From Arthrobacter sp. H20 (GTDB lineage: Bacteria > Actinomycetota > Actinomycetes > Actinomycetales > Micrococcaceae): a DNA stretch of 32,730 nt. Position numbers and translations under genes: made by a program. Below the pieces are notes generated by a model. It had not been told where the DNA came from and did no database searches. It worked only from the letters and a program-made list of their open reading frames with translations. Positions 1 to 32,730 of the stretch are shown in pieces. The stretch spans positions 44,554-77,283 of the forward strand of contig NZ_KI914714.1 in the NCBI RefSeq assembly GCF_000520515.1, read 5' to 3'. Numbering within the stretch: the first letter of the stretch is position 1; every line of letters begins with the position of its first letter.

Positions 1-858
1 AAAGCCGATCGGCAGCTCCGCTCCGCCGGCGGGAACGCCGACAAAGCCCAGGTTTCCGCCGGGACGAGTGCTGGCCAGTGCCTGTTCCATTGATTCCTTG
101 GTTCCGACGCACTCGAGCACAGAATCGGCCAGCACTCCCCCGAGCAGTTCCCTGACCTTCTCAACGCCGGCGTCGCCGCGCTCGGCAACAATGTCGGTGG
201 CGCCGAATTCGCGGGCCAGCGCCTGCCGGTCCTCATGCCTGGACATGGCGATGATCCGCTCCGCGCCGAGGCGCTTCGCTGCGAGCACACCGCACAGCCC
301 GACGGCGCCGTCCCCGACCACCACCACTGTGCGGCCCGGGCCGACCTTCGCGCTCACTGCTGCATGGTGCCCGGTGGACATCACATCCGAGAGGGTGAGC
401 AGACTCGCCGTCAGTTCCTTGTCAGGGTCGGTCACGCCGTCGACCCTGCGGAGGGTGCCGTCGGCCTGGGGCGCCCGAACGGCCTCGCCCTGGGCTCCCT
501 GAACGTAGTGGCCAAACTCGTCGTCGTCACCCCAGGAGGTGAGGTGGTCACACGCCACTGTCACACCGTTGAGGCACTGGGGGCACGTGCCGCAACTGTC
601 AACGAAGGGGGCAATCACAAAGTCACCGACGGCCAGGTCCAACACATCGGCGCCAATTTCGTCGACGACGCCCACGAACTCATGACCGATCGCGCGGGTG
701 CCCCGGTTCTTGCTGATGCCACGGTACGGCCAGAGGTCCGAGCCGCAGACACAGGACGCGGTGACCTTCACGATGGCGTCGGTAGGCCGCTGAATGGTGG
801 GGTAGTCCCGGTCCTCCACCGTGATATTGCCGGGACCGTGGATGATTGTGGCACGCAT
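1..858 (-). CDS. Zinc-dependent alcohol dehydrogenase, C-terminus cut by window
   Basis: 286 codons are visible, from ATG at 858 to the window edge; the stop lies outside. The protein is a medium-chain Zn-dependent dehydrogenase. The N-terminal GroES-like domain has the catalytic zinc motif CGSD near residue 38 followed by GHE near 59, and a structural-zinc cluster of four Cys spaced C-x2-C-x2-C-x7-C near residues 89-103. The Rossmann domain starts at the GDGAVG glycine motif near residue 182. Family knowledge: such enzymes oxidise alcohols or aldehydes with NAD(P). The substrate cannot be read from sequence; the N-terminal style resembles actinobacterial 'zinc-dependent alcohol dehydrogenases' related to formaldehyde/threonine dehydrogenases. 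It lies downstream of sucD on the same strand but a strong terminator separates them, so it probably has its own promoter or depends on read-through. Confidence 0.9.
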   Translation of the reverse strand, partial: MRATIIHGPGNITVEDRDYPTIQRPTDAIVKVTASCVCGSDLWPYRGISKNRGTRAIGHEFVGVVDEIGADVLDLAVGDFVIAPFVDSCGTCPQCLNGVTVACDHLTSWGDDDEFGHYVQGAQGEAVRAPQADGTLRRVDGVTDPDKELTASLLTLSDVMSTGHHAAVSAKVGPGRTVVVVGDGAVGLCGVLAAKRLGAERIIAMSRHEDRQALAREFGATDIVAERGDAGVEKVRELLGGVLADSVLECVGTKESMEQALASTRPGGNLGFVGVPAGGAELPIGF

Positions 859-916
859 GCATACTCCTCGAACTGGGGTGCGGGTTTTCATTCAGCCTAA
901 CGCGGTCGCCTGACAG

Positions 917-955
917 AAAAAGCCCCGGCGGCTGAACGAATCCAGCTACCGGGGC
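917..955 (-). terminator. Rho-independent terminator after sucD
   Basis: On the minus strand a GC-rich stem (GCCCCGG/CCGGGGC, plus-strand arms 922-928 and 949-955) is followed by a run of T (plus-strand AAAAA, 917-921). It lies just downstream of the sucD stop codon and before the alcohol dehydrogenase start. Confidence 0.8.
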
Positions 956-970
956 CCCTCCCTGAAGAAA

Positions 971-1873
971 TTACAGTCCTGCGTAGACCTCACGGAGCAG
1001 CGTGGCGGTCTCGGATGGCGTCTTGCCAACCTTGACGCCGGCAGCCTCAAGGGCTTCTTTCTTGGCCTGAGCCGTTCCCGCGGAGCCGGAGACGATGGCG
1101 CCGGCGTGGCCCATGGTCTTGCCCTCGGGAGCGGTGAAGCCTGCCACGTAGCCCACAACGGGCTTGGTGACATTGGCCTTGATGTACTCGGCGGCACGCT
1201 CTTCAGCGTCGCCGCCAATTTCACCGATCATCACGATGGCCTTCGTCTCCGGGTCCGCCTCGAACGCAGCGAGTGCATCGATGTGGGTGGTACCGACAAT
1301 GGGGTCACCGCCGATGCCGATCGCGGTGGAGAAACCAAGATCGCGCAGCTCGAACATCATCTGGTAGGTCAGGGTGCCCGACTTGGACACGAGGCCCACG
1401 CCGCCCTTGCCGGTGATGTTCGCGGGGGTGATGCCGACCAGGGACTCCCCTGGCGTGATGATGCCCGGGCAGTTGGGGCCGATAATCCGGGTAACCTGGT
1501 TGCCGTCGGCGTCGACGCGTGACTGGGCAAGCGCCCAGAACTCGGCCGAGTCCTGCACTGGCACACCCTCGGTAATGATCACGACGAGCCCGATGCCTGC
1601 CTCGATGGCTTCGATGACCGCGTCCTTGGTGAAGGCCGGGGGTACGAAGACGATCGAGACGTCAGCGCCGGTTTCGGTCATGGCTTCGCTGACCTTGCCG
1701 AAGACCGGCAGCGTCACATCGCCATGGGTGACTGTGGTGCCAGCCTTGCGGGCGTTGACTCCACCGACCACCTGGGTGCCAGCAGTAAGCATCAGCGCGG
1801 TGTGCTTGGTGCCTTCACCGCCGGTGATGCCTTGCACAATGACTTTGGAGTCTTTGTTGAGAAAGATTGACAT
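971..1873 (-). CDS. sucD: Succinyl-CoA ligase, alpha subunit
   Basis: 300 aa, the normal length for SucD. With SucC it converts succinyl-CoA + ADP/GDP + Pi to succinate, CoA and ATP/GTP in the TCA cycle, in the cytosol. The N-terminal CoA-binding Rossmann domain contains the VQGITGGEG loop near residues 13-21. The phosphorylated active-site histidine is His256 in the [10 protein letters not shown] motif; [10 protein letters not shown] near residue 150 is also typical. ATG at 1873 is preceded by AAGGAA (plus-strand 1880-1885) at good spacing. It follows sucC with a gap of about 58 bp on the same strand, so the two are one operon, ended by the terminator at 917-955. Confidence 0.98.
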
Positions 1874-1931
1874 ACGTTATTCCTTAATCCTTTGGACCCG
1901 GCAGCACATGAGCCGGGCGGTACAGGCTCGA

Positions 1932-3101
1932 TCAGCGGGCGGCGTAAGCCAGTTCGGCGGCCTTGTCGGCGCCTTCATCCATGGTGTCGGCGAGGGTAAC
2001 CATCGGGTGGTTTGCCTCGGCGAGGATGCGGCGGCCTTCCTCAACGTTGTTGCCGTCGAGGCGGACTACCAGGGGCTTATTTTCCTTGTCGCCCAGGATC
2101 TGGAGCGCCTCAACAATGCCATTGGCGACGGCGTCACACGCGGTGATGCCGCCGAATACGTTGACGAACACGCTCGTCACCTGAGGGTCGTTCAGAATGA
2201 CGTCGAGACCAGCAGCCATCACTGCCGCCGATGCTCCACCGCCGATGTCCAGGAAATTCGCCGGGCGCACGTTGCCGTGGGCCTCGCCGGCGTAGGCGAC
2301 GACGTCGAGCGTTGACATGACCAGACCGGCGCCGTTGCCGATGATTCCCACTTCGCCGTCGAGTTTGACGTAGTTGAGGTCGTTGGCCTTGGCTTTGGCT
2401 TCGAGCGGGTCGGTTGAGTCCTGATCTTCGAGCTCTGCGTGGCCGGGCTGACGGAACGCTGCGTTCTCGTCAATGGTGACTTTACCGTCGAGTGCGATGA
2501 TGTCGCCGCTGCCGGTCTTCACCAGCGGATTAACCTCCACCAGGGTGGCGTCTTCCTTCACGAAGACGTCCCACAGCTTGATGATCGCATGTGCGACACC
2601 GTCGTGGAGCTCGGGTGCAAACCCTGCCGTCTCAACAATTTCCTTGGCCTTCGCCTGGTCAATGCCCACCGCGGGGTCGACGGCGATGCGCGCGAGCGCT
2701 TCGGGGCGCTCGACGGCCAGCTGTTCGATTTCCACGCCGCCCTCAACCGAGCACATAGCCAGGTAGTTGCGGTTGGACCGGTCCAGCAGTACCGAGAAGT
2801 AGTACTCCTCGGCGATGTCAGCGCCCTGCGCGATCATCACCTTGTGGACTGTGTGGCCCTTGATATCCATGCCAAGGATGTCCGAGGCGTACTTGAACGC
2901 CTCGTCGGGGGTCTTGGCGACTTTGACGCCGCCCGCTTTGCCGCGGCCTCCAACTTTGACTTGGGCCTTGACGACGACGACGCCGCCAATCTTCTCGGCT
3001 GCCGCCTTTGCTTCCTCGGGGGTGTGCGCCACGATGCCGGCGAGCACGGGTACTCCGTGTGCCTCAAAAAGATCGCGCGCCTGATATTCGAACAGATCCA
3101 C
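1932..3101 (-). CDS. sucC: Succinyl-CoA ligase (ADP-forming), beta subunit
   Basis: 389 aa, full length. The N-terminal ATP-grasp domain starts [12 protein letters not shown] and has the [16 protein letters not shown] nucleotide loop near residues 45-60; the C-terminal ligase/CoA domain has the [12 protein letters not shown] and NVFGGIT motifs that contact the SucD phosphohistidine. The beta subunit binds succinate and nucleotide. The start is GTG at 3101, preceded on the minus strand by AGAAGGA about 9 nt away; no ATG is available nearby. It is first in the sucC-sucD operon. The 145-bp gap to pcrA must hold its promoter, and a CRP-like site is there (separate entry). Confidence 0.98.
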
Positions 3102-3187
3102 AGGCCAGTGTCCTTCTACGTCGAAGTAGGTTTACACAGGGAACTTTAGTCCCTTGGCGTTCAGCGCCTTTCACAGACTACCTGTTT

Positions 3188-3203
3188 AGTGACCAAGGCC
3201 ACA
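3188..3203. promoter_or_regulatory. Candidate CRP/GlxR-like site upstream of sucC
   Basis: The 16-mer AGTGACCAAGGCCACA matches TGTGA-N6-TCACA at 8 of 10 half-site positions. It lies about 90-100 bp upstream of the sucC start, in the only intergenic space that can hold the sucCD promoter (3102-3246). The same gap has a small inverted repeat AGGGA/TCCCT at 3138-3154 in the presumed leader. I could not assign convincing -35/-10 hexamers. CRP-type regulators such as GlxR are known to control TCA-cycle genes in actinobacteria; its use here is inference. Confidence 0.3.
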
Positions 3204-3246
3204 CTTCTATGGTTTGTAGAAAAGTAACGGGATGAGCTAGGGGGAG

Positions 3247-5724
3247 CTATCCGGTTTTCGTCAGCGGTGCGTACCGCAGCAGGAGACGCTTCTCCCCGAT
3301 GTCAAACGACACCTTGGCCACCGTCTTGTCCCCGGCGCCCTCAACGGAGAGGACTGTCCCGTTGCCGAAGCTGGTGTGGTTGACCTTGTCCCCCACTGCG
3401 ACTGCGAGCACCTCCTTCTGCGGTTGCACACGTCCAACGACTGTTGCCGACCGGGTGGGCAACCCCCGCCCCGTATCGTCCCCGCTTGCGGTGCCTGCAC
3501 CCCAGTAGGATCCGCTGAACCGGTTGTTGCCGCCGATGGCTGCGCCCCCGGACCAGACCGGGCCCGAGGCACCCTCCCGCTTCCACTTAATGAGTTCGCT
3601 GGGCACCTCGCCGACAAACTGCGATACCGGGTTGTATTGGCTCTGGCCCCACATGCTGCGGACCTCGGACCGGGTGATGTAGAGCCGTTTCCGGGCGCGG
3701 GTCAGCCCTACGTAGGCGAGCCGGCGTTCCTCGGCCAGCTCCTTCGGATCGGTGGCCGAGCGCTGGTGCGGGAAGATGCCCTGCTCCATGCCGGTCAGGA
3801 ACACTACGGGAAATTCGAGCCCTTTGGCGGTGTGCAGGGTCATCAGGGTGACCACGCCCAGTCGCTTGGCCTCTGCCACCGCCTGTTCCACCTCGGCGGC
3901 AGAACCTTCGGGTGCGTCGGGGATCTGGTCGGCGTCGGCCACCAGGGAGACCTGTTCCAGGAAGTCCCCCAGCGTCCCCTCGGGGTTGTCCTGTTCGTAT
4001 TCGCGGACCACCGCCACCAGTTCCGCGAGGTTCTCCACCCGTGACTCGTCCTGCGGGTCGTTACTCAATCGCAGCTGTGCCAGGTAGCCGGTCTGTTCCA
4101 GGACCGCTTCGAGCGCCGCCGATGGCCCCGATCCGTCGGCCACCTCGGCGAGGTCGTCGATGAGTTTCACGAAGCCGTTGACCGCGTTCATCGACCGGGT
4201 GGCAAGACCCGGCGCCTCGTCCGCCCGGCGGAGTGCCGCCATGAAGGACATGCGTTCCCGCTCGGCGAGCGCCGCGACGGCGTATTCGGCGCGGTCGCCG
4301 ATCCTCCGCTTTGGTTCGTTGAGGATCCGGCGGAGGTTGACGACGTCGTCCTGGTTCACGAGCACCCGCAGGTAGGCGAGGGCGTCCTTGATTTCCTTGC
4401 GCTCGTAGAACCGGGTCCCGCCCACCACCTTGTAGGGAAGACCCACGCGCATCAGGATTTCCTCGATGGAGCGGGACTGGGCGTTGGTGCGGTAGAAGAT
4501 CGCCACGTCGCCGGGGAGGAGTCCGTCCTCATCCTGGAGCCGGTCGATTTCCTCGGCGATGAACCGCGCTTCCTCGTGTTCGTTTTCCCCCACGTAGCCC
4601 ACGATCGGCTCGCCGTCCCCTTCGGCGGTCCACAGCTTCTTGTCGGGTCGGTCGGGGTTGCGGGAGATCACCGCATTGGCGGCACTGAGGATGGTCTGGG
4701 TGGACCGGTAGTTCTGTTCGAGCAGGATGGTCCGGGCGTTGGGGTAGTCGTTTTCGAACTCGACGATGTTCCGGACGTCGGCGCCACGGAACGCGTAGAT
4801 CGATTGGTCCGAGTCACCCACCACAGTGAGTTCGGCGAGTGGAATGGTTTCGCCGTCGTCACTGGGATCCTGGGTGATTCCGACGATCTCCCGCACCAGG
4901 GCGTACTGGGCGTGGTTGGTGTCCTGGTATTCGTCGACCAGGACGTGCCGGAACCGGCGGCGGTAATAGTCGGCCACCCCGGGGAAGGCCCTGAACATGT
5001 AGACGGTCTGGGCGATCAAGTCGTCGAAGTCCATAGCGTTGGCCTGGCGCATCCGCTGCGCGTACCCCTTGTAGACCTCGGCAACCGCCTGCTCGAACGG
5101 GTCGGAGTAGTTGGCCGAGCTGGCGTAGCTCTCCTCGTCGATCAGCTCATTCTTGAGCGCCGAGATTTTGTGCTGGATGGACTTCGGGGTGAACCGTTTG
5201 GGGTCCAGGTCCAGCCCCTTGGCCACCAGGGTCACGAGCCGCAGGGTGTCTGCTGAATCGTAGATCGAGAAGTTGGAATTCAGGCCCACTGAGGCTGCCT
5301 CGCGCCGCAGAATCCTGACGCAGGAGGAGTGGAAGGTGGAGATCCACATGCGTTTGGCAACGTCGCCGACCAGGGCTTCGATGCGTTCACGCATCTCGGC
5401 GGCGGCCTTGTTGGTGAAGGTGATGGCCAGGATTCCGCCGTGGTGGGCCCTGCCCATGGCCAGGAGGTAAGCGATCCGATGGCTGAGGACCCGGGTTTTG
5501 CCGGAGCCGGCGCCGGCCACAATCAGCAGCGGCGATCCGCTGTGGCGCACCGCTTCCTCCTGCTGCGGATTCAATCCAACCAGCAGTTCGCGTGCCCGAG
5601 CTTCATCCCGTCGCCCACCACCGGCGTGTGGGGCGTCGCCGGAGGCCTGAGGCGTCGACGACGTCGGGCGCCGGGCCGAGCTGGTGGGAGATGAACCGAG
5701 GTGTGGGTCGAAAAGCATATCCAT
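3247..5724 (-). CDS. pcrA: ATP-dependent DNA helicase PcrA/UvrD, superfamily 1
   Basis: About 825 aa. This 3'-5' DNA helicase acts in nucleotide-excision repair and in removing stalled RNA polymerase or recombinase from DNA. Seen: Q-motif LNPQQEEAV, Walker A GAGSGKT near residues 71-77, TFTNKAA, Walker B LVDEYQDTN, VGDSDQSIY, LEQNYRS, the TLHTAKGLEF motif and the VGLTRARK motif VI. The C-terminus (VGDKVNHTSFGNGTVLSVEG) is the Tudor-like PcrA tail that binds RNA polymerase in other bacteria. A Ser/Pro-rich linker of roughly 40 residues precedes the helicase core. The start is uncertain: ATG at 5724 gives MDMLFDPHLG and fits the family, but has only a weak ribosome-binding site; a TTG at 5757 is also in frame. 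It lies next to sucCD, as I recall for other actinobacteria. Confidence 0.95.
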   Translation of the reverse strand: MDMLFDPHLGSSPTSSARRPTSSTPQASGDAPHAGGGRRDEARARELLVGLNPQQEEAVRHSGSPLLIVAGAGSGKTRVLSHRIAYLLAMGRAHHGGILAITFTNKAAAEMRERIEALVGDVAKRMWISTFHSSCVRILRREAASVGLNSNFSIYDSADTLRLVTLVAKGLDLDPKRFTPKSIQHKISALKNELIDEESYASSANYSDPFEQAVAEVYKGYAQRMRQANAMDFDDLIAQTVYMFRAFPGVADYYRRRFRHVLVDEYQDTNHAQYALVREIVGITQDPSDDGETIPLAELTVVGDSDQSIYAFRGADVRNIVEFENDYPNARTILLEQNYRSTQTILSAANAVISRNPDRPDKKLWTAEGDGEPIVGYVGENEHEEARFIAEEIDRLQDEDGLLPGDVAIFYRTNAQSRSIEEILMRVGLPYKVVGGTRFYERKEIKDALAYLRVLVNQDDVVNLRRILNEPKRRIGDRAEYAVAALAERERMSFMAALRRADEAPGLATRSMNAVNGFVKLIDDLAEVADGSGPSAALEAVLEQTGYLAQLRLSNDPQDESRVENLAELVAVVREYEQDNPEGTLGDFLEQVSLVADADQIPDAPEGSAAEVEQAVAEAKRLGVVTLMTLHTAKGLEFPVVFLTGMEQGIFPHQRSATDPKELAEERRLAYVGLTRARKRLYITRSEVRSMWGQSQYNPVSQFVGEVPSELIKWKREGASGPVWSGGAAIGGNNRFSGSYWGAGTASGDDTGRGLPTRSATVVGRVQPQKEVLAVAVGDKVNHTSFGNGTVLSVEGAGDKTVAKVSFDIGEKRLLLRYAPLTKTG

Positions 5725-5760
5725 GGTGCCATCAAGTCTAGGTGCTGGCTCTGACAAACC

Positions 5761-5779
5761 AGGTGTTGTCGAAACACCT
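5761..5779. promoter_or_regulatory. Perfect inverted repeat upstream of pcrA
   Basis: AGGTGTTGTCGAAACACCT has 7-bp perfect arms around a 5-nt centre. It lies 37 bp before the chosen pcrA start, between that start and the symporter terminator. It could be an operator. It is not an actinobacterial LexA box, which would read GAAC-N4-GTTC. Confidence 0.4.
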
Positions 5780-5787
5780 CTCTAACG

Positions 5788-5827
5788 CCAAACGCCCGCC
5801 GGCTCCAGAGAGGCGACGGGCGTTTGG
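5788..5827 (-). terminator. Strong hairpin after the AGCS symporter
   Basis: Perfect 11-bp arms CCAAACGCCCG (5788-5798) and CGGGCGTTTGG (5817-5827) with an 18-nt loop, just downstream of the symporter stop codon. There is no clear U-run, so it could be a U-less actinobacterial terminator or an mRNA 3'-end stabiliser. Confidence 0.6.
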
Positions 5828-5843
5828 GCGCTAGAGGGGACAG

Positions 5844-7415
5844 TTACTCCGGCTTGGCCGCTTCGATGTCTTCGGAAGCAATGCCAAGCTGCAGCAGTGT
5901 GCCGCTCTTGCGATCGGCCAGGTAGGCCTTCATCTCGCGCTTGATCACCGGCAGCAGCAGGTACACGCCGAGCAGGTTCACAAAAGCACAGACGAACAAG
6001 GCCGCGTCGGCGAAGTTCAGGACCTGGGTGAAGGTAAGAACCGTGCCGATAACGGTGAAGAACAGGAACACGCACTTGTAGATGACCTCGGACACCTTGC
6101 TGCGACCAAAGAGGTACTCCCAGGCCTTCAACCCGTAGTAGGACCAGGTGATCAGGGTCGAGAAGGCGAACAGTGCCACAGCGATGGCCAGGACGATCGG
6201 GAACCACGAGATCACTGTTGCGAAGGCATCCGAGGTGAGGATGACGCCGTCGGGAGCGTCGCCGCCGCCCTGGACCTGGTCGATACCGGCCTGCAGGCTG
6301 GGTGCGCCAGCAATGATGATGGTCAGGGCGGTCATGGTACAGATGACCACCGTGTCGATGAGCGGTTCGAACATCGCCACGAATCCCTCGCTCACGGGGC
6401 GGCGGGTCTTCACGGCCGAGTGTGCGATCGCCGCGGAGCCGAGGCCAGCCTCGTTGGAGAACGCTGCACGCTGGAAGCCGACGATCATGACGCCAATGAA
6501 GCCGCCAGCCATGCCGGCTGGCGCGAATGCACCCTCAATAATGGAACCGAAGGCCGCCGGGACGTTACCGATGTTGACGATGATGACGAAGAGGCAGGCC
6601 GTGATGTAGACAGCTGCCATGGCGGGCACCAACCGGCTGGTGGTAGCGCCGATGGACTTGATGCCGCCGAGGATGACCGCTCCGACCAAGGCGGCAAGAA
6701 CAAGACCGAAGATGAGGGCTGCGCCAGCGCTGCCCAGGAACCCATCGGCACCGCCGGTAACGTTCTGCACCTGGGCGAAGGTCTGGTTGGCCTGAAACAT
6801 GTTGCCGCCAGCCACACCAAAGATGAGGATCGCGACGGCGAAGATGCCTGTCAGGATCTTTGCGGGCAGGCGACCGAACTTCTCAAAGGCGATGGGGAGG
6901 TATTTGAACGGGCCACCACTGACGGTGCCGTCCGGGTGGACCTCGCGGTATTTAACCCCGAGGGTACACTCAGCGAACTTGGTGGCCATGCCGAGCAGGC
7001 CAGCGAGGATCATCCAGAAGGTGGCGCCTGGCCCACCGAGGGCCATCGCCGCACCCACGCCGGCAATATTGCCGAGCCCTACGGTGCCGGATAGCGCGGA
7101 GGTGAGCGCCTGGAAGTGGGGCACCTCTCCGGGGTCATCCTTGGAGGAGTACCGGCCCCGCACCACTTCGTAGGAGACCTTGAGATGCCGGAACTGGGCG
7201 AACCCGAAGTAGATCGTGAAGATGATGCCCGCGGCGATCAGCCACGCGACGACCACAGGGAAGCTGATGTCCCCAATGGTGACGGGGAAAAAGACGATGT
7301 CCGAAAACACCTTCGTTACGGGTGCGAAGACCGAATCGATCGCATCTTCGACTGCCGCAAGCCATCCGACTTCGTCCGCAACGGTTGACATAGGTAGTGC
7401 TTGGTTAATTGCCAT
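5844..7415 (-). CDS. Alanine/glycine:cation symporter family (AGCS) transporter
   Basis: 523 aa, polytopic membrane protein. AGCS proteins import alanine or glycine (some glutamine) with Na+ or H+. Seen: the family signature SGTVGLGNIAGVGAAMALGG near residues 109-128 followed by PGATFWM; further motifs FQRAAFSNEAGLGSAAIAHS and SYYGLKAWEYLFG; about ten hydrophobic segments. The N-terminus is an unusually long soluble stretch of about 50 residues before the first helix. ATG at 7415 has no Shine-Dalgarno sequence, but a promoter -10 hexamer ends 6 nt before it, so the mRNA is probably leaderless. An internal ATG (codon 9) is the alternative. The exact substrate is not readable. Confidence 0.93.
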   Translation of the reverse strand: MAINQALPMSTVADEVGWLAAVEDAIDSVFAPVTKVFSDIVFFPVTIGDISFPVVVAWLIAAGIIFTIYFGFAQFRHLKVSYEVVRGRYSSKDDPGEVPHFQALTSALSGTVGLGNIAGVGAAMALGGPGATFWMILAGLLGMATKFAECTLGVKYREVHPDGTVSGGPFKYLPIAFEKFGRLPAKILTGIFAVAILIFGVAGGNMFQANQTFAQVQNVTGGADGFLGSAGAALIFGLVLAALVGAVILGGIKSIGATTSRLVPAMAAVYITACLFVIIVNIGNVPAAFGSIIEGAFAPAGMAGGFIGVMIVGFQRAAFSNEAGLGSAAIAHSAVKTRRPVSEGFVAMFEPLIDTVVICTMTALTIIIAGAPSLQAGIDQVQGGGDAPDGVILTSDAFATVISWFPIVLAIAVALFAFSTLITWSYYGLKAWEYLFGRSKVSEVIYKCVFLFFTVIGTVLTFTQVLNFADAALFVCAFVNLLGVYLLLPVIKREMKAYLADRKSGTLLQLGIASEDIEAAKPE

Positions 7416-7421
7416 CTAATA

Positions 7422-7451
7422 AAATAACCGCAGAATGTGCTGTGTCCGCAA
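7422..7451 (-). promoter_or_regulatory. Promoter of the AGCS symporter, leaderless type
   Basis: Minus strand: -35 TTGCGG (7451-7446), 18-bp spacer, -10 TTATTT (7427-7422), then 6 nt to the ATG at 7415. This puts the transcription start at or next to the A of the start codon. Inference from spacing only. Confidence 0.5.
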
Positions 7452-7456
7452 TCACA
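7441..7456. promoter_or_regulatory. CRP/GlxR-like palindrome overlapping the symporter -35
   Basis: TGTGTCCGCAATCACA matches TGTGA-N6-TCACA at 9 of 10 half-site positions. It overlaps the proposed -35 element of the symporter promoter (centre about -33), a position that would suit repression. Confidence 0.5.
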
Positions 7457-7487
7457 CACGCCACCAACGGCAAATTTGACGCCAAAA

Positions 7488-7503
7488 TGTAACGTGTTTC
7501 ACA
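7488..7503. promoter_or_regulatory. Second CRP/GlxR-like palindrome in the divergent region
   Basis: TGTAACGTGTTTCACA matches TGTGA-N6-TCACA at 9 of 10 half-site positions. Its centre is 47 bp from the first site and about 60 bp upstream of the proposed start of the plus-strand gene at 7556, close to the class I activator position. Confidence 0.5.
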
Positions 7504-7543
7504 GTTGACCTTCAGATCCTCATGTATGGGGCCGGCCGGAGGG

Positions 7544-7549
7544 GATAAT
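7544..7549 (+). promoter_or_regulatory. Candidate -10 element (GATAAT) for the gene at 7556
   Basis: GATAAT ends 6 nt before the ATG at 7556, the same geometry as the divergent symporter promoter. No good -35 hexamer lies 16-18 bp upstream. An overlapping GGAGGGG (7538-7544) could instead serve as a distant ribosome-binding site. Confidence 0.4.
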
Positions 7550-7555
7550 CGAGGT

Positions 7556-8197
7556 ATGTCCAAGACCCGCGCACAGATCGCCAAGAAGCATGGGGCTGCC
7601 GCTGCCGGTACCCCGGAGCCAGCTCCCGCCGCTCCCCCACGTAGCAACGGGAACATGATCCTGATTGCCGCGGCTGCTGCAGCGGTGCTCCTGTTCTGGT
7701 ACTACCACCTTCTGACCCTTGGCCAAATGAGTCAGCTCGCCGACGGGCTCACCATGCCCGACATGATGTTCGGAGGCTACGGGGCAGGCTACGTCGCCGA
7801 CCTGCAGGCAGCCATGGACAGCGACGCGCTGGACCAGCTGAGCTACCTCCACAAGACCGCTGGGACCCTGTTCCCGCTCATCTTCGGAATCGCCTGGCTG
7901 CTCCTGATCCAGCTGAACGTTGATCGCCGGTGGCTGCGCTGGCTGCTCTGGGCGCCGCCACTGCTGTTCGCTGTAGTGGACCTGTGGGAGAACGTGGCAA
8001 TTGACTCCCTGCTCGCCACCACAGCACCCGACGACGGCCAGGTTGCCCTGGCATCGGCGCTCACCGTGTCGCGGTGGGTACTGCTGGGGCTGTCCGGCGT
8101 CGCTGGCCTGCTCGCGGTCCTGCTTCCAGCGGGCCTGCGCGGCAAGGTTCCGGCACAGCCACCCGGTCAGGATGGGCCAGGGACCGAAAGCAGGTAA
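7556..8197 (+). CDS. Hypothetical four-helix membrane protein
   Basis: 213 aa from ATG 7556; I do not recognise a named family. Residues 1-30 are a cytosolic-looking basic and Ala/Pro-rich stretch (MSKTRAQIAKKHGAAAAG). Four hydrophobic segments follow, near residues 33-50, 101-118, 127-147 and 170-190. Between helices 1 and 2 is a soluble stretch with several Met, Gly and acidic residues. The C-terminus is polar (PPGQDGPGTESR). Helix 2 ends at WLLLIQLNVDRRWLRWLLW, with charged residues consistent with an inside loop. It is divergent from the AGCS symporter and shares its regulatory region, so the two may respond to the same regulator. An upstream in-frame ATG at 7505 was not used because it lacks a ribosome-binding site. 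Confidence 0.75.
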   Translation: MSKTRAQIAKKHGAAAAGTPEPAPAAPPRSNGNMILIAAAAAAVLLFWYYHLLTLGQMSQLADGLTMPDMMFGGYGAGYVADLQAAMDSDALDQLSYLHKTAGTLFPLIFGIAWLLLIQLNVDRRWLRWLLWAPPLLFAVVDLWENVAIDSLLATTAPDDGQVALASALTVSRWVLLGLSGVAGLLAVLLPAGLRGKVPAQPPGQDGPGTESR

Positions 8198-8215
8198 GCT
8201 GATACCGCTGTACCC

Positions 8216-8292
8216 GCCTCTGTAGCTCAGTAGGATAGAGCGTCCCTCTCCTAAAGGGAAGGTCGTCGGTTCGATTCCGGCCAGGGGCACCA
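8216..8292 (+). tRNA. tRNA-Arg(CCU)
   Basis: A complete cloverleaf can be folded. Acceptor GCCTCTG/CAGGGGC, D-arm GCTC/GAGC, anticodon stem TCCCT/AGGGA with loop CTCCTAA, T-arm GTCGG-TTCGATT-CCGGC, then discriminator A and an encoded CCA (8290-8292). The anticodon CCT (8250-8252) reads AGG, a rare arginine codon in high-GC genomes. No integrase or attachment-site duplication is visible beside it. Confidence 0.97.
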
Positions 8293-8312
8293 ACTCACGA
8301 CGGGTAGCCCAC

Positions 8313-8774
8313 ATGATTGAGGTAGAACCGTTTCGCCTCGAAGCAGGTGTCACGCTCCTCGACCATCTCTGCGGCATCTGGTCGGTCGAGCGCTCACTCC
8401 AGGATCACGCCTCAGGACTATCGGGGGCCTTCGCTGGTACTGCGGTGTTCACCTACAACGACGGCGGCGCCCTCCGTCACGGCGAGCGCGGCTCCCTCAG
8501 GTGGGCAGGGTCCACGCCAACACTCGCGACCCGGGAGCTGCTCTGGCGGCCGACCGGGTCGGCGCTTTCGGCAGAGGTGTGCTTCCCGGACGGGCGCCTG
8601 TTCCACTGCCTCGACCTGGCCACCGGCGAGGACTCACCGGCGCACCAGTGCGCTCCAGATGTCTATTGGGGAGAATTCGTTCTCGAGGACCAGGATCAGT
8701 GGCGCTATACCTGGCATGTCGAAGGTCCGCAGAAAAATCTCACTCTCGTGACCAGCCTGACCCGTGCCCTTTAG
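8313..8774 (+). CDS. DUF6314 family protein
   Basis: 153 aa. The pattern fits the DUF6314 family as I remember it: a GIWSVERSLQD opening near residues 21-31, GTAVFTYNDGG, LRHGERGSLRW, a central FPDGRLFHCLDL with paired aromatic/His residues, then H-x-C-x2-D-x-YWGEF and a closing W-x-V-x-GPQKN. Lipocalin-like beta structure is expected; the function is unknown. There are no signal peptide or membrane segments. It starts 20 nt after the tRNA 3' end with no Shine-Dalgarno sequence, so it may be carried on the tRNA precursor transcript. It converges on the MocR gene with only 5 bp between stops. Confidence 0.8.
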   Translation: MIEVEPFRLEAGVTLLDHLCGIWSVERSLQDHASGLSGAFAGTAVFTYNDGGALRHGERGSLRWAGSTPTLATRELLWRPTGSALSAEVCFPDGRLFHCLDLATGEDSPAHQCAPDVYWGEFVLEDQDQWRYTWHVEGPQKNLTLVTSLTRAL

Positions 8775-8779
8775 CCCTC

Positions 8780-10192
8780 TCACACCACGTCGGCTAGCAG
8801 ACCCTGATCAACCATGTGCCCTTGCCCGATCCGATTCCAGGCACGCTGGAGCATCCCTATCGCCCGATCGGTGTCATCGGTTGAGTAGCTGAACGGCAGG
8901 CGCAGGAACCGCTCGAAGGCTCCGTCGATACTGAAGCGTGGACCTGCGGCGAGCAACAAACCTTCTTGCCGCGCTGCCAGTGTCAGCTGTGAGCTGACAT
9001 TTCGGCCCAGATTCGCCCACAGTGAGAGGCCACCGCCGGTAGCCGGCAGCGACCAGTCAGGGATCGCCTGACAAAGCGCGGACACGAGGTGGTCCCGTCC
9101 CACGCGCAACTGCTCCCGCCTCTGAGCAAGAATCTGGTCATAGCTGTCCAACAGATCGGTTGCGATGAGCTGCTCAAGAATGGGTGTGCCCAGGTCGGTA
9201 GCCACCCGGGCTCGGACCAACTGCCCAATCTCCGTTGCCTCGGCCCTGACCCAGCCAATACGGAGCCCTCCCCATACCGTTTTCCCCAGCGATCCGATCA
9301 GGATTGCCGGCCCATAGGCAGCGAGCGGGAGCGGAAGCTCCACGCGGTCGATCGCCAGTTCGGCCATTGTCTCGTCGGCAATCACCACTGTGCCCTGGCG
9401 CTGCGCCGCGGCGAGTACCCGGATGCGCTGCGCCTCGGGCATGACCCGCCCGGTCGGATTGTGGAAGTCAGGCATCAGGTAAGCGATGGCCGGGCTGGTG
9501 CGTTGAAATGCCTGCTGCAGGGCGTCGTCATCCCACCCGTCGTCGCTCGTAACACTTACTGGCACAAGACGCCTTCCGGCTGCCCGGATTGCTTCATAGG
9601 CGTGCGGGTAACTGGGAGACTCCACAATCGCGCTGTCGCTTCGGTCCATCAGATGCCGGGCCAGCAGGGCTATCGCGTGTTGGGCACCCATCGTGACGAG
9701 AATCTGGTCGGGTTGAGTCGGCAAGCCACGCCTCCGGTAACGCTCCGCCACTGCCTCACGGAGCTGGGGCAGGCCAACCGGGTCGTACCCGGAGCCCCCG
9801 AGATAGGTCAGCAGGTCCTGGGCCGCCCGCGCTGCGGCGTCGGCGAGGAGCGGTGATGCGGGCATCGCGGCCTTGCTGAAGTCGAGTAACTCTCCGACGC
9901 CGATGTCGGGCAGGACTCCCTGCGCCCTGGGCAACTGGGCAACACTGCCCGAGCCCCTGACACTCGTCAGGTAGCCGGCATCGCGCAGCCGCGAGTAGGT
10001 CGACGAGACAGTGGTTCGGCTGACCCCCAGCCGGTCTGCCAGGTCCCGTTCGGCCGGGAGCCGCGCGCCAACGGGGATCCTGCCATCGAGCAGAAGGAGC
10101 CGGAGACGGTCGGCCAGGGCGGTGTAGGCCGAAGCCCCATTTCGCCAATCCTTCAACAGCAAGTCCAATTTTGTCGCTGATATCACCTGCAT
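8780..10192 (-). CDS. MocR-type transcription regulator (GntR HTH + aminotransferase fold), YczR-like
   Basis: 470 aa. Residues 20-85 form a GntR winged helix (GARLPAERDLADRLGVSRTT, then TYSRLRDAGYLTSVRGSGS). Residues 100-450 are a fold-type I aminotransferase domain that serves as PLP/effector sensor: GSGYDPVGLPQLREAVAERY, PDFHNPTG near 241-248, DE at 273-274, and the PLP-binding Lys304 in SLGKTVWGGLRIGW. MocR proteins bind PLP or a PLP-amino acid adduct and control a neighbouring gene. Here the neighbour is a divergent yczE-type membrane gene 61 bp away, the known YczR-YczE arrangement. ATG 10192 lacks a Shine-Dalgarno sequence, so translation may be leaderless. The effector is unknown. Confidence 0.9.
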   Translation of the reverse strand: MQVISATKLDLLLKDWRNGASAYTALADRLRLLLLDGRIPVGARLPAERDLADRLGVSRTTVSSTYSRLRDAGYLTSVRGSGSVAQLPRAQGVLPDIGVGELLDFSKAAMPASPLLADAAARAAQDLLTYLGGSGYDPVGLPQLREAVAERYRRRGLPTQPDQILVTMGAQHAIALLARHLMDRSDSAIVESPSYPHAYEAIRAAGRRLVPVSVTSDDGWDDDALQQAFQRTSPAIAYLMPDFHNPTGRVMPEAQRIRVLAAAQRQGTVVIADETMAELAIDRVELPLPLAAYGPAILIGSLGKTVWGGLRIGWVRAEATEIGQLVRARVATDLGTPILEQLIATDLLDSYDQILAQRREQLRVGRDHLVSALCQAIPDWSLPATGGGLSLWANLGRNVSSQLTLAARQEGLLLAAGPRFSIDGAFERFLRLPFSYSTDDTDRAIGMLQRAWNRIGQGHMVDQGLLADVV

Positions 10193-10209
10193 CAGGCCAG
10201 TTTAGTAGA

Positions 10210-10244
10210 ATTGGCGCCTTGCCGGAAGGCCAATATCGGTATTG
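10210..10244. promoter_or_regulatory. Operator candidate between mocR and yczE
   Basis: Two overlapping palindromes fill most of the 61-bp divergent gap. One is imperfect: ATTGG-cg-CCTT-gccgg-AAGG-CCAAT (10210-10234). The other is CAATA-TCGG-TATTG (10231-10244). The size and place suit binding by the dimeric MocR regulator to control both genes. Binding is inferred, not shown. Confidence 0.5.
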
Positions 10245-10253
10245 ACTGGTCCT

Positions 10254-10883
10254 ATGACCCATCTTTTCGCCCGACGCGTCCCCCAACTGATGATTGGCCT
10301 GTTCTGCTACGGCTTTGCCATCGCCATGATGATCCAGGCGGGCATCGGTGTTTCCCCGTGGGATGTGCTGGGTCAGGGCGCCGCCCTGCAGTCGGGGCTG
10401 CCCTTCGGTGTCGCCACCAACATCATTGGCCTCCTGGTGCTTCTGCTGTGGATTCCCATCCGGCAAAAGCCAGGCATCGGGACAGTCCTCAACGTGGCGC
10501 TGGTCGGTCCCAGCGCCGAGGTGGGCCTGGCGGTGCTGCCCGCGCCCACCCAGCTCTGGGCCCAGATCCTGCTGTTCGCCGGTGGTCTCGCGCTGCTGGC
10601 CCTGGCTACCGGGCTGTACATCGGGGCGCGGATGGGCCCCGGTCCCAGAGACGGGCTGATGACCGGCATCCACCAGAAATGGGGTTGGAAGGTCTGGAAG
10701 GTCCGCACGATCATCGAGCTCACGGTGCTCGGCATCGGGTGGATTCTCGGCGGCACAGTCGGGGTCGGCACTGTGGCCTTTGCCCTCCTCATCGGACCGA
10801 TGGTCAATGCAGCGTTGCCCCTGCTCCATATTCCGGATCCGCGGCCGCGCAATTCAGCAGCGAACACCGAACCGGCGACCTAG
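10254..10883 (+). CDS. yczE: YczE/YyaS/YitT family membrane protein
   Basis: 209 aa from ATG 10254 (a TTG at 10242 is also in frame). About five hydrophobic segments. Family features seen: GLFCYGFAIAMMIQAGIGVSPWDVL near residues 14-38 (with the conserved Gly-x-x-PWDV turn), GLYIGARMGPGPRDGLMTG near 122-140 and a basic loop followed by VRTIIELTVLGIGWILGGTVGVGT. The family is widespread and of unproven function; small-molecule transport is often supposed. It is divergent from the MocR regulator that probably controls it. Its stop codon shares the tetranucleotide CTAG (10880-10883) with the stop of the convergent ABC exporter. Confidence 0.88.
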   Translation: MTHLFARRVPQLMIGLFCYGFAIAMMIQAGIGVSPWDVLGQGAALQSGLPFGVATNIIGLLVLLLWIPIRQKPGIGTVLNVALVGPSAEVGLAVLPAPTQLWAQILLFAGGLALLALATGLYIGARMGPGPRDGLMTGIHQKWGWKVWKVRTIIELTVLGIGWILGGTVGVGTVAFALLIGPMVNAALPLLHIPDPRPRNSAANTEPAT

Positions 10884-12763
10884 AGTCCGGTAGCCACGTT
10901 CTTCCTGACGGCAAACTGGGTGCGGTGCAGTTCGGCGTACCTGCCGCCGCGCTCCAGCAGTTCATCGTGGGTCCCGCGTTCGGCAATCTGGCCGTCCTCG
11001 ATCACCAGGATCTGGTCGGCCGAGCGGATGGTGGACAGGCGGTGAGCGATTACGATCGCTGTGCGCCCCTCCAGCGCTTCGCTGAGCGCCGCCTGCACCG
11101 CGGCCTCGGACGTGGAGTCCAGCGCTGCGGTCGCTTCGTCGAGAATCACTACCCGCGGCTGAGCGAGCAGAAGCCGGGCGATCGTCATCCGCTGACGTTC
11201 ACCACCGGAGAGTCGGTAGCCGCGCTCCCCCACCATGGTGTCCAACTGATCAGGCAGGGACCGGATCAGCTGTTCGAGCCGGGCGCGCCGGATCGCATCC
11301 CAGATCTCGTCAGTCGTCGCCCCGGGCCGCGCCAGCAGAAGATTGGACCTGATCGTTTCGTGGAACAGATGGCCGTCCTGGGTCACCATCCCCATCGTGT
11401 GCCTGAGCGACTCGAAGGTCACGTCCCGCACATCGGTACCGGCAAGGCGGACCGCGCCACTGTCGACGTCGTACAGTCGGGCCAGCAGTTGAGCGATGGT
11501 GGACTTCCCCGCACCCGATGAGCCCACCAGGGCGATCGTCTGCCCCGGTTCCACCCGGAAGGACACTCCGTGGAGCACCTCTTCGCCACCACGGGTATCC
11601 AGGGTGGCCACCTCCTCCAGCGAGGCGAGTGAAACCTTGTCTGCCGACGGATAGGCGAATCGGACGTCGTCGAACTCCACTGACACCGGGCCTTCGGGGA
11701 CGGTGCCGGCAGCTGGTTTTTCCTTGATCAGCGGGTCCAGGTCAAGGACCTCGAACACCCGCTCAAAGCTGACCAGTGCGCTCATGATCTCCACCCGGGC
11801 ATTCGCCAGATTGGTCAGCGGGGCATACAAGCGGGTCAGCAGCAGTGCGAGGGTCACCACCTCGCCAGTGTTCAGCGTCCCACCCAGCGCCAATGCGCCG
11901 CCCAAGCCGTACACGAGGGCGAGGGCAAGTGCCGACACGAGCATCAACGCCGTAACGAACACCCATTGCAGCATGGCCATGCGCACGCCGATGTCGCGGA
12001 CCCGGGTGGCACGCAGAGCGAACTCGTGCGATTCCTCGTCCGGGCGTCCGAAGAGTTTGACCAGCGTTGCACCGGGGGCTGAGAACCGCTCGGTCATCTG
12101 CGTGCTCATGGCCGAGTTGTGATCGGCTGCCTCGCGCCGGAGGGCGGCAAGCCGGTTTCCCATCCTCCGGGCTGGCAGCAGGAACACGGGCAGCATCAGG
12201 ACGGCCAGAACGGTGACCAATACCGACGTCGTGAGCATCACCACCAGGGTCAGGGCGAGCGCCACAATGTTGCTGACCACCCCTGACAGGGTGCCGCTGA
12301 AAGCCTGTTGGGCCCCGATCACATCGTTGTTGAGCCTGCTGACCAGGGCGCCGGTGCGGGTGCGAGTGAAGAAGGCGATGGGCATCTTCTGCACATGGTC
12401 AAACACTGTGGTGCGCAGATCGAGGATGACCCCCTCACCAATTTTGGAAGAGAACCACCGGGTGGCCATGCTGACGACTGCATCAGCGACCGCTACCAGC
12501 GCGATCACGATAGCGAGCCACACCACCGTCTCCAGACCGGTGCCCGCGATGATTTCATTGACCACCCGTCCAGCGAGGACCGGGGTAGCGACAGCCAGAA
12601 AAGCAGAAACCACCGACAAGGCGATGAAGAAGATCAGTTTGGTGCGGTAGGGCACAGCAAACGCAAGGATCCGGTTCAGCGTTTCCTTCGAGAACTTGTT
12701 ATTGCTGTCCTTGGCGCTGGAAATCCTATACAGGGAGTTCCAGGCAGCGCCTTCCATGCTCAT
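10880..12763 (-). CDS. ABC exporter, fused membrane and ATPase domains (half-transporter)
   Basis: 627 aa, full length for a type IV (MsbA/LmrA-like) half-transporter. Residues 30-330 hold six transmembrane helices; 350-620 hold the nucleotide-binding domain with Walker A GSSGAGKST, Q-loop TQDGHLF, signature LSGGERQR, Walker B VVILDEATAALD and H-loop IAHRLS. It must dimerise, and since the chain is alone and complete a homodimer is likely. The export substrate (lipid, peptide or drug) cannot be read. ATG 12763 is preceded by GGAGG at 7 nt. An insertion of about 15 residues before the VLHGVSF strand (SLASLEEVATLDTRGG) is seen in actinobacterial members. The gene stands alone, convergent with yczE. 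Confidence 0.93.
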   Translation of the reverse strand: MSMEGAAWNSLYRISSAKDSNNKFSKETLNRILAFAVPYRTKLIFFIALSVVSAFLAVATPVLAGRVVNEIIAGTGLETVVWLAIVIALVAVADAVVSMATRWFSSKIGEGVILDLRTTVFDHVQKMPIAFFTRTRTGALVSRLNNDVIGAQQAFSGTLSGVVSNIVALALTLVVMLTTSVLVTVLAVLMLPVFLLPARRMGNRLAALRREAADHNSAMSTQMTERFSAPGATLVKLFGRPDEESHEFALRATRVRDIGVRMAMLQWVFVTALMLVSALALALVYGLGGALALGGTLNTGEVVTLALLLTRLYAPLTNLANARVEIMSALVSFERVFEVLDLDPLIKEKPAAGTVPEGPVSVEFDDVRFAYPSADKVSLASLEEVATLDTRGGEEVLHGVSFRVEPGQTIALVGSSGAGKSTIAQLLARLYDVDSGAVRLAGTDVRDVTFESLRHTMGMVTQDGHLFHETIRSNLLLARPGATTDEIWDAIRRARLEQLIRSLPDQLDTMVGERGYRLSGGERQRMTIARLLLAQPRVVILDEATAALDSTSEAAVQAALSEALEGRTAIVIAHRLSTIRSADQILVIEDGQIAERGTHDELLERGGRYAELHRTQFAVRKNVATGL

Positions 12764-12839
12764 GTACTGCCTCCATTACTCAAGTCTTCAGCTTATGCCC
12801 GCACGCACCCACGACTCAGTAGCCGTCCAGCGGGGTTGG

Positions 12840-12860
12840 CCGGATCACACGGGTATCCGG
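12840..12860. promoter_or_regulatory. Inverted repeat in the divergent exporter/importer gap
   Basis: CCGGAT-(9 nt)-ATCCGG, perfect 6-bp arms, in the 219-bp region between the ABC exporter and the amino-acid importer. Possible operator for either gene. Confidence 0.3.
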
Positions 12861-12905
12861 AACTAATTTCGCTATGGGCTTTGTTGCACTATGTGGCTTC
12901 CCGCG

Positions 12906-12933
12906 TTGTGCCCGAACAACCTGGCACTGTAGA
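12906..12933 (+). promoter_or_regulatory. Candidate promoter of the amino-acid ABC operon
   Basis: -35 TTGTGC (12906-12911), 16-bp spacer, -10 TGTAGA (12928-12933), about 50 nt before the binding-protein start. Moderate match only. Confidence 0.35.
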
Positions 12934-12982
12934 ACGGCAGGAGACCCCTTGAACCATCCCCTAAGTTATTGAGGACCGAGCA

Positions 12983-13807
12983 ATGAACACCCGTCGTCTG
13001 TCAATCCTTGGCGCAGCCACCGCTCTCACCCTGGCCCTGGCGGCCTGCGGGGGCGGAGAGTCCTCCGAGGGATCTGCTGAGAGCGGCGCCTCTGCGGGGC
13101 CCACCACGCTGCAGGAGATCCAGGACGCGGGTGTCATCACCATCGGTACCGAGGGCACCTACCGCCCCTTCACCTTCCACGAGGGAGGTGCCGGTGACCT
13201 GACCGGGTTCGACGTCGAGGTAATCTCAGCCGTCGCTGATGAGCTCGGCGTGGAAGCAGAGTTTGAAGAGACCCAGTGGGACGCGATCTTCGCTGGGCTG
13301 GAGGCTGGCCGGTTCGACGTGATCGCCAACCAGGTGTCAATTACCGACGAGCGCCTTGAGACCTACGACTTCTCCGACCCGTACACGGTCAGCACCGGAG
13401 TGATCGTTACAACTGCTGACGACTCGGAGATCAGTTCCTTCGAGGACCTTGACGGGCTAACCACCGCCCAGTCATTGACCAGCAACTGGTACGAGCTGGC
13501 CCAGGAAAGCGGTGCCGAGGTTGAGGCTGTTGAGGGCTGGGCGCAGTCCGTAGCGTTGCTCGAACAGGGCCGGGTGGATGCGACGATCAACGACAAGCTG
13601 ACCTACCTCGACTACCAGCAGACCAACCCCACCGAGGCGATCAAGGTCGCTGCTGAGACGGATGAGGAGTCGCTGAGCGCCTTTGCCTTCGCCAAGGGCA
13701 GCGACGAGCTGATCACAGCGGTCAACGAGGCCCTCGCAGACCTGCGGGCAGACGGCACGCTTGCCGAGATCTCGGAGAAGTACTTCGGCTCCGACGTCAC
13801 CGAATAG
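12983..13807 (+). CDS. Amino-acid ABC transporter substrate-binding lipoprotein, cystine type
   Basis: 274 aa. A lipoprotein signal peptide ends in lipobox LAAC (Cys22), so the mature protein is anchored to the outer face of the membrane. The mature part is a SBP_bac_3 domain: IGTEGTYRPFTFHE near residues 52-65, LTGFDVEVISAVADELG, and the run FDVIANQVSITDERLETYDF followed by SDPYTVSTG. That stretch closely resembles the cystine-binding FliY/TcyA subgroup, so cystine or a related amino acid is the likely ligand; glutamate or glutamine remains possible. ATG 12983 follows GAGG at about 8 nt. It is first in an operon with permease, ATPase and DUF1684 genes. The acidic Ser/Glu-rich linker after Cys22 is typical for these lipoproteins. 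Confidence 0.92.
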   Translation: MNTRRLSILGAATALTLALAACGGGESSEGSAESGASAGPTTLQEIQDAGVITIGTEGTYRPFTFHEGGAGDLTGFDVEVISAVADELGVEAEFEETQWDAIFAGLEAGRFDVIANQVSITDERLETYDFSDPYTVSTGVIVTTADDSEISSFEDLDGLTTAQSLTSNWYELAQESGAEVEAVEGWAQSVALLEQGRVDATINDKLTYLDYQQTNPTEAIKVAAETDEESLSAFAFAKGSDELITAVNEALADLRADGTLAEISEKYFGSDVTE

Positions 13808-13834
13808 CACAGCTAAAGACAACGGAGGATCACC

Positions 13835-14494
13835 ATCGACTGGGAACTGTTCTGGGATTCGCTCGGGCCCCTCGTCTGGGGCGGTCTGACCGGCACTATC
13901 CCGCTGTCTCTGTCCTCGTTTGCCCTTGGCCTGCTCCTGGCGCTGCTGATCGCTCTGATGCGGTTGAGCCGGAACCGGCTCGCGTCGGCGGTGGCAAGGG
14001 TTTACGTGTCGATCATCAGGGGAACCCCCCTCCTGGTGCAGCTGTTCGTCATCTTTTACGGGCTGCCGTCGATTGGTGTGGTGATTCCCCCGTGGCCGAG
14101 CGCCATCATCGCATTCTCCCTGAACGTGGCGGGCTATGCAGCGGAGATCATCCGGGCCGCGATCCTCTCGGTCCCCAAGGGACAGTGGGAGGCAGGGCAC
14201 ACGATCGGCATGTCCCGCACCAGGACCCTGCGCCGCATCATCCTGCCCCAGGCGGCGCGAGTGTCGGTGCCACCGCTATCGAACACTTTCATCAGCCTGG
14301 TCAAGGACAGCTCGCTGGCGTCGTTGATCCTGGTGTCGGAGATGTTCAGGCAGGCGCAGGAGATTGCAGCGTTCAGCCAACAGTTCATGATGTTGTATCT
14401 GGAGGCCGCGCTGGTCTACTGGGTGTTCTGCCTGGTGCTCTCCAGCGGGCAGTCCTACTTGGAGAAGAGGTTGGATCGCTATGTCGCACACTGA
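13835..14494 (+). CDS. Amino-acid ABC transporter permease; apparent ATC start codon
   Basis: 219 aa if begun at ATC 13835. HisM/GlnP-type permease with the EAA cytoplasmic loop (EAGHTIGMSRTRTLRRIILP) that docks on the ATPase, and about five helices. The frame is closed by a TAA at 13814. Between that stop and the ATG at 13958 there is no ATG, GTG or TTG, yet the 41 codons in between encode the family's conserved first helix (WGGLTGTIPLSLSSFALGLL). A perfect GGAGG (13824-13828) lies 6 nt before the ATC, which would read (M)DWELFWDSLG. Beginning at 13958 would delete the first membrane helix and leave the GGAGG unused. Either a rare ATC start or a one-base change from ATG explains this. The 3' end overlaps the ATPase gene by 14 nt. 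Confidence 0.9.
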   Translation: MDWELFWDSLGPLVWGGLTGTIPLSLSSFALGLLLALLIALMRLSRNRLASAVARVYVSIIRGTPLLVQLFVIFYGLPSIGVVIPPWPSAIIAFSLNVAGYAAEIIRAAILSVPKGQWEAGHTIGMSRTRTLRRIILPQAARVSVPPLSNTFISLVKDSSLASLILVSEMFRQAQEIAAFSQQFMMLYLEAALVYWVFCLVLSSGQSYLEKRLDRYVAH

Positions 14495-15275
14495 GCCCAC
14501 AGCAGGCCGCTCCGGTCAGCAAAGCAATCTGCTCACGGTTTCCGGGCTGAGCAAGGCCTTCGGCGAGAATGTGGTGCTGGAATCGATTGACCTTGCCGTC
14601 CAGCCGGGACAGGTGACAGCGCTGATCGGTCCCTCCGGTTCCGGTAAGACCACCGTGTTGAGGTGCCTCAACGGGCTGGAAACTCCCGACGGCGGTGTGG
14701 TGTCCATCGCCGACGGACCGTCACTGGATTTCAGCGGGCAGGTGAAGGCCAAGGACCTGTCTGCGTTGCGTGACCAGAGCGCTATGGTCTTCCAGCACTA
14801 CAACCTCTTCCCCCATATGACAGTCCTTGAGAATGTGATTGAGGGGCCAGTTCAGGTCAAGAAGCAGCGCAAGGCCGACGCCGTCCGAGACGCCGAGTCG
14901 TTGCTCGCCCGGGTGGGGCTGGCGGACAAGAAAGACCAATACCCGTTCGAGCTCTCCGGCGGGCAACAGCAACGGGTGGGAATTGTGCGTGCGCTGGCAC
15001 TGAAGCCGGCGCTGCTGCTCTTCGACGAGCCCACCTCGGCGCTGGACCCGGAACTCGTGGGTGAAGTGCTCGGTGTCATCAAGGAGCTCGCCGACGGGCA
15101 GTGGACCATGGTGATCGTGACTCACGAGCTTGCCTTCGCCCGCGAGGTAGCGGACGAGGTGGTGTTCATGGACGGCGGAGTGGTGGTCGAGAGCGGACAC
15201 CCAGACACCGTGCTGCGTGCGCCGAAGGAGGAGCGGACCCAGCGGTTTGTGCAGCGCCTCCTGAACCCGTTCTGA
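14481..15275 (+). CDS. Amino-acid ABC transporter ATP-binding protein
   Basis: 264 aa. Polar-amino-acid-uptake ATPase: Walker A GPSGSGKT at residues 50-57, Q-loop VFQHYNLFPHMTVLENV, signature ELSGGQQQR, Walker B LLLFDEPTSALDPE and switch THELAFAREVAD. It pairs with the permease, whose stop codon lies inside its first codons, and with the cystine-type binding protein. ATG 14481 is preceded by AGAGG about 10 nt away. The first 16 residues form a variable polar extension. TcyC/TcyN-like by context. Confidence 0.95.
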   Translation: MSHTEPTAGRSGQQSNLLTVSGLSKAFGENVVLESIDLAVQPGQVTALIGPSGSGKTTVLRCLNGLETPDGGVVSIADGPSLDFSGQVKAKDLSALRDQSAMVFQHYNLFPHMTVLENVIEGPVQVKKQRKADAVRDAESLLARVGLADKKDQYPFELSGGQQQRVGIVRALALKPALLLFDEPTSALDPELVGEVLGVIKELADGQWTMVIVTHELAFAREVADEVVFMDGGVVVESGHPDTVLRAPKEERTQRFVQRLLNPF

Positions 15276-15310
15276 TCTGCCCCGAGACCCTGAACGTAAG
15301 GAGATTGACC

Positions 15311-16180
15311 ATGACCCATCTCACCCCTGCCCAGCACCGTGACTCCGAGCAGTGGCGCAGCTTCCGTAAGCGGCGGGACACCTCCCTCGCCGTCGGGCAC
15401 GGCTGGCTGACCCTGACCTCCCTACAGTGGCTCCCGACGGACCCCTCTGCCCTGGACCTGGTCCCCGGGCAGTGGAGCGCCAGCGAGCCGGGCTCTGCCC
15501 CCGGTGCAACGCTCACCGCCCGCGCGGAAGACGGACTGACACTGGTCCACACCGGAGAACCGGTCGACGGAACGCTCAAGCTGGAACTGGCCGACGGCGC
15601 CTCCAAGAACTGGGTGCGTTACCAGGACACGGTGGTGGAGCTGGCTGTCCGCGGCAACCGGTATGTGGTGCGCACCCGCGACAACCACGCTCCCACGCTG
15701 ACCGGGTTCGACGGCGTACCGGTCTTCGAGTACGATCCGGGGGCTGTGATTGACGGCAGCTACACCCCGTACCCGACTCCTCGCGCCATCCCGATCGGGA
15801 CAGCCCAGCCGGAGGTGACCGACGTGATTCATGCGACGGGAACTGTGTCGTTCAGCCTCCGCGGCCGCTTCCACACCCTGGCAGCCGAGCAGCAGCACGA
15901 TGGTTCGCTGAGGGTGGCTTTCCACGATGAGACAAACGAACGCGACACAGCGCAGTGGCGCTTCCTGGTCACCGACCACGTATCCCCGACCGGCCAGGTT
16001 ACCCTCGATTTCAACCGGTCGCTGAACTACCCGAGCGCGTTTACGCCATTTGGCACCTGTCCCCGCCCTGTTGCGGGAAACCATATCGAGGCCCCGGTGG
16101 AGGCCGGGGAGCGGCAACCGGTCGGGCTAGCCCGCCCCCCGTCGTCGCGCCCGGTCCCGGGCGCAACCCCGCTCCGGTGA
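15311..16180 (+). CDS. DUF1684 family protein
   Basis: 289 aa from ATG 15311, which has AAGGAG 7 nt upstream; the same frame runs open further upstream through the ATPase gene but that is not coding. DUF1684 features: WRSFRKRRDTSLAVGHGWLTLTSLQWL at the N-terminus (conserved W-L-x-L-x-G/S-L-x-W-L), a beta-rich middle and the C-terminal DFNRSLNYPSAFTPFGTCPRP, where Cys and Pro are usual; most relatives have NPPCAFT, so the first Cys is Ser here. The usual end near VEAGER is followed by about 20 extra Pro/Arg-rich residues, perhaps from loss of the native stop. Function unknown. It starts 35 nt after the ATPase, so it is likely in the same operon. No signal peptide. Confidence 0.85.
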   Translation: MTHLTPAQHRDSEQWRSFRKRRDTSLAVGHGWLTLTSLQWLPTDPSALDLVPGQWSASEPGSAPGATLTARAEDGLTLVHTGEPVDGTLKLELADGASKNWVRYQDTVVELAVRGNRYVVRTRDNHAPTLTGFDGVPVFEYDPGAVIDGSYTPYPTPRAIPIGTAQPEVTDVIHATGTVSFSLRGRFHTLAAEQQHDGSLRVAFHDETNERDTAQWRFLVTDHVSPTGQVTLDFNRSLNYPSAFTPFGTCPRPVAGNHIEAPVEAGERQPVGLARPPSSRPVPGATPLR

Positions 16181-16247
16181 GGGAACTGGACATCGGTGGC
16201 GAACATTTCCACCCCGTGGGTCCAGGTTGACCCCCTGAGTCCCGAGT

Positions 16248-16263
16248 CCTCACCAGGGTGAGG
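16248..16263. terminator. Small hairpin between convergent DUF1684 and fdhD
   Basis: CCTCAC-CAGG-GTGAGG, 6-bp stem and 4-nt loop, in the 105-bp gap between convergent genes. No U-run; a weak bidirectional terminator at best. Confidence 0.35.
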
Positions 16264-16285
16264 CCACCCCGTGACGTCGTTGGGC

Positions 16286-17125
16286 CTAGGCAGCGATCCG
16301 CTGCGGGTGCGTGTAGCAGTTCAATGAGGCGCCGCGGCTGAAGCCGACCAGAGTGATGCCGGTTTCCTCGGCCAGGTCGGCAGCCAATGACGAGGGCGCG
16401 CTGACGGCCGACAGGACGGGGATCCCTGCGAGCTGTGCCTTCTGCACCAGTTCAAAGGAGGCCCTGCCCGACACTTGCAGAATGGTCCCCTTCAGTGGCA
16501 GCATCCCTTCACGCAGTGCCCAGCCCACCACCTTGTCGACGGCGTTGTGCCGGCCCACGTCCTCACGAAGGCACAGTAGTTCGCCGTCGCGGGTGAACAG
16601 TCCCGCCGCGTGGACGCCACCGGTGCTGTCGAAGAGCTTCTGCGATTCGCGCAACCGGTCGGGCAGCCCGGCGAGTGCCGGGAGCGTGACCTGGGCGGCG
16701 TCGTCGTGGACGTCGAAGCGGGAGGACTTACGCACTGCGTCGATGGACGCGGTGCCGCAGATCCCACACGAACTGGACGTATAGACGTGCCGTTCCATAG
16801 TGGTGTCCGGCAGCGCCACATCGGGTCTGAGCTGGGATTCCACCACGTTGAACGTCTGCTGTCCGGCGTCGTCCACCCCGGCACAGTAACGGAGGCTGAT
16901 CAGCTGCCCCGGCTCCCAGATAATCCCCTCTGACACCAGGAACCCTGCCACCAGATCGAAGTCATCGCCGGGTGTGCGCATAGTCACAGAGAAGGACTTC
17001 GAGCCCAGCCGGATTTCCAGCGGTTCCTCACCGGCAAGGATATCTTCGCGTCGGCTGGTGCCATTTTCTGTTGCGCCGACCCGGAACCGGGTGATTTGGC
17101 GGCGCTGGGAAACGCGCTTCTTCAA
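16286..17125 (-). CDS. fdhD: Formate dehydrogenase accessory sulfurtransferase FdhD
   Basis: 279 aa from TTG 17125. FdhD moves sulfur from a cysteine desulfurase to the molybdenum cofactor before it enters formate dehydrogenase. Seen: EEPLEIRL near residue 33, TPGDDFDLVAGFLVSEGII, the catalytic CxxC in SSSCGICGTAS (Cys120 and Cys123), GGVHAAGLF, REDVGRHNAVDKVVGW and SGRASFELVQKA. The TTG start has a perfect AGGAGT 5 nt upstream and gives KKRVSQRRQITRF, the usual FdhD opening; the longer upstream reading frame lacks signals. It is the last gene of the Moco cluster, about 97 bp after moeA. No formate dehydrogenase is in the window. Confidence 0.95.
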   Translation of the reverse strand: MKKRVSQRRQITRFRVGATENGTSRREDILAGEEPLEIRLGSKSFSVTMRTPGDDFDLVAGFLVSEGIIWEPGQLISLRYCAGVDDAGQQTFNVVESQLRPDVALPDTTMERHVYTSSSCGICGTASIDAVRKSSRFDVHDDAAQVTLPALAGLPDRLRESQKLFDSTGGVHAAGLFTRDGELLCLREDVGRHNAVDKVVGWALREGMLPLKGTILQVSGRASFELVQKAQLAGIPVLSAVSAPSSLAADLAEETGITLVGFSRGASLNCYTHPQRIAA

Positions 17126-17222
17126 TGTGCACTCCTGAAATCGTCCTACGACGAGACTAGTGGAATTCTGACCCGGGGATGTGATGGCTGCGGCGACTCG
17201 CACGCCAGAGGGTACGAAGGAA

Positions 17223-18527
17223 CTAGCTGCTCCACGGCAGGCGGAAAGACTGCAGGCGGTCTCCAGCAACGCAGCCCTGAGCGGGGACCACCATCACGCC
17301 ACTTGCGGAGGCCAGGCCGCGCAACATGCCGGAGCGCTGGTGCGTTGCCGCCACCGCCCGCCCGGATTCCAGCCGGTACGGCACCAACCGACTCCGCCCA
17401 GACAGCTGACCAAAGTCTTCCCCAACAGTTGTTTCCTCGGTCTCGGGAAACGCGGCGCCGCGCAATCCGGCGAGCAGGGGACCAACGACTGTGAACATTG
17501 CCATCATCGCCGCCAACGGATTTCCGGGGAGCCCTACCAGGAAACGGCCGTCCTGAAGCCGGGCGAGCAACGTCGGGTGGCCGGGCCGCATGGCGACGCC
17601 GTCGATGATGAATTCCGCCTCGAGTGTCTCCAACGCCCGCCTGATGTGATCGGCTGAGGAGCTTCCGGTCCCACCGGTGGTGATCAATACGTCCCCTGAC
17701 GCGCGGGACAAGGACAGCTCGTCGAGCGCCTCAGCGCTGATAGCGGCGACGACGTCGTCGAGGTCGTCTTTCGCGCGGCCAAGAGTGTCGACGTGCCCAC
17801 CCATCATCTGGACGAGCCCGGGGAGTTGCGGTCCGAAGGTGTCACGGACCTGCCCAGGCTCGGGCAGCCCGGCTTCAATGACCTCGTCGCCGGTCAGCAG
17901 CAGGGAGATGCGAGGCGCACGCAGCACCGGAAGCGTGTCGTAACCACAGACTGCGGCAAGGGCGATCTGCGCCGGGTTCAGCGTCACGTTCGCGGGGATG
18001 GTTTCGCTGCCCTCAGACGCTTCTTCTCCAGCAGGCCTGATGTGTTCCTGTGCGCCGGGCTCATCGGGACGGGCGCGATCGTTGCGGTCGAGCTGGACGC
18101 CGCGCACGGCGCCGTGTTCCATCCGCAGGATTCCTGTGGTTCCCTCAGGCACTACCCCACCGGTCAGGATGAACGTGGCCTCGCCGAGGGCGAGTGGCCC
18201 GGCGCCGGAATCACGATGCGGTGCGCTGCGCTGCCACTGATGTTCCCGCCTGGGTGCGTGACTGACCAGTTGCCACGGCGGCTGCCCGTTGACGGCCCAG
18301 CCGTCCATGGCTGACGATGCGTAGTGCGGGATGGCCTGCAGCGCCCTGACCGGCTCGGCAAGCGTCTCTCCAAGGGCCTCCGAGAGCGGAACAATCTGGT
18401 GTACCAGAGGGGTGCCGGCGTCGTAGGCTGCCCGCCGCGCCTGCTCCCAGCCGAGATTTCGCCCGGCAGGAGAACCGTTCAGGGGAGTTTCATCGGCTGT
18501 CATATCGGTCGAACTCGCCTCGTTCAC
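17223..18527 (-). CDS. moeA: Molybdopterin molybdenumtransferase MoeA
   Basis: 434 aa. MoeA inserts molybdate into adenylated molybdopterin. Motifs: PHYASSAMDGWAV near residues 67-79, TGGVVPEGTTGILRMEHG, the MoCF-binding-domain LLLTGDEVIEAG, TTGGTGSSSADH (relatives usually have SGGVSVGxxD, so this loop is variant) and GLPGNPLAAMMAMF near 340. The C-terminal domain IV is present (SGRSRLVPYRLESGR, ASASGVMVVP). A region near residues 145-170 is rich in charged residues and may be an insertion. The GTG at 18527 overlaps the stop of the DUF6457 gene in a GTGA tetranucleotide, so translation is likely coupled; an ATG at 18503 is the alternative start. Confidence 0.94.
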   Translation of the reverse strand: MNEASSTDMTADETPLNGSPAGRNLGWEQARRAAYDAGTPLVHQIVPLSEALGETLAEPVRALQAIPHYASSAMDGWAVNGQPPWQLVSHAPRREHQWQRSAPHRDSGAGPLALGEATFILTGGVVPEGTTGILRMEHGAVRGVQLDRNDRARPDEPGAQEHIRPAGEEASEGSETIPANVTLNPAQIALAAVCGYDTLPVLRAPRISLLLTGDEVIEAGLPEPGQVRDTFGPQLPGLVQMMGGHVDTLGRAKDDLDDVVAAISAEALDELSLSRASGDVLITTGGTGSSSADHIRRALETLEAEFIIDGVAMRPGHPTLLARLQDGRFLVGLPGNPLAAMMAMFTVVGPLLAGLRGAAFPETEETTVGEDFGQLSGRSRLVPYRLESGRAVAATHQRSGMLRGLASASGVMVVPAQGCVAGDRLQSFRLPWSS

Positions 18528-18820
18528 GAGGCGTCCGTCGACGAGGGACCGGCGGCGTCCTCAGTTGGGCATTGGCGACGGGCAGCCTCGATCGCTGACT
18601 CCATCGCCACCGTTTCGGTGGCCTGCTGGCTGGCGACGGCAAGACCCGCCGCGTACCCAGCAATAAAGGTGGTCAGCGGCGCTGCTGGGCGAACAACTGA
18701 GTGGGCTGCGTCCCCGGCGAGGGACAGGATGTCATCGATATCGATTGTTGTGCCCTGGAGTTCGAAGGCCTCAAGGAGTTGGGCGCTCCATTCCTGAAGG
18801 ATCTGGTCCTGCTTTGTCAT
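18524..18820 (-). CDS. DUF6457 protein in the molybdenum-cofactor cluster
   Basis: 98 aa. Mostly helical, acidic, with an N-terminal W-x-x-x-L-x-x-A-F motif (EWSAQLLEAFEL), then DIDDILSLAGDAAHSVVRPAAPLTTFIAGYAAGLA near residues 27-60. This matches DUF6457 proteins as I remember them, found beside or fused to MobA-like proteins in actinobacteria. The central segment is Ala/Gly-rich and hydrophobic but does not look like a membrane anchor. ATG 18820 has AGGAG 6 nt upstream. It begins 15 bp after mobA and ends inside the moeA start. The role is unknown; a partner or stabiliser of MobA or MoeA is an inference from context. Confidence 0.8.
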   Translation of the reverse strand: MTKQDQILQEWSAQLLEAFELQGTTIDIDDILSLAGDAAHSVVRPAAPLTTFIAGYAAGLAVASQQATETVAMESAIEAARRQCPTEDAAGPSSTDAS

Positions 18821-18835
18821 TGCTGCTCCTAAAAT

Positions 18836-19474
18836 TTAGGTCGGTGCTGCGCCTGAGACACCGAGGTTCTGGGCGTCAGCCCACGTGTCAACGTCAGCTG
18901 TACTCCCCTGCGGCACGTCGATTGCTCTCCACTGCACCCTAGCAAGGAGAGCCTTCATCGATAGATTCTGTACCCCGCCGGAGCTCTCTACCACTTCAAT
19001 CGCCGTGCGGAGGGCAGCCAGACTGTACACGGCCGCCAACGGCTGGTCCCGCTCCCCGTCGTGGGCCAGCACTGAATAGCCGGGGTCCTCCGCTACGGCT
19101 GCGAGAAGCTCAGGTATCGCGGCAGCGATGCGGGGCATATCGCAGGCGAGAACCAGCAGCCACTGCGTGGCGTCCTGCGCCAGATGGTCGACGGCGGCGG
19201 CAAGTGCAGCGGCTGGCCCACCAAAGCGAGGGGATTCGCTGACAAATTCCCGGCCACCCACCCCAGACCCAGCTCCTGCAGAGTCACCCTGGTCTTCATC
19301 GCTGGCCGGTCCGACCACCACAACTCTCTTCGCTGCGCCAGCCGCCTGACATGCGAGATCGAGCAGGGTGTGGCCGTCCAGCCGCAGCCCCGCTTTGGGG
19401 GTGCCACCGAGCCGTGATGATCGACCACCTGAGAGCACCACTGCGTTGAAGTCGACCGATTCCCACCTGCTCAA
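18836..19474 (-). CDS. mobA: MobA-like molybdopterin guanylyl/cytidylyltransferase
   Basis: About 212 aa. An NTP-transferase domain that attaches a nucleotide to the molybdenum cofactor. Seen: the NAVVLSGGRSSRLGGTPKA nucleotide loop (family LAGGxSxRxGxxK), PRFGGPAAALAAAV, the metal-binding LACDMPRI and a closing DVDTWADAQNLG. The start is ambiguous: TTG 19474 overlaps the HNH stop (TTGA) and has GGAGAG 6 nt upstream; GTG 19507 is also in frame and would overlap the HNH gene by 37 nt. Whether it makes MGD or MCD cannot be told. The loop near residues 60-80 (SAGAGSGVGG) is longer than usual. Confidence 0.88.
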   Translation of the reverse strand: MSRWESVDFNAVVLSGGRSSRLGGTPKAGLRLDGHTLLDLACQAAGAAKRVVVVGPASDEDQGDSAGAGSGVGGREFVSESPRFGGPAAALAAAVDHLAQDATQWLLVLACDMPRIAAAIPELLAAVAEDPGYSVLAHDGERDQPLAAVYSLAALRTAIEVVESSGGVQNLSMKALLARVQWRAIDVPQGSTADVDTWADAQNLGVSGAAPT

Positions 19475-19971
19475 GCGGCGCTCTCCGACCGGATGAAAGC
19501 GCTCCACTGCGGCGCAGGCTTCTCAATTTCCCGAAAATGGTGCATTCCGCCGCGTGGCGGCTGGGGGGTGGACCGCAGCCGCCAGCCCAGTGCGGCGAGC
19601 GTCTTGTCACCCTTGTCATGGTTGCAGGTGAGGCAGCAGGCAACGAGATTTTCCCAACTGGAGTCTCCCCCGCGGGACCGGGGATACACGTGATCGATGG
19701 TGGAGGCGCTCTTTCCACAGTAGGCACAGCGATGGTTATCCCGCCGCAGCACACCCCGACGGGTGACGACCACGCTGTGGCGGTAGGGAAGCTTCACATA
19801 CCGGTTCAACAGGATGACCGATGGGCGAGAGAGGATTTCATTGGGTCCAATCACCGGATCCTCCCCTTCAGCGACGACGCTTGCCTTTCCCGCCAGCACA
19901 AGGACCAGCGCCCGGCGGAAGGTCACTACCGCCAGCGGCTCATATCCAGCATTCAGAACGAGAGTGCGCAT
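19471..19971 (-). CDS. HNH endonuclease domain protein
   Basis: 166 aa from ATG 19971 (AAGGGG 7 nt upstream), which gives the usual opening MRTLVLNAGYEPLAVVTFRR. A second ATG lies two codons earlier. The C-terminal HNH fold has zinc ligands CAYCG and CLTCNH with IDHVYPRSRGGDSSWENLV between them; the H and N catalytic positions are intact. The family is conserved in actinobacteria as a lone chromosomal gene; biological substrate unknown. It is not flanked by intron or intein sequence. The stop overlaps the mobA start, so it may be the first gene of the Moco transcript. Confidence 0.9.
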   Translation of the reverse strand: MRTLVLNAGYEPLAVVTFRRALVLVLAGKASVVAEGEDPVIGPNEILSRPSVILLNRYVKLPYRHSVVVTRRGVLRRDNHRCAYCGKSASTIDHVYPRSRGGDSSWENLVACCLTCNHDKGDKTLAALGWRLRSTPQPPRGGMHHFREIEKPAPQWSAFIRSESAA

Positions 19972-20127
19972 GCACATTCCCCTTCGCCGACTCCAGGCCT
20001 GCATCCTCGTGGTGACTGAATACAGGACTACAACTGACTTACTAAAAGCAAGGGTAGTTCGATCGATGCTTCGTTAGCTAATCCAGCGCTGGAGCGCCAA
20101 CGCGTGTCGCGGGAGGATGGACCAGAC

Positions 20128-20169
20128 GCACACAGGCCCGGAGGATCAAGATCCTCCGGGCCTGTGTGC
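20128..20169. terminator. 20-bp perfect hairpin downstream of the NlpC/P60 pair
   Basis: Arms 20128-20147 (beginning GCACACAGGCCCGGAGG) and 20150-20169 are exact reverse complements around AA. It lies 16 bp after the stop of the second NlpC/P60 gene and about 157 bp before the HNH start. There is no U-run on the minus strand; a T-rich stretch follows on the plus strand. Likely a strong U-less terminator or 3'-end structure. The rest of the 19972-20184 gap shows no gene. Confidence 0.7.
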
Positions 20170-20184
20170 TGAAACGTTTGAGTT

Positions 20185-21090
20185 TTAGCCGCCGACGCGA
20201 ATGAAGACCGGCCCCGACCCGAGATCCGCTGGGGCTACGACCGTCTGGTTGCCGTTGAATCCGCCATGCACTGCCTTGCCCCCACCAATGTAGACGGCAA
20301 TGTGGGCTACGCCGGCGCCGCCGTCGGCGTAGTAGATCAGGTCGCCTGGGATAGCTTCGCCGGCGCCGACTGTGCGTCCAAGCGACAGGTATCCGGCGGG
20401 CCAACCGTGGAAGTTGATCCCGGCTGCGGCGAGAGAGTTGCTGACCAATCGGGTGCAGTCCTGGGTCACCCCGAGTTGACCCTGAGCTGCTGCAGCAATC
20501 GTGGCCGCCACGCCTGAGGATACTTCCGGCGCTTCCTGCGCAACTGGTGCCTCGGCTGCCGGGGCCGCAGTGACAGCCTGCACGTCAACGACCTGCTCAG
20601 CAACTACTGCCGGGGCCACGGTGACCTCTTCAGTCACTGCTGGTTCGGCGACAGGAACTTCAGTCACTGCTGGTTCGGCGACAGGAACCTCGACTGGAGC
20701 TTCGACGATCTCGACCACAGTCTCTGCCTGCACCGTGACCGCTGGCGCCTCGACAACTGCTGGCACCTCGACAACTGCTGGTGCGGCTACAGCCTTGACC
20801 GGGGTGCGGTTGAAGGCTACCTCGGCATCAGCGGACGCCTCGACAGTTGCTGGAGTGGCCTGAATCTCAAGCGTCGAGGTGAGGATGGTGCGTTCAGCAG
20901 ATTCCAGGGAGAGATCAGCAGCGTTGGCCGATACCCCGCCGGTGAGCACCAGACCCGAGGCCGCAGCAATGACTGCCGCCTGGCGACCAACGCCGCCGGC
21001 GTTCTCGGTCACTGCCTTGGCCAAGGCCGAGAAGTTGGTGGTGTGGCGCTTGTCAGCGCGGTGACGTGCGATAGCTACAGGTGTTGTCAT
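20185..21090 (-). CDS. Secreted NlpC/P60 cell-wall peptidase, paralogue 1
   Basis: 301 aa from ATG 21090 (GGAG 9 nt upstream). Residues 1-35 are a long basic n-region; residues 36-52 are hydrophobic (GRQAAVIAAASGLVLTGG) and SANA-A near 55-59 is a likely signal-peptidase site. A low-complexity Val/Pro/Ala/Glu region follows (about 85-190) with tandem repeats, probably spanning the wall. The NlpC/P60 domain (about 195-301) has Cys212 in TQDCTRLV, His263 in VAHIAVYIG and His275 in AVHGG as the catalytic set; it cuts peptide stems of peptidoglycan. The usual WGG-x-FDCSG opening is replaced by LGVTQDCT. It starts 29 bp after paralogue 2, so it shares that transcript and its riboswitch. Confidence 0.9.
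   Translation of the reverse strand: MTTPVAIARHRADKRHTTNFSALAKAVTENAGGVGRQAAVIAAASGLVLTGGVSANAADLSLESAERTILTSTLEIQATPATVEASADAEVAFNRTPVKAVAAPAVVEVPAVVEAPAVTVQAETVVEIVEAPVEVPVAEPAVTEVPVAEPAVTEEVTVAPAVVAEQVVDVQAVTAAPAAEAPVAQEAPEVSSGVAATIAAAAQGQLGVTQDCTRLVSNSLAAAGINFHGWPAGYLSLGRTVGAGEAIPGDLIYYADGGAGVAHIAVYIGGGKAVHGGFNGNQTVVAPADLGSGPVFIRVGG
20631..20690. repeat. 30-bp direct tandem repeat inside the NlpC/P60 gene
   Basis: Two adjacent 30-bp copies (20631-20660 and 20661-20690) differing by a single base. They encode VPVAEPAVTE twice in the Pro/Val linker. Such repeats expand and contract by slippage without breaking the frame. Confidence 0.9.
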
Positions 21091-21119
21091 TCTTGCGTTC
21101 TCCAAAGTTTGGGGTGGGT

Positions 21120-21989
21120 TCAGCTAACGCGAACGAAGCTGGCGCCGGGAAGGTCTGAGAGGGAGTGCAGGTCAGTGTTCATGCCGTTGAGGCCACCGCT
21201 GATGACCTGGCCGTTGCCGACGTAGATCGCGACGTGGCCGCCGGTGATCACGAGATCGCCCGCCGCGGGAGATCCAACAACAGCGCCAAAGGCGAAGAAG
21301 TCTCCCGGGGCGATATCGCCGACCGAGATGCCTACTGAGCGCAGCGCCTTCTCCACCATGGCTGTGCAATCCTGTGCCACGCCAATCTGGGAGTAAGCAG
21401 ATCCCACGAGGCCGGCGGCGATGTGGCCGGACGGCGCCGCGGGTGCTGGCTTCTGCGCGGCGGGCGCTGTGGCTGCGACGGGCACTGGGGCTGCGGCGGG
21501 CACTGGGGCTGCGACGGGCGCTGGGACTGCAGCGGGCGCTGGCGCCGGAGCGACAGGGGCCTCGGCGGGAGCCGGGGCGACCTCGACTGCCTCCTGCACT
21601 GCGGGCTCAACGACTGGCTCAGCGGCCGGAGCCACTGGGCCGACGACGTCGGCCTGCACCGCTACCACTGGGGCAACCTTTACCTCGGCTGGCGTAGCCG
21701 AGACGGCCGCGCGGTCGAAGGTGATTTCGGCGGTGGCGGGCGCGCTGACGGCATCAGCGGTGACAGCAATTGAGTTCAGGGGGGTGGAGAGCTGTACAAC
21801 GCGCTCTGACTCACCAATCCCGTGTGCTGGCAGTCCAGCGGTCAGGACGAGTCCTGAAGCGGCGACAATGACCGCGGCCTGGCGGCCCACTGATCCAGCG
21901 TTTGAGGAGACGGCGGCTGAGATGGCCTTCAGCGGACTGGTCTGAGTGCGGACTGCCCTGTGGCGGCCCAGCGAAGAGCTAGTTGACAC
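21120..21989 (-). CDS. Secreted NlpC/P60 cell-wall peptidase, paralogue 2
   Basis: 289 aa from GTG 21989 (GAGAGG 9 nt upstream). The same frame stays open through the riboswitch up to 22136, but that stretch is aptamer RNA. Layout mirrors paralogue 1: basic n-region to residue 30, hydrophobic SVGRQAAVIVAASGLVLTAG near 33-52, putative cleavage after PAHG, a long Ala/Pro/Val linker (about 115-185) and an NlpC/P60 domain with Cys208 in AQDCTAMV and His252 in GGHVAIYVG. The third catalytic His of paralogue 1 is Ser264 here (VISGG), so activity may be reduced or rely on another residue. It is the first gene after the second riboswitch. Confidence 0.9.
   Translation of the reverse strand: MSTSSSLGRHRAVRTQTSPLKAISAAVSSNAGSVGRQAAVIVAASGLVLTAGLPAHGIGESERVVQLSTPLNSIAVTADAVSAPATAEITFDRAAVSATPAEVKVAPVVAVQADVVGPVAPAAEPVVEPAVQEAVEVAPAPAEAPVAPAPAPAAVPAPVAAPVPAAAPVPVAATAPAAQKPAPAAPSGHIAAGLVGSAYSQIGVAQDCTAMVEKALRSVGISVGDIAPGDFFAFGAVVGSPAAGDLVITGGHVAIYVGNGQVISGGLNGMNTDLHSLSDLPGASFVRVS
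21472..21543. repeat. Four imperfect 18-bp repeats in NlpC/P60 paralogue 2
   Basis: Four consecutive 18-bp units, consensus GCTGCGACGGGCACTGGG on the plus strand, encode the Ala/Pro/Val linker (PVAAPVPAAAPVPVAA) between signal peptide and catalytic domain. Confidence 0.8.
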
Positions 21990-22010
21990 GTTGGATTGCC
22001 TCTCCCAATT

Positions 22011-22152
22011 GCCTGCGAGGTGAGCTGTCGGATTCGGATGGGAGTCACCCGGCCGTGTAGTTCCTCCTGGAAGGACACGACTTAACCCCAAGGATTTCTT
22101 GCGAAATCCACTAATTGGTTCCCCCGCCTCTGCCATGCGAAATGTGCGAACG
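22011..22152 (-). promoter_or_regulatory. c-di-AMP riboswitch (ydaO/yuaA type) before the NlpC/P60 pair
   Basis: Read on the minus strand, the leader has the conserved elements of the ydaO-yuaA aptamer in order: GGCAGAGGCGGGGGAACCAA, a hairpin, TTGGGGTTAAGTC, a second arm ending CCGGGTGACTCCC, and the diagnostic 3' block CGAATCCGACAGCTCACC followed by TCGCAGGC. AACCAA and TTGGGGTT can pair. This class senses cyclic di-AMP and in actinobacteria is known before cell-wall hydrolase and Rpf genes. The aptamer ends 21 nt before the GTG, with the ribosome-binding site in that gap, so a classic terminator switch downstream does not fit. Boundaries are approximate. Confidence 0.85.
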
Positions 22153-22191
22153 GACCTCGGGCAGTGGCAGAGCTAGGCGATCTACTCGAGG

Positions 22192-22217
22192 GTGCCAAAC
22201 CTATTAGAATTTGGCAC
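22192..22217 (-). terminator. Hairpin between the M23 gene and the NlpC/P60 riboswitch
   Basis: GTGCCAAA-(10 nt)-TTTGGCAC, perfect 8-bp arms, 66-91 nt after the M23 stop. No U-run. Possible M23 terminator. Its loop holds TCTAAT on the minus strand, which with TTGTAC 19 bp upstream (22233-22228) could be the NlpC/P60 promoter, so the two roles may overlap. Confidence 0.4.
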
Positions 22218-22248
22218 GAGGATGACGGTACAACAGATTGACCACAAT

Positions 22249-22264
22249 GTCACATTCCGGTCAC
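22249..22264 (-). promoter_or_regulatory. GTGAC direct repeat, 11-bp period
   Basis: Minus strand GTGAC-N6-GTGAC upstream of the NlpC/P60 riboswitch. Direct repeats one helical turn apart are the usual sites of OmpR-family regulators; MtrA of actinobacteria controls cell-wall hydrolases and recognises related GT(N)AC repeats. Binding is inferred. Confidence 0.35.
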
Positions 22265-22282
22265 GGAACGGTGTGTCCTTGG

Positions 22283-23086
22283 TTACAGCCAGCCCATGGG
22301 ATCGACTGCCTGGCCGTCAACCATCACTTCAAAGTGCAGGTGACAGCCGGTTGAGGCTCCGGTGCTCCCGCTCTGCGCCACAAGGTCTCCGCGGTCCACT
22401 GACTGCCCCTCCTGTGCGCTGCCCGACGAGAGATGGTTGTAGGTGGTTTCCAGTCCGTTGCCGTGATCGATGACCACGCGGTTTCCTCCCCCATACGGGT
22501 GCCAGCCGGCAAAGGTGACAGTTCCGGACGCGGCGGCGAAGACTTCGGTACCGCAGGAGCTACTGAAGTCCTGACCGGAATGGAGCTCTCCACCCATACC
22601 GGTAATGGGGCTCACCCGGTAGCCGAACGGGGAGGTGATGACCAGCTCCTTCATCGGGGCTGACAGCGACCCCCTGGCGGCGGCGGGAACTGCGGCTGAG
22701 CCTGCTGCGGCCATGATCTCGGTGAGCTTGGCGTCAGCGTCGAAGGTGCTTTGCAATGCGGTGCGGCTGAAGTCGACCAGCGCAGCCTCGGGCACGCTAA
22801 TTTCCTGCGGAACGACAACTGCCTCAACGGTAGCTGTCGCCTCACCGGCGGCGGTGGCCGGGCCGTCAGTGGGTGCTGATGCCGCGGTGGTGGGTAGGGC
22901 AACTGTGAGAGCCAGGCCTGAGGCGGCTGCGGCGATGGCAACCTTCTGGCTTATCCCGGTCAGCGAGACGCGGCTCCCGGTCCGGGTGGGTCGGCGCCCT
23001 CGTTCTCGTCGCTGGGCATCCCGGGGACGGGCTGCAAGTACTGGGGCGCCGGCGCGGCGGCGTCCCGAAGCGTTGTGCTTCGACAA
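22283..23086 (-). CDS. Secreted M23-family metallopeptidase (LytM-type)
   Basis: 267 aa from TTG 23086 (GAGAGG 6 nt upstream); upstream in-frame codons belong to the riboswitch. A long Arg-rich n-region (residues 1-40) is followed by a hydrophobic segment near 47-65 (KVAIAAAASGLALTVA) and a likely cleavage near TAAS-A, so it is secreted or membrane-anchored. The C-terminal M23 domain starts near ITSPFGYRVSP; zinc and catalytic residues are His169 and Asp173 (HSGQD), His218 (NHLS) and His249/His251 (HLHFE). It should cleave peptidoglycan cross-bridges. All ligands are intact, so it is probably an enzyme and not only a scaffold. It has its own riboswitch. Confidence 0.93.
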   Translation of the reverse strand: MSKHNASGRRRAGAPVLAARPRDAQRRERGRRPTRTGSRVSLTGISQKVAIAAAASGLALTVALPTTAASAPTDGPATAAGEATATVEAVVVPQEISVPEAALVDFSRTALQSTFDADAKLTEIMAAAGSAAVPAAARGSLSAPMKELVITSPFGYRVSPITGMGGELHSGQDFSSSCGTEVFAAASGTVTFAGWHPYGGGNRVVIDHGNGLETTYNHLSSGSAQEGQSVDRGDLVAQSGSTGASTGCHLHFEVMVDGQAVDPMGWL

Positions 23087-23104
23087 TGAGTCCCTCTCGT
23101 ATAT

Positions 23105-23250
23105 GCCTGCGAAGTTAGCTGTCGGATTCGAGTTCGGGAAAAACTCGGCCCAGACCGGCCCCGCCAAAACGGTGCCGGATCAGGACTTCACCCCAAGATG
23201 GCATTTCAGCCACCGTCTAGTGGGTCCTCCGCCCCTGCCACGGGTTTCAC
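23105..23250 (-). promoter_or_regulatory. c-di-AMP riboswitch (ydaO/yuaA type) before the M23 gene
   Basis: This is the main content of the 314-bp gene-free stretch 23087-23400. On the minus strand: GGCAGGGGCGGAGGACCCAC, then CTTGGGGTGAAGTCC, a middle helix, and the 3' block CGAATCCGACAGCTAACT followed by TCGCAGGC. GGACCCA and TGGGGTGAA pair as in the ydaO-yuaA class, where the second riboswitch has AACCAA/TTGGGGTT, a compensatory difference. It ends about 18 nt before the TTG start. Upstream, TATCTAAT near 23290 on the minus strand may be its -10; no clear -35 was found. The 5' boundary is approximate. Confidence 0.88.
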
Positions 23251-23364
23251 TATCTACATCCACTGACAGGGTTAGGCGTGCGAATTAGATAACGCTGATG
23301 TATCAACGCCAGTTTTCCATTATCCGCGACCATAAGCAAAAGAGATCCGCTCGTTATCTTTTCC

Positions 23365-23373
23365 TGTGGATAA
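23365..23373. other. Single consensus DnaA box
   Basis: TGTGGATAA, the exact complement of TTATCCACA, in the gap between the DtxR-family gene and the M23 riboswitch. A lone copy, so not an origin; possibly chance or a DnaA regulatory site. Confidence 0.35.
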
Positions 23374-23400
23374 GCTGCGGCAACAGTGAGTTTTGGCGGC

Positions 23401-24108
23401 CTAGCCGGCCGCCGGAAGCACTGAGACGAAGACGTGCGCCGCGACTTCAGGTGGGAGCTCAAGGGCGCCGTCGATGCCCTCCACCCGTACCGACACGTAC
23501 TCCCCTGCCGCCTGCACGCTGATGATTGTTCCGGGCCTCAGCCCACCTTCGTCAAGCTGGGAAAGGAGCTCCGGGTCCACCTGGATGGGTTCCGCGAGCC
23601 GGACCAGGGTGATCACCGAGCCTTCAGTGTTGGGGCCTATCACCGACATGAGACTGCGCACACCATCGATGAAGTCTCCAGCGGGAGGACCACCCAGTGC
23701 TTCAAGCCCGGGGATAGGGTTGCCGTACGGCGATTCAGTGGGCTTTCCCAGCAGCTCATACAGGCGCTGTTCCACCCGTTCGCTCATCACATGCTCCCAG
23801 CGGCAGGCCTCCTCGTGGACGTAGGCCCAGTCAAGTCCGATCACGTCGGAGAGCAGACGTTCAGCGAGCCGGTGCTTCCGCATCACCCCGATGGCACGAC
23901 GTCGACCCAGGTCGGTGAATTCCAGGTGCCGGTCGCCGGAGACCACTACCAGCCCGTCGCGCTCCATCCGGCCAATGGTCTGCGAGACGGTTGGGCCTGA
24001 ATGGCGGAGACGTTCGGCGATCCGGGCACGGAGGGCAACGATGTTCTCCTCCTCCAGTTCCAAGATGGTCCGCAGATACATCTCAGTGGTATCGATGAGG
24101 TCCGTCAT
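23401..24108 (-). CDS. DtxR/IdeR-family iron-dependent repressor
   Basis: 235 aa, full three-domain length. Residues 1-73 are the winged helix (LRARIAERLRHSGPTVSQTIGRMERDGLV), 74-140 the dimerisation domain and about 150-235 the SH3-like FeoA-type domain. All DtxR metal ligands occur at the DtxR numbers: Met10, Cys102, Glu105, His106 (primary site) and His79, Glu83, His98 (ancillary). Met10 and Cys102 favour Fe2+ over Mn2+, so it should repress iron uptake and siderophore genes when iron is plentiful. ATG 24108 has TAGGAG 9 nt upstream. The 250-bp gap to serC holds its promoter; I saw only a half iron box there. No iron-uptake gene is adjacent. Confidence 0.92.
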   Translation of the reverse strand: MTDLIDTTEMYLRTILELEEENIVALRARIAERLRHSGPTVSQTIGRMERDGLVVVSGDRHLEFTDLGRRRAIGVMRKHRLAERLLSDVIGLDWAYVHEEACRWEHVMSERVEQRLYELLGKPTESPYGNPIPGLEALGGPPAGDFIDGVRSLMSVIGPNTEGSVITLVRLAEPIQVDPELLSQLDEGGLRPGTIISVQAAGEYVSVRVEGIDGALELPPEVAAHVFVSVLPAAG

Positions 24109-24358
24109 GCGGTTCAGCTCCTAGGCACTGGTGCGGGATGGAACAGGGGCAGCTTTTCGCGGTGGTGGCGCGGCGCCTAACGCCAGCGCCGAACGTGAGA
24201 TCCACGCTCCCCAAGGTTAACCCATGTCCCGCTACCCCCAGCAATCAGCCACCGGCCAGGCGCCCGGTTGGGACCCGTGTTCACAAATGCCGCAGGGGTA
24301 ATGACGGTGCGGCAGAATGAATCCCGACGACGTCGCACGCTTACCCCTTGGAGAGACC

Positions 24359-25486
24359 ATGAGCATTTCCCCGGACCACTTGATTCCCGCTGGGCTCCTC
24401 CCCGCCGATGGGCGCTTCGGAGCCGGCCCGTCAAAGGTGCGCGATGAGCAGATGGAAGCGCTCGCTCAGGCCGGCCGTACCCTTTTGGGCACCTCTCACC
24501 GCCAGGCGCCGGTGCGCAACCTCGTGGGCTCGGTGAGGGACGGGCTGACCCAGCTGTTCAGTGCGCCGGCCGGCTATGAGGTGGTTCTCGGTGTGGGCGG
24601 ATCTACAGCCTTCTGGGATGTTGCGTCCTTTGGCCTGGTGCGCCAGAAGGCCCAGCACCTCTCATTCGGTGAGTTCGGTTCCAAGTTCGCGTCAGCGACC
24701 CATCGGGCACCATTCCTCGAGGCATCGTCGGTCATCACTTCGGTTCCGGGAACCCGGCCAACCCCTGAGGCGGAGGACGGCGTCGACGTCTACGCCTGGC
24801 CGCAGAATGAAACGTCGACCGGGGTTGCGGCTCCCGTCCACCGGGTGGGCGGCGCGGCGCCGGATTCCCTGGTGCTCATCGACGCGACCTCAGCCGCTGG
24901 CGGCCTGGCTGTGGATGTCAGTGCCTCCGACGTCTATTACTTTGCTCCACAGAAGAACTTCGCCTCCGACGGCGGCCTGTGGTTGGGCCTGTTCTCCCCC
25001 GCCGCGCTCGAACGAGCAGACCGGATTGCTGAGACAGACCGCTGGATCCCCGACTTCCTCAGTCTCAAAACGGCCATCGACAATTCACTCCTGAACCAGA
25101 CGTACAACACGCCGTCGCTGGCCACCCTGGTGACCCTCAACGCGCAGGTTGAGTGGCTGAACCAGAGCGGCGGCCTCCCGTTCGCCGCGGCGCGGACCGC
25201 CGAATCTGCCGGCAGGGTGTACCAGTGGGCTGAAGCGTCCGACGTCGCGACCCCATTCGTCACCCGCGTGGAGGACCGCTCCAACGTCATCACGACGATC
25301 GACTTCGACGACACTGTCGACGCCGCTTTGCTGGCAAAGGTGCTTCGCGCTAACGGAATTGTCGACGTCGAGCCCTACCGGAAGCTGGGCCGCAACCAGC
25401 TGCGGATCGCCACCTTCGTCTCGATCGAACCGGACGACATCTCAGCCCTGCTCGCTTGCATCGACGACGTAATTGGTCAGCGCTGA
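24359..25486 (+). CDS. serC: Phosphoserine aminotransferase SerC
   Basis: 375 aa from ATG 24359, with GGAG 5 nt upstream; an ATG at 24317 in the same frame lacks a ribosome-binding site. SerC makes 3-phosphoserine from 3-phosphohydroxypyruvate and glutamate, with PLP, in serine synthesis. Seen: RFGAGPSKVR near residues 19-28, LLGTSHRQ, GVGGSTAFWD, NETSTGV near 150-156, the LVLIDATSAAGGL strand with the PLP-contacting Asp175, and the Schiff-base Lys199 in YYFAPQKNF. This is the shorter mycobacterial-type SerC. It converges on the MFS gene. serA and serB are not in the window. Confidence 0.96.
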   Translation: MSISPDHLIPAGLLPADGRFGAGPSKVRDEQMEALAQAGRTLLGTSHRQAPVRNLVGSVRDGLTQLFSAPAGYEVVLGVGGSTAFWDVASFGLVRQKAQHLSFGEFGSKFASATHRAPFLEASSVITSVPGTRPTPEAEDGVDVYAWPQNETSTGVAAPVHRVGGAAPDSLVLIDATSAAGGLAVDVSASDVYYFAPQKNFASDGGLWLGLFSPAALERADRIAETDRWIPDFLSLKTAIDNSLLNQTYNTPSLATLVTLNAQVEWLNQSGGLPFAAARTAESAGRVYQWAEASDVATPFVTRVEDRSNVITTIDFDDTVDAALLAKVLRANGIVDVEPYRKLGRNQLRIATFVSIEPDDISALLACIDDVIGQR

Positions 25487-25505
25487 GACCTGCTGGTTAG
25501 CGCTG
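25478..25505. terminator. Inverted repeat spanning the serC and MFS stop codons
   Basis: CAGCGCT (25478-25484) and AGCGCTG (25499-25505), 7-bp perfect arms with a 14-nt loop. It covers the ends of two convergent genes that lie 10 bp apart, so it could serve as a bidirectional terminator. No U-run. Confidence 0.4.
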
Positions 25506-26780
25506 CGGGCCGGCGGCGGGTTCCCCGAAGTCAGTCTCGATCCGCAGGCGTCGACGTGGGGCACTGTCATAGCGAAGCCGCAGATGGTGGGCCCGCCAGG
25601 CCCAGATCATGCCGGCGAGCGCGGCAGTGATTCCCGCGGCGGCCGCCACGGCAAGACTCCACCGTGGCCCGAAGGTATTGGATACCAGGCCAACGATCGG
25701 CGCGCCGATCGGAGTGCCGCCCAGGAAGATGGCGAAGTACAGTGCCATGACCCGCCCGCGCATCACCTGCTCGGTAGTGGTCTGGACGTACGCGTTGGCA
25801 CTGGTCATCAGCGTGAGTGCGAACAATCCAACGGGGACCAACGTGAGACCAAAGAGCCAGACGGTGGGCGCGAGCGCCGCCGCCGCACAGGCCACACCGA
25901 AGGCAGCTGCCGCCCCGTAGATGAACCGCAGGCGTGGCTTGCTGCGCCGGGCGGAGAGGAGCGCCCCGGCGACGGAGCCGACAGCCATTACCGAGGAGAG
26001 CACCCCGAACACTCCGGCGCCGCTGTTGAACTCTGTGCGTGCCATTGCAGCGATATAGACGGCAAAGTTAAGCCCGAAGGTCCCGACAATGAAGATGGCC
26101 AGCATCACCATCATCAGGTCCGGCCGGTTACGGACATACCTGAAGCCTTCGCGGATCCGGCCCTTTCCGGGCGGGGATTTTTCCAGGACCCGCAACTCGG
26201 AGCGCCTGATGGTCATCAGCACAAAGATCATGGCGCCGAACGTCAGGGCGTTGATCATGAATACCCAGCCAGGGCCGACCGCTACCGTCAACAACCCTGC
26301 CACCGCTGGGCCAACCATCCGCGCTCCATTGAAGGAGGCACTGTTCAACGCCACAGCATTGGGAAGATAGTCGTCGCGGACCAGCTCCGAAACGAAGGTT
26401 TGGCGTGCTGGAGCGTCGACGGCGGAGACAAACCCCAGGGCGAGGGCAAACGCGTAGACGTGCCACAGTTCGGCGACGCTGAGCACCACCATCAGCCCGA
26501 GGCCAACACCGAGCACCGCCATCGAGAGCTGGGTAATGATCAGCAGTTTCCGCCGGTCGACCGAATCGGCGATAAGTCCGGCCCAGGGGGCTACCAGGAG
26601 CTGCGGCCCGAGCTGGAGCGCCATGACAATCCCCATCGCGGCGGCGTCCTGGTCGGTGAGAATGTCATACACCAGCCAGTCCTGGGCTGTGCGTTGCATC
26701 CAGGTGCCGATATTGGAGACCAGCGCTCCGAAAAACCAGACCCGGTAGTTATGGATGTGCAACGAGCGAAACATGCCCAT
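25497..26780 (-). CDS. MFS transporter, MFS_3/EntS-like exporter
   Basis: 427 aa with about twelve hydrophobic segments. The opening FRSLHIHNYRVWFFGALVSNIGTWMQRTAQDWLVY is characteristic of the MFS_3 group that includes the enterobactin exporter EntS. Loop 2-3 has the MFS motif A-like GLIADSVDRRKLL near residues 66-78; DAPARQTFVSELV lies near 121-133. The C-terminus is Arg-rich and cytosolic. Siderophore or drug export is the family expectation; a DtxR-type gene lies 1.4 kb away but no siderophore genes are seen. ATG 26780 has only a weak ribosome-binding site. It follows the DUF3027 gene by 48 nt on the same strand and may share its transcript. Confidence 0.9.
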   Translation of the reverse strand: MGMFRSLHIHNYRVWFFGALVSNIGTWMQRTAQDWLVYDILTDQDAAAMGIVMALQLGPQLLVAPWAGLIADSVDRRKLLIITQLSMAVLGVGLGLMVVLSVAELWHVYAFALALGFVSAVDAPARQTFVSELVRDDYLPNAVALNSASFNGARMVGPAVAGLLTVAVGPGWVFMINALTFGAMIFVLMTIRRSELRVLEKSPPGKGRIREGFRYVRNRPDLMMVMLAIFIVGTFGLNFAVYIAAMARTEFNSGAGVFGVLSSVMAVGSVAGALLSARRSKPRLRFIYGAAAAFGVACAAAALAPTVWLFGLTLVPVGLFALTLMTSANAYVQTTTEQVMRGRVMALYFAIFLGGTPIGAPIVGLVSNTFGPRWSLAVAAAAGITAALAGMIWAWRAHHLRLRYDSAPRRRLRIETDFGEPAAGPQR

Positions 26781-26828
26781 CAGGTGAGTTCCGCTCGGTG
26801 CGCTCCACGTCTACCGTGAGTCAACTGG

Positions 26829-27296
26829 TTATTCGCCTCCCGCGGCGTCAGGTGAAACTGATTCGTCCTTGGCGGAATCTTCGGGGCGCACCCGTTCCGC
26901 CCAGGGAACCCAGGGCGGTGACAGGAGCGAGGTCTCCGACGGCAGCAGACCTACCTCAGAGATGGTTGGTTCCTTACCGCGCGGCACCCGCGCCAGGGTG
27001 GCGAACCAGTGCCAGCCACCGTAGCCGGGCAGATGAGCAACAAACCGGTGGGTAACCACCCGTTCAGCGTCGGGATAAGCACCCACGTAGGCGCCTACCT
27101 GCCCGGGTTCAGCGATTTGGTCGACACCGCTTCGAGCAAACTCCACCGCCTCAGCCAACACCGCATCGGGTTTTGAAGGCTTGCGCGGCGCGCGGCGCTT
27201 TGCCGGGACTGCCTCAGGGGGCGCCTCGTTAGCCTCGGCCCTGGGCGCATCAGGGGAGGCTGCCGGGTGCACGACGATTTCCAGGTCGGAGTCCAC
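26829..27296 (-). CDS. DUF3027 family protein
   Basis: 155 aa from GTG 27296, 8 bp after the cold-shock gene. Residues 1-45 are a variable Ala/Pro/Glu and basic tail; the DUF3027 core begins at DAVLAEAVEFAR near residue 44 and includes VGAYVGAYPDAERVVTHRF (66-84), GYGGWHWFATLARVPR (91-106) and the TISEVGLLP/ AL-type segment with WVPWAERVRPED (128-139). Function unknown. The family is actinobacterial and, as I recall, repeatedly sits beside a cold-shock gene. Members in mycobacteria are longer; this one ends soon after the core. No signal peptide. Confidence 0.88.
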   Translation of the reverse strand: MDSDLEIVVHPAASPDAPRAEANEAPPEAVPAKRRAPRKPSKPDAVLAEAVEFARSGVDQIAEPGQVGAYVGAYPDAERVVTHRFVAHLPGYGGWHWFATLARVPRGKEPTISEVGLLPSETSLLSPPWVPWAERVRPEDSAKDESVSPDAAGGE

Positions 27297-27304
27297 CGCT
27301 GGGC

Positions 27305-27688
27305 CTACGCGTCCAGGTCGTCGGCAACCGCGCGGAGTACCGCTGCCACCTTGCCGGCGTGCGACTTGTCCGGATACCGGCCGCGCCGCAGACCATTGGA
27401 GACGTCATCGAGCAACCTGATCAGGTCCTCCGTGATGACAGCCATGTCGTCGGCGCTCTTCCGGTTTGCCTTGGCCACCGACGGTGGGGCTTCAAGAATG
27501 CGTGCTGAGAGGGCCTGCAGCCCCTTACGTCCGTCGGCGACGCCGAACTCCAGCTTGGTGCCCACCTTCACCTCGGTGACACCCGCGGGCAACGCCGAGG
27601 CATGGAGAAATACCTCCTGGCCGTCGTCGGTAGCCAGGAAACCAAAGCCTTTTTCAGCGTCAAACCACTTGACCTTGCCAATAGGCAC
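27305..27688 (-). CDS. Cold-shock domain protein with C-terminal extension
   Basis: 127 aa. Residues 1-66 are a cold-shock domain that binds single-stranded RNA/DNA: RNP-1 KGFGFLA (13-19) and RNP-2 VFLHAS (26-31). The remaining 60 residues (ARILEAPPSVAKANRKSADDMA onward) form a helical tail found in actinobacterial long Csp proteins, function unknown. The start is GTG 27688, with GAGGT 6 nt upstream. First gene of a likely operon with DUF3027 and the MFS transporter. A 16-bp palindrome lies 50 bp upstream (separate entry). Confidence 0.93.
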   Translation of the reverse strand: MPIGKVKWFDAEKGFGFLATDDGQEVFLHASALPAGVTEVKVGTKLEFGVADGRKGLQALSARILEAPPSVAKANRKSADDMAVITEDLIRLLDDVSNGLRRGRYPDKSHAGKVAAVLRAVADDLDA

Positions 27689-27738
27689 GTCGTTACCTCG
27701 TTCTTTAGGTTCTGCGTCGGACGCCAGATTACCGTGCC

Positions 27739-27754
27739 GATCCCTGCAGGGATC
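27739..27754. promoter_or_regulatory. 16-bp perfect palindrome upstream of the cold-shock gene
   Basis: GATCCCTGCAGGGATC, in the 183-bp gap between the cold-shock gene and the divergent small membrane gene. Place suits an operator in the promoter or leader; no known regulator matches it. Confidence 0.45.
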
Positions 27755-27871
27755 CGGTGCCCCTGGTCATTGCGGCGGGTTAGCGTCTCGTTGGGAAGTC
27801 TCTGTCTCCCAGAATATCCTCTTTACCAGTGTGCTTCATGAAGTGGGCATACCTTGTACGCTGTTAGCGTT

Positions 27872-28135
27872 ATGGCTAACACCTCCCCACACCACCTCCC
27901 AGACCACAGCCCCCACGGCCCGGAGCGAAACCTGCCGCGGCTGGTCCTCATGATCGCTGCAGTTGTCCTGGCCGCAATCGGGCTGCTGTCCCTTGCCGCA
28001 GTATTGGTCACTGCTTTCCTCCAGGGCACCGTGTGGCCGGGCTTCGTTGCTGGCGCCTACGTCTGTCTTCCGGTCGCATTCGTCCTCATGATGCTGATGG
28101 TGATCTCGGGAATCCGGGCACGAAAAAGAGCCTGA
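27872..28135 (+). CDS. Small hypothetical two-helix membrane protein
   Basis: 87 aa from ATG 27872; I do not recognise a family. Residues 1-25 are His/Pro-rich and hydrophilic (ANTSPHHLPDHSPHGPERN), with four His in 15 residues. Two hydrophobic helices follow near 26-48 and 54-76, then a basic tail RARKRA, so both ends should face the cytosol. No Shine-Dalgarno sequence is visible; a TACGCT at about 9 nt from the start could be a -10 for a leaderless or near-leaderless message. An ATG six codons earlier (27854) is in frame. Divergent from the cold-shock gene. Confidence 0.65.
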   Translation: MANTSPHHLPDHSPHGPERNLPRLVLMIAAVVLAAIGLLSLAAVLVTAFLQGTVWPGFVAGAYVCLPVAFVLMMLMVISGIRARKRA

Positions 28136-28177
28136 CCGCCTGGTGCTCGCGAGCGTCTAGCGGAATAACCGGGTCAC

Positions 28178-28195
28178 CCCCGTCGACAAACGGGG
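28178..28195. promoter_or_regulatory. Inverted repeat before the helicase pair
   Basis: CCCCGT-CGACAA-ACGGGG, 6-bp perfect arms, nested inside a wider GGTCA...TGACC pair (28172-28206). It ends 13 bp before the ATG at 28209 and overlaps the expected promoter. Candidate operator. Confidence 0.4.
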
Positions 28196-28208
28196 TAACG
28201 TTGACCTA

Positions 28209-30656
28209 ATGTCCGCAATCCGCGATCTGGCCACCGATTTGGCTGCACGGAGCGACGCCCGGCTCCGTGACCTTCTCACAGCGCGCCCGGATCTGATCCT
28301 CCCGCCCGTGCCGGATTTCGCGGCACTCGCCGCCCGCGCTTCTACCCGTGTCAGTGTGCAGCGGGCGCTGGAAAACCTCAGCGAACCAGAACTGGATGTG
28401 CTCACTGCCGTGCAGCTTTCCACCCACGGTGACTCTGGGCTCAGCACCACAGCGGCATGGCTCCGTCCGGATATCAGCGGGTCAACAGTCAAGGTCCTTG
28501 ACGGTGTCCTTTCCCGCCTGCATTCCCTCGCCCTGGTCCGGCGGGCCCCGGCTCCCCCTGATGCTCCGGCCGCCGACCGGAACCGCCGGTTCTACCTTCC
28601 GGTGGCTTCCCTGACCGAAGCCCTTGGACCCTACCCCGCAGGACTGGGTAGGGACCTGACCCTGCTGGCTCGGCTCCTACCCGGCTACGCCACAGAGTTG
28701 CCCTCCGCCGTCGACCGGTTGCGCCGCAGCGGCCTGGATCTTCCATCGGTGAGCACCGCTGATGCCGCGGCCAGTGCACTGCAGGCGGCTGTGTCCTCCC
28801 CCGCTGGCTGGGACGCAGTGCTGGCGCTGGCGCCGGAGCGGACCGCCGATCTGCTCAGCAAGTTCAGCGCATCACCTGTTGGCGCGTCACCGGCAAGCGC
28901 CGAGGACGATTCCTCGCCGATTCAGTGGCTGATCCGGCATGGTCTGCTCGCCCGCCTGGATCCGGGTCATGTGGAGCTGCCCCGCGAAGTTGGCCGGTCA
29001 GCGCGCGGCCACCTCATCATCAAACAGTTGCGCCGCGACCCGCCCGCTCCCGAACTGGTCACGATCCGAAAGAGCTTACGGGACAACGCGGCGCACAGCG
29101 CCGTGGCCGAGACTTTGCGACTGGTCACCGATCTGGTGACAGCCGTTGACTCGGCTCCGATCGCCACTCTCCGCTCCGGCGGTGTGGGAGTCAGGGAAAT
29201 ACGTCGCCTCGCCGAAACATTGCGGGTCGACACCGATCAGGCCGCCTGGCTGGTTGAGCTCGGCGCCCTCGCCGGCCTGCTGGTCCTCGATGTGGACACG
29301 TCCCGGTGGAGGGTTGAACCGGGCACGCTCTGGCGCGGTCAGGACCGGGTGGAGCAGTGGAACCGTCTCCTCACGTCCTGGCTCGACTCGCAACGGGCCC
29401 CTTCCCTGGTGGGAACCCTGCTGACTGCCGGAAGCCCTGTGAATGCGCTGGCCGCGGAGGCCGGTCGTCCCGACGCGCCACACATCAGGTCCCGGATGCT
29501 GGCAGCGCTGGCGGCGCTCAGCACCGCCGCAGGCCAGGACAGCGACGGGTCAGTCTCACCGGTGCTCCAGGTCAGCGACGTCATCGAGCGGCTTACCTGG
29601 AGCCAGCCCCGGCTGCAGCGACGATTTGCCCGCCTGGTTCCGGGCATGATGACCGAGGCTTCACGGCTCGGCCTGGTGGGCTCTGGCGCGCTGACTGAAC
29701 TCGGCGCGCTTACTGCCACCGGCCAATACGCCGACGCCGCCACCGTCCTCCGCCGGGCACTTCCTGCCCCACTGCGCCACTTTATGCTCCAGGCTGACCT
29801 GACCGCCGTCGCGCCCGGCTACCTTGAACCCGAGGTGGCAACCGAACTGGCGCTCCTGTCCACCCCGGAGGGGCAGGGGCCCGCAAGCATCTACCGATTC
29901 TCAGCGGAGTCCCTGCGGCGCGCGTTCGACACCGGGCAGGATGCCTCGTCCATTCTGGCGTTCCTGGCACGCCACTCGGCCACTGACGTTCCACAGCCGC
30001 TGAAGTACCTGGTCGACGACACAGCGTCGCGATATGGCCGGCTGCGCGTAGGCCGGGCCCACAGCTATGTGCGCAGTGACGACGACGCAGCGCTCGCGGC
30101 GCTGATGACCGACCCCCGCGCGTCTGCACTCGGGCTGGTGCAGCTTGCCCCCACAGTCGTCATCTCCCAGGCCTCCGGGCCTGAACTCACGGCGGTTCTG
30201 CGTGATCTCGGCTATACCCCAGCGCTTGAGGGCTCCCCCGCTGCGTCGGGCCCCCGGCGGACGGACGCCACAGCCGGCCCAGGCAAATCGGCTCCGCCGT
30301 CATCCCGGGTAGCGCTGAATCCTTGGACACTCACCGACGAGGACATTGCCAACCAGATGGCGACGCTGCGCGGCGCCGGGATCACGTCGGCGGACGGGAT
30401 GTCGACAGCTGAGAGTGACACGCTCTTCGGTCTGGAAACCCTGCGCAAGGCGATCCGGTTACGCAGCCCGGTCCGGATCGGGTTCGCTGACAGCCAGGGG
30501 AATTCGACGCGCCAGGTCCTTGTTCCACTATCGGTATCCGGCGGCCGGGTACGGGTCATCGACCCGGCCAACGAAGTGGAAAAAGTCGTCTCGATTCACC
30601 GGATCATGGACGTTGAACTACTGACTATCGACGAAGGGGCAATAACTGATGCCTGA
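28209..30656 (+). CDS. Helicase-associated protein, partner of XPB helicase
   Basis: 815 aa. It matches the large 'helicase-associated domain' proteins that precede the XPB-type helicase in actinobacteria (the partner of mycobacterial XPB). The N-terminus (to about 130) is a helical/winged-helix-like module (LSEPELDVLTAVQL...LHSLALVRR); a second WHTH-like region is near 325-390 (VREIRRLAETLRVDTDQAAWLVELGAL). Residues about 555-680 resemble the Helicase_C_3/XPB-Ssl2 N-terminal domain (FMLQADLTAVAPGYLEPEVATEL, YRFSAESLRRAFDTGQ). Near the C-terminus IRLRSPVRIGFADSQG...VLVPLSVSGGRVRVID is a WYL-like beta barrel. No helicase motifs of its own. It overlaps the helicase gene by 8 nt. A role in DNA damage response is inferred from the partner. 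Confidence 0.88.
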   Translation: MSAIRDLATDLAARSDARLRDLLTARPDLILPPVPDFAALAARASTRVSVQRALENLSEPELDVLTAVQLSTHGDSGLSTTAAWLRPDISGSTVKVLDGVLSRLHSLALVRRAPAPPDAPAADRNRRFYLPVASLTEALGPYPAGLGRDLTLLARLLPGYATELPSAVDRLRRSGLDLPSVSTADAAASALQAAVSSPAGWDAVLALAPERTADLLSKFSASPVGASPASAEDDSSPIQWLIRHGLLARLDPGHVELPREVGRSARGHLIIKQLRRDPPAPELVTIRKSLRDNAAHSAVAETLRLVTDLVTAVDSAPIATLRSGGVGVREIRRLAETLRVDTDQAAWLVELGALAGLLVLDVDTSRWRVEPGTLWRGQDRVEQWNRLLTSWLDSQRAPSLVGTLLTAGSPVNALAAEAGRPDAPHIRSRMLAALAALSTAAGQDSDGSVSPVLQVSDVIERLTWSQPRLQRRFARLVPGMMTEASRLGLVGSGALTELGALTATGQYADAATVLRRALPAPLRHFMLQADLTAVAPGYLEPEVATELALLSTPEGQGPASIYRFSAESLRRAFDTGQDASSILAFLARHSATDVPQPLKYLVDDTASRYGRLRVGRAHSYVRSDDDAALAALMTDPRASALGLVQLAPTVVISQASGPELTAVLRDLGYTPALEGSPAASGPRRTDATAGPGKSAPPSSRVALNPWTLTDEDIANQMATLRGAGITSADGMSTAESDTLFGLETLRKAIRLRSPVRIGFADSQGNSTRQVLVPLSVSGGRVRVIDPANEVEKVVSIHRIMDVELLTIDEGAITDA

Positions 30657-32292
30657 CGGCCCACTGATCGTCCAGAGTGACAAGACAATTCTTCTTGAGG
30701 TGGACCACGAACAGTCCACCGAGGCACGGCACGCCATCGCGGCCTTCGCCGAGCTGGAACGCGCACCCGAACACGTGCACAGCTACCGCCTGACCCCTTT
30801 GGGGCTGTGGAATGCGCGCGCTGCGGGGCTCGACGCCGAACATGTCCTCGACACGCTGCTGAAGTACTCACGATTCCCTGTGCCGCACGCCCTCCTGGTG
30901 GACATCGAGGAGACCATGTCCCGCTACGGGCGGCTGCGCCTGGAGAAGGATGAGCAGCATGGGCTGGTCCTGCGGACCACCGATTATCCGGTGCTGGAAG
31001 AAGTGCTGCACGCCAAGAAGATCCAGCCGCTGCTGGGCCCGCGCATCGACGGGGAGAGCGTTGTGGTGCACTCCTCCCAGCGCGGCCAGCTCAAGCAGTT
31101 GCTCCTGAAGCTGGGCTGGCCGGCCGAGGACTTCGCCGGCTATGTGGACGGTACGCCGCACCCAATCGCGCTGCTGGAGGACGGGTGGACCCTCCGCCCG
31201 TACCAGAAGCTGGCGATGGAGAACTTCTGGGCGGGAGGCTCGGGCGTCGTCGTTCTCCCGTGTGGGGCGGGGAAGACACTGGTGGGTGCTGCGGCGATGG
31301 CGACATCCCAAACCACCACCCTCATTCTCGTCACCAACACGGTATCGGCCCGGCAGTGGAAGGATGAGCTCCTCAAACGCACGTCACTCACCGAAGAGGA
31401 GATTGGCGAGTACTCAGGTGCTGTGAAGGAGGTACGGCCGGTCACGATCGCCACCTACCAGGTGCTGACATTGCGCCGGGGCGGCCTGTACCCACACCTT
31501 GAGCTCTTGGATGCCAATGATTGGGGTCTGATCGTCTACGACGAGGTTCATCTGCTGCCCGCCCCTATTTTCCGGATGACAGCTGATCTCCAGGCGCGAC
31601 GGCGGCTCGGCCTGACCGCCACCCTGGTCCGGGAGGACGGACGAGAGGGCGAGGTCTTCTCCCTGATTGGGCCCAAGCGCTACGATGCGCCGTGGAAGGA
31701 CATTGAGGCGCAAGGCTACATTGCGCCTGCGGACTGCGTAGAGGTGCGCGTAGACCTGCCCCGTGACGAGCGGGTTGCCTATGCCATGGCCGAGGACGGG
31801 GACAAATACCGTCTGTGTGCCACTTCGGAGACCAAAACCGATGTGGTTGAGAAACTCGTTGCGTCACACCAGGGTGAACAGCTGCTCGTGATCGGGCAGT
31901 ACATCGACCAGTTGGACGAGCTCGGCGAACGCCTGAACGCGCCGGTCATCAAGGGTGAAACGTCAGTGAAGGAGCGTCAGCGCCTGTTCAGCGAGTTCCG
32001 GAACGGGGAGATCCACACCCTTGTCGTTTCCAAGGTGGCCAACTTCTCGATCGACCTACCGGAGGCATCGGTGGCCATCCAGGTGTCAGGGTCGTTTGGG
32101 TCCCGACAGGAGGAAGCTCAGCGCCTGGGACGGTTGCTGCGGCCCAAGGCCGACGGCCGGGCGGCCCGATTTTACACGGTGGTGGCACGGGACACGATCG
32201 ATCAGGATTTCGCAGCCAAACGGCAGCGCTTCCTTGCGGAACAAGGCTACGCCTACCGGATTATGGATGCGGCGGACATCCCTCAAGGCTGA
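30649..32292 (+). CDS. XPB-family DNA repair helicase
   Basis: 547 aa, superfamily 2, 3'-5' polarity in characterised bacterial and archaeal XPBs. Residues 1-80 form the damage-recognition-like N-terminal domain (LIVQSDKTILLEVDH). Motif Q/I: RPYQ near 183 and Walker A LPCGAGKT at 203-210; DEVH box at 298-301; TATLVRED with the XPB-specific RED motif at 328-330; motif VI QRLGRLLRPK in the second RecA domain. A thumb-like insertion follows (LPRDERVAYAMAEDGDKYRL). ATG 30649 lies inside the end of the upstream gene, with overlap ATGCCTGA, so the two are translationally coupled. Likely functions in nucleotide-excision repair or replication stress. Confidence 0.95.
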   Translation: MPDGPLIVQSDKTILLEVDHEQSTEARHAIAAFAELERAPEHVHSYRLTPLGLWNARAAGLDAEHVLDTLLKYSRFPVPHALLVDIEETMSRYGRLRLEKDEQHGLVLRTTDYPVLEEVLHAKKIQPLLGPRIDGESVVVHSSQRGQLKQLLLKLGWPAEDFAGYVDGTPHPIALLEDGWTLRPYQKLAMENFWAGGSGVVVLPCGAGKTLVGAAAMATSQTTTLILVTNTVSARQWKDELLKRTSLTEEEIGEYSGAVKEVRPVTIATYQVLTLRRGGLYPHLELLDANDWGLIVYDEVHLLPAPIFRMTADLQARRRLGLTATLVREDGREGEVFSLIGPKRYDAPWKDIEAQGYIAPADCVEVRVDLPRDERVAYAMAEDGDKYRLCATSETKTDVVEKLVASHQGEQLLVIGQYIDQLDELGERLNAPVIKGETSVKERQRLFSEFRNGEIHTLVVSKVANFSIDLPEASVAIQVSGSFGSRQEEAQRLGRLLRPKADGRAARFYTVVARDTIDQDFAAKRQRFLAEQGYAYRIMDAADIPQG

Positions 32293-32325
32293 CATACGGG
32301 AAGCTAACACGTTCCGCCCAGCGAA

Positions 32326-32352
32326 CTCCCAGTTTCTGGGAGGATACTGGGA
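32326..32352 (+). promoter_or_regulatory. Hairpin and 11-bp direct repeats at the response-regulator promoter
   Basis: CTCCCAG-TTT-CTGGGAG (32326-32342) is a perfect hairpin. CTGGGA recurs at 32336-32341 and 32347-32352, 11 bp apart, the spacing of OmpR-family binding sites. GATACT (32343-32348) is a good -10 and ends 7 nt before the GTG at 32356, so the message may be leaderless. The hairpin may also terminate the helicase operon. Confidence 0.45.
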
Positions 32353-32355
32353 ACT

Positions 32356-32730
32356 GTGAAAAAGACTGGACCAGAAGCAAGACTTCTCGTAGTGGACGAC
32401 GAGCCGAACATTCGCGAACTCCTCTCCACCTCATTGCGTTTCGCAGGTTTCGACGTCGTCGCTGCCGCCAATGGCCGCGAAGCGCTGGCCGCCGCCGAGA
32501 CCCACAACCCCGATCTGGCGGTCCTGGATGTCATGCTCCCCGATATGGACGGCTTCACGGTGACACGCCGCCTCCGCGCTGCCGGACGCCACTTTCCGGT
32601 AGTGTTTCTCACCGCCCGTGACGACACCGATGACAAGGTAACAGGCCTCACCGTCGGCGGCGACGACTACGTCACCAAGCCCTTTAGCCTGGATGAGGTA
32701 GTGGCTCGGATCCGCGCGGTTCTGCGCCGC
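32356..32730 (+). CDS. OmpR-family response regulator, PhoP-like, C-terminus cut by window
   Basis: 125 codons visible, from GTG 32356 to the window edge. A receiver domain: acidic pair DDE at residues 14-16, phosphorylation site Asp58 in LAVLDVML, LTARDD with Thr86, and Lys108 in VTKPFS. The run GLTVGGDDYVTKPFSLDEVV with ARIRAVLRR closely follows mycobacterial PhoP and relatives. The DNA-binding domain and the expected sensor kinase gene lie beyond the window. The GTG is supported by the codon frame and by the -10 element 7 nt upstream; GGGAGG at 12 nt is far for a ribosome-binding site. Confidence 0.9.
   Translation, partial: MKKTGPEARLLVVDDEPNIRELLSTSLRFAGFDVVAAANGREALAAAETHNPDLAVLDVMLPDMDGFTVTRRLRAAGRHFPVVFLTARDDTDDKVTGLTVGGDDYVTKPFSLDEVVARIRAVLRR

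Follow-up and report, generated by a model that had tools for sequence, protein, structure and literature searches.

Two candidate c-di-AMP riboswitches with possible Shine-Dalgarno pseudoknots ahead of adjoining wall-hydrolase genes in Arthrobacter sp. H20

Control of cell-wall hydrolases by c-di-AMP in actinobacteria is already in print (PMC9960051, PMC10117811), as a first-pass annotation of the DNA studied here had stated. The switch of Corynebacterium glutamicum nlpC (cg2402) is described as an OFF switch that apparently acts on translation (PMC9960051). For rpfA of Streptomyces coelicolor, premature transcription termination has been reported (PMC10117811), and the rpfA switch is also described as seeming to act on translation initiation (PMC8079986). 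We analyzed a 32,730-nucleotide stretch of Arthrobacter sp. H20 (the window), in which two leaders of this RNA family precede an M23 peptidase gene and a pair of NlpC/P60 genes (Table 1). In the reading we favor (probability about 0.75), each leader is an OFF-riboswitch of the ydaO/kimA class, in which a ligand-stabilized pseudoknot over the Shine-Dalgarno sequence would block translation.

Both leaders matched RF00379 across the full model (1–134) in cmscan, with E-values of 6.7e-14 for switch 1 and 2.8e-12 for switch 2. The Rfam search named in the first-pass annotation, in which the lack of a hit would have refuted its claim, places them 24–30 bits above the gathering score of 38. The conserved blocks quoted there were all found, on the minus strand, and the conserved 3' core of both switches matched the core pattern with 0 substitutions. 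Both leaders are predicted to bind c-di-AMP. The 5' P1 strand, GCCTA, begins at 23277 in switch 1 and at 22178 in switch 2, the latter five bases ahead of the cmscan start. Counted from the base that opens P1 through the last base of the Shine-Dalgarno sequence, the leaders measure ~185 and ~180 nt, not the 145 nt first given, and the range originally drawn (21120-23250) leaves outside it 27 nt at the 5' end of switch 1 and the whole of NlpC 1. The P2 arms do differ between the switches as claimed (CCCUGUCA/UGGCAGGG vs. CUCUGCCA/UGGCAGAG), with both bases changed in one pair and a single base in another. Folded to minimum energy, each aptamer alone closed P1, which was absent from the nested folds of both leaders once the tail was included. 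In these nested-only folds, where a pseudoknot is impossible, AGGC of the switch 2 Shine-Dalgarno pairs with the 5' P1 strand, and switch 1 loses P1. The hairpin ahead of aptamer 2 shows compensatory changes in relatives with M23 and has only 5 bp in loci without M23.

Peptidases of the M23 family carry HxxxD and HxH motifs, and NlpC/P60 enzymes have a catalytic Cys and His. The M23 translation contains HSGQD and HLH, and both NlpC/P60 translations contain QDCT followed by a later His. Pfam supports all three genes, in agreement with the placement of the leaders first proposed, and the NlpC pair scored 26.5 and 37.2 bits against a PF00877 cut-off of 23.

Table 1. Features of the two-switch locus, in window coordinates.
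Feature	Position	Strand	Evidence
M23 peptidase gene, TTG start	22283..23086	-	PF01551 E 2.5e-31, above curated cut-off
NlpC/P60 gene 2 (NlpC 2), GTG start	21120..21989	-	PF00877 E 6.4e-06, above curated cut-off
NlpC/P60 gene 1 (NlpC 1), ATG start, own GGAG site	20185..21090	-	PF00877 E 3.1e-09, above curated cut-off
c-di-AMP riboswitch aptamer 1 (P1 to P1), predicted	23105..23277	-	RF00379 67.9 bits over 23089-23288; fold
c-di-AMP riboswitch aptamer 2 (P1 to P1), predicted	22011..22178	-	RF00379 62.1 bits over 21995-22173; fold
Possible pseudoknot loop strand, switch 1 (UCCC)	23136..23139	-	loop-tail comparison, fold
Possible pseudoknot tail strand, switch 1 (GGGA), overlapping Shine-Dalgarno	23091..23094	-	loop-tail comparison, fold
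Possible pseudoknot loop strand, switch 2 (CUCCCA)	22039..22044	-	loop-tail comparison, fold
Possible pseudoknot tail strand, switch 2 (UGGGAG), part of Shine-Dalgarno GGGAGAGG	22002..22007	-	loop-tail comparison, fold
5' hairpin ahead of aptamer 1, CGTTGA-TACA-TCAGCG	23293..23308	-	read by eye
5' hairpin ahead of aptamer 2, GTGCCAAA-N10-TTTGGCAC	22192..22217	-	alignment of relatives
-10-like GATAAT, M23 unit	23319..23324	-	alignment of 10 switch 1 leaders; inference; uncalled by strict scan
Promoter-like GTGACA-N17-TACCGT, NlpC unit	22225..22253	-	inference; uncalled by strict scan
MtrA-type direct repeat upstream of switch 1, ATAAC-N6-ATCTC, second half-site off consensus	23342..23357	-	alignment
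MtrA-type direct repeat upstream of switch 2, GTGAC-N6-GTGAC	22249..22264	-	alignment, exact match

Under the favored reading, c-di-AMP made by DisA would, at high level, close the aptamer, and the apical loop of the last hairpin would then pair with the strand directly 3' of P1, which is the Shine-Dalgarno sequence. With that site masked, translation of the M23 and NlpC 2 messages could not begin; when ligand is scarce the site would stay open and the hydrolases would be produced. A promoter-level layer, probably MtrA, would act upstream, and the response of NlpC 1 to switch 2 would be limited to what translational coupling or instability of the untranslated message conveys. The possible loop-tail pairing spans 6 bp in switch 2 and a weaker 4 bp in switch 1. 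It covaries in a first set of leaders (24 mutually distinct loops; score 14.19 vs. 12.13 ± 0.47 when re-dealt) and in a second set from outside the genus (39 distinct loops; 13.76 vs. 11.58 ± 0.37), with 0 of 2000 shuffles as high in either set, the shuffles reducing relatedness among leaders without abolishing it. Control windows gave |z| ≤2.5 (other loop windows) and ≤2.2 (tail windows past +6) in the first set, and ≤1.8 (other loop windows) and ≤2.2 (other tail windows) in the second. Leaders entered these tests only with a core-pattern match at ≤5 substitutions (158 matches, 117 distinct); at class level, 68 of 70 loci passed this filter and supplied 70 leaders, the exceptions being L163, with no match, and L205, a filler stretch. 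An in-frame start lies ≤60 nt from the aptamer in 116 of the 117 distinct leaders, with the first start at a median of 19 nt. Covariation in two leader sets supports the translational reading proposed for one C. glutamicum gene. We do not present the pseudoknot as a new feature: it is already in the published ydaO fold, and the docking switches reported to occlude the ribosome site include ydaO. With the pseudoknot and its use both in print, the kind of switch is known.

The same observations can be read in other ways. One, which we consider improbable, is that the switches act on transcription, by early termination or pausing in the leader, and that the loop-tail pairing is only part of the aptamer's tertiary fold. 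The crystallized ydaO RNA has the same loop-tail pseudoknot (PMC5393176), a B. subtilis member of the class is described as working via a terminator (PMC9960051), and termination is what was reported for S. coelicolor rpfA (PMC10117811). However, the aptamers stop 18 and 21 nt ahead of the start codons in the window, which leaves scant space for a separate platform, and we found 0 terminator-like sites at 20000–23500 in a scan that is coarse, since shuffles average 2.1. On the side of termination, terminators of high-GC bacteria may lack a U run. The C. glutamicum reporter mRNA was described as unchanged by c-di-AMP (PMC9960051), which again favors translation. A different question is whether the locus forms a single unit, in which one switch was locally duplicated, switch 2 governs both NlpC genes and one signal moves three hydrolases together. 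The 29-nt gap between NlpC 2 and NlpC 1 is exactly as first annotated (21091-21119), and the two are probably co-transcribed. Among the 24 genus loci with an NlpC 1-like frame after NlpC 2, the gap is 20–33 nt in 23 and 71 in L045 (the comparison has no row for L059 or L064). Yet in several loci (L047, L055, L062 and L063) the leader and NlpC 2 are not followed by any NlpC 1-like frame, NlpC 1 has a GGAG of its own ahead of its ATG, and only the first gene responded in C. glutamicum, where a second reporter placed after the switch was described as unresponsive (PMC9960051). Switch 2 thus need not govern NlpC 1. Local duplication of the leader, which the first-pass annotation had implied in speaking of duplicated control of neighboring genes, was rejected, as a tree of the leaders separates M23 from NlpC leaders and places switch 1 inside a clade of M23 leaders (99/95), apart from its neighbor switch 2; the tree is built on 146 columns for 117 rows and leaves 42 forks open, and a program warning points to long branches that meet at the M23 clade. 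In the tree set, looser motifs gave 79 NlpC, 21 M23 and 17 unclassed leaders (counts from the group table). By the stricter motif classes, 8 of the 117 have no 100-aa frame, and the other 109 comprise 69 NlpC, 20 M23 and 20 matching neither motif, the last being by eye NlpC variants, Rpf-like proteins, cut frames or wrong frames. We regard the single unit as unlikely.

Whether both switches work equally well is a separate matter. Both were suggested to be functional; this is more probable of switch 2, as switch 1 has a short predicted pseudoknot, and it is conceivable, if doubtful, that switch 1 is relaxing or decaying in this lineage, with the aptamer kept while the Shine-Dalgarno coupling and the promoter box weaken. 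Its pseudoknot has 4 bp in the window and in Arthrobacter sp. Bz4, a near relative of this genome, vs. 9–10 bp in 7 of the 8 other switch 1 orthologues folded (L020 pairs best in another register; an orthologue with 9 bp occurs in Arthrobacter sp. Soil782), and an exact MtrA-type box, present in 8 of 10 orthologues, is absent from the same two. In Arthrobacter sp. 260, where the M23 leader has decayed, the stretch ahead of M23 still aligns to switch 1 (184.5 vs. 54.3 ± 8.3 shuffled) and has no RF00379 match even at E 5. Against decay, switch 1 outscores switch 2, and its UCCC loop and GGGA tail also occur in intact-looking leaders such as L103. Moreover, at least 12 of the 117 leaders, most of them other M23 leaders, have a best duplex weaker than that of the window's switch 1 (-7.8), and 7 have one weaker than that of Bz4 (-6.5). 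An RF00379 leader ahead of M23 was not found, even at E 5, in L036, L042, L046, L049 or L061; L036 retains a recognizable remnant. By eye, the L042 stretch upstream of M23 resembles a segment of some unrelated gene, perhaps brought there by an assembly join. For the NlpC pair, L059 alone (1 of 34 loci) showed no leader to either core pattern or Rfam.

Upstream of the switches, the M23 and NlpC units appear to have separate regions, with promoter-like elements in the gap between M23 and switch 2, and a promoter of its own probably serves the NlpC pair. A strict scan called no strict sigma-70 site in the region, so the listed promoters are read from conservation alone. Across the 29 aligned rows listed (15 loci with M23, and 14 of 15 without), both GTGAC and a TAnnnT hexamer are seen repeatedly. 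The MtrA consensus is described as an RTnAC-type direct repeat with an 11-bp period (PMC3353115, PMC5650626). The switch 2 box is exact and the switch 1 box has one mismatch, so only the former fits this consensus; binding and regulation by MtrA at these candidate boxes are predicted. Such a box lies upstream of 62 of 105 leaders in the genus set, many of them related, since thinning from 117 was mild; the antisense strand matches in 72 of 105 at spacer 6, as the pattern is nearly symmetric, and other spacers give up to 12. This frequency suggests which transcription factor shares control. As a class-wide rule the box is unsupported: of 29 class-level leaders whose upstream sequence was long enough, 3 have it (5 match at spacer 5 and 3 at spacer 4). 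For Arthrobacter and related Micrococcales we tentatively suggest, at somewhat less than even odds, that secreted wall hydrolases carry a standing module of two locks, in which MtrA-type box and Shine-Dalgarno-masking switch are copied with the gene (M23-type leader with M23, NlpC-type with NlpC), the M23 copy losing both locks in one lineage here. If so, osmotic or envelope state would set transcription and c-di-AMP translation of the same enzymes.

The genome holds four RF00379-type leaders, each ahead of an M23 or NlpC/P60 frame. Its one DAC-domain match (PF02457, E 3.0e-25, over the cut-off), a frame resembling disA that immediately follows one resembling radA (names assigned by eye), indicates that the ligand-making gene is present, with its activity predicted. 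The genome also encodes mtrA (390.9 bits, cut-off 300). The sole DHHA1 match lies in a frame of 909 aa that is probably alaS, and a protein with PF01663 may stand in as an AtaC-like phosphodiesterase.

The closest described system remains C. glutamicum nlpC, which shares a ydaO-type leader ahead of an NlpC/P60 gene, is described as lacking a canonical terminator, has a CTCC able to pair with GGAG of the ribosome site, counts MtrA among its promoter regulators and has a second nlpC-type gene in its operon (PMC9960051). Unlike C. glutamicum, this Arthrobacter has a second leader and an M23 gene directly upstream, each unit with its own promoter-like region, and a DhhP-type phosphodiesterase was not found in its genome. 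The ydaO-like leaders of Streptomyces (e.g. rpfA) belong to the same RNA family and are likewise described ahead of wall hydrolases, several per genome (PMC10117811, PMC8079986); in contrast to the Arthrobacter switches here, the Streptomyces-like leaders we sampled carry the putative pairing strand 5' of and beside the Shine-Dalgarno, not on it. B. subtilis ydaO/kimA and the crystallized ydaO aptamer share the aptamer class and the loop-to-tail pseudoknot, but ydaO/kimA is described with a terminator platform, on genes for a potassium importer and other transporters (PMC9960051, PMC5393176). The two-switch arrangement is real and conserved, yet largely ordinary, though its origin and the possible loss of some of its parts are instructive. 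It offers an example, conserved in a free-living soil genus, of two adjoining same-class switches whose pseudoknots differ, strong in one and weak in the other, which makes them a natural pair in which to ask how riboswitch output depends on pairing strength.

The first-pass annotation had placed two c-di-AMP riboswitch leaders ahead of an M23 gene (switch 1) and an NlpC/P60 gene pair (switch 2), and this holds. A whole-Rfam scan of the window returned RF00379 twice, 24–30 bits over the curated cut-off, Pfam agrees on one M23 peptidase and two NlpC/P60 proteins, and the quoted sequence blocks are present when the minus strand is read over 20.5–24.5 kb of the window. The observation is correct and well seen, and both the element and the genes behind it are of known kinds. 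To it our analysis adds corrected boundaries for both leaders, a probable division of M23 and NlpC into separate units, evidence that the two leaders arose separately, covariation (replicated) in a pairing that covers the Shine-Dalgarno sequence, a frequent MtrA-type box and, possibly, one switch that is losing its coupling.

Leader boundaries and start positions of the genes behind them, in window coordinates
Feature	Position	Strand	Remark
Aptamer 1, P1 to P1	23277-23105	minus	corrected boundary
M23 gene start	TTG at 23086	minus	gene behind aptamer 1
Aptamer 2, P1 to P1	22178-22011	minus	corrected boundary
NlpC 2 start	GTG at 21989	minus	gene behind aptamer 2
NlpC 1 start	21090, after 29-nt gap	minus	

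The locus comparison covered 34 loci (the window and L035–L067). A DtxR-family gene lies upstream in 31 of them (exceptions L042, L059 and L065), and a leader precedes the NlpC frame in 33; the exception is L059, whose NlpC pair has no leader by pattern or by Rfam. The NlpC 2 frame of L059 is short. M23 is found between DtxR and the NlpC leader at 15 of the 34 loci, with its own leader at 10 of these; at the remaining five Rfam detects none before M23, even at E 5. The gap from NlpC 2 to an NlpC 1-like frame is 20–33 nt at 23 of the 24 genus loci with such a frame (71 at L045), and no such frame was found behind NlpC 2 at several loci, e.g. L047, L055, L062 and L063. Between M23 and leader 2 the window has a promoter-like GTGACA-N17-TACCGT, and GTGAC with a TAnnnT hexamer recurs in each of the 29 aligned rows shown (15 loci carrying M23 and 14 of 15 lacking it). 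These elements are kept with or without M23, so NlpC is probably transcribed from a promoter of its own in either case, although a strict consensus promoter scan made no call at this unit. A short hairpin directly precedes the aptamer in both leaders. The one ahead of aptamer 2 varies by compensatory changes across M23-bearing loci (A-U in the window, G-C in L050, C-G in Arthrobacter sp. 260, L036); where M23 is absent, only 5 bp of it are left. Elsewhere in the window, fdhD-, moeA- and mobA-like frames (molybdenum cofactor genes, named by eye) occupy 16286–19507, near an HNH gene at 19471–20004, and the sole tRNA, tRNA-Arg (CCT), lies at 8216–8292.

The duplicated control proposed at first pass is not borne out as a local duplication. 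In a tree computed from 146 columns for 117 leaders, in which 42 of the 114 inner branches lack resolution and long branches drew a warning, one clade (99/95) holds all 21 M23-classed leaders and three unclassed ones, and the M23 label requires 3 changes vs. 19.7 when shuffled (0 of 500 shuffles as low). Switch 1 falls inside this clade, and switch 2 among the NlpC leaders. The simplest reading would be that an M23 gene and its own leader were copied together and landed downstream of DtxR, ahead of the NlpC leader.

RF00379 is present in 49 of 57 genomes searched, including 35 of the same genus (the host's among them) with 2 to 10 matches each, and in 101 of 148 genomes of a class-level sample. 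Single genomes contain 8 (G015), 10 (G018) or 9 (G025) matches, several on one contig. Same-strand pairs no more than 3 kb apart occur in at least 11 genomes (G000, G002, G004, G005, G018, G022, G023, G025, G029, G041 and G052), two of which, G041 and G052, belong to other families. Tandem leaders are therefore not peculiar to the species of H20. At L173, a locus from another order of the class, two RF00379 leaders ~1 kb apart each precede an Rpf-like frame (by motif).

The host genome (completeness 94.6%) is an Arthrobacter, and the closest M23 and NlpC 2 proteins found are those of Arthrobacter sp. Bz4 (G005), at 83 and 86% identity. It has four RF00379 matches: two in the window, a third before a LysM-NlpC/P60 frame and a fourth before a second M23 frame. 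One DAC-domain gene is present, disA-like and directly behind a radA-like frame (both named by eye), as is one MtrA above the curated cut-off. The host genome has no DHHA1 apart from that in a 909-aa frame, probably alaS, and its one PF01663 protein could be an AtaC-type phosphodiesterase.

No terminator-like sites were found at 20.0–23.5 kb of the window. An in-frame start lies within 60 nt of the aptamer in 116 of 117 distinct leaders, the first start being a median of 19 nt away. The loop of the last aptamer hairpin is complementary to the stretch just 3' of P1, forming a predicted pseudoknot. For 24 mutually distinct loops, matched loop-tail pairs scored 14.19 vs. 12.13 ± 0.47 for re-dealt pairs (0 of 2000 as high), and for 37 distinct loops 14.19 vs. 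12.18 (0 of 2000). In a sliding-window control |z| was 3.8–6.2 at the site, ≤2.5 for loop windows away from the loop and ≤2.2 for tail windows beyond +6. Leaders of other genera formed a second set (core match in 68 of 70 loci; 70 leaders, 39 distinct loops), which, analyzed with identical windows, gave 13.76 matched vs. 11.58 ± 0.37 re-dealt (z 5.9, 0 of 2000), with |z| up to 1.8 and 2.2 for other loop and tail windows. Both sets contain exceptions with only 3–4 paired bases. Arthrobacter leaders have a tail strand that coincides with the Shine-Dalgarno sequence or overlaps it. That of Streptomyces-like leaders is located immediately 5' of the Shine-Dalgarno sequence, so occlusion would be less direct in these. 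Nested-only folds of leader and tail, in which the pseudoknot is impossible, lose P1 or place its 5' strand on the Shine-Dalgarno sequence, and carry no weight either way. In L186, a class-level leader, the pairing is UGUCGU with ACGACA, which is not Shine-Dalgarno-like and hints at more than a purine-against-pyrimidine match.

A direct repeat of MtrA type, RTnAC-N6-RTnAC, lies upstream of 62 of 105 leaders (a mildly thinned set) vs. 0.9 expected from shuffles; other spacers from 0 to 15 give same-strand counts of 0–6. In the locus set it occurs in 29 of 45 stretches before leaders vs. 46 of 1780 260-nt tiles away from them. The box is rare in the class set (3 of 29 leaders). Three of the host's four leaders have it exactly, and that of switch 1 has one mismatch. 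At 23365–23373 of the window, upstream of the putative M23 promoter, is TTATCCACA, a 9-mer resembling the DnaA-box consensus; TATCCACA is conserved in every one of the 10 orthologues of switch 1 and also occurs close to the L036 leader remnant. The direct repeat matches the MtrA consensus given for C. glutamicum and S. coelicolor (PMC3353115, PMC5650626), and MtrA control of C. glutamicum nlpC is known (PMC3353115; PMC9960051). Among the open-licence papers listed, judged mostly by title and abstract, MtrA and a c-di-AMP riboswitch come together on one gene in C. glutamicum only, and no paper on an Arthrobacter c-di-AMP riboswitch was found.

Switch 1 is possibly relaxing, that is, losing its coupling, in the lineage of the window. 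Among eight folded orthologous M23 leaders other than the window-Bz4 pair, the loop-tail duplex is 9 bp in six and 10 bp in one (UUUUCUCAU with AUGAGAGAG and alike), while that of L020 scores best in another register. Switch 1 of the window and Bz4 has only four paired bases, UCCC with GGGA, closer to the start codon, and both lack the exact box kept by all eight others. However, the best duplex is weaker still in at least 12 of the 117 leaders, most of them also in front of M23, and aptamer 1 of the window is otherwise complete and outscores aptamer 2. Decay of the M23 leader in Arthrobacter sp. 260 again favors relaxation: the stretch before M23 aligns to switch 1 (184.5 vs. 54.3 ± 8.3 shuffled) and is no longer recognised as RF00379. 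The M23 frame behind this remnant opens at about 3138 of L036.

The loop-tail pseudoknot itself is already known and is not new. A ydaO RNA, presumably that of T. tengcongensis, has been crystallised. PMC5393176 prints this RNA and names the pseudoknot, and by our own reading an 8-base loop of the RNA is complementary to its 3' tail. A review places ydaO in a group of docking switches that block access to the ribosome site (PMC10907184). In Reich et al. (PMC9960051), the C. glutamicum nlpC switch is an OFF switch, most likely translational, for which a CTCC-GGAG pairing was proposed, and a second gene behind it was unresponsive. For the S. coelicolor rpfA switch, one paper describes transcription termination (PMC10117811) and another what seems to be an action on translation initiation (PMC8079986).
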